From: Actinomycetota bacterium
GTDB taxonomy: Bacteria > Actinomycetota > Aquicultoria > Aquicultorales > Aquicultoraceae
Direction: 5' to 3'
Assembly: GCA_030018005.1 (NCBI GenBank)
Contig: JASEGT010000001.1
Span: 1 to 64,000, forward strand
DNA length: 64,000 nt
Shown: one piece after another, positions 1-64,000 of the stretch
Numbering within the stretch: the stretch's first letter is position 1
How the letters are laid out: the number at the start of each line of letters is the position of its first letter
The notes under the pieces: model-generated
The model's database searches: none
Seen by the model: the letters and a program-made list of their open reading frames with translations, nothing else
What the model was told of the DNA's origin: nothing
Made by a program: the position numbers and the translations under genes

Positions 1-1
1 G

Positions 2-46
2 AGTAAGCCGGACCCTACTTCGAGCTCGGTGCCGACCAGCTCTTAA
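2..46 (+). CDS. possible 3' end of an upstream gene
   Basis: An open frame enters from the left edge and stops at TAA 44-46. The last residues would be SKPDPTSSSVPTSS, a Ser/Thr/Pro-rich tail of the kind often found at the end of small membrane or secreted proteins. Only 14 codons are visible, so neither coding status nor function can be judged. The stop lies about 110 bp before a good terminator, which fits the end of a transcription unit. Confidence 0.25.
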   Translation, partial: SKPDPTSSSVPTSS

Positions 47-156
47 GCGATCTAGTCGGAAGCGATTCGACAAATCACTTGAAAAAATAGTCCCGTTGCT
101 GCTAATCTAGTTTCAATCGTTAATATGATAATTTGGAATTTGGTATGTCAGCCTGT

Positions 157-193
157 AAACAGGCATCCCGCCAAAGCGGATGCTTGTTTTTTT
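157..193 (+). terminator. intrinsic terminator just upstream of pabB
   Basis: The arms 157-167 and 179-189 pair over 11 positions with one G-T wobble. They continue, past a bulged C at 168, into a CGC/GCG stem closing a CAAA loop. A run of seven T follows (187-193). It ends only 16 bp before the pabB start codon. It either terminates the upstream gene or acts as an attenuator for pabB; no leader peptide or anti-terminator was recognised. Confidence 0.65.
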
Positions 194-209
194 GTGTGGA
201 TAGGGAGCT

Positions 210-1652
210 ATGATAAACACAGCAGGTAGTGTTCTTGTTGAGGAAATCAAGCATATCGATCGACCCGATATAGCGTTTAACGGGCTGCTCCGTGACCATA
301 TGCCGTTCCTGCTCGAAAGCGCGCTTCCGATGGAGCGATACGGGCGCTATTCAATTCTCGGCAGCAATCCGGTCGGCTTCATTAAGTCAAAGAACGGCGT
401 CACCGAGAATTCGGTCGGCGGCGCAGTGAATATCAGCCGCTTAGACCCATTGGGGGTTATTGACGAACGGATTAAGGAGTTCGGCTATGCCGACGATTCC
501 GAACTCGCCTCGTTGCCTTTTACAGGCGGCGCGGTCGGCTATTTCGGCTATGATCTCAACAGGCAAATCGAGAGGCTTCCCGATATTACTCTCGATGACC
601 ATGGGATACCCGACGTTTATCTTGGCTTCTACACCGAGGCCATAATCATCGACCACAAGGACTGCCGAACTTACGCGATTTCGTATATTCCCGACAACAT
701 GGATTTCACAGCAAGGGATGCTTCAGTCAGGTTGAAGGGGCTTATTGAAAAAGCGATATCCCCGAATAATGCCGAGCTTGGCAGGCTGGATTATGGCAGC
801 AGAAACGGGCGCGTTGCGGAAAATCTTACCTCGAACATTACTAAAGAACAGTACCGCCAGATTATTGAGCGTGCACAGTCGTATATTGCCGAGGGAGACA
901 TCTTTCAAGTAAACTTGGCCCAGCGGTTTCAAGCCGACTTAAGAATCGAGCACTATCACCTTTACGAGAAGCTCAGAGCATGCAACCCGGCCCCATTCGC
1001 CGCTTTTTTAGGGTATCGGGATTTCTCGATACTGAGCTCTTCGCCGGAGCGGTTTATGCTGGTAGACGACGGTTATGTCGAAACCAGGCCTATCAAAGGA
1101 ACCAGGCCGCGCTTTACTGATGAACAAGAGGATGCCCGGGCTGCGGACGAACTCTCGCGGAGCGAGAAAGATTCCGCCGAGCACGTAATGATAGTCGATG
1201 TTAAACGCAATGACTTGGGACGAGTATGTGAGTTCGGGAGCGTTCAAGTCCCGGAGCTGATGGTCGTCGAGAGCTACAAGGCTGTGCATCATCTGGTTTC
1301 GACGGTCGTAGGTCAGCTTCGGCCAGAGGTTAGCGCCTTGGATTTGGTGCGAGCCGGCTTCCCCGGCGGCTCTATCACTGGTGCGCCAAAAATCAGGGCG
1401 ATGGAGATAATAGAGGAACTCGAGCCCTGCAGGCGAAATATTTATACAGGCGCGATAGGGTATCTGAGCACAAACCACAAGATGGACACGAATATTGCCA
1501 TCAGGACGATAGTCGCAATAGACGATAGGGCTTACCTACACGTAGGCGGCGGTATTGTAGCAGACTCGAACGCGGAATCCGAATATCAGGAGACGCTCGA
1601 CAAGGGGCAAGCTTTGTTTAATGCGCTCGGTGTGCGTGCCGGCGGCAAGTAA
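210..1652 (+). CDS. pabB: aminodeoxychorismate synthase component I
   Basis: This is the chorismate-binding subunit that converts chorismate plus ammonia into 4-amino-4-deoxychorismate for folate synthesis. At 480 aa it has the usual TrpE/PabB length, with an N-terminal Anth_synt_I_N region (about 10-150) and a C-terminal chorismate-binding domain (about 215-475). The motif PIKGTRPR with Lys296 is diagnostic: PabB has this catalytic lysine where anthranilate synthase TrpE has alanine (PIAGTRPR). The IVDVKRNDLGR and GGSITGAPK segments are also present. An in-frame TAG at 201-203 makes ATG 210 the first possible start, although the GGAG ribosome site is unusually close to it. pabC follows 93 bp later. 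The glutaminase partner PabA is not in the window. TrpE is unlikely because of the lysine and the pabC neighbour. Confidence 0.9.
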   Translation: MINTAGSVLVEEIKHIDRPDIAFNGLLRDHMPFLLESALPMERYGRYSILGSNPVGFIKSKNGVTENSVGGAVNISRLDPLGVIDERIKEFGYADDSELASLPFTGGAVGYFGYDLNRQIERLPDITLDDHGIPDVYLGFYTEAIIIDHKDCRTYAISYIPDNMDFTARDASVRLKGLIEKAISPNNAELGRLDYGSRNGRVAENLTSNITKEQYRQIIERAQSYIAEGDIFQVNLAQRFQADLRIEHYHLYEKLRACNPAPFAAFLGYRDFSILSSSPERFMLVDDGYVETRPIKGTRPRFTDEQEDARAADELSRSEKDSAEHVMIVDVKRNDLGRVCEFGSVQVPELMVVESYKAVHHLVSTVVGQLRPEVSALDLVRAGFPGGSITGAPKIRAMEIIEELEPCRRNIYTGAIGYLSTNHKMDTNIAIRTIVAIDDRAYLHVGGGIVADSNAESEYQETLDKGQALFNALGVRAGGK

Positions 1653-1745
1653 CCGGTTGCCATATTTACAAGGACTACGCACGGGGCATTAGCCCAATAG
1701 CCACAAGCTCGATTCTCAAACATCTTTGTGAAAGATAGGTACCAC

Positions 1746-2585
1746 ATGGAAGTCTACGTCAACGGCGAGTTCATGGATGAATGTAAGGCCTCGGTAAGTG
1801 CTCTCGATAGGGGTCTGCTCCTAGGGGAAGGGCTCTTCGAGACGATGCGCGCCTACAGTGGCGTCATCTTTATGCTCGACAGGCACCTTGAGCGGATTGT
1901 CGCGGGGATGAAGACCTTGGAGTTTAAGAACGTGCCCTCGCATGAGGTGCTGTCACGCGCATGCCGCAGCACACTAGCCTCAAACGGCTTCGACGATGCG
2001 AGAATCCGGTTGACCATCACAAGGGGAACCGTCATGGCGAAACAGCCGACGGTGGTCGTGACTGCGGAGCGATACCACGGCTATAAGACGGAGCTTTATG
2101 CGAGCGGCATGTCCGCGATTACATTGCACGGTTTCCGCACCTCCGGAAGCCCGCTCCACCTGCTCAAATCGACGAGCTACCTGCCCTCGCTCATCGCCAG
2201 AGAAAAGGCGTTGGCCGAAGGTTGTCACGAGGCACTACTGGTCAATGAAAACGGGGATGTCGCTGAAGGGTCTTTTACCAACGTTTTTGCGATCGAAGCG
2301 GGGACTTTGTTTACACCGCCGATAGAAGACGGTCTGTTGCCCGGCATCGCACGCGAGTGCGTCCTTGAAATGGCGACAAACGCGGGACTCAAGGTTTTAC
2401 AGGAGAGCGTTTCCGTGCCCCGTTTGCAGTCGGCGCAAGAAGTGTTTTTGACTAACTCGCTTTTAGAGATAATGCCGCTTACCAGGGTCGACTTAATCGA
2501 TATCGGGGGCGGCAAGCCGGGCGAGATAACGCTAGATTTGAGAGAACGGTACCACGAACGGATATCGGCAAACTCTTCAACCTAA
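1746..2585 (+). CDS. pabC: aminodeoxychorismate lyase (class IV aminotransferase fold)
   Basis: This PLP enzyme releases pyruvate from aminodeoxychorismate to give 4-aminobenzoate. It has the class IV aminotransferase layout: VYVNGEF at the N terminus, LDRGLLLGEGLFETMR near residues 22-38, the PLP lysine in LLKSTSYLPSL, and the EGSFTNVF and LLPGIAREC motifs towards the C terminus. The frame is open from GTG 1728, but ATG 1746 (279 aa) is preferred: it has an AGG five bases upstream and gives the standard MEVYVNGEF start. The tandem with pabB argues for PabC over IlvE or D-amino acid transaminase. Its 3' end overlaps the convergent gene by 4 bp. Confidence 0.85.
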   Translation: MEVYVNGEFMDECKASVSALDRGLLLGEGLFETMRAYSGVIFMLDRHLERIVAGMKTLEFKNVPSHEVLSRACRSTLASNGFDDARIRLTITRGTVMAKQPTVVVTAERYHGYKTELYASGMSAITLHGFRTSGSPLHLLKSTSYLPSLIAREKALAEGCHEALLVNENGDVAEGSFTNVFAIEAGTLFTPPIEDGLLPGIARECVLEMATNAGLKVLQESVSVPRLQSAQEVFLTNSLLEIMPLTRVDLIDIGGGKPGEITLDLRERYHERISANSST

Positions 2586-2881
2586 GCCTTAGTTTCAAAT
2601 TGCCAGCAACCTATCTCAACCCTCATCTCGTTCTCGAGTTTGCTCAAGACCAGGTTATAATCGCTCGAAACCTCGGTCGGGACAAGGTGGACAAGGATTT
2701 GCATTAGCTCGGAACGGTTGTTCATGCGTACAATCTTCTGCTCGTTGGATACCTCGTATCCCTTGACCCCGACATCCTCAAGGAGCTTCTCAACTTTGAT
2801 AACGCTCCAGCAGTCCGGATGCGCCTCTTGCGGAGCGCGTATTTTATCCAGAAAACCTGTTAAGATCGATGTTCTTGCCAT
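2582..2881 (-). CDS. hypothetical protein, 99 aa
   Basis: I do not recognise this small protein. It is predicted soluble, mixed alpha/beta, with no membrane segment, signal peptide or metal-binding cluster (only two cysteines). The start is well supported: on the minus strand AGGAGG lies 7 nt before ATG. It is convergent with pabC and overlaps its last four bases, and it lies alone on its strand with about 200 bp to the next gene. A promoter candidate is listed upstream. The strong ribosome site and the lack of any better frame on the other strand support a real gene of unknown function. Confidence 0.65.
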   Translation of the reverse strand: MARTSILTGFLDKIRAPQEAHPDCWSVIKVEKLLEDVGVKGYEVSNEQKIVRMNNRSELMQILVHLVPTEVSSDYNLVLSKLENEMRVEIGCWQFETKA

Positions 2882-2969
2882 GACCCCACCTCCTCAACCT
2901 TTACCCTAGAGACGCCAGGCAGCCGAGCCCGGATATCGGGCGAGGCTTTGATATAAGGCGCCTTTCTAA

Positions 2970-2998
2970 ATTATCCTACCCTTTCTGTAAAGTATGAA
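2970..2998 (-). promoter_or_regulatory. sigma-70-like promoter candidate for the 99-aa gene
   Basis: Read on the minus strand, TTCATA (2993-2998) and GATAAT (2970-2975) are separated by exactly 17 bp. Initiation would leave an untranslated leader of about 80 nt, which contains the small dyad GCCCG-GATAT-CGGGC at 2927-2941. The match is moderate (4/6 and 5/6) and was found by eye. Confidence 0.35.
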
Positions 2999-3083
2999 TA
3001 ATAATCCCGTTAATGCGCTAATCGCAAGTTCAATGGTTGATTTAGCACCGTAAGCGGTTCGGGGGAGACAGGGATGTAGTGCG

Positions 3084-5696
3084 CTAGGTTGTTACGTAGA
3101 GAACGACTTTTGCCCCGCGATCTATCCGCGACCGCGCTTTAGGTTCCTGCTTAGAGATATTGCCGGCTCCGTACTTTTCGAAGCTCTCCTTATTGGAGTC
3201 GCTGTATGTCGTAATCTCAAATCCTTTGGACTCGAGTATATCGCGCGCGCGCGCTTCGCTTTTGCCCCGCACATCCGGCATGATGACCTTACCGCTTTCG
3301 CCGCTTATAACGATTGTGATATTAGCGCCAGGCTCCGCGATAAAACCAGCCGGAGGTCTTTGTCCTATGACTTGGTTCTGCGGCTCGTTGCTCAAGCGGT
3401 ATTCACCTGTGACGACGAAACCACGACCCTCCAGCTCGTCGACCGCAGTGTCGATGGCGAGACCTATGACGTTTGGCACAACCGTTCCATTCCCGTCCTC
3501 GGTTATAACGTCGCCGCCGGTGCTTATGGAAAGCTCTACAATGGCCTCTTCCTTGACCTCTGTTCCCGCCGCAGGGTTTTGTTCAAAGACTTGTCCGGGA
3601 GGGCCCGCAAAAGGTTTGTTGATCAAGGTATGTCCGAGTTTCAGCTCCGTGAGCTTCGCGACAGCTTCCTCCTGGGTCAGGCCGATAAGGTCGGGCAACG
3701 GTATGGGCTGGTGGACGTTGCACGTCTTTACATTGCTCGGTTTATATTTTCGCACGAAGACGTGATAGCTCGTCTTCGGGCACCACTCGGTGGTCAAGAG
3801 ATTTGTCTCGTCGCACATTTGAATTTGGCTGAAACTTCCGCTCGTCGGCTTATCGAAGCCGCGTTCTTTTACGTCTTTGAGCGCACGCTTCATGTGTGCC
3901 GCCCATATTTGAGCCGGAAACGAGCCTCCGGAAACCCTGATGCCATGGACGTTCTTCATCGGCTTCGACGGTTCGCCCGGTTCGCGCAGGTATCCGACCC
4001 ATACCGCCGTAGCCAGGTCAGGCGTATAACCACAGAACCAGGCATCGACGTAATCTTGGCTGGTCCCTGTTTTTCCGGCGGAAGGTCTGCCAATCGCGGC
4101 TCGTCTTCCTGTCCCACTCTGGATTACGCCACGGAGCGCTTCGGTGACGAGGTAAGCCACGGCTTTGTCGATTACCTGCTCGGGTTCGGCTTTATGTTTA
4201 TATATCAACTCGCCTTGAGCGGTAGTGATTTTGGCGACACCGTAAGCTTTATTGTGCTTCCCGCCATTCGCGAGCGTGGCATAGGAGTTAGCCATTTCAA
4301 GCGGGGTTACGCCGCGCTCGAGACCCCCCAGTGTGATGGCCGGATTTGCTTCGAGCTTGCTCGTAATGCCGAGGTCTTTGGCGACCTTGACGACATTATC
4401 AGCACCGATTTTCATGATTAGACCAGCATAGACCACATTTACCGACCATGCAGTCGCCCGCCGAAGATCCATATGGCCGGATCCGGATTCACCCGAAGAG
4501 TTATGTACCTTCCAGTCGGCGCTGCCCGCGACCTTGAAGATTTTTGGCGAAGACGCTTCATACCCGTCGTCGGGAGAGACGCCATCCATTAAGGCCGCCG
4601 TCAGCGTGAACGGTTTAAATGCCGACCCCGGCTGTCTTCCCGGCCATTGCGTGGCAATATTGAATTTCTGTCTAGCAAAATCTTTGCCTCCAACCATGGC
4701 CCGGACCGCTCCGCTCTTTGGCTCAATCGAGACGAGGGCGACGTCCGGGTCTGTCGAGCTGGGGAGATATTTTTTCCAGGCGAGCTCGGAGCTTTCCTGC
4801 ATTTTCGGGTCGAGCGTAGTGTGTATCCTAAAACCCTGAGAGTATATCGCCTTTTCATCGTATCCTAATGCTTTCAACTCGGTCTTTACCCATTCGGTGA
4901 AGTATGGAGCGATGCCCTGATAACTTCGCTGCCTAGGTTGCAGGGCTAGCGGGCGCTCTTTTGCTATAGAGGCCTCTTTCTCGTCGGCATAGCCTTGGTC
5001 GATCATAAGCCCGATTACCAGGTCGCGCCGCTTTACGGCACCCTCGGGATTCCTATATGGGTTATACAGCTCGGGAGCCTTGATCATTCCTGCAAGGAGC
5101 GCGCTTTGCTCGAGGTTCAACTTGCTTGCCGGGACACCGAAGTATGACTGCGCTGCAGCCTCGATACCGTAAGCGCCGCTCCCGAAGTAGATAGTGTTCA
5201 AGTATTTTTCGAGAATCTCTTCCTTTTTATAAGTGCGTTCGAGTTTTGTGGCTAGAAAAGCCTCCCGTAATTTTCTCGAGACCGTCTTTTCAGGGCTGAA
5301 ATAAGCGTTCTTTACGTATTGTTGAGTTATGGTCGAGCCACCCTGTGCCGTATCCATTTGGCGGATGTCTTTTATCAAGGCGCCGATGATTCTTATGTAG
5401 TCGACGCCTCGATGCTGGTAATAACGCTGGTCTTCAACAGAAATCACGGCTTTCTGTATGGTGGGCGAGATATCTTTGAGCGGGACGATAGTTCGGTTTT
5501 CTTGGAAGAGACGCGTAATCAGGGTGCCGTCGGCTGCATAAATATGCGTCGTCTGGGTTTTGATAACGCTTTTTACATCTCCGATATCGGGCAGGTCCCT
5601 TGTCGCCTCGTAGACAAAGACGCCCCCGGCGATTCCGGTCAAGACAAACATCACCATTATCGTAGCTAGAAACTTCCGACTAAAAATGCAACCCAC
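3084..5696 (-). CDS. class A penicillin-binding protein with three PASTA domains
   Basis: Bifunctional peptidoglycan synthase of the PonA/PBP1 family (870 aa), anchored by one N-terminal membrane segment (about 8-28). The glycosyltransferase domain GT51 carries EDQRYYQHRGVD (catalytic Glu88) and GGSTITQQ. The transpeptidase domain has SxxK at Ser358-Lys361, SVN at 418-420 and KTG at 542-544. Three PASTA repeats follow at about 665-728, 738-800 and 802-870, as in actinobacterial and firmicute PBPs that sense muropeptides. The frame extends 50 codons further upstream to 5846, but GTG 5694-5696 has GGAGG seven bases before it and starts directly ahead of the membrane anchor, so the shorter form is chosen. 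The longer form would carry a second, unusual hydrophobic stretch. Confidence 0.93.
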   Translation of the reverse strand: MGCIFSRKFLATIMVMFVLTGIAGGVFVYEATRDLPDIGDVKSVIKTQTTHIYAADGTLITRLFQENRTIVPLKDISPTIQKAVISVEDQRYYQHRGVDYIRIIGALIKDIRQMDTAQGGSTITQQYVKNAYFSPEKTVSRKLREAFLATKLERTYKKEEILEKYLNTIYFGSGAYGIEAAAQSYFGVPASKLNLEQSALLAGMIKAPELYNPYRNPEGAVKRRDLVIGLMIDQGYADEKEASIAKERPLALQPRQRSYQGIAPYFTEWVKTELKALGYDEKAIYSQGFRIHTTLDPKMQESSELAWKKYLPSSTDPDVALVSIEPKSGAVRAMVGGKDFARQKFNIATQWPGRQPGSAFKPFTLTAALMDGVSPDDGYEASSPKIFKVAGSADWKVHNSSGESGSGHMDLRRATAWSVNVVYAGLIMKIGADNVVKVAKDLGITSKLEANPAITLGGLERGVTPLEMANSYATLANGGKHNKAYGVAKITTAQGELIYKHKAEPEQVIDKAVAYLVTEALRGVIQSGTGRRAAIGRPSAGKTGTSQDYVDAWFCGYTPDLATAVWVGYLREPGEPSKPMKNVHGIRVSGGSFPAQIWAAHMKRALKDVKERGFDKPTSGSFSQIQMCDETNLLTTEWCPKTSYHVFVRKYKPSNVKTCNVHQPIPLPDLIGLTQEEAVAKLTELKLGHTLINKPFAGPPGQVFEQNPAAGTEVKEEAIVELSISTGGDVITEDGNGTVVPNVIGLAIDTAVDELEGRGFVVTGEYRLSNEPQNQVIGQRPPAGFIAEPGANITIVISGESGKVIMPDVRGKSEARARDILESKGFEITTYSDSNKESFEKYGAGNISKQEPKARSRIDRGAKVVLYVTT

Positions 5697-5909
5697 TGTT
5701 GTTCCTCCAGTTGCCACGACTTCTTCAACAACTAATACTATTAAGAAACAGATTGCCACAAAAATGACGATTTTGCCATAGGTTTGTTCAACCCCAAGGC
5801 ACCTGCTAGGCGAAGATGCGCTTGCTGTACTACTAGAGTATCGCAATCAGTCGATTTGACCGCTCTCTAAATGCGCGCGGGTGGCATCGATGTCCACTAT
5901 ATTATTTCA

Positions 5910-5928
5910 ATATCCTATGGTAGGATAT
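5910..5928. promoter_or_regulatory. perfect 19-bp palindrome, likely operator
   Basis: ATATCCTA-TGG-TAGGATAT is a perfect inverted repeat with 8-bp arms. It sits 19 bp before the nifU ribosome binding site, between the divergent PBP and nifU genes. The size and position suit a dimeric repressor site. An Rrf2-family (IscR-like) regulator would make sense for an Fe-S scaffold gene, but that is inference; the sequence is not a motif I can assign. Confidence 0.5.
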
Positions 5929-5960
5929 ATGGGTGTCAATAAATTCAGGAGGTGAAAGTA

Positions 5961-6182
5961 TTGAAAGAGAAGGTCGAGGAAGCACTCGCCCGTATTCGTC
6001 CTGCGTTGCAGGCGGACGGTGGAGATATTGAGTTGATCGATATCACGGATGACGGAATTGTACAGGTAGCCCTGAGGGGTTCTTGCGCAGGATGTCCGAT
6101 GTCGCAGATGACTCTGACAAATTACGTCGAGCAGACCATGAAAGAGATGGTTCCCGAGGTAAAAGCGGTTCAAGCAGTCTAA
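5961..6182 (+). CDS. NifU C-terminal-like Fe-S scaffold protein
   Basis: A 73-aa single-domain protein of the NifU_C/NfuA-core type, which binds an Fe-S cluster at the subunit interface through a CxxC pair and passes it to client proteins in the cytoplasm. Visible: ADGGDIELIDI near residues 18-27 and GSCAGCPMS with Cys42 and Cys45. The frame is also open from GTG 5952, but that codon lies inside the AGGAGG ribosome site (5947-5952); TTG 5961 is 8 nt after it and is the likely start. Monocistronic, with a weak terminator-like hairpin downstream. It could assist Fe-S enzymes in the window such as the U32 protein; that link is only contextual. Confidence 0.88.
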   Translation: MKEKVEEALARIRPALQADGGDIELIDITDDGIVQVALRGSCAGCPMSQMTLTNYVEQTMKEMVPEVKAVQAV

Positions 6183-6267
6183 GTCTCTAGGCTTTAAGAA
6201 CCCGAGCGAAAACAGAATCGGACCGCAGGAGCAAGTAAATTACAGGCGCTGCGTTCGGAATATGGCG

Positions 6268-6300
6268 GCCGAGGCTTAAGACCTCGGCTGTCGTTGTTTA
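6268..6300 (+). terminator. weak terminator-like hairpin after nifU
   Basis: GCCGAGG (6268-6274) pairs perfectly with CCTCGGC (6282-6288) around a 7-nt loop and is followed by a T-rich but interrupted stretch. It lies about 85 bp after the nifU stop, so termination may be partial. Confidence 0.4.
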
Positions 6301-6395
6301 CCGTCCGAATTACTCGATGTGCGCAAGTTAGCGAGGCAAACCGCCCGCCGACTTGAGCATAGCAGAGATCTAATTATAGTTATGAGGTTGATTTC

Positions 6396-7625
6396 ATGAA
6401 AAAGCCGGAGATATTGTCGCCGGCGGGAAATATGGAGAGATTAGAGTATGCGCTGGCCTATGGGGCCGATGCGGTCTATATCGGCGGCCGTGATTATAGT
6501 TTGCGGGCCAAAGCCGGCAATTTCACCGTAGAGGACATCAGGAAAGCCGCGGATACCGTACATGCCGTCGGCCGGAAGCTCTATGTCACCATGAATATAT
6601 TCGCAAGAAACCGCGATTTCAAAGATATGGCGGCGTACGTTCGCGAACTCGCCGAAGCACGGGTCGACGCCGTCATCGTCGCCGACCCGGGAGTCATGGC
6701 GGTAATCAGACAAGCAGCTCCCAAGCTGCGCATACACGTTAGCACCCAGGCGAATATCACAAATACGGAGGCCGCGCGATTCTGGGGCGGTACGGGAGCC
6801 GCGCGCGTCGTTCTCGCCCGCGAGCTCTCCGCGACGGAAATTGCCGAGATAGCCCGCGACAGCGGTGTCGAAACCGAGATATTCGTCCATGGAGCGATGT
6901 GTATCGCCTACTCGGGTCGGTGCCTGATGAGCAAGTTTTTAGCCGACCGGGACGGGAACAGGGGAGATTGCGCTCATTCATGTCGCTGGAAGTATCATCT
7001 GGTAGAGGAGAAGCGATCCGGCCGGCTCCACGAGGTCGAGCAGGATAACCGGGGAGTACATTTCTTCAACTCAAAAGATTTATCCCTGATTCGGCATATT
7101 CCTGAAATCGTTAAGACGGGTGTCGACAGCATCAAAATCGAGGGGCGCATGAAGAGCACCCATTATGTGGCTGTAATCACTAAAATCTACCGGCAGGCAA
7201 TCGACAGATACTGCGCAGACCCCGACGCGTACGAGGTCGACCCGGAATGGCTGGAGGAGATCGAAAAGGTCAGCCACCGCGAATATTCAACCGGTTTTTT
7301 CCTCGGCGGGCGAGGTGAGGAAGTCCTGGATTATGCCCGTTATGAGAAAACCCATGATTTTGTGGGCCTTGTAACCGGTTACGACGACGAGCGCGGCCTG
7401 GTCGAGGTCAAGGTTAGAAATCGCTTGTCTCGGGATGAGCCGGTCGATATATTAAGCGCTCGCTCATTAGTAAAAGACTATCGAATACCCGAGATGTTCG
7501 ATTTGAAAAAGCATGAGCCGGTCGCGGTTTCACATGCGGGCTTTCATGTAGGCGTACCGTCAAAGGGACCTTGGCCCGAGTTTGCGATTCTTAGACGCCG
7601 GGTGCAAGGTGCCCCGAAAGACTAA
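6396..7625 (+). CDS. U32 family protein, probable tRNA uridine hydroxylase (TrhP-like)
   Basis: 409 aa. The U32 signature is present as EIFVHGAMCIAYSGRCLMS, followed by GDCAHSCRW. Together they supply four cysteines that bind an Fe-S cluster in characterised members. The N-terminal PEILSPAGN and DAVYIGG segments and the IKIEGRMKS motif are also typical. The family was named as peptidases, but the best studied relatives (YegQ/TrhP, B. subtilis YrrN/YrrO) make 5-hydroxyuridine at tRNA position 34. This protein has the length and layout of that group. ATG 6396 has GAGG 8 nt upstream. The specific RNA substrate cannot be told from sequence; RlhA-type rRNA hydroxylases are longer. Confidence 0.85.
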   Translation: MKKPEILSPAGNMERLEYALAYGADAVYIGGRDYSLRAKAGNFTVEDIRKAADTVHAVGRKLYVTMNIFARNRDFKDMAAYVRELAEARVDAVIVADPGVMAVIRQAAPKLRIHVSTQANITNTEAARFWGGTGAARVVLARELSATEIAEIARDSGVETEIFVHGAMCIAYSGRCLMSKFLADRDGNRGDCAHSCRWKYHLVEEKRSGRLHEVEQDNRGVHFFNSKDLSLIRHIPEIVKTGVDSIKIEGRMKSTHYVAVITKIYRQAIDRYCADPDAYEVDPEWLEEIEKVSHREYSTGFFLGGRGEEVLDYARYEKTHDFVGLVTGYDDERGLVEVKVRNRLSRDEPVDILSARSLVKDYRIPEMFDLKKHEPVAVSHAGFHVGVPSKGPWPEFAILRRRVQGAPKD

Positions 7626-7812
7626 AGAACCGCGCTTTTATGATAGAGAAGTCGTCATGCCTTTACCGGTGCACTGTTTTGTGGGAATATACGATTGTTC
7701 TACTATGGTTTGGCTTGCCAAACATGGCGGCAGAAGAAACCCTGCTAAGTTAGTCTTAGAGCAGGAGCGGGGAGAATAGGTATGCGGGGGCTGCATATGA
7801 AGAGGGGATCGA

Positions 7813-8325
7813 GTGTTTAAACTACTGTATCCGGATAGTTTTGTAGAAACGATATTCGAAATCGATATCGAGGAACTAAGAACTCGAGGTATCAGGGGCG
7901 TGATTTTAGATCTCGACAATACGATTGTCCCAAGAAACAGCTCTACAGCGACTGACGAGCTTAAAGAATGGCTTAGCGGACTCGAGCAAATCGGGATAAA
8001 GGCCTGCATATTGTCGAACAATTGGAAACAGCGAGTAAGTTCTATCGCGGCTCAAGTAGGATTGCCGTTGGTGGCAAGGGCCGCAAAACCGAGGCGCGGC
8101 GCTTTTGTACAGGCGATGAAGGTCCTTGGGACAAGCAAAGATGAGACCATAGTCATCGGCGACCAGTTGTTTACAGATGTGCTGGGTGGGAACATGGCAG
8201 GCATCCATACTATTCTAGTCGTCCCGATGAGCAACCATGAGGCGCCGCACACAAAAATTTTAAGAAAACTCGAGCGGCGGATATTGAAGCGCCGGACGAC
8301 GCAAGAAGCGCCAGATTTGCGTTGA
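7813..8325 (+). CDS. YqeG family HAD IIIA-type phosphatase
   Basis: 170-aa haloacid-dehalogenase-fold phosphatase. Motif I is GVILDLDNTIVPR (near residues 29-41), motif II is ILSNN, the lysine is in AKPRRGAF, and the acidic motif IV is IGDQLFTDVLGGN. This matches the YqeG family, which in Bacillus lies in yqeG-yqeH-aroE. Here aroE also follows, 190 bp downstream, but the GTPase gene yqeH is absent from this locus. Start GTG 7813 is preceded by AGGGG at 5 nt. The physiological substrate of YqeG is not established; eukaryotic relatives act on phosphatidylglycerophosphate. Confidence 0.88.
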   Translation: MFKLLYPDSFVETIFEIDIEELRTRGIRGVILDLDNTIVPRNSSTATDELKEWLSGLEQIGIKACILSNNWKQRVSSIAAQVGLPLVARAAKPRRGAFVQAMKVLGTSKDETIVIGDQLFTDVLGGNMAGIHTILVVPMSNHEAPHTKILRKLERRILKRRTTQEAPDLR

Positions 8326-8444
8326 ACAAAGCAGTTTTTATGGAGGGCGAACGAGTTTCACCCGACCGCGTTCGAGTAGCCGTCGCGGGCTCTTTGTTTC
8401 AGGCGCGTAAATCGTTCCACGATAAGGAATCTCTTTAATATCTC

Positions 8445-8474
8445 TTAAGCTATCTGCCGATGCTTCTATATAAT
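8445..8474 (+). promoter_or_regulatory. promoter candidate for aroE and possibly the pil genes
   Basis: A perfect TATAAT at 8469-8474 lies 41 bp before the aroE start. The best -35 is a poor TTAAGC (8445-8450) at 18 bp. Because aroE overlaps pilB, this promoter may also feed the first pilus genes. Confidence 0.35.
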
Positions 8475-8515
8475 CGTCTCAAGAGAAGGCTATTTTCGCC
8501 GTTGAAAGGTGGCGC

Positions 8516-9424
8516 ATGAAAGAGATTACCGGTCAAACTAGAGTACTGGGGATAATTGGTTACCCCTTGACATATACGCTCTCCCCGAATATGCATAATG
8601 CCGCACTCAAAGACGTCGCATTAGACTACCGGTACCTGCCCTTCGTGGTCCCTCCCGAACGACTGGCGAACGCCATCGCGGGCATTCGCGCGCTCGGCAT
8701 CGCGGGCGTCAACGTGACCATGCCCCACAAAGAAACGGTAAGCGAGTTTCTCGATGAAATATCACCTGAGGCTCGCATGATCGGGGCGGTAAACACCGTA
8801 CACAACGTCGATGGCCATCTTAAGGGTTATAATACCGACGGCACCGGCTTTATTAAGTCGCTAAGAGAAGAGTTGGTCGACCCGGAGGGCCGGCACGCCA
8901 TAATCTTCGGGGCTGGTGGAGCCGCAAAAGCGGTCGCAGTTTCGCTGCTAAACGAAGGCGCGGCAAGCATCTCACTGGTGGGACGTTCAGCGGAGAAGGT
9001 CGCGGCACTCAAAGCACATCTACTGGGTAACTTTGGAGTATTTCCGATAAAAGCGCTTAGTTTTGACGATGATTTGGCCGATATCTTTGAAGTAGGAGAC
9101 CTAGTAGTCAATGCAACGCCAATAGGTATGAAAGATGGCGCAGACCTCCTACCGGTACCTTTAGAACATATAGATTCCAAACACTTTATCTATGACCTCA
9201 TCTATACACCGTCGGAAACGGCACTAATAAAAGCAGCCAAGGATAAGGGAGCCAAAGCGGTAAACGGACTAGGGATGCTACTCTACCAGGCCGCCATGGC
9301 GTTCGAAATCTGGACTGGTACCCCCGCGCCGATAGCGATTATGCGTGACGCTCTATTGATTGGATTAGAAGGCGGAGATCGGTCGAAGTATGCTCAAAAG
9401 AAAGATCAGCGATTTTCTGGTTGA
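8516..9424 (+). CDS. aroE: shikimate dehydrogenase
   Basis: NADP-dependent reduction of 3-dehydroshikimate to shikimate in the chorismate pathway. 302 aa. N-terminal substrate domain: GYPLTYTLSPNMHN (shikimate-binding serines) and NVTMPHKE with the catalytic lysine. GAVNTV and YNTDGTGF follow. Rossmann domain: IIFGAGGAAKAV glycine-rich loop, then NATPIGM and VNGLGMLLYQ. ATG 8516 follows an AAAGGTG ribosome site. The last 35 bp overlap the start of pilB, so aroE is translationally tied to the pilus locus while the other shikimate genes lie beyond it at 26-29 kb. Confidence 0.95.
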   Translation: MKEITGQTRVLGIIGYPLTYTLSPNMHNAALKDVALDYRYLPFVVPPERLANAIAGIRALGIAGVNVTMPHKETVSEFLDEISPEARMIGAVNTVHNVDGHLKGYNTDGTGFIKSLREELVDPEGRHAIIFGAGGAAKAVAVSLLNEGAASISLVGRSAEKVAALKAHLLGNFGVFPIKALSFDDDLADIFEVGDLVVNATPIGMKDGADLLPVPLEHIDSKHFIYDLIYTPSETALIKAAKDKGAKAVNGLGMLLYQAAMAFEIWTGTPAPIAIMRDALLIGLEGGDRSKYAQKKDQRFSG

Positions 9425-11057
9425 TACCGGCATCATCACGAAAGAACAACTTTGTGAAGCCATCGAACGCTCCAGCGGCGATGACGTAGAGCGACAGCTG
9501 GTCGATTTAGGCTATATATCCGAGGCTGAAATAGCCAAGAATTTTGCCAAGCAGTTGAACCTCGGCTACGTCGACCTGGCCAGTTATAATATCAACCCGC
9601 AGGCAGCAGCCCTTATTTCAAACGAACACATCCGCCGCTATAATGTCTTACCGATTAATCTCGAGGAGGATTACCTGGTAGTGGCGATGGCCGACCCGAC
9701 AAATATCTTCGCAATAGACGACCTTCATGTGATGACCGGCTTTGATATCACACCGGTTGTTACCGGCGAGACCGATCTTATCAATGCGATAAACAAGTTC
9801 TGTACGAATGATGACGTCGTTGAAGAGGCCATTGAGAGCATAAGCGAGGATTTTGCGGATATCGCCGCGAGAAGTGGCGAGGAGGTCGATGCCGAGGAAG
9901 CACCGGTCGTAAAACTCGTCAAGCTTATTGTCACTGAAGCCGTCCGCGAACGGGCGAGCGATATCTTCATAGAGCCACAGGAGTATGATCTGAGGGTGCG
10001 CTACCGTATCGACGGCGTCCTCCATGAGATAATGCATTCGCCGAAGCAAATTCAGGCCGGTATAATTTCGCGAATCAAAATAATGTCCGGCATGGATATC
10101 GCGGAGCGCCGACTTCCCCAGGATGGTCGCTTCGGTTTGGTCATCGATAAGAGGCCAATAGATTTTCGCGTGGCATCATTGCCGACCATATACGGGGAGC
10201 AGCTAATACTGCGAGTCCTTGAGAAAGAAAGCATATCAATGAACTTAGATGAACTGGGCTTTCTTCCTGAAGACCTCGAACGCTTCAAGGCGTCGTTTAC
10301 CAAACCTTACGGGGCGATTCTCATAACCGGCCCGACTGGGAGCGGCAAGACAACTACCCTCTATGGTGTCCTTAATCTTATCAACAGCGATGCGAGCAAC
10401 CTCATCACAGTCGAAGACCCGGTTGAGTACCGGCTGCATGGTATCAACCAAGTGCAGGTAAATGCAAAAACGGGTTTGACCTTCGCGAGCGCTCTCCGTT
10501 CGATTCTGCGCCAAGACCCGGATATCGTGATGATTGGAGAGATCAGGGATGAAGAGACGGCGACGATTGCGGTAGAATCGGCTCTCACAGGGCACCTGGT
10601 TCTATCGACGCTGCACACAAATAGTGCGCCTGCGGCGCTCACCAGGCTTGTCGAGATGGGGATAGAACCGTTCCTGGTTTCTTCCGCGGTCGACTGTGTT
10701 GTCGCGCAAAGGTTAGCCCGGAAGCTTTGTACAAAGTGCCGGGAGCAGTTTGCCCCGACTGAGCCAGAGCTCGTAGGGGCCGGCTTTGTTATAGACGGGA
10801 ACGAGCCGAAAGTCCTGTATCGCGCAAGAGGCTGCAAGACGTGTGGCGAGACAGGCTATCACGGCCGAATCGGACTCTACGAGGTTATGCGAATATCGGA
10901 GACGATAGAGCGTCTACTAGTCGGTGATGTCACTGCCGAACAGATAGAGAAAGTTGCCGTAACGGAAGGCATGGGGACCTTGCACCAGGATGGTCTGGCC
11001 AAGGCGAAATTGGGTTGGACTTCAATCGAAGAGGTCGAGCGCGTTACCATGAAATAG
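9390..11057 (+). CDS. pilB: type IV pilus assembly ATPase PilB (copy 1)
   Basis: Hexameric cytoplasmic motor that drives pilus extension. 555 aa. Residues about 1-150 form an MshEN/GspE_N-type domain, followed by the secretion ATPase core with Walker A GPTGSGKTTT, the Asp box LRQDPDIVMIGEIRD, the His box LVLSTLHTN and a tetracysteine zinc site (CTKC ... CKTC). MshEN domains can bind c-di-GMP in PilB relatives; whether the binding motif is intact here was not verified. ATG 9390 lies inside the 3' end of aroE. A second, shorter PilB follows 23 bp downstream. Confidence 0.95.
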   Translation: MLKRKISDFLVDTGIITKEQLCEAIERSSGDDVERQLVDLGYISEAEIAKNFAKQLNLGYVDLASYNINPQAAALISNEHIRRYNVLPINLEEDYLVVAMADPTNIFAIDDLHVMTGFDITPVVTGETDLINAINKFCTNDDVVEEAIESISEDFADIAARSGEEVDAEEAPVVKLVKLIVTEAVRERASDIFIEPQEYDLRVRYRIDGVLHEIMHSPKQIQAGIISRIKIMSGMDIAERRLPQDGRFGLVIDKRPIDFRVASLPTIYGEQLILRVLEKESISMNLDELGFLPEDLERFKASFTKPYGAILITGPTGSGKTTTLYGVLNLINSDASNLITVEDPVEYRLHGINQVQVNAKTGLTFASALRSILRQDPDIVMIGEIRDEETATIAVESALTGHLVLSTLHTNSAPAALTRLVEMGIEPFLVSSAVDCVVAQRLARKLCTKCREQFAPTEPELVGAGFVIDGNEPKVLYRARGCKTCGETGYHGRIGLYEVMRISETIERLLVGDVTAEQIEKVAVTEGMGTLHQDGLAKAKLGWTSIEEVERVTMK

Positions 11058-11080
11058 TCGATATCGGCGGAGGCCGTTTT

Positions 11081-12613
11081 ATGTTAGCTGAACGTGCTGA
11101 TGAGATGTTTCCAATTGAAGACAAGAATAGGATAGACCTAGCCGATTGCAAGGTCAATGGAGCGGCTGCTACGGCCTTGCCTGAGATGTTCGCGCGAAGG
11201 TATAATGTCGTGCCCATCGATATCGAAGGCGAAGAGCTTACTGTGGCGGTAGAGGATGCGACCAACGTCGTCATCCTCGACGACTTGCACATGATAACAG
11301 GCTATCAAATAAAAGCGGTCGTCGCAGAGAAAAAAGAGATTTTAACCCTTATCAATCGCCTATATAAAGCGAGCGATGCGGTTCAGAACGAGGCCTCCAG
11401 CGTCCACGAGGACGAAGTCGATGACCGCATAGGCAGCATGCGGGCGGTTTCAGAAGAAGCGCCTGTCATAAAGCTTGTCAACATGATAATAAATAAAGCG
11501 GTCAATGAGCGGGCGAGTGATATACACATCGAGCCGCACGAGCGAGATTTGCGCATTCGTTACCGGGTAGATGGCGTTTTGCACGAGGTAATGCGCTCGC
11601 CAAAGCATGTCCAGGCCGGGCTCATCTCAAGGGTCAAGATTATGGCAGGACTTAATATCGCCGAAAATCGCATTCCACAGGATGGCCATTGCGATTTGAG
11701 CGTCGGCGGTAAAGTCATCGACTTTCGTGTCGCTACGCTGCCCACGATCTATGGCGAGCGTGTTGTCTTGAGGATTCTTAGAAAAGACAGCATCCTTTTA
11801 AGCTTGGATGACCTTGGTTTCTTGCCGGAGAGCCTCGGCAAGTTCAAGGCAGCCTTCTCTAAACCATATGGAGCCATCCTTGTCACCGGGCCGACCGGAA
11901 GCGGCAAGTCTACCACGCTTTACGGGGCACTTAATGTCATCAACAATAGCGCAAAAAACATTATCACGGTCGAGGACCCCGTCGAATATCGCCTGCCCGG
12001 CATCAACCAGATACAGGTGAGCGGCAAGACCGGCATGACATTTTCAAAAGGTCTCAGGGCCATATTGCGGGCGTCTCCTGATATCGTGATGGTAGGCGAG
12101 ATCCGGGACAGAGAAACAGCACAAATCGCCATTGAGGCGGCGCTCACCGGTCACCTAGTACTCTCAACCTTGCACACAAATGATGCGCCCGGCGCCGTGA
12201 GCCGGTTGAACGAGATGGGAATCGCCCCGTTTCTCACAGCTTCGGCTATTCATTGTGTCCAAGCTCAACGCCTGGCAAGGCGCTTATGCTCCGAATGTAA
12301 AGAGGAATACACGGTAGCCATCGACGTTCTCAAAAGGGTTCAGTTCCCGCTCGATAGCGACGAGCCGCCAGCGCTTTATAGGCCGAAGGGCTGCCATAAG
12401 TGCAATAACACCGGTTACAGGGGTAGAGTCGGTGTCTATGAGGTCATGCTTCTTAGCGACACCATAAAGAGACTCTGCGTCGAGCGCGCAACGGCCGACG
12501 ATATAAGACGCGTTGCTGTCGACGAAGGGATGAAGACCCTGCGCCAAGATGGTTTCGACAAAGTAAAGCTCGGCACGACGTCTCTCGAAGAGATTCTCCG
12601 CGTAATCGTTTAG
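11081..12613 (+). CDS. second PilB-type ATPase, N-terminally shortened
   Basis: A 510-aa paralogue of the preceding PilB. The ATPase core keeps Walker A GPTGSGKSTT, the His box LVLSTLHTN and both CxxC zinc pairs. Two things differ. The N-terminal domain lacks roughly the first 55 residues of copy 1, and the usually conserved RQDPD of the Asp box reads RASPD. The frame is open from TTG 11015, inside copy 1, but ATG 11081 has CGGAGG 7 nt upstream and is chosen. It may form mixed or alternative motors with copy 1, or be a regulatory subunit with altered ATPase activity; neither can be decided here. Confidence 0.9.
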   Translation: MLAERADEMFPIEDKNRIDLADCKVNGAAATALPEMFARRYNVVPIDIEGEELTVAVEDATNVVILDDLHMITGYQIKAVVAEKKEILTLINRLYKASDAVQNEASSVHEDEVDDRIGSMRAVSEEAPVIKLVNMIINKAVNERASDIHIEPHERDLRIRYRVDGVLHEVMRSPKHVQAGLISRVKIMAGLNIAENRIPQDGHCDLSVGGKVIDFRVATLPTIYGERVVLRILRKDSILLSLDDLGFLPESLGKFKAAFSKPYGAILVTGPTGSGKSTTLYGALNVINNSAKNIITVEDPVEYRLPGINQIQVSGKTGMTFSKGLRAILRASPDIVMVGEIRDRETAQIAIEAALTGHLVLSTLHTNDAPGAVSRLNEMGIAPFLTASAIHCVQAQRLARRLCSECKEEYTVAIDVLKRVQFPLDSDEPPALYRPKGCHKCNNTGYRGRVGVYEVMLLSDTIKRLCVERATADDIRRVAVDEGMKTLRQDGFDKVKLGTTSLEEILRVIV

Positions 12614-12696
12614 CATGCGTTTCTAAGCTCAAGCATGCCGGACTCATCGCCGATATTCATTGAGAACCAGAAGACACTCGATTGGGAGGTTTAGCA

Positions 12697-13761
12697 TTGC
12701 TCGATATCAATGATCTCTTGATGAATGTATTGGAGAAGGATGCATCCGACTTACACATAACCGTCGGCACCTCGCCCATGGTGAGGGTTCACGGTGATTT
12801 GGTCGCACTCGATTATCCCGAGTTGACTGCGCAGGACACGAAAGAACTTATATATAGTATACTCACCCAAGACCAACGCGAGCAGCTAGAACGAAATTGG
12901 GAGTATGATTTATCTTATTCCCTGACCGGGCACGCGCGTTTCAGGGTCAACACCTACTTTCAGCGCAACAGCGTCGGTGCGGCGTTTCGTATCATCCCGA
13001 TGCAGATAAAGACCTTGGAAGAGCTTGGCCTGCCGCAGTCTCTGGAGAATTTGGTGCGCAAGCCGCGGGGGCTGGTTCTGGTCACCGGTCCGACTGGAAG
13101 CGGAAAATCCACGTCTTTAGCAGCTCTTTTGAATATCGTCAACGAAACCCGCTCGTTTCACATCATAACCATCGAAGACCCGATCGAGTATCTCCATAAA
13201 CACAAGAAATCAATTGTAAACCAGCGTGAAGTGGGTACCGACACTAAATCGTTTGCGACCGCGCTCAAATATGTCTTGCGTCAAGACCCCGACGTTATAT
13301 TGATCGGTGAGATGCGAGACATGGAGACGATATCGGCCGCATTGACCGCCGCTGAGACAGGACACCTTGTCTTTGCGACACTCCACACGCAAGACGCACC
13401 GCAAACCATCGACCGAATCATCGATGTCTTTCCGTCACACCAGCAGCAACAAATCAGGGTGCAGCTGGCCGGAACGCTCCAAGGCATTATGTGCCAGCAA
13501 CTATTACCGACACGTGACGGGCAAGCCAGGGTCGTAGCTTATGAGTGCCTAGTGCCGACACCTGCTGTGCGCAACATGATCAGAGAGGCGAAGACGCACC
13601 AGATATGCAACGCGATGCAGACAGGTCACCAGCACGGCATGATGACAATGGATTATTGTTTAGCCGACCTTTACAGGTGCGGCAAGATATCTTTCGAGAT
13701 GGCGATGATGAAAGCGGCCGACCCCGCAGAGCTGAAACAATTGCTCGGAAAAGCCGCGTAA
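12697..13761 (+). CDS. pilT: type IV pilus retraction ATPase
   Basis: Hexameric ATPase that depolymerises the pilus and powers twitching. 354 aa, the usual length. N-terminal PAS-like domain (about 1-100), Walker A GPTGSGKSTS, Asp box LRQDPDVILIGEMRD, His box LVFATLHT, and the PilT-specific C-terminal AVRNMIRE motif (AIRNLIRE in other species). It lacks the zinc cysteines of PilB. Start: the frame is open from TTG 12682, but GGGAGG at 12684-12689 points to TTG 12697, giving MLDINDLLMNVLEKDASDLH as in other PilT. Presence of PilT implies that the pili can retract. Confidence 0.95.
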   Translation: MLDINDLLMNVLEKDASDLHITVGTSPMVRVHGDLVALDYPELTAQDTKELIYSILTQDQREQLERNWEYDLSYSLTGHARFRVNTYFQRNSVGAAFRIIPMQIKTLEELGLPQSLENLVRKPRGLVLVTGPTGSGKSTSLAALLNIVNETRSFHIITIEDPIEYLHKHKKSIVNQREVGTDTKSFATALKYVLRQDPDVILIGEMRDMETISAALTAAETGHLVFATLHTQDAPQTIDRIIDVFPSHQQQQIRVQLAGTLQGIMCQQLLPTRDGQARVVAYECLVPTPAVRNMIREAKTHQICNAMQTGHQHGMMTMDYCLADLYRCGKISFEMAMMKAADPAELKQLLGKAA

Positions 13762-13777
13762 ATAGAAGGAAGCAAAG

Positions 13778-14989
13778 ATGGCGAACACTTTTGCATATAA
13801 GGTAAGAGACAGCAAGGGAAATCTCCTGAAGGGGCAGATCGAGGGCGATGGCGTAACCATGGTCGCGACTAAGTTGCGACAGATGGGCTACGTCGTAATT
13901 GAGCTCAAAGAGAAGAGCCTGGCTCAAAAGGAGATAAACCTGCCTTTTTCAGGTCGGGTGAAAGCGAAAGACCTTACCATTTTCAGTCGGCAGTTCGCGA
14001 CGATGATAAACGCCGGCTTATCTCTGACGAGATGCCTCAACATTCTAGCCGAGCAGACCGAGAGCAAGGCTTTAAAGAAGGTAATCGCAAGCGTGCTTGA
14101 GGATGTCGAGCGAGGCAAAGCGCTCTCGGATGCCATGGCGAAACACACCTCGACTTTTCCACCGATATTTATCAACCTGGTCCGCGCCGGTGAAACAGGC
14201 GGTGTACTCGACGAGGTGCTCTTAAGGGTCGCCGACCACTTTGAAAAAGAAGCTTCGATAAAGTCGAAGATTAAATCCGCGATGGCATACCCCAGTGCCA
14301 TGTTTACATTTTCCATGGTCATAACGTTCGTCTTGATAACTTTCATCGTCCCGCTTTTTGTCGCGATGTTCGAAAATATGGGCGGCAACTTACCTTTACC
14401 TACGAAAGTCCTGCTAACGCTGAGCAATTTCATTCGCGCAGCCTGGTTCATAATAATCCCGGTTGTGGTAGCCGCTATCTATTTATTGAGAGTTTATAGT
14501 AAGACCGAAAAGGGGAGGGCGAATATCGACAACCTAAAACTTCGCCTGCCGATTGCGGGTGTTTTAGTGCGCAAGATGTCGATTTCTCGCTTTACTAGAA
14601 CCTTCGGCACACTCCTTTCTAGCGGCGTGCCGATTCTCGTAGCTCTCGATATTGTTGCTGAAAGCTCCGGCAACGCGATTGTATCCGCCGCAGTCAAAAG
14701 GACGCGGGTGAGCATCAAAGAGGGTGAGACGATAGCCAAACCGCTCGCCGCGGACAAAGTTTTTCCGCCGATGGTCGTTCAGATGATCGCGATAGGTGAG
14801 GAGACCGGTGCGCTCGATGGCATGTTGTCAAAGATAGCCGATTTCTACGACGAAGAGGTGTCCAATATGGTCGATGCGCTCACCTCGATCATCGAGCCGT
14901 TGATGATTATCGTAATGGGCCTCATCATCGGTGGCATTATCGTCGCGCTCTATATGCCGATGTTCCAAATCATAACCCTTATCAAATAA
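13778..14989 (+). CDS. pilC: type IV pilus inner-membrane platform protein
   Basis: Polytopic platform that couples PilB/PilT to pilin entry and exit. 403 aa with two T2SSF domains (about 70-190 and 270-395) and three main membrane segments (near 168-192, 215-240 and 370-395). Typical motifs are FSRQFATMINAGLSLTRCL and, in the second repeat, FTRTFGTLLSSGVPILVAL. ATG 13778 follows a GAAGGA ribosome site and lies 16 bp after pilT. It ends the motor block; a 281-bp regulatory region separates it from pilA. Confidence 0.95.
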   Translation: MANTFAYKVRDSKGNLLKGQIEGDGVTMVATKLRQMGYVVIELKEKSLAQKEINLPFSGRVKAKDLTIFSRQFATMINAGLSLTRCLNILAEQTESKALKKVIASVLEDVERGKALSDAMAKHTSTFPPIFINLVRAGETGGVLDEVLLRVADHFEKEASIKSKIKSAMAYPSAMFTFSMVITFVLITFIVPLFVAMFENMGGNLPLPTKVLLTLSNFIRAAWFIIIPVVVAAIYLLRVYSKTEKGRANIDNLKLRLPIAGVLVRKMSISRFTRTFGTLLSSGVPILVALDIVAESSGNAIVSAAVKRTRVSIKEGETIAKPLAADKVFPPMVVQMIAIGEETGALDGMLSKIADFYDEEVSNMVDALTSIIEPLMIIVMGLIIGGIIVALYMPMFQIITLIK

Positions 14990-15080
14990 AGATGCTGTCA
15001 TAAGCTGGTAGAATATTTCAATTCAAGCTAAAGTAAGCTGATTTCAGACCGATAAATAACTTATAAAACGGTCTTTTACA

Positions 15081-15155
15081 ACGAAAAAGGCAAACCCGTC
15101 GTGAGTCGGGGACGCAAAGCCACGGGGCTCTCAAGAGTCGGCCGGGTTGCCGTAC
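15081..15155 (+). promoter_or_regulatory. cyclic di-GMP-I (GEMM-I) riboswitch upstream of pilA
   Basis: The conserved core is readable: GGCAAACC at 15089-15096, a short P2 hairpin, the near-invariant GGGACGCAAAGCCACGGG at 15108-15125, a second hairpin (GGCTC TCAA GAGTC), and the closing GCCGGGTTGCC at 15141-15151. This order and wording match the GEMM-I aptamer for c-di-GMP. It lies on the same strand as pilA, about 115 bp before its start codon, with a terminator-like hairpin between. It therefore probably sets major pilin expression by c-di-GMP. Whether ligand turns expression on or off cannot be read by eye. Confidence 0.92.
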
Positions 15156-15180
15156 AAATCGAACTTTAATCATCAGGTAC

Positions 15181-15221
15181 AGGCGGTGGCGCAATTATGC
15201 ACACGCTGTGCCTTTTTCTTT
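15181..15221 (+). terminator. imperfect hairpin plus T tract, likely riboswitch expression platform
   Basis: AGGCG near 15181 can pair with TGCCT at 15208-15212 (one wobble), with an interrupted inner stem, followed by the T-rich stretch CCTTTTTCTTT at 15211-15221. It lies 26 bp after the c-di-GMP aptamer and 50 bp before pilA, the normal place for a regulated terminator. The stem is imperfect, so this is a moderate call. Confidence 0.5.
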
Positions 15222-15270
15222 GCTCAAAAAGATCGCCGCTTTTAAATCTCATAATAGGGAGGTGAATTGA

Positions 15271-15642
15271 ATGAATATGTTCCGCAACGAGAGGGGTTTT
15301 ACCCTCATAGAGTTGATGGTCGTAATCCTTATTATCGGTATCCTAGTAGCTATCGCCGTCCCGGTGTTTAATGCCGCAAGGGAGAGCGCTTACAAATCTA
15401 CTTGCCAGGCGAACTTAAGGACCATTGACGGTGCTGTCGAGACCTACAAGGCAAGTACCGGCAATGACTATCCGACCGCTGCGAATATAGAAGCGACGTT
15501 AGAGCCCGCATACATTAAGCAATGGCCGGCATGCCCATCAGCGGGTGCGTACGTTATAGGAGCTGGCGGTGGTGCAGGTTCTACTGTAGCCCCAGTAGTC
15601 TCATGTCCTGGTGCACCTGGAAATGGTCACACCTATCCGTAA
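15271..15642 (+). CDS. pilA: major type IV pilin PilA
   Basis: Structural subunit of the pilus. 123 aa with a short type III leader, cleavage after Gly9 (NERG^FTLIELMVVILIIGIL), Glu at +5, and the long hydrophobic N-terminal helix. The globular part is small and contains three cysteines and a Gly/Pro-rich C terminus. AGGGAGGT lies 9 nt before ATG 15271. Its own strong terminator follows directly. With the c-di-GMP riboswitch upstream, this gene is regulated separately from the assembly machinery, as expected for the most abundant subunit. Confidence 0.95.
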   Translation: MNMFRNERGFTLIELMVVILIIGILVAIAVPVFNAARESAYKSTCQANLRTIDGAVETYKASTGNDYPTAANIEATLEPAYIKQWPACPSAGAYVIGAGGGAGSTVAPVVSCPGAPGNGHTYP

Positions 15643-15671
15643 AAATCCTGTTAAGCTTTGAGCTAGCAGGT

Positions 15672-15702
15672 GGGGCGGCGCAAGCCGCCCCTTATTTTTT
15701 TT
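15672..15702 (+). terminator. strong intrinsic terminator after pilA
   Basis: GGGGCGGC (15672-15679), a GCAA tetraloop, and GCCGCCCC (15684-15691) form a perfect 8-bp GC stem, followed by TTATTTTTTTT. It isolates pilA from the genes downstream or lowers read-through into them. Confidence 0.95.
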
Positions 15703-15748
15703 GCATTCCCGCCGATAATAAAGAGAACATTTGTTATAGGAGACGGCC

Positions 15749-17767
15749 TTGATAAGCAGCTTAGATGTTGAAGAGAAGAAGCCAAAATCGCCGCTATCGC
15801 CGGAGGTTCTGGATAGAGCAATCGTGTTTCTCTTATATGGGATCGTTGTTCTCGTACCGCTTGCGCTGTTCCCCTGGACCCTAGACCAGGCGCTTGCAAT
15901 AAAATACCTCATCTTCAAAGTGGGCACGCTCTTGGCGGTCGCGCTCTTGGCGTGTCGTGTTGTTCTATACGGAGTTAAGCTAAGGATTTCCGGGCTAGAG
16001 TGGCCGCTCGGACTATTTATTTTGTTCATCCTTATATCCACAGGGTCTTCCGTTCACGGACCAACCAGTCTGGAGGGGGCGTTCCAGCGATATGACGGGC
16101 TTTATAGCTATCTCATATATTTCGCCCTGTTTTTCCTCGCGGCCCAGTATCTGGCGGATGACGAACGGCGCGAAACTTTTCTTAAGCTCTTTGTTCTTTC
16201 GGCATCCATCGTGTCGTCATACGGAATACTCCAACTGTTCGGCATCGACCCGACGCCTTGGGGTTATATCGCGTTCGACACATCAAGAAGCTTCTCGACG
16301 TTTGGAAATCCGGTGTTGCTAGGCGCATACCTTAGCATAACGTTCTTTATTGCTCTCGGTTTGTTCTACAACAGCAAGCAATCCATTGAAAAGATAGCAT
16401 ACTCGGTCGCAACCACGCTATTAGCAGTGTGTGTTGTCCTGACGATGGGTCGCGCATTATGGGCGGCGGTGCTGGCTGGATTATTGATATTCACGGTCTT
16501 GCGCGTTAAGGCTTTAACGAAGTCGCGGGTCACATGGCGGGTAGCAGTCGGACCGGTTCTCCTGGCTCTGGCGGCCGTGGTGCCGGCGACTCTTATTGTC
16601 GGCATACCGGTGCTCTCTTCTCGGGTGGCGTCGATGGCTGAAACGAGTGGTAGTCTGGGCAACCGGTTGTCGATGTGGCGGAGCGCGCTTGCCATGATAT
16701 CCGACCGACCGTTTCTCGGCTATGGCCCGGATTCCATTGGGTTGGTTTTTCCCCGCTATGAAGCAGCGGAACTTGCCCGAATTGCGCCAATCGACATTCA
16801 AACCAACGTTCACAATGCCTTTCTGCAGATTGCTGCGACCACGGGTGTTCCAGCTCTTCTGTCATTCTTGCTGATACTTACAATATTTGTGTTTAAGTCG
16901 CTCAGAAAAATACGGTCAGAGGGGAATGCCTCGCCCATACTGGTCGGCCTATTCGCGGGCACGGTCGCATTTGTCATCCAGAGCGCTACCGGAATTACGG
17001 GCATTGCGACCTCGACCTATCTATGGCTTGGCATGGGTGCACTTTCGGCTTCGTGGTCGGAGGAGCGGCTCACTATTAAGCCTCCACCTGTATTTATGCG
17101 ATATATTGCCGTGGCTGTTATAGTATGTTCCCTGCTGGTAGGGCTAAACAGCGCGGTTAAGCCGTTCTTGAGCGATATCGCGCTCGGGCAGGCACGACTA
17201 GCTGAGCGAGCAGGTCGTTTTGAAGAGGCAAAGGTATTATACAAATCGGCAATATCGCACAACCGCGATGATGTGAAAGCCTATCGTGAGCTGGGTATAG
17301 CATTGGCGGATGCAGGTCATCTATCAAAAGATCATGCTACTTGGTCTAAGGGAATCGCATTACTAGTCGAAGCGTCACGTCTGTCACCTAGCGACCAGGA
17401 AACCCAGATGTTTTTAGGCCAAGCGTATCTCTATGGAGCACGGGCATTCGATGCTCGGCATTATTATATAGCCGAGCGTTATTTGAAGAAGGCGGTCAGC
17501 ATGCGACCTTTTTCGTATGCGGCCAATACGATGCTGGCCGTAGCCTATATCGAAATCGGAAGAAAAGACCGGGCTAGAGATAGCTTAGGAATCGCCTTAA
17601 GCATCAACCCGAACGACCCTCAAGCCCACTATTATCTTGGACGATATCATGAAGAGGCCGGCAGCACTGAGAGCGCAATGCTCGAATACCGCGCCGCGCT
17701 GGCGCTTGACGGCAAGTACGAGAGGGCAAAAATCGCGTACGAAAGGTTGGCCAGGAATGAGAGATAA
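15749..17767 (+). CDS. O-antigen ligase-like membrane protein with C-terminal TPR repeats
   Basis: 672 aa. The first 480 residues hold about ten to twelve membrane segments and the Wzy_C/WaaL signature region (GNRLSMWRSALAMISDRPFLGYGPDS, then NVHNAFLQIAATTGV in the following loop with its conserved His). Residues about 495-665 are TPR repeats. Proteins of this superfamily transfer lipid-linked glycans; PglL/PilO/TfpW members glycosylate type IV pilins. Its place directly after pilA and before pilD makes a pilin O-glycosyltransferase a reasonable guess, but a polysaccharide polymerase or ligase is equally compatible with the sequence. TTG 15749 has TAGGAGA 6 nt upstream. Confidence 0.8.
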   Translation: MISSLDVEEKKPKSPLSPEVLDRAIVFLLYGIVVLVPLALFPWTLDQALAIKYLIFKVGTLLAVALLACRVVLYGVKLRISGLEWPLGLFILFILISTGSSVHGPTSLEGAFQRYDGLYSYLIYFALFFLAAQYLADDERRETFLKLFVLSASIVSSYGILQLFGIDPTPWGYIAFDTSRSFSTFGNPVLLGAYLSITFFIALGLFYNSKQSIEKIAYSVATTLLAVCVVLTMGRALWAAVLAGLLIFTVLRVKALTKSRVTWRVAVGPVLLALAAVVPATLIVGIPVLSSRVASMAETSGSLGNRLSMWRSALAMISDRPFLGYGPDSIGLVFPRYEAAELARIAPIDIQTNVHNAFLQIAATTGVPALLSFLLILTIFVFKSLRKIRSEGNASPILVGLFAGTVAFVIQSATGITGIATSTYLWLGMGALSASWSEERLTIKPPPVFMRYIAVAVIVCSLLVGLNSAVKPFLSDIALGQARLAERAGRFEEAKVLYKSAISHNRDDVKAYRELGIALADAGHLSKDHATWSKGIALLVEASRLSPSDQETQMFLGQAYLYGARAFDARHYYIAERYLKKAVSMRPFSYAANTMLAVAYIEIGRKDRARDSLGIALSINPNDPQAHYYLGRYHEEAGSTESAMLEYRAALALDGKYERAKIAYERLARNER

Positions 17768-18398
17768 TGCTTCTGTTAAAAAGTATGTTGCTCTAGGATT
17801 ATCGATAATGATCATCGCAGTCGCAGCATATATAAGCTATCGCTATGTAACTGCTGCCAATATATACGCGAAGGCGATACATGAGTTAGAGGAAGGTAAT
17901 CTATCCAGCGCTGAAGAAGGTCTCGAGAAGGCTATCCGGCTTAATCCTTGGCACGCGGATGCCCACTACGAGCTGGCGACGGTATTTAAGAAGACGAGGA
18001 AGAGAACAGACGCCCTTGAGTATATGTCACGTGCGATTGCTTTGAACCGTAATAATCCCGACTATCATCTAGGAATCGGTTTCCTTTACTTCAACGATAT
18101 TGGCGATAAGGCTAAGGCAAAAAGGCATTTTGAACAGGCGTTTATTCTAGATAAGAGCAATTATACGGCTTGCTATATGCTAGCCGTGGTCAGCGAGGGC
18201 GAACGGGACCTGGGCAAAGCGGTATACTTCTATAAAAAAGCGATTAAGCTTGATCCGAACCTGACAATGGCGTATAAACGGCTGGCAGCTCTATATAATG
18301 CGAAAGGCATGGAGGAGCAGGCGAAGGCATGCTGGAATAATGTCATCGAAATCGACCCGGACGATAAGGATGCGCTAACATTCTTCGGCAACGACTAA
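17757..18398 (+). CDS. membrane-anchored TPR protein
   Basis: 213 aa. One N-terminal membrane segment (about 8-28) is followed by four to five tetratricopeptide repeats filling the rest of the chain (for example NPWHADAHYELATVFKK, DPNLTMAYKRLAALYNAKG). ATG 17757 overlaps the end of the O-antigen-ligase-like gene (stop 17765-17767), so the two are translationally coupled. The frame is open further upstream, but that part lies inside the previous gene. It could act like PilF/Tgl-type TPR pilus factors or as a partner of the ligase; no specific role can be assigned. Confidence 0.8.
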   Translation: MRDNASVKKYVALGLSIMIIAVAAYISYRYVTAANIYAKAIHELEEGNLSSAEEGLEKAIRLNPWHADAHYELATVFKKTRKRTDALEYMSRAIALNRNNPDYHLGIGFLYFNDIGDKAKAKRHFEQAFILDKSNYTACYMLAVVSEGERDLGKAVYFYKKAIKLDPNLTMAYKRLAALYNAKGMEEQAKACWNNVIEIDPDDKDALTFFGND

Positions 18399-18410
18399 GG
18401 GGCTGAATAT

Positions 18411-19214
18411 ATGGAACCCATTTACAACTTTGTATTCTTCATATTTGGGCTTATCATAGGCAGCTTCTTGAACGTATGCGCTTATCGCATTCCGAGAAAC
18501 GAGTCCATAGCGTACCCACCCTCTCATTGTCCCGCATGCGGTAGTGATGTGAAGGCTATCGACAACATACCGGTAATAAGCTACCTATTGCTCAGGGGGC
18601 GCTGTAGAGGCTGTCGGGAAAATATCAGCCTGAAATACCCTGCGATAGAGCTATTGACCGGCGTGTTGTGGGTTGCCTCCTATTACAGCTTTGGGTTGAG
18701 GATGGAATTGCCATACGCGCTCTTTTTCATAACTACGCTCATATTGCTTTCGGCTATCGACCTCGATACGAAGACGATTCCGAACAAGATATTGCTGCCG
18801 GCGATGGCGCTCAGCGTCCTGCTGTTACTATTGTATTTTGCAGGCTTAAAGACCCCCCCGATCGTCGCAAACATGGAAGCGACAGGAGCGATTATCGGAT
18901 TTTTCGCCGGCGGCGGTTTTCTCTATGTGGTTGCCATGCTGGCGCCGCTTATCTTTAAGAAAGAGGCTATGGGTGGGGGAGACATCAAACTAGCCGCATT
19001 CATGGGATTATACCTGGGAGGATACGTGATGCTCGCACTGTTCATCGGCTTCTTCTTAGGTGCGGTCGTCGGAGTCATCTTGATCTCAAAGAACAGGGAG
19101 AGCGGGCAGGAAATGATTCCGTTTGGACCGTTCTTGGCGGCCGGTTCGATTATCACACTCTTTTTCGGGCCTCAAATGTGGCACGCCTATTTGTCGTTTT
19201 CGGGATTGCTGTAG
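18411..19214 (+). CDS. pilD: prepilin peptidase / N-methyltransferase
   Basis: Inner-membrane aspartyl protease that removes the leader of prepilins and methylates the new N terminus. 267 aa with about eight membrane segments. The N-terminal cytoplasmic loop has the two CxxC pairs (CPAC and CRGC) of the zinc-binding methyltransferase part. The two catalytic aspartates are in AIDLDTKTIPN and MGGGDIKLAAFMGL. GSFLNVCAYRIP at the N terminus is also typical. It lies 12 bp after the TPR gene and can process the four prepilins encoded in this locus. Confidence 0.95.
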   Translation: MEPIYNFVFFIFGLIIGSFLNVCAYRIPRNESIAYPPSHCPACGSDVKAIDNIPVISYLLLRGRCRGCRENISLKYPAIELLTGVLWVASYYSFGLRMELPYALFFITTLILLSAIDLDTKTIPNKILLPAMALSVLLLLLYFAGLKTPPIVANMEATGAIIGFFAGGGFLYVVAMLAPLIFKKEAMGGGDIKLAAFMGLYLGGYVMLALFIGFFLGAVVGVILISKNRESGQEMIPFGPFLAAGSIITLFFGPQMWHAYLSFSGLL

Positions 19215-19352
19215 CCGCAACTGAATTCTGCTCTTAATGTGAAACGCTTAGACTTAGACTTCGCCTGGTTTCGGATGAAGCCTCCGTAGACAAACACCTC
19301 AAGAATAATGGCTGGTAAACCGATACAAATAGTATTGAATAGGGGGAGAAGC

Positions 19353-20804
19353 ATGCCTGTTTACAGCCACTTAACTCATAAGCTTCGCGAAGAGCGAGCT
19401 TTTGGCCTTGTCGAAGCGCTGATGGCTTTAGTGATAATGTCATTAGTGCTTGTAGCATTGCTTGGGCTTTTGACCGTTAGTGTTAAAGCGGTCGCCGGCA
19501 GCAAGCTCTCGACGTTGGCAAATCAGCTTTTGAACGAGTCGATTGAAGAGATGAGATCCGTTCCATATGATTCGGTGGTTCCCGGTACTACTGAGGAGAC
19601 CCGCACGGTACTGGGTTATGATTTAGGGGTGCGCACGGAGATATCCTGGGTGGATGACGCCGCGGACTTAACAGGACCAGACGACACCAACAACAATCCC
19701 AACGACTACAAGCAGGTAGTCATAACCGTAAGCTGGCTTGAGAGCGATGGTCTTAAATCGCTAAGCGCGGCGACATTTGTTAGGAGTACCCCGAACAAGA
19801 CTCAGCCGCCGACCGTGAACTTTGTGATTGGCGAGAATGATTATAACGCCACGCCGCCAAGCGGCACGGTATTCGGGCTTGACGCAGGCTATGCTTTATA
19901 TAATGAACTATACGAGCAGTGGCTTAATAATGGAACTATTCCGCTAAAAGCGACGGGCACCGACCCTGACGCGGACCTTCTCTCAATGCGCTTCATTGTA
20001 AGCGGTATCACTCCTGCGGACGGTCTATATGGGTTTGACCCCATAGCGAGCTATACGAACTCACCGATTTGCAGGTGGCCCAGGATTGAGGACGCTGAAT
20101 TTTGGCCTGAGGGTGCGCACGAAGTCGTCGTCGAGGTTTGGGACGCTCAGGGCGGAAGGGACGCGAAGAGCATGTTTTGGTACATAGACCGGCTTTGCCC
20201 ATATTGGGAAGCACTTGAACCTGCAAACCTGGCGGCGACAGCGCTTAGTCAGAGCGCCATACAACTCTCCTGGCAGAAGGCTTGGGACGGCAACGAGCAA
20301 GTCAATCGATATAGAATCTATAGAAAAGCGCCCGGGGAAGGAAGCTTTTCCATGCTTGTTCCAGACTACAACAATTCAACCCCCAACCATCAAGACCAAG
20401 GCTTGTTGGAGTGGCAAACCTATTCTTATTACATCAGCGCGCTTAGCGTCGGCGGTCGTGAGTCGACCACGACGAGCAGCATCGCTTCTGCGACTACATG
20501 GTTTTCGATTACCGGCGAACCCGTTAAAGAGCAGGGAAAACGTAAAGTAATCATCAGCTGGAATCCGAGTGCATGGTCGCCACTGGGCGGGCCACCGCTG
20601 GGCGTCACTATACACCGCTACGATATTTATAGGAATGGCACGATGATAGGCTACGCCGTAGGTAACTTGACCAGCTATAAAGATGATAACAACGGAGAGG
20701 GGCTCGCAAAGACGACTCCATACGACTATAAGGTCAGGGCTATTGATAACAGCGGCCAGGAAATCAACCAGAGCACCTCGATTTCCGTAATTACCGGGAA
20801 CTAA
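19353..20804 (+). CDS. large minor prepilin (PilV-like) with FN3-like domains
   Basis: 483 aa. The N terminus carries a prepilin signal, EERA^FGLVEALMALVIMSLVLVALLGLL, with Glu at +5 but Ala instead of Gly at -1. After the pilin helix comes a long exported region. Two fibronectin type III-like domains can be seen near residues 290-385 (ending in TYSYYISALSVGG) and 390-483 (RYDIYRNG ... YDYKVRAIDNSG). ATG 19353 follows GGGGGAG at 4 nt; an upstream in-frame start would add an unrelated stretch. This size and the FN3 modules suggest a tip-located adhesin-like minor pilin; the substrate is unknown. Confidence 0.82.
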   Translation: MPVYSHLTHKLREERAFGLVEALMALVIMSLVLVALLGLLTVSVKAVAGSKLSTLANQLLNESIEEMRSVPYDSVVPGTTEETRTVLGYDLGVRTEISWVDDAADLTGPDDTNNNPNDYKQVVITVSWLESDGLKSLSAATFVRSTPNKTQPPTVNFVIGENDYNATPPSGTVFGLDAGYALYNELYEQWLNNGTIPLKATGTDPDADLLSMRFIVSGITPADGLYGFDPIASYTNSPICRWPRIEDAEFWPEGAHEVVVEVWDAQGGRDAKSMFWYIDRLCPYWEALEPANLAATALSQSAIQLSWQKAWDGNEQVNRYRIYRKAPGEGSFSMLVPDYNNSTPNHQDQGLLEWQTYSYYISALSVGGRESTTTSSIASATTWFSITGEPVKEQGKRKVIISWNPSAWSPLGGPPLGVTIHRYDIYRNGTMIGYAVGNLTSYKDDNNGEGLAKTTPYDYKVRAIDNSGQEINQSTSISVITGN

Positions 20805-20806
20805 TT

Positions 20807-21367
20807 ATGTTTTTAGAGTTTATGGAGACGCTAAGAAATGAAGATGGGTTGACACTCATAGAGCTTATGGTCTATGGGGTCTTGCTGTTGGTCATTTTGA
20901 GCGGCGCCTACATGATGTACGATGCGTCAGCGACTATCTATACCACAGCAAACGGTCAGGCCGAAGCTCAGGGCAAGGGTCGCATCGCTCAGACATCGCT
21001 GGCAAAGCATATGCGGATGGCCGAGAGTTTTCAGCAGGCGGGAGATTATTCCGTGAACTTAAGAGCCGACATCAACGACGATAATCTCTGGGACAAAATC
21101 GAATACTACGTGGTAGATGATACTCTGTATCGCCGAATAAACGATGGAACGCCGGCTCCTATTATGAAGGGGCTAAGGAATGAGGCGCAGTCTATGCCTA
21201 TCTTCAACTACTTCGACCTAAACGGGACGTCGATGTCGACAGATACGGCATCACGCATCACTAAAACACACAAAGTGGAGATAAGTCTGGTTATAGATTC
21301 AGACCCGAACAGGCCTCCGGAGCCGTATATTCTGCAAACCAGGGTGACCTTAAGGAACAAGGAGTAG
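20807..21367 (+). CDS. minor prepilin, PilW-like
   Basis: 186 aa. Class III prepilin leader NEDG^LTLIELMVYGVLLLVILSGAYMMY with Gly at -1 and Glu at +5. The remainder is a globular domain of about 150 residues (DDTLYRRINDGTPAPI region) like PilW/GspJ-type minor pilins. It begins 2 bp after the FN3 prepilin stop. A second possible ATG lies five codons in (20822). It belongs to the minor pilin operon that probably primes pilus assembly. Confidence 0.85.
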   Translation: MFLEFMETLRNEDGLTLIELMVYGVLLLVILSGAYMMYDASATIYTTANGQAEAQGKGRIAQTSLAKHMRMAESFQQAGDYSVNLRADINDDNLWDKIEYYVVDDTLYRRINDGTPAPIMKGLRNEAQSMPIFNYFDLNGTSMSTDTASRITKTHKVEISLVIDSDPNRPPEPYILQTRVTLRNKE

Positions 21368-21376
21368 GAGAACCGG

Positions 21377-22807
21377 ATGTTTAAGAGATTGTTCGATGAC
21401 GAGCGGGGTATCGCGCTACTTACGGTAATCGGCGTTATGCTCATCGTTACCATATTAAGCTTCGGGGTCATCACTATTGCTAAAAGTGACCTTGTACTGT
21501 CGGAACGCGACGAGGAATATAACGAAGCGCTGCATGTTGCCGAAGCCGGCATACAAAAGGCGCTGTGGCAGCTTGAGCAGCTTGGAAGCACAATGGAGCC
21601 TAAGACTTTTACTATAAACGTTGGCGATGGTTTAGCAGAAGTAAACGCTGTTCAAGATGTCGGAAGCCAGTGGTATTGGACAATAGAGTCTACCGGCACG
21701 AGTGGCCGGATGAAGCGAAAAATAAAGGTCAGCGTATTTAACTTCTCGTTGTGGAATATGAACATGGGCTTGGGGGAAGCTAATTCAATGGCGTCGGGCG
21801 GCAACGGAATTCTTGGTACGACCTCAATCGACGGACCGTTTTACGTTCGCGGAAACGTTGAGCTTTCGGGTAGTTCTGAGATAACCGGCGGACCGTTTTT
21901 TATAAAAACAGGGACACTGAGGTTTATGAATAACAGCGCAACGCTTGGCAAGCCCGCGGAACCCATCGCAGCCTATATCGAGCCGGCCGATGGGAACGAA
22001 GATATTCTCGACAAACACGGCAACCCACTCGAGCCCGGAGATCCGCAAGTCAATGTGAGCCAGCTTTCGAACCAGGTCCCCGATATCAAAATACCGCCTC
22101 TAGATTCTCTTACCGCTTACAGAACAAGGGCAGCGTCTGAGTCTGAAGAGACATGTACGGCATATCCGGGGATTATCGCGACGCAATCCGGCGATAGCGG
22201 CTACAAAGTGCTCGATAACGACACAAATTTGGAGAGCGGGACACTGAATTCCCGACCGATGTACTATATCAACAGCACGATAAATGACTTTGGCGTGCCG
22301 GGCGGCGAATTCGCTTGGGACAACATCAATAAGCGGCTTTATGTCGACGGTACGATTTTTGTGGACGGCAATCTGACAATCGGGGATTCGGCGAACACCG
22401 AGATCTCATATTACGGGCGGGGAACCATAGTCGCCAACGGCGAGATATTTATTAAGGGCCGGCTGAGACCGCCGTTCCATAACGGTTCATATGATATGGA
22501 CGGCTCACACGTGCTTGGTTTAGTAACAGCTGAAAGCATATATCTCGATACCCAGGGGTCTAACGCAAATCCGACCCGGAGTGTTCCCGATGTGACTGGA
22601 GCGTTCTTCGCAACCAAGAAGGTTAAGATATCCACGAACAATACTTCGTTTGTGGGGAGCATGCTCTCCGGCATGCTCGACTTCGCCGACGGGACCAATA
22701 ACAGCCACCTATACACGCACGAAGCCTTGCCGAGCTTTTTGCCGCCGTCACTTCCGGGAAGTGAAGGATTTCTCACCATGACCGCGTCCTGGCGGGAAGT
22801 GCAGTAA
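21377..22807 (+). CDS. large minor prepilin, PilX-like
   Basis: 476 aa. N terminus DDERG^IALLTVIGVMLIVTILSFGVITIA has the cleavage-site Gly but Thr in place of Glu at +5, as in PilX/GspK-type tip subunits. An N-terminal PilX-like segment (to about 110) is followed by a long region rich in Gly, Asn and beta structure (MASGGNGILGTTSIDGPFYV, LYVDGTIFVDGNLTI, GRGTIVANGEIFI) that looks like a repetitive beta fold. It probably caps the pilus tip together with the two genes before it. The function of the large domain is not recognised. Confidence 0.82.
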   Translation: MFKRLFDDERGIALLTVIGVMLIVTILSFGVITIAKSDLVLSERDEEYNEALHVAEAGIQKALWQLEQLGSTMEPKTFTINVGDGLAEVNAVQDVGSQWYWTIESTGTSGRMKRKIKVSVFNFSLWNMNMGLGEANSMASGGNGILGTTSIDGPFYVRGNVELSGSSEITGGPFFIKTGTLRFMNNSATLGKPAEPIAAYIEPADGNEDILDKHGNPLEPGDPQVNVSQLSNQVPDIKIPPLDSLTAYRTRAASESEETCTAYPGIIATQSGDSGYKVLDNDTNLESGTLNSRPMYYINSTINDFGVPGGEFAWDNINKRLYVDGTIFVDGNLTIGDSANTEISYYGRGTIVANGEIFIKGRLRPPFHNGSYDMDGSHVLGLVTAESIYLDTQGSNANPTRSVPDVTGAFFATKKVKISTNNTSFVGSMLSGMLDFADGTNNSHLYTHEALPSFLPPSLPGSEGFLTMTASWREVQ

Positions 22808-23019
22808 CACCGGCTCCCCATAATCCTGCCATCCAGCCTTAGCTCTACCAAACCACCTGATAAGAGCCAATAAATAGCTTTCCAACCCCTAAAGTATTAT
22901 GGTCACTAACCGATGCAATAACAGATAGATGCATTGGGCTTATAGCCTACGTCTATTCGCCCCGCACCAGCTGTTGAATAGAATATGCAAGTGACGAGCT
23001 TTAGACGCAGGAGGATATT

Positions 23020-24156
23020 TTGGGACTGTTTGGCCTAGGTAATGGGGCCGCCCCTATCGGCTTAGATATTGGCAGCACTAGTTTTCGTGTGGCCCAATTG
23101 AAAGCAGCTGCGGATAAACCCATCCTTATTGAGTATGCGACGGCAAAGACGCCAAACGGATTGATTACCGAGGGTGAGATTAGCGACGTTGATGGCGTTG
23201 CCAAGGAGCTTGCCTCGCTTTGGCGTTCCAATAAAATTGCCGAGAAACGCGTTGTGGTGGGCGTTGCAAACCAAAAGGTCATAGTTCGTGTCATAGAGAT
23301 GCCGGTGATGACCGAAGCAGAGCTGAGAAGCGCTATCCAATACCAGGTGAGTGACTATATACCGATTCCGGCTGATGAGGCCATCATCGATTTTCAAATA
23401 CTCTCAGAATACAGCAAAGACTCGCACGAGCGGGTAATGGATGTGCTGCTGGTCGCAGCGCGCAAAGACATGATAGAAACCACGATAGCGGCGGTCGAGG
23501 GCGCGGGACTGAAGCCAGTCATCGTCGACGTTTCGTCGCTTGCGTTTGCGCGTGTAGTGATGGGTGATACCACTAAGCCATTGTTGCTGGAAGATGATGC
23601 ATCGACAGGCGCAACAGCTTTGATAAACTTGAGCGCTACCTTGTCCGACATAGTCGTTGTAGAGGATAACGTGCCGCGTTTTACCAGGATTAGCAGCATT
23701 GGCGGCAGTACTTTTACGGAAGCGCTTGTCGAACAGCTTGGAATGAGCCTCGATGAAGCGGAGGATCTTAAAGCACGCATAGGCCTACCATCGGTCGATA
23801 CCGACGAAGCCCCTACAACAATAGATAGAGATATCAAGGAATATGCCGAAGCCGTCCAGAATGTGCTTGAGCAGGAGATGGTCAAGTTCATCGCTGAGAT
23901 TCGCAGGTCGCTCGATTACTATCTGGTCCAAGCCAACAGGGCCAAAAGTATAGATAGGATAATCGTCACTGGCGGAGGTGCCAAGCTCAAGAATTTCTTA
24001 GAGTACCTCAAACAAAACCTGCAAATTGAGGTTGAGTTAGGCAGACCGCTCCAGTGTTTTCAAGTCAACAAGAACAGCCTTATCGCTAGAATCGAGGAGG
24101 AAGAACTCTCGATGGCGATATGCCTCGGGCTGGCAATGCGAGGTTTAGATCGATGA
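23020..24156 (+). CDS. pilM: type IV pilus assembly protein PilM
   Basis: Actin/FtsA-like cytoplasmic ATP-binding protein that links PilN to the motor complex. 378 aa. Visible are the phosphate-1 loop PIGLDIGSTSFRVAQLK, the EMPVMTEAELRSAIQYQVSDYIP segment typical of PilM, the second phosphate loop SIGGSTFTEAL and the adenosine motif IIVTGGGAKLKN. TTG 23020 lies 5 nt after AGGAGG. A 212-bp gap with a TAGAAT box (22979-22984) precedes it, so pilM-N-O-P may have their own promoter. Confidence 0.95.
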   Translation: MGLFGLGNGAAPIGLDIGSTSFRVAQLKAAADKPILIEYATAKTPNGLITEGEISDVDGVAKELASLWRSNKIAEKRVVVGVANQKVIVRVIEMPVMTEAELRSAIQYQVSDYIPIPADEAIIDFQILSEYSKDSHERVMDVLLVAARKDMIETTIAAVEGAGLKPVIVDVSSLAFARVVMGDTTKPLLLEDDASTGATALINLSATLSDIVVVEDNVPRFTRISSIGGSTFTEALVEQLGMSLDEAEDLKARIGLPSVDTDEAPTTIDRDIKEYAEAVQNVLEQEMVKFIAEIRRSLDYYLVQANRAKSIDRIIVTGGGAKLKNFLEYLKQNLQIEVELGRPLQCFQVNKNSLIARIEEEELSMAICLGLAMRGLDR

Positions 24157-24746
24157 TGGTTGTCAAAATAAACCTTTTACCGGCTGAGATACAGAATAAA
24201 AGGCGTGCTGAAAAGTTTCTACTAGCAGGCTTGGTCGGCATGGTCGCTATCGCAGCGTGCTTGGCCGGGATCTTCTTATATAACGTTTGGCGAATAGACA
24301 ACGCGGAGAAAGATCTCGTGCTCCTGTCGGACCAGGTGGTTAAGATGGAGAGCGCCATCCAGGAGTTGCGCGTGTATGAGGCGAGGTTGGCCGAGGTTCA
24401 GAAGAAAAAAGATATTGTTGAAAAAGCTCTGGCTGACAGGATTCTATGGTCGAAGCTGTTAGAAGAACTTATGATAATCACGCCGAACGATTTGAGTTTG
24501 GCAACTCTTTCGGGTAATGCGGATGGGGTGACTTTCTCCGGAGAGATTCAAGATCCGCTAGATGCCCCTGATTCCGGCCATAAGCCAGTCGCAAAGTGGC
24601 TGATACGTCTCGGCGAATTAAGACTACAACCCGATGTATGGTTGAGTTCATCCGATAAACAAGACAAAAGGATTCTCTTTAGCAATACCATGAAATTTAA
24701 GAAAGAGCCAATGCCGCCTGCCCCGCCCAATCCTTCCGGGACGTGA
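24153..24746 (+). CDS. pilN: type IV pilus assembly protein PilN
   Basis: Bitopic inner-membrane protein, 197 aa. The N-terminal KINLLPAEI is the conserved PilN peptide that docks into PilM. A membrane segment follows (about 23-45), then a coiled coil (about 50-95) and a ferredoxin-like exported domain. A Pro-rich tail closes the chain. ATG 24153 overlaps the pilM stop (ATGA arrangement); a second ATG follows immediately and cannot be excluded. Confidence 0.92.
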   Translation: MMVVKINLLPAEIQNKRRAEKFLLAGLVGMVAIAACLAGIFLYNVWRIDNAEKDLVLLSDQVVKMESAIQELRVYEARLAEVQKKKDIVEKALADRILWSKLLEELMIITPNDLSLATLSGNADGVTFSGEIQDPLDAPDSGHKPVAKWLIRLGELRLQPDVWLSSSDKQDKRILFSNTMKFKKEPMPPAPPNPSGT

Positions 24747-24747
24747 T

Positions 24748-25332
24748 GTGTTGGATAAATTAGCGTTAAAAAAGCAGATAATAATACTGGTCGCAATAGC
24801 AGCGCTTATGTTTGTACTCTTCTACATGTTTGGCTGGAGCCCGCAGGTTTCTAAGCTTGACGAGTTAAGCAAGAAGAAGACAGAGCAGGAGCAGAGGCTG
24901 CAAGCCGCAAAGAACACGCTTTTGATGCTCGAAGAGGTCAAAAGGAATGCGGCTAATTCTGAAATCGAGTACATCAAGCTGTCGAATCGAATGCCGACGA
25001 GCCCGGAACTTCCGTCGCTTATAGTCGAAATACAGAATATATCGAACGATGCCGGCGTCGATTTGGTCTCGCTTAGCCCCGGTGAACCATCGTCTAGCGG
25101 TGAGTACAATGAGATGAAGATATCCGTGGTTATGAACGGAAGTTATATTGCTTTGATTGATTTCTTAAGGCGCGTGGAAAAAGCGCCACGCGCTTTCAAG
25201 GTCGATAACATAAGCATCAAAATAACGCAATACCCTGATCTAAACATGACTGCGTCTATCAGTGCATTTACCATGGGTGAAGGGACATCGACGCCGCCGC
25301 CGCCGCCGGTGAGAAGCGCGTCGGCGCCATAG
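24748..25332 (+). CDS. pilO: type IV pilus assembly protein PilO
   Basis: Bitopic partner of PilN, 194 aa. Short cytoplasmic N terminus, membrane segment at about 9-29, coiled coil at about 32-75, then a ferredoxin-like domain (SYIALIDFLRRVEKAPRAFKVDNISI) and a Pro-rich end. Start GTG 24748 lies one base after the pilN stop. PilN-PilO heterodimers align the platform with the exit complex in diderm systems. Confidence 0.92.
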   Translation: MLDKLALKKQIIILVAIAALMFVLFYMFGWSPQVSKLDELSKKKTEQEQRLQAAKNTLLMLEEVKRNAANSEIEYIKLSNRMPTSPELPSLIVEIQNISNDAGVDLVSLSPGEPSSSGEYNEMKISVVMNGSYIALIDFLRRVEKAPRAFKVDNISIKITQYPDLNMTASISAFTMGEGTSTPPPPPVRSASAP

Positions 25333-25346
25333 AAGGTTGAGATTGA

Positions 25347-25922
25347 ATGGGACTCAAAGACAAGTTTTCAGAGATTGAAATGAAGAATACGCTTAGTACG
25401 TCGAAGGGCAAGGGAATTGCCGTCGGCTTACTGCTCGTAGTATTAATGCTTGTGGTCCTCGTCGTGATAACGTTTGCGCTGCCAAAACCCGGCAACCTTG
25501 CGGTACAGGCTCCAAATGCCGCCGTCGGGCAACCCTCACCTCAGCAGCCGCCGTCTGAAAAGACTACCGAGACGGTAGCGGAAGACGAAACCGTCATCAC
25601 AAACTATGACCTTTTCGAATATAAAGACCCCTTTAGGCCGCTTGTCGAGGAGACCGAGACGCCTATCGGATTGCCGCCCGACACCGACGGCGGCGCTGGA
25701 GACGGGGCGCTTCTTACGTCGCTTACACTTGTCGACATCGTCGAGCAGGGCGGTGCGCGTTATGCGATTGTCACGTTCGATGGCGTAGAATACACTGTTG
25801 GAAGTGGCGAGCAGGTTGCAGGGTCTTCTTTCATGGTCGAAGACATCGGCGAGGGGAGTATTACGGTTCTTTACGGTGATGATAGGTTTACGCTCCAACT
25901 CGGGCAAAAGATAGTCAAGTAA
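25347..25922 (+). CDS. PilP-like pilus alignment protein with membrane anchor
   Basis: 191 aa. An N-terminal membrane segment (about 22-45) replaces the lipoprotein signal of classical PilP. A disordered Pro/Gln/Glu linker follows, then YDLFEYKDPFRPL, which corresponds to the PilP DPF motif, and a small beta domain (LTLVDIVEQGGARYAIVTFDGVEYTV ... LQLGQKIVK). Its position after PilM-N-O is that of PilP. No secretin PilQ is found next to it, which suits a monoderm envelope. The call rests on position and the DPF segment rather than overall similarity. Confidence 0.72.
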   Translation: MGLKDKFSEIEMKNTLSTSKGKGIAVGLLLVVLMLVVLVVITFALPKPGNLAVQAPNAAVGQPSPQQPPSEKTTETVAEDETVITNYDLFEYKDPFRPLVEETETPIGLPPDTDGGAGDGALLTSLTLVDIVEQGGARYAIVTFDGVEYTVGSGEQVAGSSFMVEDIGEGSITVLYGDDRFTLQLGQKIVK

Positions 25923-26081
25923 TCGGCTTACTAAAAGAGCTGCTAAGCGGTTAATTGCCGGCGTTTCGCAATGGGCTTTGCCCTAAGGAGTCATCGGGGC
26001 ATATACAAGGGTGAAAGTGCCATAATAGGATTGAGCCTCTTTAGGTTTAAGAGAGATTACTCCGCAACGCAACGCTACCAC

Positions 26082-26110
26082 TTAACTACTTCACGGCTAT
26101 TAGTTATACT
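26082..26110 (+). promoter_or_regulatory. sigma-70-like promoter for the aroC operon
   Basis: TTAACT (26082-26087), a spacer of exactly 17 bp, and TATACT (26105-26110), with aroC starting 30 bp further on. This is the most convincing promoter in the window by spacing and match. It separates the aroC-K-B-Q group from the pil genes. Confidence 0.6.
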
Positions 26111-26139
26111 TATTTGAAAAGATGTGCGAGGTATCATAA

Positions 26140-27300
26140 GTGCTGAGATATGTTACTGCCGGTGAATCACATGGACCGGCGCTTGTCGCGATAGTCGAAG
26201 GGCTTCCGGCGGGTGTTGAAATAAGAAAAGAATCTATCGATGCGGAGTTGGCCCGCCGGCAATTAGGTTTTGGCAGGGGCGGACGCATGGCGATAGAAAA
26301 AGACGTAGCGGAGATTTTGAGCGGGGTGCGGTTCGGCTTGTCGCTTGGTTCGCCGATAACGCTCAAAATCGACAACCGCGACTGGGCCAACTGGACGACG
26401 ACAATGTCGATAGAGCCGGTCGATACGGAGGTCGAAGACGAAAGGGTGACTCAACCTCGTCCCGGGCACGCCGATTTGAGCGGGATTCTAAAGACGGGGC
26501 AAGCAGATATCCGTAACATTTTAGAGCGCTCAAGCGCGCGAGAGACGGCCGCACGGGTGGCCGCCGGGGCTGTCGCCAAAATATTTTTGCGAGAATTCGG
26601 CATAGAAGTTATTAGCCACGTTGTTTCGATTGGCGAGGTGGCGGCGATGATAAATGAGCTGCCCGAGCCGGGGGATTTAGCAAGAATCGATGAATCGCCG
26701 GCTCGTTGCGTCGATGCGGTCGCCGAAGGGCAGATGGTCGCGCTCATCGAAGATGCGAAGAGAACTAAAGATACCATTGGTGGTGTTTTTGAAGTGCTTG
26801 TATATGGCTGTCCTCCCGGATTAGGAGGGTACACCTCTTGGGAAGAGCGGCTGGACGCGAGGCTGGCGCGCGCGCTCATGGGCGTGCAAGCGATAAAGGG
26901 TGTCGAGATTGGCGAGGGTTTTGAACTTGCGCAAAAGCGGGGCTCCCAGGCCCACGATGAAATATTTTATGAGCCGCGACACGGCTATTACAGGAAGACC
27001 AACCGCGCGGGCGGTATCGAGGGCGGCATGACCAACGGCGGCGTCGTCATCGCCAGGGCGGCGATGAAGCCGATTCCGACGCTTATGCAGCCGCTCAAGA
27101 CGGTCGATATCGTCTCCAAAGAGGCGGTTGATGCGGTTAAGGAGCGCTCGGATGTGTGTGCGGTTCCGGCGGCGGCTGTTATCGGTGAAGCTGTAGTCGC
27201 GTTCGAAATCGCCAAAGTTTTGCTGCAGAAATTCGGTGGAGATGCGCTCGTCGATACCAAGGCGGCTCATGTTCACTATTTGAAGAGGTTGAAGACTTGA
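26140..27300 (+). CDS. aroC: chorismate synthase
   Basis: FMN-dependent last step of the shikimate pathway, 5-enolpyruvylshikimate 3-phosphate to chorismate. 386 aa. Signature segments: the N-terminal RYVTAGESHGPALVAIVEGLPAG, the RPGHAD region, ILERSSARETAARVAAGAVAK, and the C-terminal GIEGGMTNGG and RSDVCAVPAAAVIGE. GTG 26140 is preceded by a GAGG at about 9 nt. The first gene of aroC-aroK-aroB-aroQ. Confidence 0.97.
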   Translation: MLRYVTAGESHGPALVAIVEGLPAGVEIRKESIDAELARRQLGFGRGGRMAIEKDVAEILSGVRFGLSLGSPITLKIDNRDWANWTTTMSIEPVDTEVEDERVTQPRPGHADLSGILKTGQADIRNILERSSARETAARVAAGAVAKIFLREFGIEVISHVVSIGEVAAMINELPEPGDLARIDESPARCVDAVAEGQMVALIEDAKRTKDTIGGVFEVLVYGCPPGLGGYTSWEERLDARLARALMGVQAIKGVEIGEGFELAQKRGSQAHDEIFYEPRHGYYRKTNRAGGIEGGMTNGGVVIARAAMKPIPTLMQPLKTVDIVSKEAVDAVKERSDVCAVPAAAVIGEAVVAFEIAKVLLQKFGGDALVDTKAAHVHYLKRLKT

Positions 27301-27824
27301 TGACCATCGCGCTCGTCGGTTTTATGGGGTCCGGGAAGACTACGATTGGACGGAATCTGGCGCGACGAACCGGATACCGGTTTGTCGATATGGATAGCGA
27401 GATTGAAGATAAGGCGGGCAGAAGTATCGCCGAGATTTTCGAGGTCGAAGGAGAAGCCGGATTTCGCAGGATCGAAGGCGATGTGTTGGCGGAGCTTTTG
27501 GGTGAAGATGGAGTCGTCCTCTCATGTGGGGGCGGCGTCGTCATATCCGAGGCAAATAGGGCATTGCTTAAAAACGCGGCGACGGTCGTGTATTTGAAAA
27601 CGGAACCGCTGGAGATATTCAAACGCGTCGGTGATACGGGGGACAAGAGACCGCTTTTAAAAGCAGATGACCCGTTAGCCGAGATAGAACGCCTCCTGGC
27701 CGGGCGGGAACCGCTATACTTGGAAGTGGCGGACATGACCGTTGAGACGACGGACAAGGAGATCGACACGGTCGTAGACGAGATTCTAAACGAGTTTAAA
27801 GTGCGGGGATTGGCAATTGATTAA
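27300..27824 (+). CDS. aroK: shikimate kinase
   Basis: Phosphorylates shikimate at O3. 174 aa P-loop kinase: Walker A GFMGSGKTTIGRNLA, shikimate-binding DMDSEIE, FRRIEGDVL, and the GGGVV motif, then the lid RPLL. ATG 27300 overlaps the aroC stop by one base (TGATG); TTG 27297 is a possible alternative. It overlaps aroB by 8 bp, so the three genes are translationally coupled. Confidence 0.95.
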   Translation: MTIALVGFMGSGKTTIGRNLARRTGYRFVDMDSEIEDKAGRSIAEIFEVEGEAGFRRIEGDVLAELLGEDGVVLSCGGGVVISEANRALLKNAATVVYLKTEPLEIFKRVGDTGDKRPLLKADDPLAEIERLLAGREPLYLEVADMTVETTDKEIDTVVDEILNEFKVRGLAID

Positions 27825-28908
27825 AAATGTGGTCGATGTCGCCCTCGGCGACAGAAGTTATAAGATATATATCGGAGACCGGGTTTTACACGGTATAGCC
27901 GAGACGATAAAAGAGAAATGCGGGTCCGTAAGGGCGGCGCTCGTTACTAACGCTAAGGTTTGGGATTATTACGGCTCCCAAGTCGTAGAGGCGCTGGAAG
28001 TTGAGGGCATCGGTTATGAGCTTATCCTGGTACCCGATGGAGAACAGGCCAAATCGTTAAGCGTAGCCGAGAAGGTATATGGCGAGCTTATCGAGAAGGG
28101 GTTTGAGCGTAAGGATGCGATAATAGCGCTAGGAGGCGGCGTCGTTGGAGACCTTGCCGGGTTCGTTGCGTCGACGTATGAGCGTGGGATTGCCTATATT
28201 CAGGTGCCGACCACGCTATTAGCGCAGGTAGATAGTAGTGTCGGTGGGAAGGTCGCCGTAAACCACCCGCTCGGCAAGAACATGATAGGAACTTTTTACC
28301 AGCCGGCTCTCGTCTATATTGACGTTGCCACACTGAGCACGCTCTCAGAGCGGGATTATGCGGGTGGAATGGCTGAAGTAATCAAATACGCGTTCATAAA
28401 GGGTGAACCGCTCTTAAGCCTGCTGCAGGAGCGAAAAGATGAGATTCAAGCGCGGGAAGTCGACGTGCTTTCGCAGATTGTAACGATGAGTTGCTCGATT
28501 AAGGCGGAGATCGTCGAAGCGGATGAACGGGATTTGGGCTTGCGGGCGGTCTTGAATTATGGCCACACGCTGGGCCACGCCATAGAATCGGTCAGTGGAT
28601 ACCAGTACACCCATGGTGAGGCCGTCGCTATCGGCATGGTGTTCGCCGCCAGGCTAAGCGAAAGCTTGGGCTTGTTGGAGAAAAAAGACGTAGAGCTGCA
28701 TAAGCGGGTCGTCGACATGTATGGGCTCCCGGCTTCGATGAATGCGTCAAACATAGACGAGCTTATGAAAGTTATGGAGAGAGATAAGAAGCGGTCGATG
28801 GGCGGGCATGTATTCGTCCTGCTAGACGGGGTGGGCAATCCCGTTGTTCGCGGGGTTGAAGATAGCGATTTAATTGCAGCGCTTGAAGGATTTTTGAAGG
28901 AGGGGTAA
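27817..28908 (+). CDS. aroB: 3-dehydroquinate synthase
   Basis: NAD- and metal-dependent cyclisation of DAHP to 3-dehydroquinate. 363 aa. NAD-binding region DGEQAKSL and [21 protein letters not shown]; metal site in GHTLGHAIE and [41 protein letters not shown] 27817 has GGGGA upstream at about 7 nt and lies inside the aroK 3' end. Confidence 0.96.
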
Positions 28909-28910
28909 GA

Positions 28911-29348
28911 ATGGGTCGCATATTGGTGATTCACGGTCCTAATCTTAATATGTTGGGTACCAGGGAAACCGGTGTCTACGGGGAAACTACCCTCGAAACA
29001 ATAGATCGGATGATAACGGCGGAAGCCGGCAAGCATGGGTTGGAGGCGGAGTTTTTTCAGTCCAACCATGAGGGCGCGATTATCGACCGCGTGCAGCAGG
29101 CAGTTGCCGGCCGGATCGACTGTATCATCATAAACCCGGGAGCCTTTACTCATTATTCTATTGCTATCAGAGATGCTATCGCAGGTATCGCCATACCAGT
29201 CGTAGAGGTTCATATAACCAATATATACACGCGGGAAGAGTTTAGGCATAAGTCTGTGATAGCGCCGGTGGCCGTAGGCCAGATTTCAGGATTTGGCGCG
29301 CATAGCTATGTCGTGGCGGTGAGAGCGGCAGCGGAGATAATCAAGTAG
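28911..29348 (+). CDS. aroQ: type II 3-dehydroquinate dehydratase
   Basis: Dodecameric class II dehydroquinase, 145 aa. [17 protein letters not shown] carries the flexible-loop Arg and catalytic Tyr, [12 protein letters not shown] and [16 protein letters not shown] carry the substrate residues, and [18 protein letters not shown] has the catalytic His. AGGAGGGG lies 6 nt before ATG, two bases after the aroB stop. Confidence 0.96.
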
Positions 29349-29414
29349 GAGGTCAAGGCAGCCTAATGTCGATAGAGCCTATTGTTGACCCTAAGCAAGA
29401 GGTATGTGTTTTTT

Positions 29415-30521
29415 ATGGATGACGGGGGACTTGGGATAAACTACGGCGAGCGTCTCAACAAACTTAGAGAACGCATCAGAGCGGCTGAGATTGACGTCTT
29501 ACTCGTCAGTGAGCCGCATAATATTTTCTATTTATGCGGCTGCGCGGGCGGGATGACCGGTGCGAGGGTGCGACTTATCGTAGACAGTGAAATATCTACG
29601 CTCATCATAGATCATCGCTATTATGACGACGCGCTCAAGACGGCGAATGCCGATGAGATTGCGCCCTGGACCAAACCGTCGATGGAAGAGATTGTGGCGC
29701 TGGCCGGGCAAAATGGGGCGAAAAGGGCGGGCTTTGAGGCTACACATATTACTGTTAGGCAATACGAACGGATGGTCAAGGAGTTTGGAGAGCTTCAACT
29801 GGTCGGCGTCTCCAATCTAGTCGAACCTCTGCGTGAAGTAAAAGATGAGCTTGAGATAGCCAACATCGCGGCGGCAGCGGCTCTCGCGGACCGCGCCTTC
29901 ACCCATATCATCGATTACATAAAGCCGGGCACGAGCGAGCGGGACATTGCGATCGAGCTGGATTGTTTTATGTTGAGAAACGGTGCGCAGAAGCCGAGTT
30001 TCGAGACGATCGTCGCTTCCGGTGCGAATTCGGCGATACCGCATGCCACGCCCTCAGAGAAAAGAATCGAGTCGGGTGATTTTGTAAAACTCGATTTCGG
30101 CGCGGTTATCGAGGGCTATCACTCCGATATGACGCGCACGGTCGTTGCGGGCGAGGCCGGCGCTCGAAAACGCGAAATATATGAAAAAGTAAAGGAAGCT
30201 CAGCTTGCCGCGCTGTCGGCGGTCGCCCCCGAAAAAAGCGGTGAAGAGATAGACGCTGTGAGCAGGCATATTGTCGAGGAAGCCGGCTTCGGGGAGCATT
30301 TTACACACAACCTGGGTCATGGCGTCGGCCTTAATGTCCATGAGTCGCCGGTGCTGGGCGTGGGCAGCAAGAGCTTGCTAAAACCGGGGATGGTCGTTAC
30401 AGTGGAGCCGGGAATATATATCAGCGGCTTCGGGGGTGTCCGTATAGAGGACCTTGTGGTTGTGACCGAAACAGGCAATAAAATATTGACGCACTCGACG
30501 AAAGAGCTGCTTGAGTTGTAG
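29415..30521 (+). CDS. pepP: Xaa-Pro aminopeptidase (M24 family)
   Basis: Cytoplasmic dimetal peptidase that removes an N-terminal residue before proline. 368 aa. N-terminal creatinase-type domain (about 10-135), then the pita-bread domain with [17 protein letters not shown] (two Asp ligands), [15 protein letters not shown] (His ligand), VTVEPGIYI and VRIEDLVVV (Glu ligands). The frame is open from TTG 29382; ATG 29415 is preferred but its ribosome site is weak, so the start is uncertain. The order aroQ-pepP-efp is common in bacteria, and PepP/EF-P both concern proline-rich proteins. Confidence 0.9.
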
Positions 30522-30668
30522 AATTACTAGGATAAAGCGATTTAGGGCATTTCGGGGAATCAGACACGGATGATAGAATACATATTTGAGGCAGCTTAGA
30601 TTTTCCGAGTTCTCCAGGTATCTACATAGACCCGGATGCGCGGCGCGGAAACAATACGGAGGTTTTTG

Positions 30669-31226
30669 ATGATTTCGACGAATGAGTTTAAGAACGGTAT
30701 GACCATCTATGTAGATAGTGTGCTCTATCAGATTGTTGATTTTCAGCATGTCAAGCCGGGCAAAGGTGGAGCGTTCGTTCGCACTAAGCTAAAGAATTTT
30801 AAGAGCGGCGCTGTGGTAGACAGAACGTTTAGGGCCGGCGAGAAATTTGATCAAGCCGTCGTGAACAGGCGGTCGATGCAATATCTCTACAACGACGGCA
30901 GCGAGTATATGTTTATGGACACCGAGAGTTATGAGCAGATAGGTGTGCCGGCAGCGTTTCTAGGTAGCGAGACGAACTTTCTAAAGGAAAACATGAATGT
31001 TCTTATCGCCATGCATGAGGGACAAGCGATAGCAATAGAGATGCCGATAACCGTGGAGCTAGAGGTAACTGAGACCGATCCGGGCTTAAAGGGTGACACC
31101 GCGAGCGGCGCCACTAAGCCCGCCACGCTCGAGACGGGCGCGCTCGTACAGGTACCGCTTTTTATTAAGATAGGCGACGTGGTCAAGGTCGACACCAGAA
31201 CAGGCGACTATATTACCAGAGCGTAG
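30669..31226 (+). CDS. efp: translation elongation factor P
   Basis: Rescues ribosomes stalled at polyproline stretches. 185 aa, three OB-like domains as usual. The domain I loop HVKPGKGGAFVRTK places Lys32 at the tip, the position modified in many species. C-terminal GDVVKVDTRTGDYITRA is the canonical signature. ATG 30669 has GGAGG 6 nt upstream; the frame extends 11 codons further without a ribosome site. No EpmA/EpmB-type modification gene is in the window. Confidence 0.97.
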   Translation: MISTNEFKNGMTIYVDSVLYQIVDFQHVKPGKGGAFVRTKLKNFKSGAVVDRTFRAGEKFDQAVVNRRSMQYLYNDGSEYMFMDTESYEQIGVPAAFLGSETNFLKENMNVLIAMHEGQAIAIEMPITVELEVTETDPGLKGDTASGATKPATLETGALVQVPLFIKIGDVVKVDTRTGDYITRA

Positions 31227-31327
31227 CTAGGCAGTCCTATGGCGCGCGTCTGTTTGCCGCGCTTATCGAGCGACAGTAAGCGTCATTTGATATGAGGCGA
31301 ACGTGTATACATAAATCAGGCAAAATC

Positions 31328-31356
31328 TTCACCGCAGAGTGAAAATAGAGTATAAT
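31328..31356 (+). promoter_or_regulatory. promoter candidate upstream of the biotin enzyme operon
   Basis: TTCACC (31328-31333) and a perfect TATAAT (31351-31356) are separated by 17 bp. Transcription would begin near 31363 and run about 390 nt through the structured region before the first codon of the carboxyltransferase gene. Confidence 0.5.
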
Positions 31357-31361
31357 AACAT

Positions 31362-31752
31362 AGGTTAAATACAGGTCATACCCCGTCTTAGAAGTTGGAC
31401 GGGGTATATTGTAACCCTGAGTATGTTACAATACCCGAACAAGGGATTCCGGTCTTCGGAGAGGTTGTTGGCGAATCGGATTTCGTGTCGGCGCTGGAAT
31501 ATCCGCGAGCCACTAAGATTCATTTATGCCGTAGGGCTCGGAAGCTAAAGACGACGTGATTTAATGTTGTTCGAGGCCGTTACTCCCGAGAGATGTCGGT
31601 CTTAAGGTTGGATCTAACCGCAGCAGACCAAAACGCTTATAAAGGTTTTTCAACGAGTGTTTCGCCGCAACGGCAAATCAAGCACACCTTTCTATGGTGC
31701 TTGACTGCAAAGTATAGAAGGTAAAAATTGTCAACTATGAAGTGGGTGCTGT
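31362..31752 (+). ncRNA. candidate structured leader or small RNA, unknown class
   Basis: The 526-bp gap between efp and the carboxyltransferase gene holds no convincing frame. Its first 100 bp show nothing. After the promoter come: a perfect 10-bp hairpin (31378-31387 with 31398-31407); a perfect 9-bp dyad TATTGTAAC-N9-GTTACAATA (31407-31433); GGTCT/AGACC enclosing GGTT/AACC near 31598-31629; and TCAAGCAC/GTGCTTGA near 31678-31704. None is followed by a T run. I cannot match it to a riboswitch, T-box, 6S, tmRNA, RNase P or SRP RNA. It may be a leader controlling the operon or an independent RNA. Confidence 0.35.
31407..31433. promoter_or_regulatory. TTGTAAC-N9-GTTACAA dyad, possible operator
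   Basis: Perfect 9-bp inverted repeat (31407-31415 and 31425-31433) about 50 bp after the promoter -10 box. The half-site resembles that of the biotin repressor BirA (TTGTAAAC or TTGTTAAC), and the operon encodes biotin carboxyl carrier and biotin carboxylase. The spacer (9) is shorter than the usual 14-16, so a BirA role is speculative; it may equally be an RNA hairpin. Confidence 0.35.
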
Positions 31753-33597
31753 ATGAAGAATAGGCCGGTCAAGATAACCGATACGACATTGCGAGATGCG
31801 CACCAGTCGCTGTGGGCTACTCGTATGCGTACAGACGATATGCTAAAGATTTTAGAACACCATGACCGTATCGGCTATTATTCATTGGAGGTCTGGGGCG
31901 GCGCCACTTTCGACGCGACACTCCGTTTTCTGGACGAGAATCCTTGGGACAGGTTGAGGGTCATCAAGAAGCATGCCCCCCGCACCCCGCTACAAATGTT
32001 GTTGCGAGGACAGAATCTGGTTGGATATCGTCAGTATCCCGATGATATCGTGCGCCGGTTCGTCCACGCGTCAGCCAAGAACGGCATGGACATCTTTAGG
32101 TGTTTCGACGCGCTCAATGATACGAGAAACCTAAAGGTATCGATAGACGCAGTCAAAGAAGCGGGTGCCCACGCGCAGGGCGCCGTCTGTTACACGATAA
32201 GCCCCGTGCACACATTGGAGCACTATATAGAAACCGCTATCGAGCTAGTGGAAATGGGTGTCGATTCTATTTGCATCAAGGATATGGCGGCACTCCTTAC
32301 ACCTTACAGGACGCAAAAACTAATCGAGCGCTTGCGTAAAGAGGTTGAGGTGCCGATCGATTTACACTGCCATTACATCGGCGGAATGGCGCCGATGAAT
32401 TACCTGAAGGCAATCGAAGCCGGCGTTGATATTATCGATACGGCGACAGTGCCGCTCGCATTCGGCAACTCACAGCCGGCTGTCGAGATGATTGTCGCCG
32501 CGCTCAAAGACACACCCTATGACACCGGCTTTGACCTGGATGAACTCTTCCACATCGCGAAATACTGGGAAGATATAAGAGGCAAGCGGGGTTTCCTAAG
32601 AGGCGTGACGTCGCTTGCGAACATGCAGGTCTTTGCTCACCAAGTTCCCGGCGGCATGATATCAAACCTGGAAAGCCAGCTCGAGCAACAGAAATCAGCC
32701 GACCGGCTCGACGAGGTGCTCGAGGAGATTCCTAGAGTACGCGCCGAGGTGGGCTATCCGCCGTTGGTAACACCTATGAGCCAGATAGTCGGGACGCAGG
32801 CCGTATTAAATGTGCTCACCGGAAAGCGTTGGGCGATTATACCGGACGAGATGAAACAATACATCAGAGGCCTATATGGTCGTGCGCCAGGGCCTATGGA
32901 TAAAGATATCGCTTCGAAGATACTCGGTGACGAAGAGGTGTTGACATGTAGGCCGGCCGATTTAATTACCGAGACATTCGACGATTACGCAAAAGCCATC
33001 GGCGACTTAGCCAAGAGCGAAGAGGATGTGTTGACGTACGCATTGTTCCCGAATGAGGCCAGAAAATATCTAGAGTCTCATGTGGACGGTGCGGAAAAAG
33101 CGGTATTTATGATGAGCGAAGAAATAGGGTCCGCCAGGGAGGACGGGGTTATGGATATAAATCAGATCAAAGAACTCATAAAGATAGTCGACGAGAGCGG
33201 CGTTTCGGAGGTGACCGTTGAGGAAAACGGGGTGAAGATAGCCGTGCGCAAAGGCGGTTTAACAGCGGCAGTCGAAGCACCCATAGTGTCAACAGGCAAT
33301 GGGGAGACGATGGCGCCAAAAGAGGCGCAGGAAGCAGGCGAATACCCGGAGCACTGGAAGAAGATAGTAGCGCCGATGGTCGGGACGTTCTACAGTTCGG
33401 CTTCTCCGGGCGCGGACCCATTTGTAGAGGTAGGCGATGAGGTATCAGAAGGCCAGACACTATGTATCGTCGAAGCGATGAAGTTGATGAACGAGATAGC
33501 TGCGGAAGAAAAAGGTATAGTCCGGGCTATAGCGGTCGGCAACGGCGATTCGGTAGAGTATGGCCAAATCATGTTTATGTATGAGACTAGCGTTTAG
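31753..33597 (+). CDS. PycB/OadA-type carboxyltransferase fused to AccB-type biotin carrier
   Basis: 614 aa. Residues about 1-455 form the carboxyltransferase barrel of the pyruvate carboxylase B / oxaloacetate decarboxylase alpha / transcarboxylase 5S family: TDTTLRDAHQSLWATRMRT, carbamylated Lys176 in CIKDMAA, metal ligands His205 and His207 in LHCHYIGG. From Met467 the sequence is a complete AccB: MDINQIKELIKIV at its start, a linker, then APMVGTFYSSASPGADPF with the AccB thumb and EAMKLMNE with biotinyl Lys577. Ordinary PycB/OadA end in a thumb-less biotin domain. AGGGAGG lies 8 nt before the internal ATG 33151, so a free AccB may also be made. accC follows. No membrane OadB is nearby, favouring pyruvate carboxylase. 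Confidence 0.88.
   Translation: MKNRPVKITDTTLRDAHQSLWATRMRTDDMLKILEHHDRIGYYSLEVWGGATFDATLRFLDENPWDRLRVIKKHAPRTPLQMLLRGQNLVGYRQYPDDIVRRFVHASAKNGMDIFRCFDALNDTRNLKVSIDAVKEAGAHAQGAVCYTISPVHTLEHYIETAIELVEMGVDSICIKDMAALLTPYRTQKLIERLRKEVEVPIDLHCHYIGGMAPMNYLKAIEAGVDIIDTATVPLAFGNSQPAVEMIVAALKDTPYDTGFDLDELFHIAKYWEDIRGKRGFLRGVTSLANMQVFAHQVPGGMISNLESQLEQQKSADRLDEVLEEIPRVRAEVGYPPLVTPMSQIVGTQAVLNVLTGKRWAIIPDEMKQYIRGLYGRAPGPMDKDIASKILGDEEVLTCRPADLITETFDDYAKAIGDLAKSEEDVLTYALFPNEARKYLESHVDGAEKAVFMMSEEIGSAREDGVMDINQIKELIKIVDESGVSEVTVEENGVKIAVRKGGLTAAVEAPIVSTGNGETMAPKEAQEAGEYPEHWKKIVAPMVGTFYSSASPGADPFVEVGDEVSEGQTLCIVEAMKLMNEIAAEEKGIVRAIAVGNGDSVEYGQIMFMYETSV
33151..33597 (+). CDS. accB: possible internally initiated AccB (biotin carboxyl carrier protein)
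   Basis: This frame is nested in the carboxyltransferase fusion. ATG 33151 has AGGGAGG at 33136-33142 with an 8-nt spacer, as good as any ribosome site in the window, and falls exactly where stand-alone AccB proteins begin (MDINQIKELIKIVDESG). The product would be 148 aa, a normal AccB length, with the biotinylation motif EAMKLMNE. Either this is a relic of recent gene fusion by loss of a stop codon or it is a working second start. Translation from it is inferred, not shown. Confidence 0.5.
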   Translation: MDINQIKELIKIVDESGVSEVTVEENGVKIAVRKGGLTAAVEAPIVSTGNGETMAPKEAQEAGEYPEHWKKIVAPMVGTFYSSASPGADPFVEVGDEVSEGQTLCIVEAMKLMNEIAAEEKGIVRAIAVGNGDSVEYGQIMFMYETSV

Positions 33598-33667
33598 GAA
33601 GCAGACGATAAAGATAAGGACGAAGTAGCTGTCAGGCTTGGGCGTTGAAGACGTAAGGGAGAATATA

Positions 33668-35017
33668 TTGTTTCGAAAAGTGTTAATAGCAAACAGGGGT
33701 GAAATCGCGGTACGGGTGATTAGGGCCTGCAAAGAGCTAGGAATCCCGACCGTAGCTATTTACTCGGAGGCGGATACGGAGGCCCTTCACACAAAACTGG
33801 CGGACGAAGCTGTCTGTGTGGGCCCGGCTCAGACGCATCGCAGCTACCTCAGTATTCCGAATATTATCAGCGCGGCCGAAGTCACGGGCGCGGACGCGAT
33901 TCATCCGGGTTATGGGTTTTTAGCGGAGAACCATCAGTTTGCAGATATATGTAAATCTTGTCATATAACCTTCATTGGGCCGTCGGCCGAAGCGATAGAG
34001 TCGATGGGACACAAATCGGAAGCACGGCGGCGCATGACGGCAGCGGGAATACCGGTAACGCCCGGAACCTCGGGGTCGGTCGCGGGTGAAAAGGAAGCGG
34101 TAAAAGCCGCTAAAGAGATTGGTTACCCGGTGATGATAAAGGCTTCGTCTGGAGGCGGCGGCCGGGGCATGAGGGTAGCCCAGAACGAGAGAGAAGTTAT
34201 CAAGTTCCTTCAGATGGCGCAGGCCGAAGCTAAAGCGGCATTCGGCAATGACGAAGTCTATATGGAGAAGTTCGTCGAAAAACCGCGCCATATCGAGTTT
34301 CAAATAATCGCCGATTCTTTTGGAAACGTAGTCCACCTCGGAGAGCGCGATTGTTCCATACAGCGCCGGCACCAAAAATTGATCGAGGAGTCGCCGTCGC
34401 CGTCGATATCGGCCGAGCAGCGCGCCGAGATGGGCGAGGTGGCGGTGCGGGCGGCGAAAGCTGTCGATTATGTCAATGCCGGGACCATAGAGTTTCTGGT
34501 CGAGCCGGACGGCAGTTATTATTTCATGGAGATGAACACTCGCATTCAGGTCGAGCATCCTGTAACCGAGATGGTGACCGGCGTGGACCTAATAAAAGAA
34601 CAAATCAAAGTCGCAGGTGGTGAGGCTCTCAGTTTTACACAGGATGATATCAAAGCTAACGGGCATGCCATCGAGTTTAGAATAAATGCCGAGGATCCGG
34701 ATAAAAATTTTATGCCGGCGGGCGGCAAAGTTCTGCTTTACAACCCCCCGGGGGGACCCGGCGTGCGTATGGATAGCCATCTTTATACAGGCTATGAGGT
34801 GCCGAGTTATTACGACTCGCTCCTGGCGAAGCTAGTTGTTTGGGGCAACGACAGAAACGAAGCGATAGATAGGGGCAGAAGAGCCCTGGAAGAATGTGTT
34901 ATCATGGGCTTAGCGACGACGATACCGTTTCACCTAAGAGTTCTCGATAACGCGATTTTCAGGAAGGGCGAGGTTTACACGGACTTTATCGCCCAGTGGA
35001 TATTGAATGACCAGTAA
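33668..35017 (+). CDS. accC: biotin carboxylase
   Basis: ATP- and bicarbonate-dependent carboxylation of biotin on the carrier protein. 449 aa, standard AccC length. [25 protein letters not shown] at the N terminus, GYGFLAEN, the ATP-grasp glycine loop [43 protein letters not shown], and [14 protein letters not shown] near the active site. The frame is open from TTG 33638, but AAGGGAG at 33655-33661 sits 6 nt before TTG 33668, which gives the canonical start. It can serve the fused carrier and, if made, free AccB. No accA/accD in the window. Confidence 0.95.
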
Positions 35018-35100
35018 GGGTAGTGAGTGATCCATAAATGTGGTCATAACGCCGAGTGCAGGCTAAAACCAGCAGAAATACAGGCGGAAATCTAGAATAT

Positions 35101-35520
35101 ATGATGTCTGAACGTCGAAAAGCGCGGAAAGACGCATTGGAAATTCTCTATGAGAACGAGATTACCGGGCAGCCTTTCGGCGAAATAATTAAAAATAGGA
35201 TTCTTGCCAGGGAAGAAGCGCCAAGCGACTTCACCATCACCTTGATATATGGTGTTGATAAAAATCGCGGGGCAATTGATGAGGTGATATCATCGCATAC
35301 CGATAACTGGGCGCTTGAGCGTATGCCGATAGTCGACCGCAACCTCATCAGAATCGGTCTATACGAGATGATGCACGAAGAGGACATACCGGTCAGCGTT
35401 TCAATCAACGAAGTCGTTGAATTGGCTAAGGTCTACGGGATGGAAGAATCGAGCAAGTTTGTCAACGGCATTCTCGGCAGGATAGCGATAGAGTTGAAGC
35501 AATCGCAACAAAGCAGCTAA
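35101..35520 (+). CDS. nusB: transcription antitermination factor NusB
   Basis: 139-aa all-helical RNA-binding protein that joins NusE in rRNA antitermination. RRKARKDALEILYENEI at the N terminus (typical RRxARexALQxLY), then LIYGV, WALERMPIVDRNLIRIGLYEMM and SVSINEVVELAKVYG with the conserved end SSKFVNGILGRI. ATG 35101 is chosen (a second ATG follows); the frame upstream to 35056 lacks a ribosome site. It precedes xseB by 14 bp. Confidence 0.93.
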   Translation: MMSERRKARKDALEILYENEITGQPFGEIIKNRILAREEAPSDFTITLIYGVDKNRGAIDEVISSHTDNWALERMPIVDRNLIRIGLYEMMHEEDIPVSVSINEVVELAKVYGMEESSKFVNGILGRIAIELKQSQQSS

Positions 35521-35534
35521 AGTAGAAGAAGACG

Positions 35535-35753
35535 GTGGGACAATTGGAGAAATTAAGTTACGACCATGCTTTGGACCGGCTCGAAGAGATTGCCGAGCAG
35601 GTCAGAAAAAAAGAGATAAGTCTGGAGGCCTCACTCGACCTTCTCGAAGAGAGCATCCAACTTGCCACCTTATGTAATCAGCAGATAGACTATACGGCCT
35701 GGATTCCTCAGAACGAAGAAGATTCCCCGGGGGAAGATATAGTTGACCGCTAA
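35535..35753 (+). CDS. xseB: exodeoxyribonuclease VII small subunit
   Basis: 72 aa. LSYDHALDRLEEIAEQVRKKEISLEASLDLLEESIQLATLCNQQID is the helical hairpin of XseB, the small subunit that coats XseA in exonuclease VII. The C-terminal tail is short, acidic and poorly conserved. Start GTG 35535 or TTG 35544 are both possible. xseA, commonly next to it, is not in this window. The 3' end overlaps ispA by 11 bp. Confidence 0.85.
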   Translation: MGQLEKLSYDHALDRLEEIAEQVRKKEISLEASLDLLEESIQLATLCNQQIDYTAWIPQNEEDSPGEDIVDR

Positions 35754-36621
35754 ATATCCGGATGATACCAGGCTTCTAATAGAAGCAGGCCTGAAAGAGC
35801 ATTTTCCGAAGAAACGCAACCCCGAGGTTATCTACGAGGCGATGAGCCACAGCCTTTTCTCGGGCGGAAAGCGATTCAGAGCTATACTCGTCATCGAAGC
35901 CGCGAAGTTGTTTGGGGCGACCGCTGAAGAGGTCATGCCTACTGCTTGCGCGGTCGAATACATCCACACATACTCCCTGATACACGATGACCTTCCTGCT
36001 ATCGACGACGATAAATTGCGCCGGGGCAAACCCACATGTCACATTCTCTTTGGCGAGGCCATGGCTATTCTCGCCGGCGATGCGCTCTTTTCGGAGGCGT
36101 TTAGCCTTGTTGCGAGTGCGCAGAGAGCAGGTGACCGCGGCCGCATAGTAGATGTGGTGCGCGAATTATCGTCGGCGGCCGGGGTTTCAGGGATGGTCGG
36201 CGGCCAGGTTGTCGACATTATCTCGGAAGGCCGGGGGATAGACGCGTCGACACTCGAATTCATCCACGAAAACAAGACTGGCGCACTGATAAAAGCGTCA
36301 GTCAGAGCGGGCTCGATTTTAGCTGGAGCTTCGCAGTCCGAGCTGACCAGGTTGAGTTCGTATGCGGGTTATCTGGGCCTGGCGTTTCAAATAACCGACG
36401 ATGTGCTCGATGTGGTCGGGGACACCGAGGTTTTGGGCAAGACGGCGGGAAGCGACGTGAAATTAGGGAAGGCGACCTATCCTTCGGTCTATGGGCTCAA
36501 GGAGGCTAAAGCGATGGCCGAGTCGGTCGTCGGCCGCGCAAAAGACGCGCTTGATGGAGTGGCGGGCGATACGGCAGTCTTGAGAAACCTGGCGGATTTT
36601 GTGTATGAGCGACAGTTCTAG
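35743..36621 (+). CDS. ispA: polyprenyl synthetase (farnesyl/geranylgeranyl diphosphate synthase)
   Basis: Condenses isopentenyl diphosphate with allylic diphosphates. 292 aa. FSGGKRFRAILV, the first Asp-rich motif DDLPAIDDDKLRRGKPT, GEAMAILAGDAL, and the second motif QITDDVLD are all present. TTG 35743 lies 12 bp after GGGGGAA and overlaps xseB. Followed by dxs, which supplies the precursor pathway. Chain length cannot be fixed from sequence alone, but DDxxxxD with the small residues before it is the short-chain FPP type. Confidence 0.92.
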   Translation: MTAKYPDDTRLLIEAGLKEHFPKKRNPEVIYEAMSHSLFSGGKRFRAILVIEAAKLFGATAEEVMPTACAVEYIHTYSLIHDDLPAIDDDKLRRGKPTCHILFGEAMAILAGDALFSEAFSLVASAQRAGDRGRIVDVVRELSSAAGVSGMVGGQVVDIISEGRGIDASTLEFIHENKTGALIKASVRAGSILAGASQSELTRLSSYAGYLGLAFQITDDVLDVVGDTEVLGKTAGSDVKLGKATYPSVYGLKEAKAMAESVVGRAKDALDGVAGDTAVLRNLADFVYERQF

Positions 36622-36797
36622 CTTGTCTGAGACATCCGGTGGCGGGGGTTCAGGGGCCGCGCTCGATGCGATGACGATTGTATAGAGGTTGTCGTTTGGG
36701 CTATGATGGTCAATGGGAGAACAGGTTAAAACACATTTAGCAGTATTAGCCGAATTAAATGAGTCAAGCCCGTTCACTACGGGAAAAGAAGGATAAT

Positions 36798-38744
36798 ATG
36801 GATTACAAGATCTTAAGTACGATAGATGGCCCAAAAGACTTAAAGAGGATGTCCCATGGTGAGCTGGCGCGGCTTGCGCAAGAGTTAAGGACGCGGCTAA
36901 TCGAGGCTGTCTCGGAAACGGGCGGGCACCTAGGATCTAACTTGGGCGCGGTCGAGCTAACGCTCGCCTTGCACCGCACGCTTAATAGTCCGAAAGATAA
37001 GATAATTTGGGACGTGGGACACCAGAGCTACGTTCATAAGCTTATAACCGGCAGAAATGAGACCTTTACGACCCTGCGTCAATATGGCGGGTTGGCCGGT
37101 TTTCCGAAGAGATCAGAGAGCCCGCACGATGTGTTCGATACGGGCCATGCGAGCAACTCGATAAGCGTGGCGCTCGGCATCGCCGAGGCGCGAGATATGA
37201 ATGAGGGAGACGAGCATGTAGTGGCGGTCATAGGCGACGGGTCGCTCACGGGCGGCATGGCGTATGAAGCGCTCAATCAAGCCGGACATTTAGGTACGAG
37301 GCTCATCGTTGTCCTCAACGACAATGAGATGTCAATATCGCCGAACGTAGGTGCGATGAGCAGTTACCTGACGCAACTCCGTCTCGACCCCGGCCACACC
37401 AAGCTTCGCCGCGAGATAGAGACGCGAATCAAAAAGCTCCCCGCCATCGGCGAGTTCGTTTACGATATCGGGATGCATATTAAAGAGAGCGTCAAAGCGC
37501 TGCTCGTTCCGGGCATGCTCTTCGAAGAGCTGGGATTTACATACATGGGGCCGCTCGATGGCCATGACATCAAAGACCTGGAGAAGAACATAGCTCTTGC
37601 TAAGCAGGTGGAAGGGCCTGTGCTAATCCATGCGATTACCAAGAAGGGCCTGGGTTACATACCGGCGGTCGAGAGGCCGGAGAAATGGCATGGAATCGCG
37701 CCGTTCGTCAAAAGGACGGGCGAGCCGAAGTCATCGAGTAGCGCCGCGACCTATACCGAGGTGTTCGGTAAGACGCTCGTGGATTTAGCGAAGAAGAACG
37801 ATAAGATAGTGGCGATAACGGCTGCTATGACCAGCGGCACGGGCTTGGACGAATTTGCGCAGGAGTTGCCGGATAGATTCTATGACGTGGGTATCGCGGA
37901 ACCTCATGCAGTGACGTTTGCCGCCGGAATGGCGACCCAGGGTTTTCATCCGGTGGTGGCGATATACTCGACGTTTTTGCAGCGGGCGTTCGACCAGATA
38001 ATGCAGGACGTTAGCCTCCAGGAGCTGCCGGTGGTCTTTGCGATAGACCGGGCGGGACTCGTCGGCGAAGACGGGCCAACCCACCACGGGGCGTTCGACC
38101 TTACATATCTGCGCAGCGTGCCGGGCCTTACCATAATGGCCCCGAAAGATGAAGATGAGTTGCGGCACATGCTCTTTACGGCTACGGAAATCGGTCAGCC
38201 GGTTGCGATACGTTATGCGCGCGACCTGGGCCTCGGAGTTCCGATTTCGGAGGATTATCGCATGATGCCTCTAGGTAAGGGCGAGATTCTCGAAGAAGGA
38301 ACGGAAATCTGCTTGCTGGCAGTCGGGCGAATGGTAAGCTCCTCATTGGAAGCGGCCAAGATACTGCGGGAGCGCGGCGTATCAGCGTCTGTCGTGAATA
38401 TGCGCTTTATCAAGCCGATAGACGAGGAGTTAATAAGCTGGGCAGCCGAGAAACACAAACTACTTGTGAGCATCGAGGAGAATACGGTCTCGGGGGGATT
38501 CGGCTCCGCTGTGCTGGAATCGTTGGTGGAGATGGGGTATCACATGCCGTTCCTCAGACTCGGGCTGCCCGATAGATTTATGTCTCATGGGTCGATGAAA
38601 CGTCTTCTCGCGGAGGCCGGTCTCGACGCTAACGGCATCGCATATAGTGTTAACCGCAAGCTGGACGAGTTGAAGAGCGGCAAGAAACCGGGCGAATCCG
38701 CCGGGCGCACGACATTCGGTACCCACCCCACGATGTTTGAGTAG
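36798..38744 (+). CDS. dxs: 1-deoxy-D-xylulose-5-phosphate synthase
   Basis: Thiamine diphosphate enzyme joining pyruvate and glyceraldehyde 3-phosphate, first step of the MEP pathway. 648 aa. SETGGHLGSNLGAVELT, DVGHQSYVHK, ThDP motif GDGSLTGGMAYEALNQ ending in NDNEMSIS, then the pyrimidine domain GIAEPHAVTFAAGMA and DRAGLVGEDGPTHHG, and a transketolase C-terminal domain. The frame is open from 36759, but ATG 36798 with AGAAGGA upstream is the better start. The 176 bp before it hold no clear element. Confidence 0.96.
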   Translation: MDYKILSTIDGPKDLKRMSHGELARLAQELRTRLIEAVSETGGHLGSNLGAVELTLALHRTLNSPKDKIIWDVGHQSYVHKLITGRNETFTTLRQYGGLAGFPKRSESPHDVFDTGHASNSISVALGIAEARDMNEGDEHVVAVIGDGSLTGGMAYEALNQAGHLGTRLIVVLNDNEMSISPNVGAMSSYLTQLRLDPGHTKLRREIETRIKKLPAIGEFVYDIGMHIKESVKALLVPGMLFEELGFTYMGPLDGHDIKDLEKNIALAKQVEGPVLIHAITKKGLGYIPAVERPEKWHGIAPFVKRTGEPKSSSSAATYTEVFGKTLVDLAKKNDKIVAITAAMTSGTGLDEFAQELPDRFYDVGIAEPHAVTFAAGMATQGFHPVVAIYSTFLQRAFDQIMQDVSLQELPVVFAIDRAGLVGEDGPTHHGAFDLTYLRSVPGLTIMAPKDEDELRHMLFTATEIGQPVAIRYARDLGLGVPISEDYRMMPLGKGEILEEGTEICLLAVGRMVSSSLEAAKILRERGVSASVVNMRFIKPIDEELISWAAEKHKLLVSIEENTVSGGFGSAVLESLVEMGYHMPFLRLGLPDRFMSHGSMKRLLAEAGLDANGIAYSVNRKLDELKSGKKPGESAGRTTFGTHPTMFE

Positions 38745-38795
38745 TAGGCCCGATGATGTGGCACGCTTAACAAACCATCTATTCTAGATTATTTT

Positions 38796-39626
38796 ATGGG
38801 CAAAAAAAGAGCCGACAAATATTTAGTTCAATCAGGATTGGTGGAAAGCCGCGAGCAAGCTCAGCGGCTGATTATGGCTCGGAAGGTTTTTGTCGATGCA
38901 AAGCCTATTGAGAAACCATCCAGCCTGGTCGATGAGGGTGGCCATATAACCATCGCTCAAGACGACTCGTATGTGTCACGAGGCGGGCTGAAACTGGAAA
39001 AAGCGCTTCAAGAGTTCTCGATTGACCCGGCGGGCAAGCTGGCAATCGATATTGGGGCATCGACCGGCGGCTTCACCGACTGCTTGCTGCGTCGAGGCTT
39101 GAAGCAGGTTGTCGCCATTGATGTCGGCTATGGCCAGCTAGCTTGGTCGCTACGCAAAGACCCGCGAGTCATAGTTTTGGAACGGACCAACATCCGCCAC
39201 GTAAAACCCGATGATATTCCATACCTCGCCGACCTTATTACCATCGACGTCTCGTTCATATCTCTTCAAAAGATCTTGTTGAGCGTTTTAGCGCTGCTGG
39301 CGCCCGGCGGAGAGATAGTCGCGCTCGTGAAGCCGCAGTTTGAAGCGGGACGCGAGAGAGTCGGCAAGAAAGGCGTGGTAAAAGACCCGACTGTGCACAG
39401 GGATGTCTTAAATGAGACCTGGGAATTTTTTGAGAAAAACGGCATGCGGATTAAAGGGCTTTCATTCTCACCGATTAAAGGGCCGGAAGGAAATCTCGAG
39501 TTTTTGCTCTACGCTACGGGTGATGGTTTGCCTGTCGGGGAGAGCGAGAGAAAAAGGATTATTGATGCCGTCGTTGAAAAAGCCCATGAGGTGCTGTGGC
39601 AGGTAGATTCAAGTGCCGGCACATAA
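38796..39626 (+). CDS. tlyA: TlyA family rRNA 2'-O-methyltransferase / hemolysin
   Basis: 276 aa. N-terminal S4 RNA-binding domain (RADKYLVQSGLVESREQAQRLIMARKVFVDAKP), then an FtsJ-like methyltransferase with the SAM motif AIDIGASTGGFTDCLLRRG and the KPQFEAGRERVGKKGVV segment. In mycobacteria TlyA methylates 16S and 23S rRNA and confers capreomycin sensitivity. The order tlyA-nadK-recN-steA is that of Actinomycetota. Ribosome site before ATG 38796 is weak. Confidence 0.94.
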   Translation: MGKKRADKYLVQSGLVESREQAQRLIMARKVFVDAKPIEKPSSLVDEGGHITIAQDDSYVSRGGLKLEKALQEFSIDPAGKLAIDIGASTGGFTDCLLRRGLKQVVAIDVGYGQLAWSLRKDPRVIVLERTNIRHVKPDDIPYLADLITIDVSFISLQKILLSVLALLAPGGEIVALVKPQFEAGRERVGKKGVVKDPTVHRDVLNETWEFFEKNGMRIKGLSFSPIKGPEGNLEFLLYATGDGLPVGESERKRIIDAVVEKAHEVLWQVDSSAGT

Positions 39627-39670
39627 GCGGTTTAATCTTCGCGAAACGTGCCAATCGAGCTTGGTTGCCT

Positions 39671-39681
39671 TATAATATAAT
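39671..39681 (+). promoter_or_regulatory. -10 box candidate for nadK-recN
   Basis: Two overlapping TATAAT sequences (39671-39676 and 39676-39681) lie 31-41 bp before the nadK start. No clear -35 at 16-18 bp was found, so this is a partial promoter signal only. Confidence 0.35.
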
Positions 39682-39711
39682 AGGTTTGTTTAGGAACGGC
39701 ATAGGAGTCTT

Positions 39712-40590
39712 ATGGCATATATTGAGGGCAAAGCGACAGGCAAAATAGTGATACTGCCGAACCTCGACAAGAGCGAAGTCCCGAAGATGACTTCGGAGCT
39801 GATTTCATGGTTCAAGGCTAAGCAAGTGGAAGTCTTGTTGCTGACCGAAGATGCGGGAAGGCTCGGCTTGGACGAGCTTGGCGCCGGTTTTGACGAGATT
39901 TTGACGAGCGATGCTGTGGTCGTGCTCGGGGGCGACGGCACGATTCTTCGTGCTGTTCGAATGCTAAAAGGAGCGAAGATTCCGGTCATCGGTGTCAATA
40001 TGGGCCGGGTCGGGTTTTTGTCCGAAGTCGAGCCCAATGAGCTTTATCCGGCTATGGAGCGGCTGCTCTCAGGGGACTATATGGTCGACGAGCGCATGAT
40101 GCTCGAGTGTGTAATTAGCGCCGGCGATTGTGACGACACCTACCTTGCGCTCAATGAAATCGCGATAGAGCGCGGTCATCACCAGCGCATGCTCGAAATG
40201 GATGTCTATATCAACGACATAATGTTCAGCAGATATACCGCGAATGGACTTATTTTCGCGACACCGACCGGCTCGACGGCGTATTCGTTTTCAGCTGGCG
40301 GACCTGTGGTTTCGCCGGAAAACGAGCTGATTTTGCTGGCACCCGTCAACCCGCACTCCCTGTTTGGAAGGACGATGGCGCTCAGCGCTAAAGATACGGC
40401 GCGCGTCGAGCTCGCCAAGGACCTCGAAGTAATAGTAGGAGTCGATGGCTGTCTCGAGTTCTGTGCCATCTTTGACTCGGTGGAGATACGACGGGCCGAT
40501 TCCAAGGCTCAGCTGATAAGACTTAAGGAGCAGAGTTTCTATACGCTCTTCAAGAGTAAGCTGCGTGTCTGGGATTCCTGGCTTCGATAG
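39712..40590 (+). CDS. nadK: NAD kinase
   Basis: Phosphorylates NAD to NADP. 292 aa. GGDGTILRAVRM (nucleotide/catalytic Asp), VNMGRVGFLSE, LNEIAIERG and TPTGSTAYSFSAGGP are the family motifs in order. AGGAG lies just before ATG 39712. Between tlyA and recN, as in Mycobacterium (ppnK). Confidence 0.96.
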   Translation: MAYIEGKATGKIVILPNLDKSEVPKMTSELISWFKAKQVEVLLLTEDAGRLGLDELGAGFDEILTSDAVVVLGGDGTILRAVRMLKGAKIPVIGVNMGRVGFLSEVEPNELYPAMERLLSGDYMVDERMMLECVISAGDCDDTYLALNEIAIERGHHQRMLEMDVYINDIMFSRYTANGLIFATPTGSTAYSFSAGGPVVSPENELILLAPVNPHSLFGRTMALSAKDTARVELAKDLEVIVGVDGCLEFCAIFDSVEIRRADSKAQLIRLKEQSFYTLFKSKLRVWDSWLR

Positions 40591-40599
40591 GCGGCATTT

Positions 40600-42342
40600 A
40601 TGTTACACGAGCTATTCATAAGGGACTTAGCTCTTATCACTAAAGCGCGCGTTCAGTTTGGAGGCGGTCTTAACGTCTTGACCGGTGAGACTGGAGCCGG
40701 TAAGACGGTCGTGGTCGGAGCGGTCAACTTGTTGCTCGGCGGCAGGGCGGACAATTCCATGATTCGGCGCGGGTGCGACCGTGCGGAAGTACAGGGATTG
40801 TTTTCGGTACCGCAGGCGATGAAGCCGGATTTCGAGAGGGACAACTTTCTCGTAGATGACGGCGAGTTGATAATTCGCCGGGTCATCTCGGCGGACGGCA
40901 AGAACAAGTGCTACATTAACGACAGCATTGTTACGGTCAAGACACTTGCCGAGGTAGGCAGACGACTTCTAGACCTGCATGGACAGCATGAGCACCAGTC
41001 GCTCTTCAAACCCTCGACGCACATAGACTTTCTTGACAAATATGGCGGTATCGAATTGCTGCGACTTCGCGATATTTTTCGAGACGATCTTGAAAGCCTG
41101 CGAGAACGGCAGCGTGAATTGGCGGCCATCCAAGGCGCGGAACGCGAATTGCTGGCAAAGAAAGACCTTCTGCAGTTTCAAACCAATGAAATAGACCAGG
41201 CGGCTCTGGTAGTCGACGAGGATGAAGAGCTTAAGCGCGAGCGCGAGATCTTGCGGAATGCGCAGAAGTTGTATGAGGTCGCCGCAAACTCGGTCAATGC
41301 GATTTCGGATAGCGGTGATTTTACGCCGGCGGTTGACCTTATCGCGCGCGCGGCTGAAGACTTACGCACCATGGAAAATATCGATGCGGCCTTCGATGAG
41401 ATAACGGAAAGGCTCAACAGCCTGTCCATAGAGCTTGAAGATTGTGCGGCGTCGCTCAAGGATTACGCGACCAGTCTCGATTTTCCTCCGGGGCGCTTGC
41501 AGGAAGTCGAGGACAGACTTTCGCTGCTGGCGTTGATGAAGAAAAAATACGGGACAAGCATAGAAGAGATTTTGAAATATCGAGATTTCGCGGCACGGGA
41601 GCTGTTGCTCTGCGACACATCTGGTCAACGGATAGCTCGGCTGGAAAGGGAGATAGTCGAGCTTGAGCGAAGGCTTGCCGAAGTCGCGACGAGTCTAAGC
41701 CTGATGCGTAAAGAAGCCGCCGAAAAATTTGCCATTGAGGTCGGGCAGGAATTGGCGGATTTAAATATGGTAAACGCCGATTTTAAAGTATTATTAATCA
41801 GTGAAGAGGATAACGACGGCTTGCCCTTCGAAAACGGGCGCCTTAAGGTCTATGCGCACGGCATCGATAGAGTCGAGTTTCTCATCTCGGCTAACAAAGG
41901 AGAGCCGCCGCGACCGCTTGCGAAGATAGCTTCCGGCGGAGAGGTCTCCAGGATAATGCTGGCTTTAAAGATAGTCCTGGCGGACGCGGATGCAACGCCG
42001 ACGCTGATTTTTGATGAGATAGATGTCGGGATAGGGGGCAAGACCGCGATGGCGGTCGGTAAGAAGATGTCGCTGCTGGGCAGGGCACATCAAGTCATGG
42101 CTGTTACTCATTTATCACAGATAGCAAGCTTTGCGGATAGTCACTTTTCGATTGAGAAAAAGGAGCTGGACGACAAGTCCATAACCGAGATAGACGAGCT
42201 TTTTGACGAAGGCAGAATACGCGAGATAGCACGGCTTTTAAGCGGCAAAATTGATTCAGACCTGTCGCTCAAACATGCCGAAGAATTGCTTTTTGAAGCC
42301 GAGGGGAAGAAAGCGAGCGAGGCGCGTGGCAGAACGAACTGA
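40600..42342 (+). CDS. recN: DNA repair protein RecN
   Basis: SMC-like ATPase for double-strand break repair. 580 aa. Walker A GETGAGKTVV near the N terminus, DLHGQHEHQSLF, a long coiled coil (about 150-370), ABC signature SGGEVSRIMLALK, Walker B LIFDEIDVGIGG and the H-loop MAVTHLSQIA. It starts 9 bp after nadK. No LexA-type box was found upstream, so SOS control is not evident. Confidence 0.96.
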   Translation: MLHELFIRDLALITKARVQFGGGLNVLTGETGAGKTVVVGAVNLLLGGRADNSMIRRGCDRAEVQGLFSVPQAMKPDFERDNFLVDDGELIIRRVISADGKNKCYINDSIVTVKTLAEVGRRLLDLHGQHEHQSLFKPSTHIDFLDKYGGIELLRLRDIFRDDLESLRERQRELAAIQGAERELLAKKDLLQFQTNEIDQAALVVDEDEELKREREILRNAQKLYEVAANSVNAISDSGDFTPAVDLIARAAEDLRTMENIDAAFDEITERLNSLSIELEDCAASLKDYATSLDFPPGRLQEVEDRLSLLALMKKKYGTSIEEILKYRDFAARELLLCDTSGQRIARLEREIVELERRLAEVATSLSLMRKEAAEKFAIEVGQELADLNMVNADFKVLLISEEDNDGLPFENGRLKVYAHGIDRVEFLISANKGEPPRPLAKIASGGEVSRIMLALKIVLADADATPTLIFDEIDVGIGGKTAMAVGKKMSLLGRAHQVMAVTHLSQIASFADSHFSIEKKELDDKSITEIDELFDEGRIREIARLLSGKIDSDLSLKHAEELLFEAEGKKASEARGRTN

Positions 42343-43189
42343 TGTCAAAGATGAAATAAAGGGTGCTCAGCCGAGAGATATCCTGTTGAAAAACGAGAGT
42401 GCGGAGGGAGAATTTAGCGCGGTGCGCATAGAGGCAAAGCGACGCCGGCGACGGCTGAACGCGATGCTCAGGGCCAAACAGATTTTGACGGCGATATCGC
42501 TTATCTTGTCCGTAGGGCTATTGATATATATAGTTTCGGAGATAAACCTCCTGAGTTTCCAGCAAAACGGCGCGGCGATTGCGACTGAGACTGTACAAGA
42601 AACAAGCCCGCTTTATGAGTGTTTCGCGACCGTAGGCACATCGAGCCTTGGTTTGGCGCTACCGGCGCGGCAGGGGAGTGTCGTTGGAGTGGGATTTCAT
42701 CAAGCGGAGCGGCGCGAGGCGGTTGCTATGGCACCGGTGCTGGAGTGCTACGACAGGGAAGCGACCGCAACCGTACGAAACGCGGTTATAGGAGCGGAGC
42801 AACCGGTGCTCTTTATTATGGAGTCAAGGGGCAGGGGAAGCGCACCGACTTCCGCTATGGATATTGCACTGGCCCCCAATTCGGAAGTGCTCAGTCCGGT
42901 TAACGGCGTCGTTACCGTCGTGAAGACTTACGAGCTTTACAGCAAGGTAACCGATTATCACGTCGAAATACAACCCGATGGGTATCCGAACTTGCGTATC
43001 GCGATAATTCACATCGACGATGTTCGCATCAGAATCGGGCAACGTCTCGAAAAAGGAGAGACCGTCATTGGGGCACTCAGACCTCTGCCGCAGATTAATA
43101 GCCAGATAAATAAGTATCTGCCGGAATTCACAGACCATGTTCATATGCAGGTCAATCCCGCGACAACAGATGGCAGCTTGGGCTCATAG
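42326..43189 (+). CDS. membrane-anchored, degenerate M23-like protein
   Basis: About 287 aa. A basic cytoplasmic N terminus (RRRRRLNAMLRAKQ), one membrane segment (about 52-72), and an exported C-terminal domain resembling the M23/LytM fold: SAMDIALAPNSEVLSPVNGVVT, then AIIHIDDVRIRIGQRLEKGETVIG and DHVHMQVN. The HxH pair and the Asp are present, but the first zinc-ligand His of the HxxxD motif is missing, so it may be a catalytically dead regulator of the EnvC/NlpD kind. It overlaps recN by 17 bp and precedes steA. GTG 42326 is the best start, not certain. Confidence 0.68.
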   Translation: MAERTDVKDEIKGAQPRDILLKNESAEGEFSAVRIEAKRRRRRLNAMLRAKQILTAISLILSVGLLIYIVSEINLLSFQQNGAAIATETVQETSPLYECFATVGTSSLGLALPARQGSVVGVGFHQAERREAVAMAPVLECYDREATATVRNAVIGAEQPVLFIMESRGRGSAPTSAMDIALAPNSEVLSPVNGVVTVVKTYELYSKVTDYHVEIQPDGYPNLRIAIIHIDDVRIRIGQRLEKGETVIGALRPLPQINSQINKYLPEFTDHVHMQVNPATTDGSLGS

Positions 43190-43240
43190 ACCCGGTATAC
43201 GTAAGGATCGCTGAGAACAATCGAGTTAAAAGGATTTATT

Positions 43241-44521
43241 GTGTCGAACGATAGAAAAGCCACAAAGCAAGCGCGGCGCGTTTCTGGCAATCATAATCGA
43301 AAACCGGTAAGCTTTGATGATGGAGCCGCTGTCGAATCTTTTGACATCGACGGCAAGGGCATACCCCCGAAGTTGCTTACGAAAGGAAAGACCGGCAGCA
43401 TGTATTTTGATGGATCGGCGAAGCTTGACAAGCGGACAAAGAGGCTTGTAAAGCGCCTGAAACCGAGCGATATAGCCATTATCGACCACGAAGACCTCGA
43501 CCGCGTAACAGCTGAGGCGCTTGTCGAGACGGGTGTCGAGGTAGTTATAAATGCGAGCTGCTTTACATCGGGCAAGTATCCGAATGCGGGACCGCTGGTA
43601 CTTTGCTCGGCTGGGATTCACCTGCTCGACAACGTCGGACCCGAGATTTTCGACCTTGTCAAAGAGGGAAGCTGGCTTAGTATAAAGGGTGAGGATGTGT
43701 GCCTCGGGGATAGAAAGATAGCCAGCGGAAAGAAATTGACACATTTGATGCTCGAGCACGAACTCGAAAAGGCGCATGGCAGGATAGGCGAAGAGTTGGA
43801 AAAATTCGCGGTTAATACGCTCGAATATATGCAAAAAGAAAAAGAGTTGATACTTGATGGGTCAAGAGTTCCGGAGACGAGTATAAATTTTAATGGCAAG
43901 CACGCATTGATCGTGGTCAGAGGACATGACTATAAAGCCGACCTAAAAGCTTTGCGCGCCTACATACGTGAGGTGAGGCCCATTCTAATCGGCGTCGACG
44001 GCGGAGCCGACGCGCTGGTGGAGGAGGGCTACAGGCCCGACATTATCATCGGCGATATGGACAGCGTGGCGGACGCGACGCTCAAATGCGGAGCGGAACT
44101 TATCGTCCATGCTTATGCCGGCGGACGCGCACCGGGTTTGAGCCGCCTCCAAAAACTAGGTTTGTCGGCAATAGTCTTTGAAGCAGCGGGCACCAGTGAG
44201 GATATTGCGATGGTTCTGGCTTATGAAAAAAGCGCGGAACTTATCGTGGCGGTAGGGACGCACGCCAATTTAGTCGAATTCCTAGATAAGGGTAGAAAAG
44301 GGATGTCGAGTACTTTTCTAGTAAGGTTGAAAGTCGGCGGTAAGCTTGTCGACGCAAAAGGCGTCAATAAGCTCTACCGGTCTAGCGTAAAAATAAGCCA
44401 ACTCGGGCTATTACTATTAGGCGGATTGACCGCTATTATAGCAATAATAATCGCTACACCGGCCATTAGACAATCGATTCGTCTTATACTTGTACAGGTG
44501 AAATTAATATTAGGCCTTTAG
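43241..44521 (+). CDS. steA: SteA, putative cytokinetic ring protein
   Basis: 426 aa. The central part (about 215-360) is thiamin-pyrophosphokinase-like: PILIGVDGGADALVEEGYRPDIIIGDMDSV. A single membrane segment lies near the C terminus (about 385-407). The gene sits directly between recN and the MctB/SteB gene, the diagnostic actinobacterial order (Rv1697-Rv1698; cg1603-cg1604), where SteA/SteB act in cell separation in Corynebacterium. GTG 43241 follows AAAGGA at 6 nt. The kinase active site role is unproven in the family. Confidence 0.9.
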   Translation: MSNDRKATKQARRVSGNHNRKPVSFDDGAAVESFDIDGKGIPPKLLTKGKTGSMYFDGSAKLDKRTKRLVKRLKPSDIAIIDHEDLDRVTAEALVETGVEVVINASCFTSGKYPNAGPLVLCSAGIHLLDNVGPEIFDLVKEGSWLSIKGEDVCLGDRKIASGKKLTHLMLEHELEKAHGRIGEELEKFAVNTLEYMQKEKELILDGSRVPETSINFNGKHALIVVRGHDYKADLKALRAYIREVRPILIGVDGGADALVEEGYRPDIIIGDMDSVADATLKCGAELIVHAYAGGRAPGLSRLQKLGLSAIVFEAAGTSEDIAMVLAYEKSAELIVAVGTHANLVEFLDKGRKGMSSTFLVRLKVGGKLVDAKGVNKLYRSSVKISQLGLLLLGGLTAIIAIIIATPAIRQSIRLILVQVKLILGL

Positions 44522-44530
44522 GAGAAATAG

Positions 44531-45403
44531 ATGTTTGATATGCGCTATCATATAGCGTCGCTGGTCGCGGTGTTTATCGCACTTGCGATCGGTATTCTTT
44601 TGGGAACGGTCATCGACGACAAAGGAATGCTTCTCCAGCAGCAGCAATCTCTAGTCAAGAGAATAGAGACGAATTTTAATACGCTCAGGGATGAGAATAA
44701 GACGCTCAAAGTCGAACTCGACGAAGAAAAGAGGTTAACGAGCGGCGTCTATCCGCTCTCGATTATGGGCAGACTCGAAGGCCAGAATGTGGTCGTCTTC
44801 GTAACCTCGAAGAAGCAGAACGAGATGCTCTCCGTGGTCGTCGATGGTTTGAGCTTGGCGGGAGCCGCTGTCGGCACGGTCAAGGTCAAGGAGGACTTTG
44901 AGCTGACCAACGAGGTCAAACGGGAACTCGCGGCATACCTGCCACAAGAGATGAACGATGATAATGTCCGCGAGCTGGTCCTTAAGAAGCTGGCCGAAGA
45001 GCTGGTCGCAACAGATACCGCGACCGCTGCAACGACCACGACCAGCCCAGTCGTTCCATATCTTAACAGGCTGAGCGAGCTGGGCCTCATCGTGATGGAG
45101 ACCGACGCCTTGAAGTCGATCACCTCGGCCCTCATACTCGGGGGCACCGACGGGGATTTGAACCCGAAAACGACCGACGTTCACATCATAGCAGCCTTAA
45201 AGGGGATGGGAATTCGGGTGGTTGGAGCCGAGAACAGAGAGTGTAAGAAATCATACATGAAAGAGTATCAGCAAACCGGAATACCCACTGTAGACAATAT
45301 CGACACACAGGCGGGCATCATATCGGCTGTCTTTGCCCTCAGGGAGGCGAACGGTAATTTTGGAGTCAAGGCGACGGCAGACCAGTTGGTGCCAAAGGTC
45401 TAA
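44531..45403 (+). CDS. SteB / MctB family protein
   Basis: 290 aa. MFDMRYHIASLVAVFIALAIGILLGTVIDDKG is the hallmark N terminus (membrane segment 8-28), followed by a coiled coil (about 35-75) and an exported alpha/beta domain. The mycobacterial orthologue was described as a copper transport protein (MctB), the corynebacterial one as SteB, partner of SteA in cell separation. The tight spacing to steA (9 bp) favours the latter role here. There is no obvious metal-binding motif. Confidence 0.9.
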   Translation: MFDMRYHIASLVAVFIALAIGILLGTVIDDKGMLLQQQQSLVKRIETNFNTLRDENKTLKVELDEEKRLTSGVYPLSIMGRLEGQNVVVFVTSKKQNEMLSVVVDGLSLAGAAVGTVKVKEDFELTNEVKRELAAYLPQEMNDDNVRELVLKKLAEELVATDTATAATTTTSPVVPYLNRLSELGLIVMETDALKSITSALILGGTDGDLNPKTTDVHIIAALKGMGIRVVGAENRECKKSYMKEYQQTGIPTVDNIDTQAGIISAVFALREANGNFGVKATADQLVPKV

Positions 45404-45507
45404 TGCTTTGACGCCAAGATATGCTTTGACGCTGGCTGAGAGAATGCGCCCGTATTCCAAGCTTACGTGGAATAAGAGCTGCAGAAGCGTTTGAAGAACA
45501 GGAGCTT

Positions 45508-46182
45508 ATGGTTGAGACATCCGTAGTAGCGGTTATAGCTGCTTACAACGAAGCCGACCGCATTGCGGCGACCGTGCGAGCGACTAAAAAGATTAGCGAA
45601 GTAGACCGGGTTTTGGTCGTCGATGATGGCTCTAGCGATGGGACCGCGAGCGTCGCTGCCGAGGCCGGTGCCGAGGTGCTCGGCCTAGAGCAAAACCTCG
45701 GAAAAGGCAAAGCTCTTGAGCGCGCTATGAGCAATGTGACCGAGGATATTATCCTTTTTCTCGATGGGGACCTAGGGGAGTGTGCTGCGGAGGCGGCGTT
45801 AATCTTGGACCCGGTACTCAAAGGTATGGCCGACATGGCTATAGCGGATTTCCCAAAACCTGAAAAGGCCGGCGGAATCGGTTTAGCTAAAGGTTTGGGC
45901 CGCTGGGGCATACAGCGCTTTACCGGGCAAACCATGCAAGAGCCGTTATCCGGTCAGCGTGCCGTTAGGTCGGCCTTAGTGAAGGATTTGTCCTTTGAAT
46001 CCGGCTACGGCCTAGAGGTTGGCCTCAGCATAGACATATTGAGGCAGGGATGTCGTGTGATAGAGGTGCCTGTAAAGATGACGCATCGCGAAACGGGACG
46101 AGATTTAGCAGGAGTTATTCATCGCGGGCGTCAATTTGTCGATATATTAAGCGTAATATTTAAACGATTTTTGAAGCACTAA
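45508..46182 (+). CDS. family 2 glycosyltransferase
   Basis: 224 aa GT-A fold enzyme. VIAAYNEADRIAATV, VVDDGSSDGT and the metal-binding DGD in LFLDGDLGE are clear, with a later PLSGQRAVR and GYGLEVGLSIDI segment. No membrane segments, so it acts at the cytoplasmic face on a sugar nucleotide; donor and acceptor are unknown. ATG 45508 follows AGGAG. First of four envelope-glycan genes inserted between steB and pyrG. Confidence 0.88.
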   Translation: MVETSVVAVIAAYNEADRIAATVRATKKISEVDRVLVVDDGSSDGTASVAAEAGAEVLGLEQNLGKGKALERAMSNVTEDIILFLDGDLGECAAEAALILDPVLKGMADMAIADFPKPEKAGGIGLAKGLGRWGIQRFTGQTMQEPLSGQRAVRSALVKDLSFESGYGLEVGLSIDILRQGCRVIEVPVKMTHRETGRDLAGVIHRGRQFVDILSVIFKRFLKH

Positions 46183-46202
46183 TCGCGACAGGGGGAAAAG
46201 CC

Positions 46203-47315
46203 GTGATTGAAAGAGGAATACTATATATTGCGCATCCTACTACGAACAGCATGAAGCAGCATCTCTTGATTCTAATCAAACACTTGAACCGGGCTCGATA
46301 TAAACCATATCTTGTCGTATCGCACGACCCCTATATGCTCGAGCACCTCGACAAGCTCAACGTCGAATATGTAGTCTTGCCGGAGCTCGCCTCAGCCAAT
46401 AAGCTCAGCGTGGGAGGAGTCGCCAAGAAGATAGAGGTGTTTGCCCGGGACAAGGAACGCGTTATCAACTTGATACATAGCCATGACTATCAGGGGTGTT
46501 TTGTCGCCGCTCAGGTCGCCAAATCGCTCAACGTACCGCATATCTGCACGGTGCACACGGTCGACGATGCCTATTCATCGAAGAAAAAAGGCTTGCTCTC
46601 GGTTTCTAATGATAAGATAGCCGCCATGCCGGACATGCTTATTGCGGTATCGGAGGCGATTGAGCAGAGTGTAGCAGGTCTCAATAAAGTCCAAACCATA
46701 CATAGCGGCATCGAGGCGGATAGGTTCGGAGAGACCCTCGACACTGAGCACTTGTTCCGGGAACTCGATGTTTCCAAAGAGAACAAGCTGGTAGGGGTCG
46801 TGACCCGCTTATCACCGGAAAAAGGCAATAGTGTCTTCATAGATGCTGCCGCGGTCTTGGCAAATAAATTTCCGGATATGCATTTTATCATCACCGGCGA
46901 CGGTGATGATAAAGAAAAACTCCAAAAACAAGTGGCAAGCCATGGTTTGACGCAACGCTTTCATTTTTTGGGATTCAGGCGCGACGTAGCGCACATCCTC
47001 AAAAGTCTCGAGGTAGTCGTCATACCTAATTTAGCTTCGAATATTCCTATGATATTACTCGAAGCGCTGGCGTGTAAGCGCCCGGTTGTTGTAACCGATG
47101 TTGCGGGAGTAAAGGAAGTCGCCGGTGAGAGTTGTGTAGATTTCGTAAAACCCGGTGATAGCGAAGCGCTCGCAGCCGCTGTCGAAGCGGTATTGGCGAG
47201 CAAGTTGAAATCGATGTCAAAGGTACAGACCGGACAGAAATTGGTGCAGGAGAAATTCACCGTTCAGCACATGATGAAGCCTACCGAGGCGCTCTATCTG
47301 GAGGTCGCTCGATGA
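46203..47315 (+). CDS. family 4 glycosyltransferase
   Basis: 370 aa GT-B retaining enzyme. The C-terminal GT1 domain shows VGVVTRLSPEKGNSVFIDAA, FIITGDGDDKEKL, FLGFRRDVAHILKSLEVVVIPN and the donor-binding MILLEALACKRPVVVTDVAGVKEV. N-terminal GT4 acceptor domain with the IHSHDYQG segment. GTG 46203 follows GGGGGAAAAG. It overlaps the next gene by 4 bp. Likely works with the neighbouring transferase on one glycan. Confidence 0.9.
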   Translation: MIERGILYIAHPTTNSMKQHLLILIKHLNRARYKPYLVVSHDPYMLEHLDKLNVEYVVLPELASANKLSVGGVAKKIEVFARDKERVINLIHSHDYQGCFVAAQVAKSLNVPHICTVHTVDDAYSSKKKGLLSVSNDKIAAMPDMLIAVSEAIEQSVAGLNKVQTIHSGIEADRFGETLDTEHLFRELDVSKENKLVGVVTRLSPEKGNSVFIDAAAVLANKFPDMHFIITGDGDDKEKLQKQVASHGLTQRFHFLGFRRDVAHILKSLEVVVIPNLASNIPMILLEALACKRPVVVTDVAGVKEVAGESCVDFVKPGDSEALAAAVEAVLASKLKSMSKVQTGQKLVQEKFTVQHMMKPTEALYLEVAR

Positions 47316-49546
47316 GTCTGACGAGGAAATACTTGACCGTATTTCTGATTCTCGCGGCCTTTGCGCTCATAGGCTTTCCACCGCAAGCTGCTATCGCGGA
47401 AGATAAACCGAAAGTCGTATTCGTTCTAATCGATAACATCACTTGGGACGATATCGCCAAGGCGGACGACCCGTTCATCAATGCCTTAGTTCAAAATAGC
47501 CCTGCCGCTTTATTAAACAACCGGACATACGGTAGGCCTTCCCGGCCGCGCGCGGCGATTTCCGTAGGGTCGGGCGTGCGGGCAAATACGCTTCCCGGCA
47601 GCGCCAATGGTTATAATGCGACCGAGTTGTTCGACGGTGTCGAAGCGGGCGACGTGCTATTTGTAAGAACCGGCAAGAGGGCGAAGCCCGGTAATATTGT
47701 CGAACTCGGCTTGCCGGCGATCATCGCTGATAATTCCTACATTAATCAGGAGATAGTGCCGGGGGCGCTGGGACAGCTTCTAAACGATAATGGTTTCAAG
47801 GCCGCGGTTTTGGGCAATTCGGATACCTCATTCGAATCCGACCGGGAGTCGGACAACCGGGAAATCGTCAGCTTGGCGATGAACTCGTCCGGCATCGTCG
47901 ATTATGGAGATGTCGGCAAGACGGTTCTGGTCCAAGACCCCACCGTGCCATATGGTATCAGAGCGAACGATACGGTTTACCTGGAGCGACTTCAAGAATT
48001 ATTGGGTGTCGCCGATTTTATAGCGATCGACTACGGCGATACGACGAGAGCCGATTTGTACTCCGCCTATGTTCTGGAAGCGCGTGCCGAGCGGTTAAAG
48101 ACAGCCGCCGTAAAACGCGCGAGCGCATTTATCGAGCAAGCCATGGAGGTCGCCGGCGATGATGCGGTCTTTATAATCTCGAGCCTTTCACCACCGGGAG
48201 CAAGCGCGGCGCCCATCTCCGGCGATGAGGAACAGCTTACGCCTGTGATTATAAGCGGGCCGGGTTTTGAGGCGGGTAGCTTGACCGCCGCCTCAACTAG
48301 ACGTCCCGGCATCATAAACAACACCGATATCACGATGACGATATTGGATATTTTCGGCGTCACGCCGCATTACACGATGGTCGGAAGCAAGGTGACAGTA
48401 AGTTCCGAGAAGATCTCTATCGAGCGAATGAATGCGTTTAACGCGAGCGCGGTCGGCATAAAATCGGCACGACGGACGGCGGTACTGACCTTTATATATC
48501 TGCAAATAGCGCTATATGTCGTCGCGGCACTGCTCCTACTTTACGTACGCAAGGCAAACAAGCGCTATATTGGTTTTATGAAGACGCTGATTCTGACGTC
48601 GATGGGGTTTCCACTCTTTACTTTCTTCGCATCGAAGGTGCAATTCCTTGCGGTCAACGGTGTTTTGTTGACTGTCGCTGCGCTTGCCGTGTCGTTATCG
48701 TTGGCCGTGGCGCTGGCCGCACTCAAAGTCAATAAGCTCTTTCCGCTCGCTGTTATCGGCTGCGCAACGATGTTTACGATTCTGGTAGATGTCGTTCTTG
48801 GCGCGAATCTTCAGCTCAACACGATATTCGGCTACGACCCGATACGCGGGAGCCGGTTCTTTGGCATCGGAAACGAGGCGTTTTCTATTCTGCTCGCCAG
48901 CACGCTGCTGACGGTCGGGCTGATGCTCGAGAGATGGAAACGGAGTGTCGCTTTAGTGGTGGGGGCGTTAGTGGCGCTCACAGTTCTATTCGTCGACGGA
49001 TTTCCGGCGTATGGCGCGGATGTCGGCGGCATAATAACCATTACCGCCGCATTTACGGCGATGGGGCTCCATGTGCAAGAAGTCAAGCTTAACTACAAAG
49101 CCATCTTGCTCGCCGGCGCGCTTATCTCGTTGGCGTTAGTCGCGTTCGTTGCATACGACCTCTTGGATGGCTCCAGCACGCATATGGGTCGCACTATCGA
49201 GCTGATATCCGGCGGGGGCGTTTCAGGCATTTTGACCATAGCGAGCCGGAAACTGGCGACCAATTTCATGGTGTTGCGCTACAGCACCTGGTCATATTTC
49301 TTGTTGGTCTTAATGATGTTGACGGTCGCTTTAAGTTATCGCCCGGTCGGGCTTCTTAAGAAACTATTCGCCAGCCATAAAGGACTTACAGCCAGCGTGA
49401 CCGGCGCGGTCGTCGGCTCGATAGTGGGTTTCGCGGTCAACGATTCAGGGATATTGATACCCGCTATCATAATGTCATACATATTTCCGTCTATCGCCTA
49501 TCTGATGCTTTGGGAGCGGTATGATATGAGCAAGCAAGAATTATAG
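47312..49546 (+). CDS. alkaline-phosphatase-like ectodomain plus polytopic membrane domain
   Basis: 744 aa. A signal-like hydrophobic N terminus (about 8-28, ending in AAIAE), then an exported domain of some 370 residues with alkaline phosphatase/phosphoglyceromutase features (VVFVLIDNITWDDI, DAVFIISSLSPPG, NTDITMTILDIFGVTPHYTMVG), then about ten membrane segments from residue 390 to the end (GSRFFGIGNEAFSILLAS, GFPAYGADVGGIITI). It is coupled to the preceding glycosyltransferase by ATGA overlap. It may modify or transfer a phospho-glycan outside the membrane; I know no characterised homologue. Confidence 0.7.
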   Translation: MSLTRKYLTVFLILAAFALIGFPPQAAIAEDKPKVVFVLIDNITWDDIAKADDPFINALVQNSPAALLNNRTYGRPSRPRAAISVGSGVRANTLPGSANGYNATELFDGVEAGDVLFVRTGKRAKPGNIVELGLPAIIADNSYINQEIVPGALGQLLNDNGFKAAVLGNSDTSFESDRESDNREIVSLAMNSSGIVDYGDVGKTVLVQDPTVPYGIRANDTVYLERLQELLGVADFIAIDYGDTTRADLYSAYVLEARAERLKTAAVKRASAFIEQAMEVAGDDAVFIISSLSPPGASAAPISGDEEQLTPVIISGPGFEAGSLTAASTRRPGIINNTDITMTILDIFGVTPHYTMVGSKVTVSSEKISIERMNAFNASAVGIKSARRTAVLTFIYLQIALYVVAALLLLYVRKANKRYIGFMKTLILTSMGFPLFTFFASKVQFLAVNGVLLTVAALAVSLSLAVALAALKVNKLFPLAVIGCATMFTILVDVVLGANLQLNTIFGYDPIRGSRFFGIGNEAFSILLASTLLTVGLMLERWKRSVALVVGALVALTVLFVDGFPAYGADVGGIITITAAFTAMGLHVQEVKLNYKAILLAGALISLALVAFVAYDLLDGSSTHMGRTIELISGGGVSGILTIASRKLATNFMVLRYSTWSYFLLVLMMLTVALSYRPVGLLKKLFASHKGLTASVTGAVVGSIVGFAVNDSGILIPAIIMSYIFPSIAYLMLWERYDMSKQEL

Positions 49547-49609
49547 TAACTACTCAGCGAAATATTTTCGAATTATAAAGCTATCTGATCCAGATTTACT
49601 CGAGGCGTG

Positions 49610-50482
49610 ATGTCGATGTTTCTTGTCCTTTGGACTTTCGCACACTTTATAACGGGAGCGATACTGGCCGCTGTGGTAGGCGGCGCGCTCAAGAGTCTTC
49701 TTGGCGATTCCGGCGCGCTCAAGCAGAACTATCGCGAGCGGGACGTCGTGAACATGATGGGATTGAGTTTTGTTCTGGTTTGGCTGGTCATGATGGCGAT
49801 TGCGGCCGCGTTCAGCTTTGCGCAGGATATAATCGGCCTGATGGTGCCGGAGCGATTTCAATTTACGCCCGACATCTCCATGCCGCTTACGATTCTAATT
49901 CTAGGGGTCGGTATGTTCGGACTCATCGATGATTTGCTGGGAAGCCGTGAGTCTACGGGGTTCCGGGGGCACATCGGGCAATTGCTCAAAGGTCGACTGA
50001 CGACGGGCGCGCTCAAGGCTCTGGGAATTCCCATCGTCGCTTTTTTCGCGATATACCAGCTCTCTGGCGGGCCGCTCGAAGCTTTTACGGATGCGTTGCT
50101 CATAGCCCTATTCGTCAATACGCTTAATTTGCTGGATTTGAGGCCTGGCAGGGCGTTAAAGCTCTTCATTCCCCTACTCGCGATATTTTTAGCGTACGCG
50201 CCCTCATCGTACGGGCTGGCTGTGGCTGCGCTCCTTGGGATAGCGCTAGTTCTGGTGAGGGCGGACTTGAAAGAGGAGATAATGCTCGGAGATGTCGGGT
50301 CAAACGTTCTCGGAGCCGTTCTAGGCTTCAGCTTTGTGATAACCTTCGGCTGGAGCTTGAAGTTGCCGCTGATTGTTGTTCTTGTCGCGCTGCAGGTTTT
50401 AACCGAGAAATATTCGCTTACCAGGATAATCGAGAATACGCCGGTTTTGCGGGAATTCGACCGTTTGGGTAGAGACATATAG
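49610..50482 (+). CDS. MraY/WecA-like phospho-glycosyl transferase
   Basis: About 290 aa, eight to ten membrane segments. Family motifs: GLIDDLLGSRESTGFRGHIG (the DD motif), NTLNLLDLRPGRALK (the N-x-x-N-x-x-D motif) and LGDVGSNVLGAVLGF. Such enzymes load a sugar phosphate onto polyprenyl phosphate. The two glycosyltransferases upstream could extend that lipid-linked sugar. It is not the cell-division-cluster MraY by context. Starts GTG 49607, ATG 49610 and ATG 49616 are all possible after GAGG 49602-49605. Confidence 0.82.
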   Translation: MSMFLVLWTFAHFITGAILAAVVGGALKSLLGDSGALKQNYRERDVVNMMGLSFVLVWLVMMAIAAAFSFAQDIIGLMVPERFQFTPDISMPLTILILGVGMFGLIDDLLGSRESTGFRGHIGQLLKGRLTTGALKALGIPIVAFFAIYQLSGGPLEAFTDALLIALFVNTLNLLDLRPGRALKLFIPLLAIFLAYAPSSYGLAVAALLGIALVLVRADLKEEIMLGDVGSNVLGAVLGFSFVITFGWSLKLPLIVVLVALQVLTEKYSLTRIIENTPVLREFDRLGRDI

Positions 50483-50631
50483 CGCTTTATTCGACGACCA
50501 TGAAGCCTGCACGCACGCTGGTTTCATGTTACAATTCAAAAGTTGGCTCTTTGATGGCTGGAGGTTTTGCGGTCAAGTTGCCGTTATAGTAGACTTTATT
50601 GTCAGTATAGCAAGCAAAAGGGGAGAGACGA

Positions 50632-52266
50632 TTGGCTAAATATATCTTCGTAACCGGTGGGGTCGTATCATCACTGGGAAAGGGGATCACGGCGGCTTCG
50701 CTGGGAAGGCTCTTGAAGACCAGGGGATTCAAGGTGACGATTCAAAAACTCGACCCCTATCTCAATGTCGACCCCGGCACCATGAGCCCGTTCCAGCACG
50801 GCGAGGTCTTCGTCACCGAGGACGGCACCGAAACCGACCTGGATCTCGGACACTACGAGCGTTTCATCGATGAGAATCTCGGCAAAGGCAGCAATGTGAC
50901 GGCCGGGCAAATATACTGGTCGATAGTGACCAAAGAGCGCCGGGGCGAATTTCTCGGCGGGACGGTCCAAGTCATCCCCCATGTGACCAACGAGATAAAA
51001 CAGCGGATACTCAGCTTGGGCAGCGATGATGACAAACACATCGTCATAACGGAGGTCGGCGGCACCGTCGGCGACATCGAGAGCCTTCCTTTTCTGGAGG
51101 CGATTCGTCAATTTAAGAAAGATGCCGGAAAGAGCAACGTCCTTTATATACATGTGACCCTCGTGCCTCACCTGGTATCTTCATCGGAGCTTAAGACGAA
51201 ACCGACGCAGCATAGCGTAAAAGAGTTGCGCAGTATCGGCATTCAGCCCGATATCATAGTGGCGCGGTGCGACCGCGCAATCGACGTTTCGATAAAACGC
51301 AAGATAGGCCTCTTCTGTGACACCGAGCCCTCGTCGGTAATAACGGCCATAGATGTCGATAATCTTTATGTGATACCTTTGAGGTTGCACGAGGAAGGGC
51401 TCGACGATATAGTCGTCGAGCACCTGAAGCTCGGTAACGGCAAGGCGGACCTGTCGGAGTGGAACAGCCTCGTGGAGAGGATTCGCAGGCTCGAAAACAA
51501 GATAAGGATAGGGCTGGTCGGTAAATATGTTCAGCTTCCCGACGCTTATTTAAGCGTGGTCGAGGCGCTTAAACACGGCGGTTTCTACAACAATACCGAT
51601 GTCGAGATTGTCTGGGTCGACGCCGAAACGGTCAGCCAAGAAGAGGTCGAGCGTCAACTCGTCGCGGTAGACGGGATTCTTGTCCCGGGCGGCTTTGGGA
51701 TAAGGGGCATCGAAGGCAAGATTCATGCTGTTAAGTTTGCCCGTGAAAACAAGATTCCGTTCTTTGGGATATGCCTAGGGATGCAGTGCGCGGTCGTCGA
51801 GTTTGCGCGAAACGTAGTCGGCTATGCAGATGCGAACAGTTCAGAATTTGATCCCGCGACCAAACATCCGGTCATCGACCTGTTGCCCGAGCAGAAGAGC
51901 ATCGAGGACATGGGCGGGACCATGCGCCTCGGCGCGTATCCCTGCAAGCTGGCAAAGAAGACCTTTGCCCACGAGGCGTACGGCACGCTCGAAATCCAGG
52001 AGCGCCATCGTCATCGCTATGAGGTAAATAACGATTTTGTGGAGGCGCTCGGAAAAGCCGGGCTGATATTGAGTGGAGAATCACCCGACGGAAAGCTCGT
52101 CGAGATAATCGAGATAGCAGACCACCCCTGGTTCGTAGGCACGCAGTTTCACCCCGAATTCAAATCGCGCCCTACCAGGCCGCATCCGTTGTTTAGAGAC
52201 TTTATAGGTGCGGCGCTCCGTTACCATTTAGGGAGAGGAAAGGTCGCCTCGATACACAATTATTAA
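50632..52266 (+). CDS. pyrG: CTP synthase
   Basis: Aminates UTP to CTP with glutamine. 544 aa. N-terminal synthetase domain: [59 protein letters not shown] (seen at about 37-72), [15 protein letters not shown]-terminal glutaminase: GGFGIRG, nucleophile Cys in FFGICLGMQ, and the HPE of [13 protein letters not shown] 50632 follows GGGGAGAG. In mycobacteria pyrG follows mctB directly; here four glycan genes intervene. Confidence 0.97.
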
Positions 52267-52352
52267 GGTGACCGTTGAGCGAGCGAATAAATATGTGTTT
52301 GAGTGATACGGCCAAGAAGGCAGCGACGGACAATTGACGGTCGGAGGGGCAT

Positions 52353-53462
52353 ATGGTAGACGAGGGGCGAGTCTTAAGAATCTTCGAAAACCTGGCGAGT
52401 ATTTACAGCCCGAGCTATAACGAGCGGGCGATTGCCGACCACATCACGAGTTATCTAAGTGCGCTGAGCTACTTGACCTTTGAGGACGAGACCGCCTCTT
52501 CGATAAATGGCAACACCGGGAATATTCATGTCACCATACCGGGCACCACCGGAGGCCCCTGCATTCTATTTGCGGCACACATCGATACGGTAGAACCCGC
52601 GCAAGGCGTCAAGGTCTTTGTCGAAGACGGCCTCATCAAAAGCAAAGGCGACACCATATTAGGGGCGGACGACAAGGCGGGTGTTGCCGCAATGCTTGAG
52701 TTGGCGACGGTTCTCGCGGCAACCACCTTCGCCCACGGACCCGTTCACCTCGTCTTCACCGTAGCCGAAGAGGTCGGCCTCAAAGGCGCTAAATACCTCG
52801 ACCTCGATGACAAAAGCCTTGATTATGCTTATGTCCTCGACGCAAACGGCAAAGTCGGCCTGATAAACGTAAAAGCGCCTTATCAGGATTCTTTTGAGGT
52901 CGAGTTTACAGGCAAGGCGGCGCATGCGGGAATCGCTCCCGAAACAGGTATCAACGCAATTGTCGCGGCATCGAAAGCGATAAGCAGGATGAAGCTTGGC
53001 CGGATAGACGGCGAGACTACGGCTAACGTGGGCACGATAGAGGGGGGCATCGCCGGCAATATCGTCCCCGAGCGTGCCAAGGTCTTCGCTGAGGCTAGAA
53101 GTATAAACATCGAAAAGCTGCAGGAGCAATCGAGGCATATGGCCGAGTGCTTCAGCGCCGCAGCGGAGGAGACCGGTGCGAGCGTGAACATCGTCCAGTA
53201 CCGGCCGTATGAGGGGTATTCGCTCAACGAGGACGAGCCGATTGTGGCCAGGGCGATAAGCGCGATGAAGAGTATCGGCATCGAACCGGTTATTACGCAC
53301 ACCGGGGGCGGAAGCGATACCAATATCTTCAACGCAAAAGGTGTGGTTGCCGTCAATCTCAGCATGGGCGCTGAAAATGTCCACGGCAAAGACGAGTTTT
53401 TGCCCGTGGCGGAGCTGGTCAAGCTTTCAGAGCTACTGCTGGAGCTTATCAAGTCGCAATAG
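52353..53462 (+). CDS. M20 family metallopeptidase (PepT-like)
   Basis: 369-aa cytoplasmic dizinc exopeptidase. ILFAAHIDTVEP (first His, catalytic Asp), GADDKAGVAAML (bridging Asp), TVAEEVGLKGAKYLD (catalytic and ligand Glu), a lid domain with GKAAHAGIAPETGINAI, and the late THTGGGSDTNIF and AENVHGKDE segment with the last His. Layout matches the tripeptidase/PepT-like subgroup found in many Gram-positives. 86 bp after pyrG. Substrate not fixed. Confidence 0.9.
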   Translation: MVDEGRVLRIFENLASIYSPSYNERAIADHITSYLSALSYLTFEDETASSINGNTGNIHVTIPGTTGGPCILFAAHIDTVEPAQGVKVFVEDGLIKSKGDTILGADDKAGVAAMLELATVLAATTFAHGPVHLVFTVAEEVGLKGAKYLDLDDKSLDYAYVLDANGKVGLINVKAPYQDSFEVEFTGKAAHAGIAPETGINAIVAASKAISRMKLGRIDGETTANVGTIEGGIAGNIVPERAKVFAEARSINIEKLQEQSRHMAECFSAAAEETGASVNIVQYRPYEGYSLNEDEPIVARAISAMKSIGIEPVITHTGGGSDTNIFNAKGVVAVNLSMGAENVHGKDEFLPVAELVKLSELLLELIKSQ

Positions 53463-53603
53463 CGACTTTACATCCGAAGACGACTATATAATACGGTTCA
53501 AGCAGTTGATATCCGGTACGAGCTTAATGAGAGCCGCACGATTAGAATCCGGACACGGTAACCATACTGTTTGAGCAGGGCGTCTACTCTGCCCTAAAGT
53601 TCA

Positions 53604-53612
53604 TGTTATACT
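53604..53612 (+). promoter_or_regulatory. extended -10 promoter for the DUF3866-NUDIX-xerD group
   Basis: TGTTATACT at 53604-53612 is an extended -10 element (TGn plus TATACT), 50 bp before the DUF3866 start. No good -35 is present, which is acceptable for extended -10 promoters. Confidence 0.4.
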
Positions 53613-53661
53613 CTGTGCCTAAGAGCGCAAAATTCTGAAATCCCTTGAAAATGGAGCGACG

Positions 53662-54747
53662 ATGATTACGTTAAAACACGCCCGTGTGCTGGAGGTAGTC
53701 AGGAAGCGTCCGGGATATATCGAGGTGAACGTCGAATTCGATGGTGATAACGGGCGCGCGATATGTTACACGGCCCTGATAGGGGAGGTTTCGCGCGGTG
53801 ATGAAGTCGTCATAAACACGACGGCCGTCGATGTAGGCCTGGGAACCGGAGGCAGCCACTATATTCTCTGGAACCTGGCGCGACGCTCGCTGGAGGCTCC
53901 GGCGCCAGGCCATATTATGAAGCTTCGTTATACGCCGCTTCAGATAAAGTGCCTTGCCGCGGAAGAGCGAGAAAGTCCCCACCACGAAGCGTTGCGCGAC
54001 GCGTCGAGCATCGGCGGCATGCCCGTTATTATAGGGACGCTTCACAGCCAGTTGCCGGCCGCAGCCGTGATGCTCAGAAAGCTGATGCCCAAGGCGAAAA
54101 TCACTTATATTATGACCGATGGCGCGGCGCTGCCTTTAGCGTTTAGTGAAACGGTCGCCCGTCTTAAAGAGGGCAGTTTTATAGATATTACAATAACTAT
54201 TGGCCATGCGTTCGGCGGTGATCTCGAAGCTATAAATATCTACAGCGGTTTGGCGATTGCGAAATACGCGGCGGAAGCGGACGTCGCCATCGTCTGCATG
54301 GGGCCGGGGATTGTGGGGACCGATACCAAGCTCGGCTATACCGGGATCGAGCAGGGTCAGATAGTAAACGCGGTAAACAGCCTAGGCGGTGTTGCGATAG
54401 CCGTGCCGCGCATAAGTTTTGCGGACAAGAGGGAGCGGCACCTGGGTTTGAGCCACCACACGATAACGGCGCTCAAAGTAGCCGCGACAACCCCCGCCGT
54501 AGTAACATTTCCGGTGATTGACGCGGAGAAAACATCGATTATCGAAGAACAGGTCTTGCGCGCGGAAATCGGCCATATACATCGTATAGAGACACTGGAT
54601 GCGAGCGAGACGCGAGCGGCGCTCGATGCCGCTTCGATACGGCCGACGACTATGGGTAGGGGTATCGAGGAAGAGCCGGAGTTTTTTATGGCCGCTGGAG
54701 CTGCCGCTATTTATGCGGCTCGCATCTTGGTAGGGGAAGAGAGTTGA
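53662..54747 (+). CDS. DUF3866 family protein
   Basis: 361 aa. The sequence matches the DUF3866 family known from Actinomycetota and some Firmicutes: an N-terminal beta-rich part with RPGYIEVNVEFDG, IGEVSRGDEVVINTTAVDVGLGTGG, and a central SPHHEALRDASSIGGMPVIIGTLHSQLPAAAVMLRK, then CMGPGIVGTDTKLGYTGIEQGQ. No function is established. It overlaps the NUDIX gene by 4 bp (TTGA), so the two are coupled. No membrane segment or signal. Confidence 0.9.
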   Translation: MITLKHARVLEVVRKRPGYIEVNVEFDGDNGRAICYTALIGEVSRGDEVVINTTAVDVGLGTGGSHYILWNLARRSLEAPAPGHIMKLRYTPLQIKCLAAEERESPHHEALRDASSIGGMPVIIGTLHSQLPAAAVMLRKLMPKAKITYIMTDGAALPLAFSETVARLKEGSFIDITITIGHAFGGDLEAINIYSGLAIAKYAAEADVAIVCMGPGIVGTDTKLGYTGIEQGQIVNAVNSLGGVAIAVPRISFADKRERHLGLSHHTITALKVAATTPAVVTFPVIDAEKTSIIEEQVLRAEIGHIHRIETLDASETRAALDAASIRPTTMGRGIEEEPEFFMAAGAAAIYAARILVGEES

Positions 54748-55295
54748 AAGAGAAGAAGTTTACGGTTGTGGAGTCTAATCTCGTCTACGAGGGGGCTATT
54801 ATTAGCCTTCATGTGGATAAGATAAGGAACAACGAGGGAAAGATATTGGAGCGCGAGGTCGTCGAGCACCTAGACGCGGTGGGGATAGCGGCGCTGGACA
54901 CGAATAACAACATCGTCCTGGTCAGCCAGTACCGGCACCCGCTCAAAGGAGACTTACTCGAGATTCCGGCGGGTCTGCTCGCGGAGGGCGAGGATCCGGC
55001 GGACTGCGCGATAAGAGAGCTAAAAGAGGAGACCGGCTATAGGGCCAAGAAGATCGAGAAGCTGGCGGCGTTTTATACCTCGGCCGGTTTCACCGATGAG
55101 CGGTTCTACTTGTTTTTCTCGGACGACCTCGAGGAGGGCGAATCCGAACTCGAATCGGACGAGGAGGATATCGAGGTAGTATTAATTCCCCTGGAGCAAG
55201 CGGTAGCTATGGCTTCGCGCGGCGAAATAGAAGACGCGAAAACGCTGACGGCAATACTTATGGCGGCGCAAAAGGTAGGTCGGATAGGACTGTAG
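54744..55295 (+). CDS. NUDIX hydrolase, probable ADP-ribose pyrophosphatase
   Basis: 183 aa. The NUDIX box runs GLLAEGEDPADCAIRELKEETGY (the G-x5-E-x7-RELxEExG pattern, at about 76-98), preceded by VSQYRHPLKGDLLEIPAG, the ADP-sugar pyrophosphatase form. The order pyrG-...-NUDIX-xerD is that of mycobacteria (Rv1700). TTG 54744 overlaps the DUF3866 stop. Substrate ADP-ribose is inferred from the family. Confidence 0.92.
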   Translation: MKEKKFTVVESNLVYEGAIISLHVDKIRNNEGKILEREVVEHLDAVGIAALDTNNNIVLVSQYRHPLKGDLLEIPAGLLAEGEDPADCAIRELKEETGYRAKKIEKLAAFYTSAGFTDERFYLFFSDDLEEGESELESDEEDIEVVLIPLEQAVAMASRGEIEDAKTLTAILMAAQKVGRIGL

Positions 55296-55303
55296 GTAGC
55301 GAT

Positions 55304-56197
55304 ATGATACGCGACCATCTGCTCGATTTCTTAAATTATTTATCCGTAGAGAAAGGGCTGGCGAAGAACAGCATCGACGCATACGAGCTGGATCTTCACC
55401 GGTACCTCGACTACCTGCTCGAATCGGGTATTACCTCTTTTGATGCGGTCAAATATGACCTGGTTATCGGTTATCTGAAGAAGCTGCGCGAAGAATATGG
55501 TGATGCATCGGTCGCCAGGAAGGTCGCGTCGCTCAAAGCGTTTCACAAGTTTTTGGTCCGTGAAGGTGTAACCGATAATTTTCCGACCGCCGACATTAAG
55601 GCGCCGAAAAAGGCGCGAAAGTTGCCTAAGGTGTTCTCGGTAGCCCAGGTTGGAAAACTCTTGGATCAGCCGTTAGGGGCTAGCGCAGGGGTGATACGGG
55701 ACCGGGCGATATTGGAGCTTCTATATAGCAGTGGTTTGAGAGTTTCGGAGTTGGCCGCGCTCGATATAGACGATGTCGACCTGCGAAACGGTTATCTGCG
55801 TTGCTTAGGCAAGGCATCTAAAGAGCGCATCGTGCCCCTGGGCAGCCTCGCGTCGGAGGCGGTGACCGAGTATATTAACAAGTCCAGGCCGCAATTGGCG
55901 GGAAAATACCGCCCGGCGGCGCTCTTTCTTAACGTAAGAGGCCGGCGCTTGTCGAGGCAGAGCTGCTGGAAAGCGGTGAAAAAATACGCGGAAAAAGCGG
56001 AAATCGGAGATATTTATCCGCATTCATTGCGGCATTCGTTTGCGACGCATCTGCTCGCTAACGGAGCCGACCTCAGGGTCGTACAGGAACTGCTCGGGCA
56101 CGCCAATATCTCGACGACGCAGATATATACGCATGTCACCAAAGAGAAATTGCGGGCGGTCTATGAGCGCGCGCACCCGAAGGGGTCCAAGGGATAA
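55304..56197 (+). CDS. xerD: site-specific tyrosine recombinase XerD
   Basis: Resolves chromosome dimers at dif with a partner Xer. 297 aa. N-terminal SAM-like core-binding domain (about 1-90), catalytic domain with SGLRVSELAALDIDDV (first Arg), a lysine in CLGKASKERIVPLG, HSLRHSFATHLLANGADLRVVQELLGHANISTTQ (His, Arg, His) and nucleophile Tyr in IYTHV. The normal length, no phage or transposon genes next to it, and the syntenic position after NUDIX argue for the housekeeping Xer. Confidence 0.94.
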   Translation: MIRDHLLDFLNYLSVEKGLAKNSIDAYELDLHRYLDYLLESGITSFDAVKYDLVIGYLKKLREEYGDASVARKVASLKAFHKFLVREGVTDNFPTADIKAPKKARKLPKVFSVAQVGKLLDQPLGASAGVIRDRAILELLYSSGLRVSELAALDIDDVDLRNGYLRCLGKASKERIVPLGSLASEAVTEYINKSRPQLAGKYRPAALFLNVRGRRLSRQSCWKAVKKYAEKAEIGDIYPHSLRHSFATHLLANGADLRVVQELLGHANISTTQIYTHVTKEKLRAVYERAHPKGSKG

Positions 56198-56224
56198 CGA
56201 ACGACTACGATGTACAGGAGAGAT

Positions 56225-57403
56225 ATGTCACAGATAAAGAGGGTATTATTGATAGTTCTCGATAGCGTGGGCGTGGGGGCCCTGCCGGATGCCGCTAAAT
56301 ACGGGGATGAGGGGAGCAACACGCTCGGCAATACCGCTAAGACGGTAGGCGGACTGGCCGTGCCCAACCTGGGCGCCCTGGGGCTCGGTAACATCATAGA
56401 GATAGAAGGCGTCGAGCCGGCGGAGCATCCGCGGGCATTCTTCGGCAAGATGGCCGAAGCTTCTCCGGGCAAAGATACTACGACCGGGCACTGGGAGATG
56501 ATGGGCTTAAGGCTTGAGACGTTGTTTCCGACGTATCCGAACGGTTTTCCAGCGGAGGTTATGGAAGCGTTTGAAAAAGCGATAGGGCGGGGAACTCTCG
56601 GCAATAAAACGGCCTCAGGTACCGGCATCATGGAAGAGCTCGGCGAGGAACACATGAAGACGGGCAAGCCGATTATTTACACGTCGGCCGATAGCGTCTT
56701 TCAAATCACGACGCACGAGGAGATAATCCCGATAGACGAACTTTATTGGATGAGTGAGGCGGCACGCAAGCTTCTCACAGGAGAGCACGCGGTCGGCCGG
56801 GTCATCGCCAGGCCGTTCATCGGGGAGCCGGGGAGTTTTGCGCGGACGCACCGGAGAAAGGACTTCTCCTTGAAGCCGCCGGCGAAGACGGTCTTGGACT
56901 ACGCCCTAGAGGCGGGCATTCCCGTCTGCGGCGTCGGTAAGATAAGAGAGATATTTGCGGGCATGGGCGTCCCGGAAGGAATCCACACAGAGAGCAACAT
57001 GCACGGCATAGATGAGACGCTCAAGGCGTTACGCGAGCGCAAAACGGGCATCATATTTACGAACCTCGTCGATTTCGATAGCGAGTGGGGACACCGGAAC
57101 GACCCCGACGGCTACGCGCGCGGGTTGGCGGCGGCCGATGCCCGCATCCCCGAAATTATTGATGCATTGGAGAGTGACGATGTTTTGATAATCACCGCAG
57201 ACCATGGCTGCGACCCGACTACCCCGAGCACCGACCACTCCCGCGAATACGTGCCCTACCTTATTTATGGGCGCTCGTTAAACCAGGGAAAGGGTCTCGG
57301 CATACGGTCGACCTTTGCGGATATCGGGAAGACCATTGCCGACCTGCTCGGTTTCGAGGCACCGGTCCGCGGGACCAGTATGAAGGGTGAGCTTTTACCA
57401 TAG
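56225..57403 (+). CDS. deoB: phosphopentomutase
   Basis: Interconverts (deoxy)ribose 1-phosphate and 5-phosphate. 392 aa, alkaline phosphatase superfamily: [29 protein letters not shown] carries metal Asp and follows the DeoB pattern, [11 protein letters not shown] holds the phosphorylated Thr, and [24 protein letters not shown] the second metal site. AGGAG at 56216-56220 sets ATG 56225 as the start; the upstream ATG 56210 would contain the ribosome site. With pdp at 60.8 kb it completes nucleoside salvage. Confidence 0.95.
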
Positions 57404-57408
57404 ACCGA

Positions 57409-58518
57409 TTAATCCTCGGATGGTTCGAACTTGCTCTCGAATTTTTCCATTAAATGCGGCATGGTGGTGTACTCCATCTCATCGTGGCCGAGGCGATGCG
57501 GCTCGAACGGCCCATGGTGGCGAATGTAGTCGGATACCTCGAGGCATTGCCGACGCGCCCCGTCGAACGCGATGTCCTCGAACATGTCTCTAGGGCCGAT
57601 AAGCTTGCCGTGAGCCAACTGGAAGCCGTAGGCTACGACTCTTGGCGGGCCGTCGAACCTCGAGGGGTGGCAGTCCTCAAAAGATGTCGGCATTATGGGC
57701 CCGTGGTGGGAACCGCGCATCCAGCCCGCGACCATATATGGCATCGAGAACGGCTCGAGGACTTCGCCGACCGCCGGAAGCCCGCTCTGGCAGCGCACTA
57801 TCATAACCGGGTCGTCTTTGCCCACATATCGGCCGGCTATCAGGCTAAGCTTTTGAGTAGAAGTGACGGCCGCGATCATGTTATCGGAGTTCCTGAAGAC
57901 ATGTTTGATGACGTAGCGTCCGGGCGCCCCGATAAACATCAAGAGCGAGTAGTAGTCTTCCGGTAGCTTGAGCAACAGCTTCCGCTTATTGATAAGGTCG
58001 TGGATCTCAAAACTAAAACCCGTTGTCATGCTGGGGTCGATTACGAGACCCGCGGTATTGAACGGGTCGCCGAACATCTTGAACAGGGGATAATTCCAGG
58101 CTCCAGGCTCGGTCTTATCCGCGAGGAAGCAGATTATAGGCTCGCTCGGGCGTTCCTCGATATCCATCTCGGCGACACCCGGACCCATCCCGCGAACATT
58201 ACCGGAGAACGCCTCGACCAGCAGGTCTTGACCCGCGCCATACTGTGCGTACTCTCTTGCGACCTCGGTCATCTCCTCGAAAGTCTCCCACGCAAAGCGG
58301 TGTATCGGCTCGGCGTCGACGCCGTTCTTATGCGTCATTATTAATGAGGTGTCGTCGCCGACGTATCCGACGCGGTAATCGACGACGAGCCCATCCGCCT
58401 TGGCCTTTGCCAGCCGTTCACCCGCTTTTTCAAGAAGTGCCGGGTGGACGCTGCTGTGCCCGACGAACCCGCCGACATCCGCCTTGATGATGCTGACCGT
58501 GAGTTTATTATCAGCCAT
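57409..58518 (-). CDS. fbp: bifunctional fructose-1,6-bisphosphate aldolase/phosphatase
   Basis: Archaeal-type (class V) FBPase that both condenses triose phosphates and removes the 1-phosphate, giving one-way gluconeogenesis. 369 aa. TVSIIKADVGGFVGHSSVHPALLEKA, the metal-rich GYVGDDTSLIMTH, YGAGQDLL, SGNVRGMGPGVAEM, and the GAPGRYVIKHVF segment with the Tyr/Lys pair (about 202 and 205) of the aldolase site are all present, as is HGPFEPHRLGHDEMEYTT at the end. AAGGAGGG lies before ATG 58518. Convergent with deoB, 5 bp apart. Known from archaea and some deep-branching bacteria. Confidence 0.95.
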   Translation of the reverse strand: MADNKLTVSIIKADVGGFVGHSSVHPALLEKAGERLAKAKADGLVVDYRVGYVGDDTSLIMTHKNGVDAEPIHRFAWETFEEMTEVAREYAQYGAGQDLLVEAFSGNVRGMGPGVAEMDIEERPSEPIICFLADKTEPGAWNYPLFKMFGDPFNTAGLVIDPSMTTGFSFEIHDLINKRKLLLKLPEDYYSLLMFIGAPGRYVIKHVFRNSDNMIAAVTSTQKLSLIAGRYVGKDDPVMIVRCQSGLPAVGEVLEPFSMPYMVAGWMRGSHHGPIMPTSFEDCHPSRFDGPPRVVAYGFQLAHGKLIGPRDMFEDIAFDGARRQCLEVSDYIRHHGPFEPHRLGHDEMEYTTMPHLMEKFESKFEPSED

Positions 58519-58580
58519 GTCTCCCTCCTTACTTCACTTGTCCGGTGCTAGTGTTCCCCATAAAAGATTGCCTGCGTGCG

Positions 58581-58608
58581 TATATAATTTATATTTACCC
58601 TTTGTCAT
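58581..58608 (-). promoter_or_regulatory. promoter candidate for the FBP aldolase/phosphatase
   Basis: On the minus strand ATGACA (58603-58608) and TATATA (58581-58586) are separated by 16 bp, about 65 bp upstream of the start codon. Matches are 5/6 and 4/6. Confidence 0.4.
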
Positions 58609-58699
58609 TGAAGATTATCGGGGGGCGCATGGTATGGGGGAGGCGCGGCTGACACAAGTTTTCGCCGCTGTGCGAGCGCGACAATCGATTTAGCCCAAT

Positions 58700-59581
58700 T
58701 TAGCCCAATAGCTTTCTAAACTCGGGTACTTCTTTATCGAGATACCAGAATATCTGTCCGATGGGAGAGCTGGCCGATGCGATAATCCCGAGCATTACCG
58801 ACTCGGTAACAGGGTTAAGGATGATGACGAGTTTTTCGAGCTGAAGGAAGAGCATCTGGATTAATCCGTCCGCGAGGCTGGTCTCGAGCTGCTCCGCGCT
58901 TTTTTCGAGTGACACGAGCGCGGATGTTACGCCGACCAAGTCGATTTCTAGGCGGTTGAAGGACGAGACGATGTTGCCTGTGCTATCGAATAGCCAGATG
59001 GTGCTGACGCCCTGGATGTCGCCGAGGCGGGTAAGCTTTTCGAGAATCAACTTCTCGGTAGAGAGGTCTGTCGCTAGCGGGCGTTTGCGCTCCGGACGCG
59101 GCTCGGGCGCGACCGTCGGGCCGTAAGTGCGCCGCTTAGCGCCGCTTTCATCGGCACTTTGGGCTTCGGTAAAAAGGCTCATGTAGTGGTCGAGAATCGA
59201 CTTTACTTTCGAATGAAGTTCTTGCTCCGAGATGGCAAGTTCGTCATGTTCGTTTAGAAATGCTTCGCGCTCGGCGGCGGCTGCTTCTACCAGCTCGCGC
59301 GCTTCATCCGACGCCCTCGCAATTATTAAAGCCGCTTCTTCGGTCGCTTTATCGACTATTTTAGCGGCTCGTTTGTCGGGGTCATCTTCGGGGATTGCGG
59401 CCCCTTCGACGATTTCCTTAAAGCCGGAGAGTCTTACATCCGCGGTTTCCAATTCTGTTTTTAGGCGCTCAATCTCATCCTTGGCGGTTCGCAAGTCGAG
59501 ATGGAGCTCCGCCAGGAATCTATCGACGTCGTCTTTTTTATAACCAAATAGTTCTCGACCCAATTCTTGCTCGTCTTGCAC
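58700..59581 (-). CDS. DivIVA-like coiled coil fused to a Roadblock/LC7 domain
   Basis: 293 aa. The N terminus ELFGYKKDDVDRFLAELHLDL is the membrane-curvature-binding signature of DivIVA/Wag31/GpsB proteins, continued by two coiled coils (about 25-55 and 65-120) with the AxxIxxxAxxEA pattern. A charged linker follows (about 145-170). Residues about 172-293 look like a Roadblock/LC7 domain (ILEKLTRLGDIQGVSTIWLF ... LFLQLEKLVIILNPVTESVM). Roadblock proteins such as MglB regulate small GTPases that set pole identity and pilus position. No such GTPase is in the window. GTG 59581 has GGGGA 6 nt upstream. Domain calls are by eye. Confidence 0.72.
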   Translation of the reverse strand: MQDEQELGRELFGYKKDDVDRFLAELHLDLRTAKDEIERLKTELETADVRLSGFKEIVEGAAIPEDDPDKRAAKIVDKATEEAALIIARASDEARELVEAAAAEREAFLNEHDELAISEQELHSKVKSILDHYMSLFTEAQSADESGAKRRTYGPTVAPEPRPERKRPLATDLSTEKLILEKLTRLGDIQGVSTIWLFDSTGNIVSSFNRLEIDLVGVTSALVSLEKSAEQLETSLADGLIQMLFLQLEKLVIILNPVTESVMLGIIASASSPIGQIFWYLDKEVPEFRKLLG

Positions 59582-59699
59582 GCCAGTCCCCTATATCGAA
59601 AAAATTCGCTCTTCGCTCATTGCGGCGGCATCAACAAATACTCGTTTAATGTATGCTCCAGCAGGCTCGTTCGAACTAGGTAATGGCTGGAATTACAGT

Positions 59700-59705
59700 A
59701 TTATA
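59700..59705 (-). promoter_or_regulatory. -10 box candidate for the DivIVA-Roadblock gene
   Basis: A perfect TATAAT on the minus strand about 120 bp upstream of the start codon, in the 280-bp gap between the two minus-strand genes. No clear -35. I saw no other element in this gap. Confidence 0.3.
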
Positions 59706-59861
59706 CATTGTATTTTTGCTCTAGCACATGTTCAACCTAAACTAAGATGGATAAACGACGAGGGGCGGTCGGTGATAAAGTATGGGAAACGAGGGGCTTG
59801 CGGGCTTATACTGGTCGTAAGTATAGTATTTGGCGTCGAACTTATTTCTGGCGCTTGTCTG

Positions 59862-60623
59862 CTATTTCTTGGCGGTCGTGGTAGTCGTTGCGGGTGCCGG
59901 CCGGCTTACCCTTATTCCTTTCCAGAGCTCGAAATCGCTCGGGGCGACAGCGCCGATTCTCAAGTAATCCCAATCGATAAAGCGCACGGTGCCGCTGCCG
60001 CTTTTATCGCCCTCCCAGCGGTCGGGCAGGTCATATTCGGTGAAGGTGAGCGTGGCGTTCTCGCCGGAGGGTAAGATGTCGAGCAGGCTGTGTGTACCGG
60101 ATGCCGTCGCGGTCGTGAGGCCCTCCAAAAACATCGTCGCGATAAGTTCGTTAAAAGCCGGCATGTTAGTCGAGTCGAACGGTGTTTCGTGCGCTATCCG
60201 AGCCGGCACATCTATCACCCAGAGTTTCTTCTCGGCGGCGTTGACAATGAGCACCTTGCTCTTGGTGGAATTTTCGAAACGGTAATTCAAGCCGTCTTGC
60301 GTCCATAGCCCCTCGAAGCCGTTCTCGGTCGAGACTTTCGCCCTGAAAGGTTTCTTTCGAGCCGAGGTGATGACTTGTTCGAGCTGCTCGCGCAGGTGGT
60401 CTTCGGGGGTGCGCGGTATAAGTGAGGTTGTTTCGGTGGTATTGGATTGGGCGGTCTCAAGGGCCGGATTATCTACTCGCCCCGCAACCTCGAATAAGAC
60501 GAGGGTTACGCCGAGCATCACCAAAATGATGATTGCCGGGAGTGCCCCGGGTTTCTCGTCTTTTATCCTCGCGAAAAAAGATTTATCTTCGGTTGTCTTA
60601 GGTTTTGTTTTTTTGCCGCTCAT
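59862..60623 (-). CDS. single-pass exported protein of unknown function
   Basis: 253 aa. Lysine-rich cytoplasmic N terminus, one membrane segment (about 28-48), a Thr/Ser linker, then an exported beta-rich domain (FRAKVSTENGFEGLWTQDGLNYRFENSTKSKVLIVNAAEKKLWVID split over about 95-145) that faintly recalls the LolA/LppX-type half-barrel, and a Pro/Thr-rich tail. No catalytic motif. Its own promoter lies upstream (see below), and it is followed on the same strand by the DivIVA-Roadblock gene. The LolA resemblance is only an impression. Confidence 0.65.
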   Translation of the reverse strand: MSGKKTKPKTTEDKSFFARIKDEKPGALPAIIILVMLGVTLVLFEVAGRVDNPALETAQSNTTETTSLIPRTPEDHLREQLEQVITSARKKPFRAKVSTENGFEGLWTQDGLNYRFENSTKSKVLIVNAAEKKLWVIDVPARIAHETPFDSTNMPAFNELIATMFLEGLTTATASGTHSLLDILPSGENATLTFTEYDLPDRWEGDKSGSGTVRFIDWDYLRIGAVAPSDFELWKGIRVSRPAPATTTTTAKK

Positions 60624-60703
60624 AATTCAAAATAGAGATACGGCCGGACGAGCCGGTCGTTTTACATGCCTTTTAAGGGCAAGCCCTGATATTATATATA
60701 GAC

Positions 60704-60733
60704 ATTATACACGATACCCGCAAACACCGTAAA
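60704..60733 (-). promoter_or_regulatory. promoter candidate for the exported protein gene
   Basis: On the minus strand TTTACG (60728-60733), an 18-bp spacer and a perfect TATAAT (60704-60709), 80 bp upstream of the start codon. The gap also serves the divergent pdp gene, for which no separate promoter was found. Confidence 0.45.
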
Positions 60734-60805
60734 AGCGTGGTTTAAGGATGGCGCGAGCGGTGGAAGAAGAGGATATGGCTCGCGGTAGAACAGGAGGCGG
60801 ACACG

Positions 60806-62113
60806 ATGAGCATCATGCAGTTGCTTGCAAAGAAGCGCGATGGCAAAGCCCTGACCGATGATGAGATAAAGTTTCTGGTCGACGGCTATGTCGCCGGCAA
60901 GATTCCAGATTACCAGATGTCGGCATTTTTGATGGCGGCGTTCATCCGGGGACTCGACGAGGATGAGACCTTCTCGTTGACTCGGGCGATGGCCGAGAGC
61001 GGTGAGATCATAGACCTAAGCTCCATCGACGGGGTCAAAGTCGACAAGCACAGTACCGGTGGGGTGGGCGACAAAGTGACGCTGGTCCTGGCGCCGATGA
61101 TGGCGGCGGTAGGGGCAAATGTCGCCAAGATGTCGGGGCGCGGGCTCGGGCACACCGGCGGAACCATCGACAAGCTGGAGTCGATCCCCGGTTTCAACGT
61201 CGACCTCGACCGGGGCCGTTTTATCGAGCAGGTAGGCGAAATCGGAATCGCCCTCATCGGACAGACCGAGAAAATATGCCCGGCGGATAAGAAAATATAT
61301 GCTTTGCGTGATGTGACGGCGACGGTTCCTAGCATCCCCCTTATAGCGAGCAGCATCATGAGCAAGAAGATAGCGGGCGGTGCCGATGTGATAGTCCTCG
61401 ACGTCAAGGTGGGGGCGGGTGCGTTCATGAAGACGCTCGATGAGGCTAAAGAGCTCGCGCAGACGCTAGTGTCGCTTGGCAAGCGCTTTAATAAGCAGGC
61501 CATTGCGGTAATAAGCGACATGAGCCAGCCCCTAGGAATCACCATCGGAAACGCGCTCGAAGCAGAAGAGGCGATCGATACGATGAAGGGCTTCGGCTCG
61601 CCCGACCTGCTCGAGCTTTGCATCGAGCTGGGCTCGCAGCTGATGATGAAAGCGGGTCTGGCGGCGAGCCGGCAGGAGGCTGTGGAGGCGCTCGGCGAGG
61701 TTCTCGAAAGCGGCAAGGCTTTAGCGAAGTTTAGGGAGTTCATAGTAGCGCAAGGGGGCGACGGGAGCGTCGTCGACGACCCGAGGCGCATCTTGCCGCA
61801 TGCCAAATATGTCGAGGATTTGATTATCGCCGATAGCGGTTATGTGGTCGGTGTAAACGCCGAGGAGTTGGGCGTCGCGGCGCGTATCCTGGGCGCCGGG
61901 CGAAAGACCAAAGACGATATCATCGACTACACCGCGGGAATCGTTGTCGCGAAAAAAGTCGGGGACTACATCAACGCGGGTGAGACCATCGCGCAAATGC
62001 GAAGCGGCAATGCGCATTCGCTTGCGGCTGTGAGTAGCCTCGTCTATGAGGCGTTTACTCTATCGCCAAACCCGCAGGAGGCTAAACCGCTTATTTATGA
62101 TATTATTGAGTGA
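60806..62113 (+). CDS. pdp: pyrimidine-nucleoside phosphorylase
   Basis: Phosphorolysis of thymidine/uridine to base and (deoxy)ribose 1-phosphate, which DeoB then isomerises. 435 aa. KHSTGGVGDKVTL (phosphate site), the family signature MSGRGLGHTGGTIDKLESIPG, ALRDVTATV, and a C-terminal barrel-sandwich domain with YVVGVNAEELGVAARILGAGR. GGAGG lies 8 nt before ATG 60806. The Gram-positive length and wording favour Pdp over the thymidine-specific DeoA, but the two cannot be fully separated by eye. Confidence 0.92.
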   Translation: MSIMQLLAKKRDGKALTDDEIKFLVDGYVAGKIPDYQMSAFLMAAFIRGLDEDETFSLTRAMAESGEIIDLSSIDGVKVDKHSTGGVGDKVTLVLAPMMAAVGANVAKMSGRGLGHTGGTIDKLESIPGFNVDLDRGRFIEQVGEIGIALIGQTEKICPADKKIYALRDVTATVPSIPLIASSIMSKKIAGGADVIVLDVKVGAGAFMKTLDEAKELAQTLVSLGKRFNKQAIAVISDMSQPLGITIGNALEAEEAIDTMKGFGSPDLLELCIELGSQLMMKAGLAASRQEAVEALGEVLESGKALAKFREFIVAQGGDGSVVDDPRRILPHAKYVEDLIIADSGYVVGVNAEELGVAARILGAGRKTKDDIIDYTAGIVVAKKVGDYINAGETIAQMRSGNAHSLAAVSSLVYEAFTLSPNPQEAKPLIYDIIE

Positions 62114-62176
62114 GATTTGCAGTGCATAGAACGGCGATGACCATGCCGTTAAATAACTTTTTAGTTGGAGTGAGAT

Positions 62177-63115
62177 ATGAGTGAGACCATCCTCGACCTT
62201 ATAGGAAACACGCCTATAGTCGAGATAAAGAGATTGAACAAGAACAAGAAGGCCAAAGTCTTTGCCAAGCTGGAGGCGGCCAATCCGGGAGGTTCGGTAA
62301 AAGATCGTATCGCGAAATATTTGATTGAAAAAGCCGAAGAGAACGGCGAACTTACCAAGAAAAAGATCGTGCTCGAGGCTACCAGCGGTAATACCGGTAT
62401 TGGGCTGGCGATGGTCTGCGCGATAAAAGGGTATAAGCTCCAGATAGTCATGCCCGAGACGATGAGTTTGGAGCGGCGCCAGATACTGATGGCGTTCGGG
62501 GCCGAGCTTCTGCTGACCGAGGGGTGCAAGGGCATGCCGGGCGCGATAGAGATGGCGGACCAGCTCGCCGACGATCCGAAATATTTTCTAGTGAACCAGT
62601 TCGGAAACGAGAACAATCCGCTGACGCACTACGAGACGACCTCGAAGGAGTTGCTCGCGCAGGTCAATCCGATCGATGTCTTCGTCTCCGGAATCGGGAC
62701 GGGCGGCACGCTCATGGGCGTGGGCAGGCGCTTCAAAGAAGAGAGCCCCAACACGAAAATAGTCGGTGTCGAGCCTTATCCCGACCACAAGATACAGGGA
62801 TTGCGCAACCTCAGCGAAGGCTATATTCCGGCGATATGGGACATCTCGATGATTCACGAAAAAGTAAACGTCGAGGATGACGACGCCTATGATACCGCCA
62901 AAGACCTGGCCCGTTATGAGGGATTGCTCTGCGGCATCTCATCCGGGGCCGCCATGGCGGAGGCGCTCCGCCAAGCGGAGCTGCTTGAAAAAGGCAACGT
63001 CGTAGTCATCCTGCCGGACGGCGGCGAGAAGTATCTCAGCACTGACCTGTATACTTGCCCGTATCGCAAGAAGTGCGACCCGAAAGCGGCCGCTAAGTGC
63101 AAGGTGAAAAGCTAG
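62177..63115 (+). CDS. cysK: cysteine synthase (O-acetylserine sulfhydrylase) with Cys-rich tail
   Basis: PLP enzyme making cysteine from O-acetylserine and sulfide. 312 aa. LIGNTPIVEI, PLP lysine 42 in NPGGSVKDRIA, the Asn loop ATSGNTGIGLAMV, the phosphate-binding GIGTGGTLMGVG, and GISSGAAMAEAL are all present. The last 19 residues form an unusual basic extension with three cysteines (294, 300, 308). CysM-type or cystathionine-type variants cannot be excluded. It lies 63 bp after pdp. Confidence 0.92.
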   Translation: MSETILDLIGNTPIVEIKRLNKNKKAKVFAKLEAANPGGSVKDRIAKYLIEKAEENGELTKKKIVLEATSGNTGIGLAMVCAIKGYKLQIVMPETMSLERRQILMAFGAELLLTEGCKGMPGAIEMADQLADDPKYFLVNQFGNENNPLTHYETTSKELLAQVNPIDVFVSGIGTGGTLMGVGRRFKEESPNTKIVGVEPYPDHKIQGLRNLSEGYIPAIWDISMIHEKVNVEDDDAYDTAKDLARYEGLLCGISSGAAMAEALRQAELLEKGNVVVILPDGGEKYLSTDLYTCPYRKKCDPKAAAKCKVKS

Positions 63116-63118
63116 CAC

Positions 63119-64000
63119 ATGGAAGTAATAACCGCGCACATAAACGCCGATTTCGATGCGTTCGCGTCGACGGTGGCGGCGCAGAAGATATATCCGGACG
63201 CCAAGATAGTCATGGCCGGGGCGCAGAACAAGAACGTCCGGGAGTTTTTGGCGCTCCATGATGACGTAATCGATACACTCGAGCTTAAGCATCTCGATAA
63301 AAAGTCGGTGTCGCGCCTTATCGTCGTAGACACGAAGATAGGCCGGCGTCTCGGCGAACTTCAAGACCTCGCCTATAAACCGGGAATCGAGGTCTTCACC
63401 TTCGACCACCACCCCTCAACGACTGAGGATGTCCCTATTACCAGGGATTTCTCGGAAAACGTCGGCTCGACGACGACGATTCTGACAAAAATCATCCGGG
63501 ATAAGGGCCTTAAGCTTACGCCGTTCGAAGCGACGCTCTTCGCGCTCGGCATACACGAGGACACCGGGTCGCTGACGTTTAGGACGACCACCTATGACGA
63601 CGCGGAAGCGCTTGCATATCTGATGGGCAAGGGCGCGAACATCGAGCTTATCAACCGGTTCCTCAATCCGGTGCTCGAGCCGGAGCAGCACGACCTGCTC
63701 GACCGGCTTCTCCACGCGGCGCGCGTCATCGACGTCAGCGGTACTCCTATTATGGTGACGAGTGCGGTCGTAGACGAGTACATCGAGGGTGGCTCGGTCG
63801 TCGCCTCGAAGATAGCCGATATCGAGAATATCGATGTAATATTCGTCCTGCTCGAACACGACGACAGGGTGTATGTCATAGGGCGCAGCCGCACCGAGGT
63901 CGTCGACGTCGGAAAGATTCTCGAGGATATGGGAGGGGGCGGCCATGCTCAGGCGGCCTCCGCGTCGGTTAAAGAGAAAGGCGCAGCGGTAGTCGAGGCC
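63119..64000 (+). CDS. DHH/DHHA1 phosphoesterase, 5' part of a longer gene
   Basis: 294 codons are seen before the window ends; the frame stays open. ITAHINADFDAFAS is the first DHH metal motif, LIVVDTK the second Asp, FTFDHHPST the DHH triad, and ALGIHEDTGSLTF the fourth motif. Near the end GGGGHAQAAS is the DHHA1 substrate loop. In several bacteria (the Aquifex A-adding enzyme type) a DHH-DHHA1 module of this kind continues into CBS domains and a tRNA nucleotidyltransferase; whether that holds here is beyond the edge. Start ATG 63119 lies 3 bp after the cysK stop. Confidence 0.88.
   Translation, partial: MEVITAHINADFDAFASTVAAQKIYPDAKIVMAGAQNKNVREFLALHDDVIDTLELKHLDKKSVSRLIVVDTKIGRRLGELQDLAYKPGIEVFTFDHHPSTTEDVPITRDFSENVGSTTTILTKIIRDKGLKLTPFEATLFALGIHEDTGSLTFRTTTYDDAEALAYLMGKGANIELINRFLNPVLEPEQHDLLDRLLHAARVIDVSGTPIMVTSAVVDEYIEGGSVVASKIADIENIDVIFVLLEHDDRVYVIGRSRTEVVDVGKILEDMGGGGHAQAASASVKEKGAAVVEA

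Follow-up and report, generated by a model that had tools for sequence, protein, structure and literature searches.

The pilin gene pilA of Candidatus Aquicultor, a deep-branching actinobacterium, lies behind a putative c-di-GMP riboswitch, and this raises the question of whether c-di-GMP controls the major pilin separately from the pilus motors and at how many steps. We analysed a stretch of 64 kb (hereafter, the window; coordinates refer to its forward strand), whose PilC was 95-96% identical to Ca. Aquicultor proteins, in agreement with the actinobacterial setting given in a preliminary description of the locus. The gene order is aroE, pilB copy 1 (pilB1, 9390-11057), pilB copy 2 (pilB2, 11015-12613), pilT (12682-13761, Pfam T2SSE, named by order and length), pilC (13778-14989, the last ORF of the upstream motor/platform operon), a leader, pilA, a Wzy-type ligase/TPR protein, a prepilin peptidase, minor pilin-like proteins and pilM-pilO, pilM being named by Pfam. 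The pilA gene (15271-15642) encodes a major type IV pilin of 123 aa with the Pfam N_methyl (N-methylation) motif, is preceded by the ribosome-binding site GGGAGGTG (15257-15264) and keeps its position after pilC in relatives. A promoter lies between pilC and the riboswitch aptamer, and a strong terminator (15672-15701), made of the hairpin 15672-15691 (GGGGCGGC-GCAA-GCCGCCCC) and a T run, follows the gene; pilA is therefore a one-gene unit, and both this terminator and the separation from the motor genes had been rightly anticipated. It is highly improbable that the leader RNA serves mainly to soak up c-di-GMP, the sponge role put forward for Bdellovibrio merRNA. In the Bdellovibrio attack phase, sigma28-type promoters are prominent, as is c-di-GMP riboswitch RNA (PMC3627812), but here the leader is followed, in all Aquicultor genomes and in most family relatives that have the aptamer, by a pilin gene that has a ribosome-binding site of its own.

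Infernal searches identified a c-di-GMP-I (GEMM-I) aptamer at 15080-15155, which matched RF01051 over its full length (model positions 1-87) with 68.1 bits against a gathering cut-off of 35. The top Rfam model was RF03167 (c-di-GMP-I-GGC), with 70.1 bits and an E value of 1.4e-14 (gathering cut-off 59). The preliminary description had proposed a GEMM-I aptamer with a downstream hairpin and T tract at 15081-15221; both elements were recovered, and the span of switch plus hairpin was corrected at its start to 15080-15221. The RF01051 search returned this single copy, at the pilA leader, in the 2.19 Mb draft genome, and no aptamer in 14 control genomes. By alignment, the pocket was canonical, with G15089, A15116 and C15150 at the positions of G20, A47 and C92, of which A47 stacks between the two guanines (numbering and residue roles from PMC9049102). 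Within the phylum, 155 of 397 sampled genomes contained c-di-GMP-I aptamers. Of the aptamers that could be read, A47 was present in all 96 and G20 in 93 of 98.

These residues bear on whether the aptamer might sense cGAMP instead of c-di-GMP, or else the ligand of the GGC variant. The rank of RF03167 as top family speaks for such a ligand, as does an A at position 20 in a few relatives, a change that shifts specificity toward cGAMP (GEMM-Ib). The window, by contrast, carries G15089 at that position, and the cmscan alignment departs from the RF03167 consensus exactly at the A47-equivalent column, where A15116 stands in place of a G that we take, from the family name, to define c-di-GMP-I-GGC. 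The GGC-variant ligand was rejected on these grounds, and sensing of either alternative is very unlikely. Because the three pocket residues are canonical, and the readable aptamers of the phylum all keep A47 and mostly keep G20, the aptamer is expected to bind c-di-GMP. Despite its highest-scoring model, it is an ordinary member of the c-di-GMP-I family. It resembles the RF01051 class in sequence, structure and pocket, and has a terminator-type platform as in the class I OFF switches of C. difficile; its differences from the usual RF01051 element are the actinobacterial host, the position before pilA alone and the WhiG-type promoter upstream. The relatives with an A at the position-20 equivalent include L028 (1501-1581, the same as L076 2865-2945), whose aptamer also precedes a pilin gene, and L053, L224 and L226.

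The expression platform contains an intrinsic terminator with a stem at 15175-15213 (about -16 to -17 kcal/mol) followed by TTTTTCTTT, the T tract being at 15213-15221. In relatives, the pairing of the stem is kept by compensatory change (GGUAC/GUGCC to GGCGC/GCGCC). Two helices competing with the terminator were predicted from pair probabilities. In helix A, the aptamer 3′ strand 15149-15155 (GCCGUAC), which includes C15150, pairs with the terminator 5′ arm at 15177-15180 (GUAC) and 15182-15184 (GGC), leaving A15181 bulged; its probability was 0.74-0.93 for transcript ends 15184-15209 with no ligand constraint. In helix B, the aptamer 5′ strand 15083-15092 (GAAAAAGGCA) pairs with the terminator 3′ arm 15209-15218 (UGCCUUUUUC) at 0.81-0.91; it adds to helix A, and because it forms only after the T tract has been transcribed it is unlikely to be the main antiterminator. 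Since helix A uses a ligand-contacting base, ligand binding and antitermination are mutually exclusive, as in an OFF switch. When the aptamer bases were held, the terminator formed with a probability of 0.90, compared to 0.07 with the aptamer free at the 3′ end 15230. At 3′ ends 15212-15215 the ligand-free equilibrium model also formed the terminator at 0.90, so read-through would need kinetic persistence of helix A.

The same exclusion of ligand binding and antitermination was predicted in five relatives (L010, L011, L018, L115 and L119), while in folding of four others (L030, L012, L022 and L056) the terminator stayed formed with or without a free aptamer, so that the predicted direction is not uniform. 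Helix A was only partly kept outside the genus; one of its pairs is lost in Aquicultor sp. C1, where one pair of helix B is broken too. In an aptamer swap, the own aptamer brought the terminator probability to 0.08 and the 16 swapped aptamers to a minimum of 0.09. This backs the modelled platform pairing weakly, because the interaction energies of the own aptamer were no better than those of the swapped ones.

An ON switch was weighed against this folding model. Combined with repression through RsiG-WhiG (see below), it would let pilA be expressed only at intermediate c-di-GMP, as in a band-pass. There are precedents, since the class II switch of C. difficile pilA1 turns the gene on with c-di-GMP, and B. 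thuringiensis has ON switches of class I (PMC6366702). The free model, too, forms the terminator early, at 15212-15215. However, the aptamer and the terminator have no bases in common and lie about 19 nt apart, so that ligand binding cannot itself break the terminator, and the pairing that does compete with it uses the aptamer strands. Overall, the folding models make OFF the likely direction of the pilA riboswitch, and ON an unlikely one. The arrangement thus recalls C. difficile Cdi-2-4, in which a c-di-GMP riboswitch and terminator also precede the major pilin gene pilA1 (PMC6366702), but Cdi-2-4 is class II and ON, whereas the Aquicultor switch is class I and predicted to be OFF.

A second level of c-di-GMP action had been sought in PilB copy 1, to which the preliminary description assigned an MshEN-type domain. 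Pfam found MshEN there but also in copy 2, a domain shared with the c-di-GMP-responsive MshE/MshEN pilus ATPases, in which the ligand is bound by two 24-residue motifs of the form RLGxx...LxxxLxxQ (PMC5013675). Neither PilB matched the strict or the relaxed version of this motif: PilB1 carries KIS/DVE in place of the required RLG, and the N-terminal part with this region is missing from PilB2. Motor-level control is not supported by the sequence, because the motifs are degenerate in PilB1 and absent from PilB2, and we rejected PilB as the best candidate for a second level. The two pilB genes are in tandem (9390-12613), and copy 2, which lacks the N-terminal MshEN motif region, overlaps the end of copy 1. 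More likely, the second level is at transcription initiation, through RsiG and WhiG.

The evidence for this began with a promoter absent from the preliminary description, spotted when the sequences upstream of related aptamers were compared side by side and a CGATAA block was seen to recur. It consists of a -35 box TAAAGTAA (15029-15036) and a -10 box ACCGATAA (15048-15055), 24 nt upstream of the aptamer. Compared to the flagellar/WhiG consensus TAAA...GCCGATAA (PMC8325347), it is a near-perfect sigma28/WhiG-type site, with TAAA in the -35 box, GCCGATAA in the -10 box and flagellar-type spacing (TAAAGTAA-N11-ACCGATAA). Its score of 30.5 was the highest of its type on either strand of the window, where the next was 27.5, and no site in five shuffled windows scored at least 30. 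Among Aquicultor genomes both boxes were kept while the spacer diverged. Transcription is predicted to start at about 15062, which would make the aptamer the 5′-most element of the RNA. No sigma70-like promoter was found in a consensus scan of 14900-15800. Two further sites were observed in the window. A weaker WhiG-like site before pilM (22890-22916, TAAAGTAT-N11-ACCGATGC) belonged to the second-best tier with 27.5, which suggests that part of the pilus cluster is under the same control. At 15692-15718, a perfect GCCGATAA with a poor -35 box overlaps the T run that follows pilA; it lies ahead of the Wzy_C/TPR gene at 15749 and is kept in related genomes (GCCGATAT in G002).

The genome encodes the proteins that such control would require. 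WhiG was the sole match over the cut-off of TIGR02479 (FliA/WhiG-family sigma factors), with 282 bits; its best PDB match was S. venezuelae WhiG (1.5e-89, compared to 1.8e-47 for FliA), and whiG adjoins a gene that, from its sequence, is presumably rpsB. RsiG is a 100-residue protein on contig 11 whose motif EERVSFRRRVLHGKID fits E(X)3S(X)2R(X)3[QH](X)3D with H (E-x3-S-x2-R-x3-H-x3-D), and which matched the RsiG structures of S. venezuelae (6pfj_T, 2.1e-8) and R. radiotolerans (7lq3_B, 6.5e-8). Six DNA-pattern matches to this motif were found in all, one being RsiG and the others unconvincing. RsiG homologs were present in 33 of the 36 genomes of the class, and the motif was kept in all 20 sequences inspected. 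We infer that this RsiG is a single-motif, c-di-GMP-armed anti-sigma factor of WhiG, and that WhiG probably reads the promoter at 15029-15055. The genome carries 14 GGDEF domains, so c-di-GMP can be made. Two adjacent tandem RsiG-like stretches were seen at each of three loci (G016 C1:93136-93636, G018 C45:19818-20228 and G027 C143:5852-6385), in open frames of 176-185 aa, one of the stretches in G027 reading a stop, which suggests a twin-motif RsiG in a few members of an otherwise single-motif class.

This set of parts has a counterpart in Rubrobacter, where c-di-GMP-bound RsiG holds WhiG and reportedly controls type IV pili (PMC8325347). Common to both are the WhiG ortholog and the single-motif RsiG, and in both there are flagellar-type promoters within the type IV pilus cluster as well as upstream of a gene for a diguanylate cyclase. 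The Aquicultor transcript differs in also having a c-di-GMP riboswitch, an element that the Rubrobacter report does not mention. In the Aquicultor genome, genes with other intergenic WhiG-type sites upstream encode a diguanylate cyclase, a chemoreceptor, HAMP proteins, TPR proteins and a CAP-domain protein. Flagellin-like genes lie at G000 C33:21853-24240 (L297 and L298), and no strong WhiG site was found in the 1.5 kb upstream of the flagellin gene, so the WhiG regulon is assigned by motif only. A single WhiG-type sigma factor may serve both flagella and pili.

We also determined how often the two elements occur together. In a first set drawn from the class and the phylum, 35 of 44 c-di-GMP-I loci had an upstream WhiG-type site scoring above the 95th percentile of shuffled upstream sequence, a null that is easier to exceed where sequence is GC-rich. 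In a further set, with the scoring fixed beforehand, sites at p<=0.01 were found at 38 of 63 c-di-GMP-I loci and at none of 26 cobalamin riboswitches of the same class (rank test, 8e-5); the held-out positives fell in 13 of 16 families, the set including related genomes that are not independent within families. The absence of positives among the cobalamin riboswitches disfavours a general effect of leaders, and the pairing of promoter and switch recurs across deep Actinobacteria. Four pilA genes without the aptamer (L062, L066, L067 and L069) still had a WhiG-type promoter, and the promoter at pilA therefore seems to predate the switch or to be more widespread. In Ca. Aquicultor secundus (L061, about 7280-7420), the pilA leader has a WhiG-type promoter and no aptamer core, while the aptamer ends, with the complementary GAAAAAGG and CCTTTTTC, and a T-rich 3′ side remain; this leader looks like an aptamer relic.

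The association also bears on whether there is one c-di-GMP level at pilA, with a working riboswitch behind a promoter that is read by another sigma factor or by a WhiG outside c-di-GMP control. WhiG dependence and RsiG function are deduced here from sequence, and the flagellin gene is without a strong upstream WhiG site, as this reading would allow. It is nevertheless improbable, because the motif is near consensus and enriched before c-di-GMP-I aptamers but not before cobalamin switches, the scanned region offers no sigma70-like alternative, and WhiG and a motif-complete RsiG are both encoded.

Altogether, we lean towards a model in which pilA is transcribed on its own and must pass two successive c-di-GMP checkpoints, both OFF; the model takes ligand binding, the sigma factor at the promoter and the switch direction as deduced above. 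At initiation, by analogy with known RsiG-WhiG systems, c-di-GMP-bound RsiG is expected to hold WhiG inactive, and high c-di-GMP would stop transcription from the WhiG promoter. During elongation without ligand, the aptamer 3′ strand would pair with the terminator 5′ arm and polymerase would read through to pilA; with c-di-GMP, that strand would be locked in the aptamer, the terminator would form and transcription would stop. With both gates acting in the same direction, so that c-di-GMP means pilin off, repression would be coherent and steep. Each of the parts is known, but their setting is unusual: in a genome with RsiG, a WhiG-type promoter leads into a c-di-GMP riboswitch ahead of a pilin gene, and promoter and switch are paired in this way across deep Actinobacteria. 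In the papers that could be searched, among which most subscription journals are missing, we found no transcript described as being under both a c-di-GMP-controlled sigma factor and a c-di-GMP riboswitch. We give even chances to the wider proposal that deep-branching Actinobacteria built c-di-GMP-I riboswitches into the WhiG regulon, the same transcripts being gated twice, at initiation by RsiG-WhiG and at elongation by the riboswitch, with the Aquicultor pilA as an example.

The two-checkpoint model would show that a second messenger can check the same gene twice, first at initiation and then at elongation of its transcript, and would connect RsiG-WhiG, which acts on spores in Streptomyces and on pili in Rubrobacter, with riboswitches. 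It would also give a context for the c-di-GMP-I aptamers of the phylum and makes a direct prediction on how pili are controlled in lineages not yet in culture. If the wider proposal is true, the recurrence of the pairing would mean that the shape of the response, steep or other, has been selected in a circuit found throughout the phylum.

Follow-up and report, generated by a model that had tools for sequence, protein, structure and literature searches.

A fused and a free biotin carrier very probably made from a single gene: a carboxyltransferase-AccB fusion with a conserved internal start in Actinomycetota

The short form of CcmM arises by internal initiation, and the acyl-CoA carboxylases of Actinomycetota have one alpha chain that is common to several carboxyltransferases. 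Two-subunit pyruvate carboxylases in which the beta subunit joins a carboxyltransferase to a biotin carrier are known (PMC5059739; PDB 5ks8), as are tri-subunit acyl-CoA carboxylase complexes in Actinomycetota (PMC13118682). Several genes yield both a long protein and its C-terminal portion. Internal in-frame initiation yields a free C-terminal domain in the case of Cas8b/Cas11b (PMC11899642), the long M58 and short M35 forms of CcmM co-assemble (PMC8580825), and short C-terminal products are described for SpaO (PMC13059759) and for two-product endolysins (PMC9430671).

Anatomy and relatives of the fused gene

The window, which is the whole stretch of 64,000 nucleotides that was analysed, contains an open frame on the forward strand (31753-33597) in which a carboxyltransferase comes first and AccB follows, with the AccC gene directly downstream. 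The features discussed below are these:

31753..33597, forward strand: fused gene for a PycB/OadA-type carboxyltransferase and AccB, 614 aa, about 67 kDa
31753..33117, forward strand: carboxyltransferase part, residues 1-455, with motifs DTTLRDAHQS, HCHYIGG and CIKDM retained
33136..33142, forward strand: internal Shine-Dalgarno (SD) sequence AGGGAGG, 8 nt before the internal start
33151..33153, forward strand: putative internal start codon ATG (GTG in most Coriobacteriia), in frame with the fused ORF
33151..33597, forward strand: AccB, 148 aa (about 16 kDa) as predicted internal product; it comprises the N-terminal helix, the thumb and the biotinyl motif EAMKLMN
33668..35017, forward strand: AccC biotin carboxylase, sole copy in the genome, from TTG 33668 with AAGGGAG upstream

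An earlier note on this DNA had described the gene as a carboxyltransferase fused to a complete AccB, a description borne out by profile matches above their cut-offs and by structural alignment. The 614-aa protein matched the NCBIfam models for pyruvate carboxylase subunit B (PRK09282; 838.2 bits, residues 5-609, cut-off 402) and for BCCP/AccB (TIGR00531; 145.5 bits, residues 467-609, cut-off 115.2). Taken alone, the 148-aa internal product scored 150.2 bits against TIGR00531, with the same cut-off of 115.2, and covered profile positions 1-154 of 156. Its closest solved structure is the full-length BCCP 4hr7_B, to which it aligns from residue 1 (mdinqikelikivdesgvsev). The AccB thumb segment GTFYSSASPGADP of the internal product aligns with GTFYRTPSPDAKA of the 4hr7 BCCP, and the biotinyl-lysine motif EAMKLMN is likewise aligned to the BCCP of that entry. 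The locus has the makeup of subunit B of a two-subunit pyruvate carboxylase, namely a pyruvate-type carboxyltransferase and a C-terminal carrier with AccC downstream; the carrier itself has what marks an AccB, a whole-length TIGR00531 match together with thumb and biotinyl motif, in a genome that encodes AccA, AccD and AccC. The AccC ORF is listed from TTG 33638; translation more probably begins at TTG 33668, which is preceded by AAGGGAG.

Searches suggested by the same note for other fusions and for unfused gene pairs found both. Fifty-one further loci from other assemblies, with 58-99% identity to the carboxyltransferase part, carry the carboxyltransferase-AccB fusion, which rules out an assembly artefact or a chance ORF. 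The fusion is conserved across the class of the window genome and into the Coriobacteriia/Eggerthellaceae. In Chloroflexota relatives the carboxyltransferase and a carrier are encoded by separate adjacent genes, which fits an origin of the fusion from such a pair.

The internal Shine-Dalgarno sequence and start codon

The presence of AGGGAGG and ATG 33151 inside the fused gene was confirmed, with the two 8 nt apart and the ATG in frame, and comparison with relatives, proposed earlier as a check on conservation, revealed strong purifying selection on this site across the class and beyond. At the aligned position, the 88 distinct core-clade loci have GTG (54) or ATG (34) and never another codon (0), nearly always behind a strong SD at a near-fixed spacing of 8-9 nt; in a minority of loci the SD is weaker, at -5.8 to -7.5 kcal/mol. 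Within the core clade ATG and GTG have interchanged at least five times, as judged from a tree of only the carboxyltransferase part; a change to a non-start codon has never occurred in that clade.

The strength of the SD was compared with a null in which synonymous codons were resampled by each gene's own codon usage. Among 67 representatives with less than 92% identity, the duplex with the anti-SD had a mean of -10.2 kcal/mol, against -7.2 kcal/mol for the null (standard deviation of the mean 0.35), and the SD was equalled or exceeded at just 46 of 2998 other in-frame ATG, GTG or TTG codons. Locus by locus the test is weak (median p 0.31) because the Lys/Arg-Glu residues at this site favour SD-like codons, and it is the pooled and per-column tests that carry the signal. 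Since the compared sequences are related rather than independent, z-values overstate significance, and ranks within the gene were preferred.

Codon use at the junction departs sharply from that elsewhere in the same genes. Valine at the internal start is encoded by GTG in 40/40 cases (38% elsewhere), arginine at the SD by AGG or AGA in 20/21 (21% elsewhere), and glutamate at the SD by GAG in 61/62 (64% elsewhere). In one locus (L152) the SD arginine codon has changed to a glycine codon (GGG), with GGGGAGG retained. A scan of the whole gene for synonymous constraint placed its top four of 612 windows over the junction; among single columns, the start codon and the SD glutamate codon scored highest. 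The 50 nt around the internal start have a mean MFE of -6.9 kcal/mol, compared to a gene mean of -12.2 kcal/mol. The internal SD is also stronger than the best candidate SD of the main start in 41 of 56 genes; the values for the window gene are -10.6 and -5.4, respectively. As judged from these alignments, codon choices at the junction follow the SD and the start rather than the amino acids, and the internal SD and start are, on the same grounds, maintained by selection. A conserved start, an SD at initiation spacing and selection at synonymous sites occur here together, as in a gene with internal initiation, and initiation at 33151 is predicted with high confidence.

A second strong cluster of synonymous conservation lies in the carboxyltransferase part, around GYPPLVTP (about 32749-32775 of the window, codons -134 to -127 relative to 33151). 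Codon preference at Pro-Pro is possibly its cause.

Carrier supply and competing explanations

A search for another accB, also proposed earlier, found no second AccB or AccC in the window genome, which is Candidatus Aquicultor-like (2.19 Mb, 99.4% complete). It has one AccB, which is the C-terminal part of the fusion, one AccC, AccA, AccD and one biotin ligase (BirA) domain protein, and the only other PF00364 protein above the cut-off is a 2-oxoacid dehydrogenase E2 acyltransferase. The genes accD and accA of this genome (L189, 4011-8125) lie directly downstream of an apparent trpB-trpA pair, away from the fatty-acid genes and from accB/accC. Within the class, accA is present in 36/36 genomes and an AccB match in 32/36, with one AccB gene in each: 31 genomes have a single match, and the two partial matches of G031, which lie at contig ends, are apparently one split gene. 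Nearly all of these AccBs lie within a frame of about 610-650 aa, the shorter ones being those of G019 (at a contig end), G023 (310 aa) and G031. In a sample of the phylum searched for biotin/lipoyl domains at E 1e-5, the fusion is the sole such protein in 20 near-complete related genomes (families f55, f81, f84 and f32, and two of f31), all of which have accA, and the internal ATG or GTG is kept in 20/20. Since the fusion is the only visible carrier in these cells, their acetyl-CoA carboxylase must use the product of the fused gene in some form.

These findings are best explained by two products of the gene, very probably a fused carrier and a free one. Ribosomes starting at 31753 would produce the carboxyltransferase-AccB fusion, which would be the beta subunit of a pyruvate carboxylase with two subunits. 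Those starting at the internal SD and ATG 33151 would produce free AccB, which would act in acetyl-CoA carboxylase as the carrier for AccA and AccD, whose genes lie elsewhere. The single BirA would biotinylate both carriers and the single adjacent AccC would carboxylate both. This reading as a whole, with free AccB for acetyl-CoA carboxylase and the fusion for pyruvate carboxylase, is probable, and supply of free AccB to acetyl-CoA carboxylase is likely to be the main role of internal initiation. The part assigned to AccB in acetyl-CoA carboxylase is suggested by its status as sole carrier, and pyruvate carboxylation by the fusion is a prediction from sequence. The proposal in the earlier note of one gene, a fused and a free AccB and one AccC stands as far as the sole AccB and AccC and the selected SD and start are concerned, and is qualified by counter-signals from two families, f47 and f17. 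More tentatively, the choice of start site may feed two carboxylases, the fused form leading to oxaloacetate and the free form to malonyl-CoA, such that the ratio of initiation determines how carbon is divided between anaplerosis and fatty-acid synthesis, an arrangement that would be conserved across a broad actinomycetotal radiation including the Eggerthellaceae of the human gut.

Similar fusions in f38, f53, f62, f26, f17 and Kiritimatiellota lack a start codon at the corresponding place in the alignment. Of these, f38 is sister to f32 (support 99/100). In f32 the ATG is kept in 8/8 cases and the fusion is the sole carrier, whereas in f38 the internal start is lost in 4/4 and an extra free carrier is present, which is not AccB-like and which in L182 adjoins genes of the methylmalonyl-CoA-decarboxylase/propionyl-CoA-carboxylase type. 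The contrast is suggestive rather than proof, because it is a single sister contrast and the extra carrier is not AccB-like. In two of the f26 fusions (L162 and L163) an in-frame ATG lies two codons upstream of the aligned position and close to a GGAG-like run; a third (L165) lacks it. This ATG may possibly be an independent internal start.

Some lineages keep the internal start under circumstances that bear on its role. In f47, accB-accC-accD-accA form part of a fatty-acid operon, yet the fused gene still keeps its internal SD and ATG; in G366 the internal site is kept and accA was not found by the search. Such persistence is what would be expected if free AccB were a stoichiometry partner within pyruvate carboxylase, forming mixed fused and free assemblies on AccC, with supply of acetyl-CoA carboxylase secondary. 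The fused carrier also retains the AccB N-terminal segment, alignable to the full-length 4hr7 BCCP, and co-assembly of long and short forms is documented for CcmM M58/M35 (PMC8580825) and for SpaO (PMC13059759). This account is nevertheless unlikely, as the gene is the only visible acetyl-CoA carboxylase carrier in the 20 genomes and in the whole class, and the fusions of f38, f53, f26 and f17 manage without a short form.

Eggerthellaceae with two AccBs also keep the internal GTG of the fusion. In both genomes examined (G060 and G302) the second AccB belongs to a 5-oxoprolinase-like PxpB/PxpC-AccB-AccC cluster and is not found with fatty-acid genes; these neighbours speak against its being the fatty-acid AccB, and the fatty-acid enzyme may therefore still depend on the fusion. 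Two such Eggerthellaceae clusters (L186, 2347-6256; L187, 2373-6822) encode PxpB- and PxpC-like proteins, AccB, AccC and an apparent DUF1445-type protein. Each looks like a 5-oxoprolinase-like set that has a biotin carrier and a carboxylase to itself. At another Eggerthellaceae locus (L193, 5231-7798) accA lies within an ORF of about 850 aa that resembles an AccD-AccA fusion, in a fatty-acid cluster without accB or accC.

The f17 genomes (e.g. G079, 98% complete, and G182) have accA, the fusion as their only AccB-type carrier and no usable internal start, so that fused AccB may serve acetyl-CoA carboxylase directly. These genomes lend support to another reading, in which internal initiation is of little note: the fusion alone would serve both enzymes, and the SD and start would be kept for some other purpose, for instance ribosome pausing at the domain border as the protein folds, or a protein-level constraint on KEDGYMD. 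The amino acids at the site, Lys/Arg-Glu, do themselves favour SD-like codons, as the null mean of -7.2 indicates. Neither pausing nor protein constraint, however, explains the restriction to ATG and GTG, the use of GTG for every valine at the start or the near-fixed spacing of 8-9 nt; constraint on the choice among synonymous codons goes well past what the amino acids require and the region is unstructured, which makes this explanation improbable. Taken together, f47, G366 and f17 indicate that free AccB may be of use without being essential, or that pyruvate carboxylase itself may draw on it as well.

The adjacent separate genes for carboxyltransferase and carrier in Chloroflexota would be compatible with the internal start being a neutrally decaying relic of a recent gene fusion, but the fusion extends throughout the class and is found in Coriobacteriia too, and the start and SD are nonetheless still present in 88 loci and rank first in the scan for synonymous constraint, so a relic is highly improbable. 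The alternative that the fusion belongs to an oxaloacetate decarboxylase, as its alpha subunit, and not to a carboxylase has almost nothing to recommend it, since its 717.6 bits against TIGR01108 (oadA) fall under the model cut-off of 756.5, whereas PRK09282 is far exceeded, the window genome has no PF03977 match and hence no OadB-type membrane subunit of a sodium-pump oxaloacetate decarboxylase, and AccC is directly downstream.

Comparison with known systems

The open-access literature searched held no relevant report of the fusion, of internal initiation in a biotin carrier or of a carrier shared with pyruvate carboxylase, which is not proof of absence; the combination is a new arrangement of known parts. 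If the dual-product reading is true, an essential subunit of fatty-acid synthesis is hidden within another gene in a large bacterial group, ordinary annotation would score such organisms as having no AccB, and one gene and one biotin carboxylase would provide a compact supply for two central carboxylases. The group includes cultivable gut species, where this reading is directly testable.

As in PycA and PycB (5ks8), the biotin carboxylase of the system described here is a subunit by itself, and the carboxyltransferase is followed by the carrier in a beta subunit of about 67 kDa. Unlike in PycA and PycB, the carrier is a full AccB that includes the AccB N-terminal segment and thumb, the biotin carboxylase is the sole AccC of the genome, and the fused gene has a conserved internal start. 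The carrier resembles bacterial AccB (TIGR00531; PDB 4hr7, 1bdo) in its whole-length match above a curated cut-off, but it occupies the C-terminal quarter of a carboxyltransferase gene rather than a separate gene. As in the acyl-CoA carboxylases of Actinomycetota, one carrier and biotin-carboxylase set would serve more than one carboxyltransferase; there the shared chain is a BC-BCCP that is always the same protein, whereas here a fused and a free carrier would come from one gene. With CcmM M58/M35, SpaO, Cas8b/Cas11b and the endolysins it would share the use of one ORF for two proteins, a long one and its C-terminal domain with a start of its own, proposed in the present case from sequence. 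The short products of those systems co-assemble with, or serve, the same machine, whereas free AccB would work for a different enzyme, one that belongs to another pathway.
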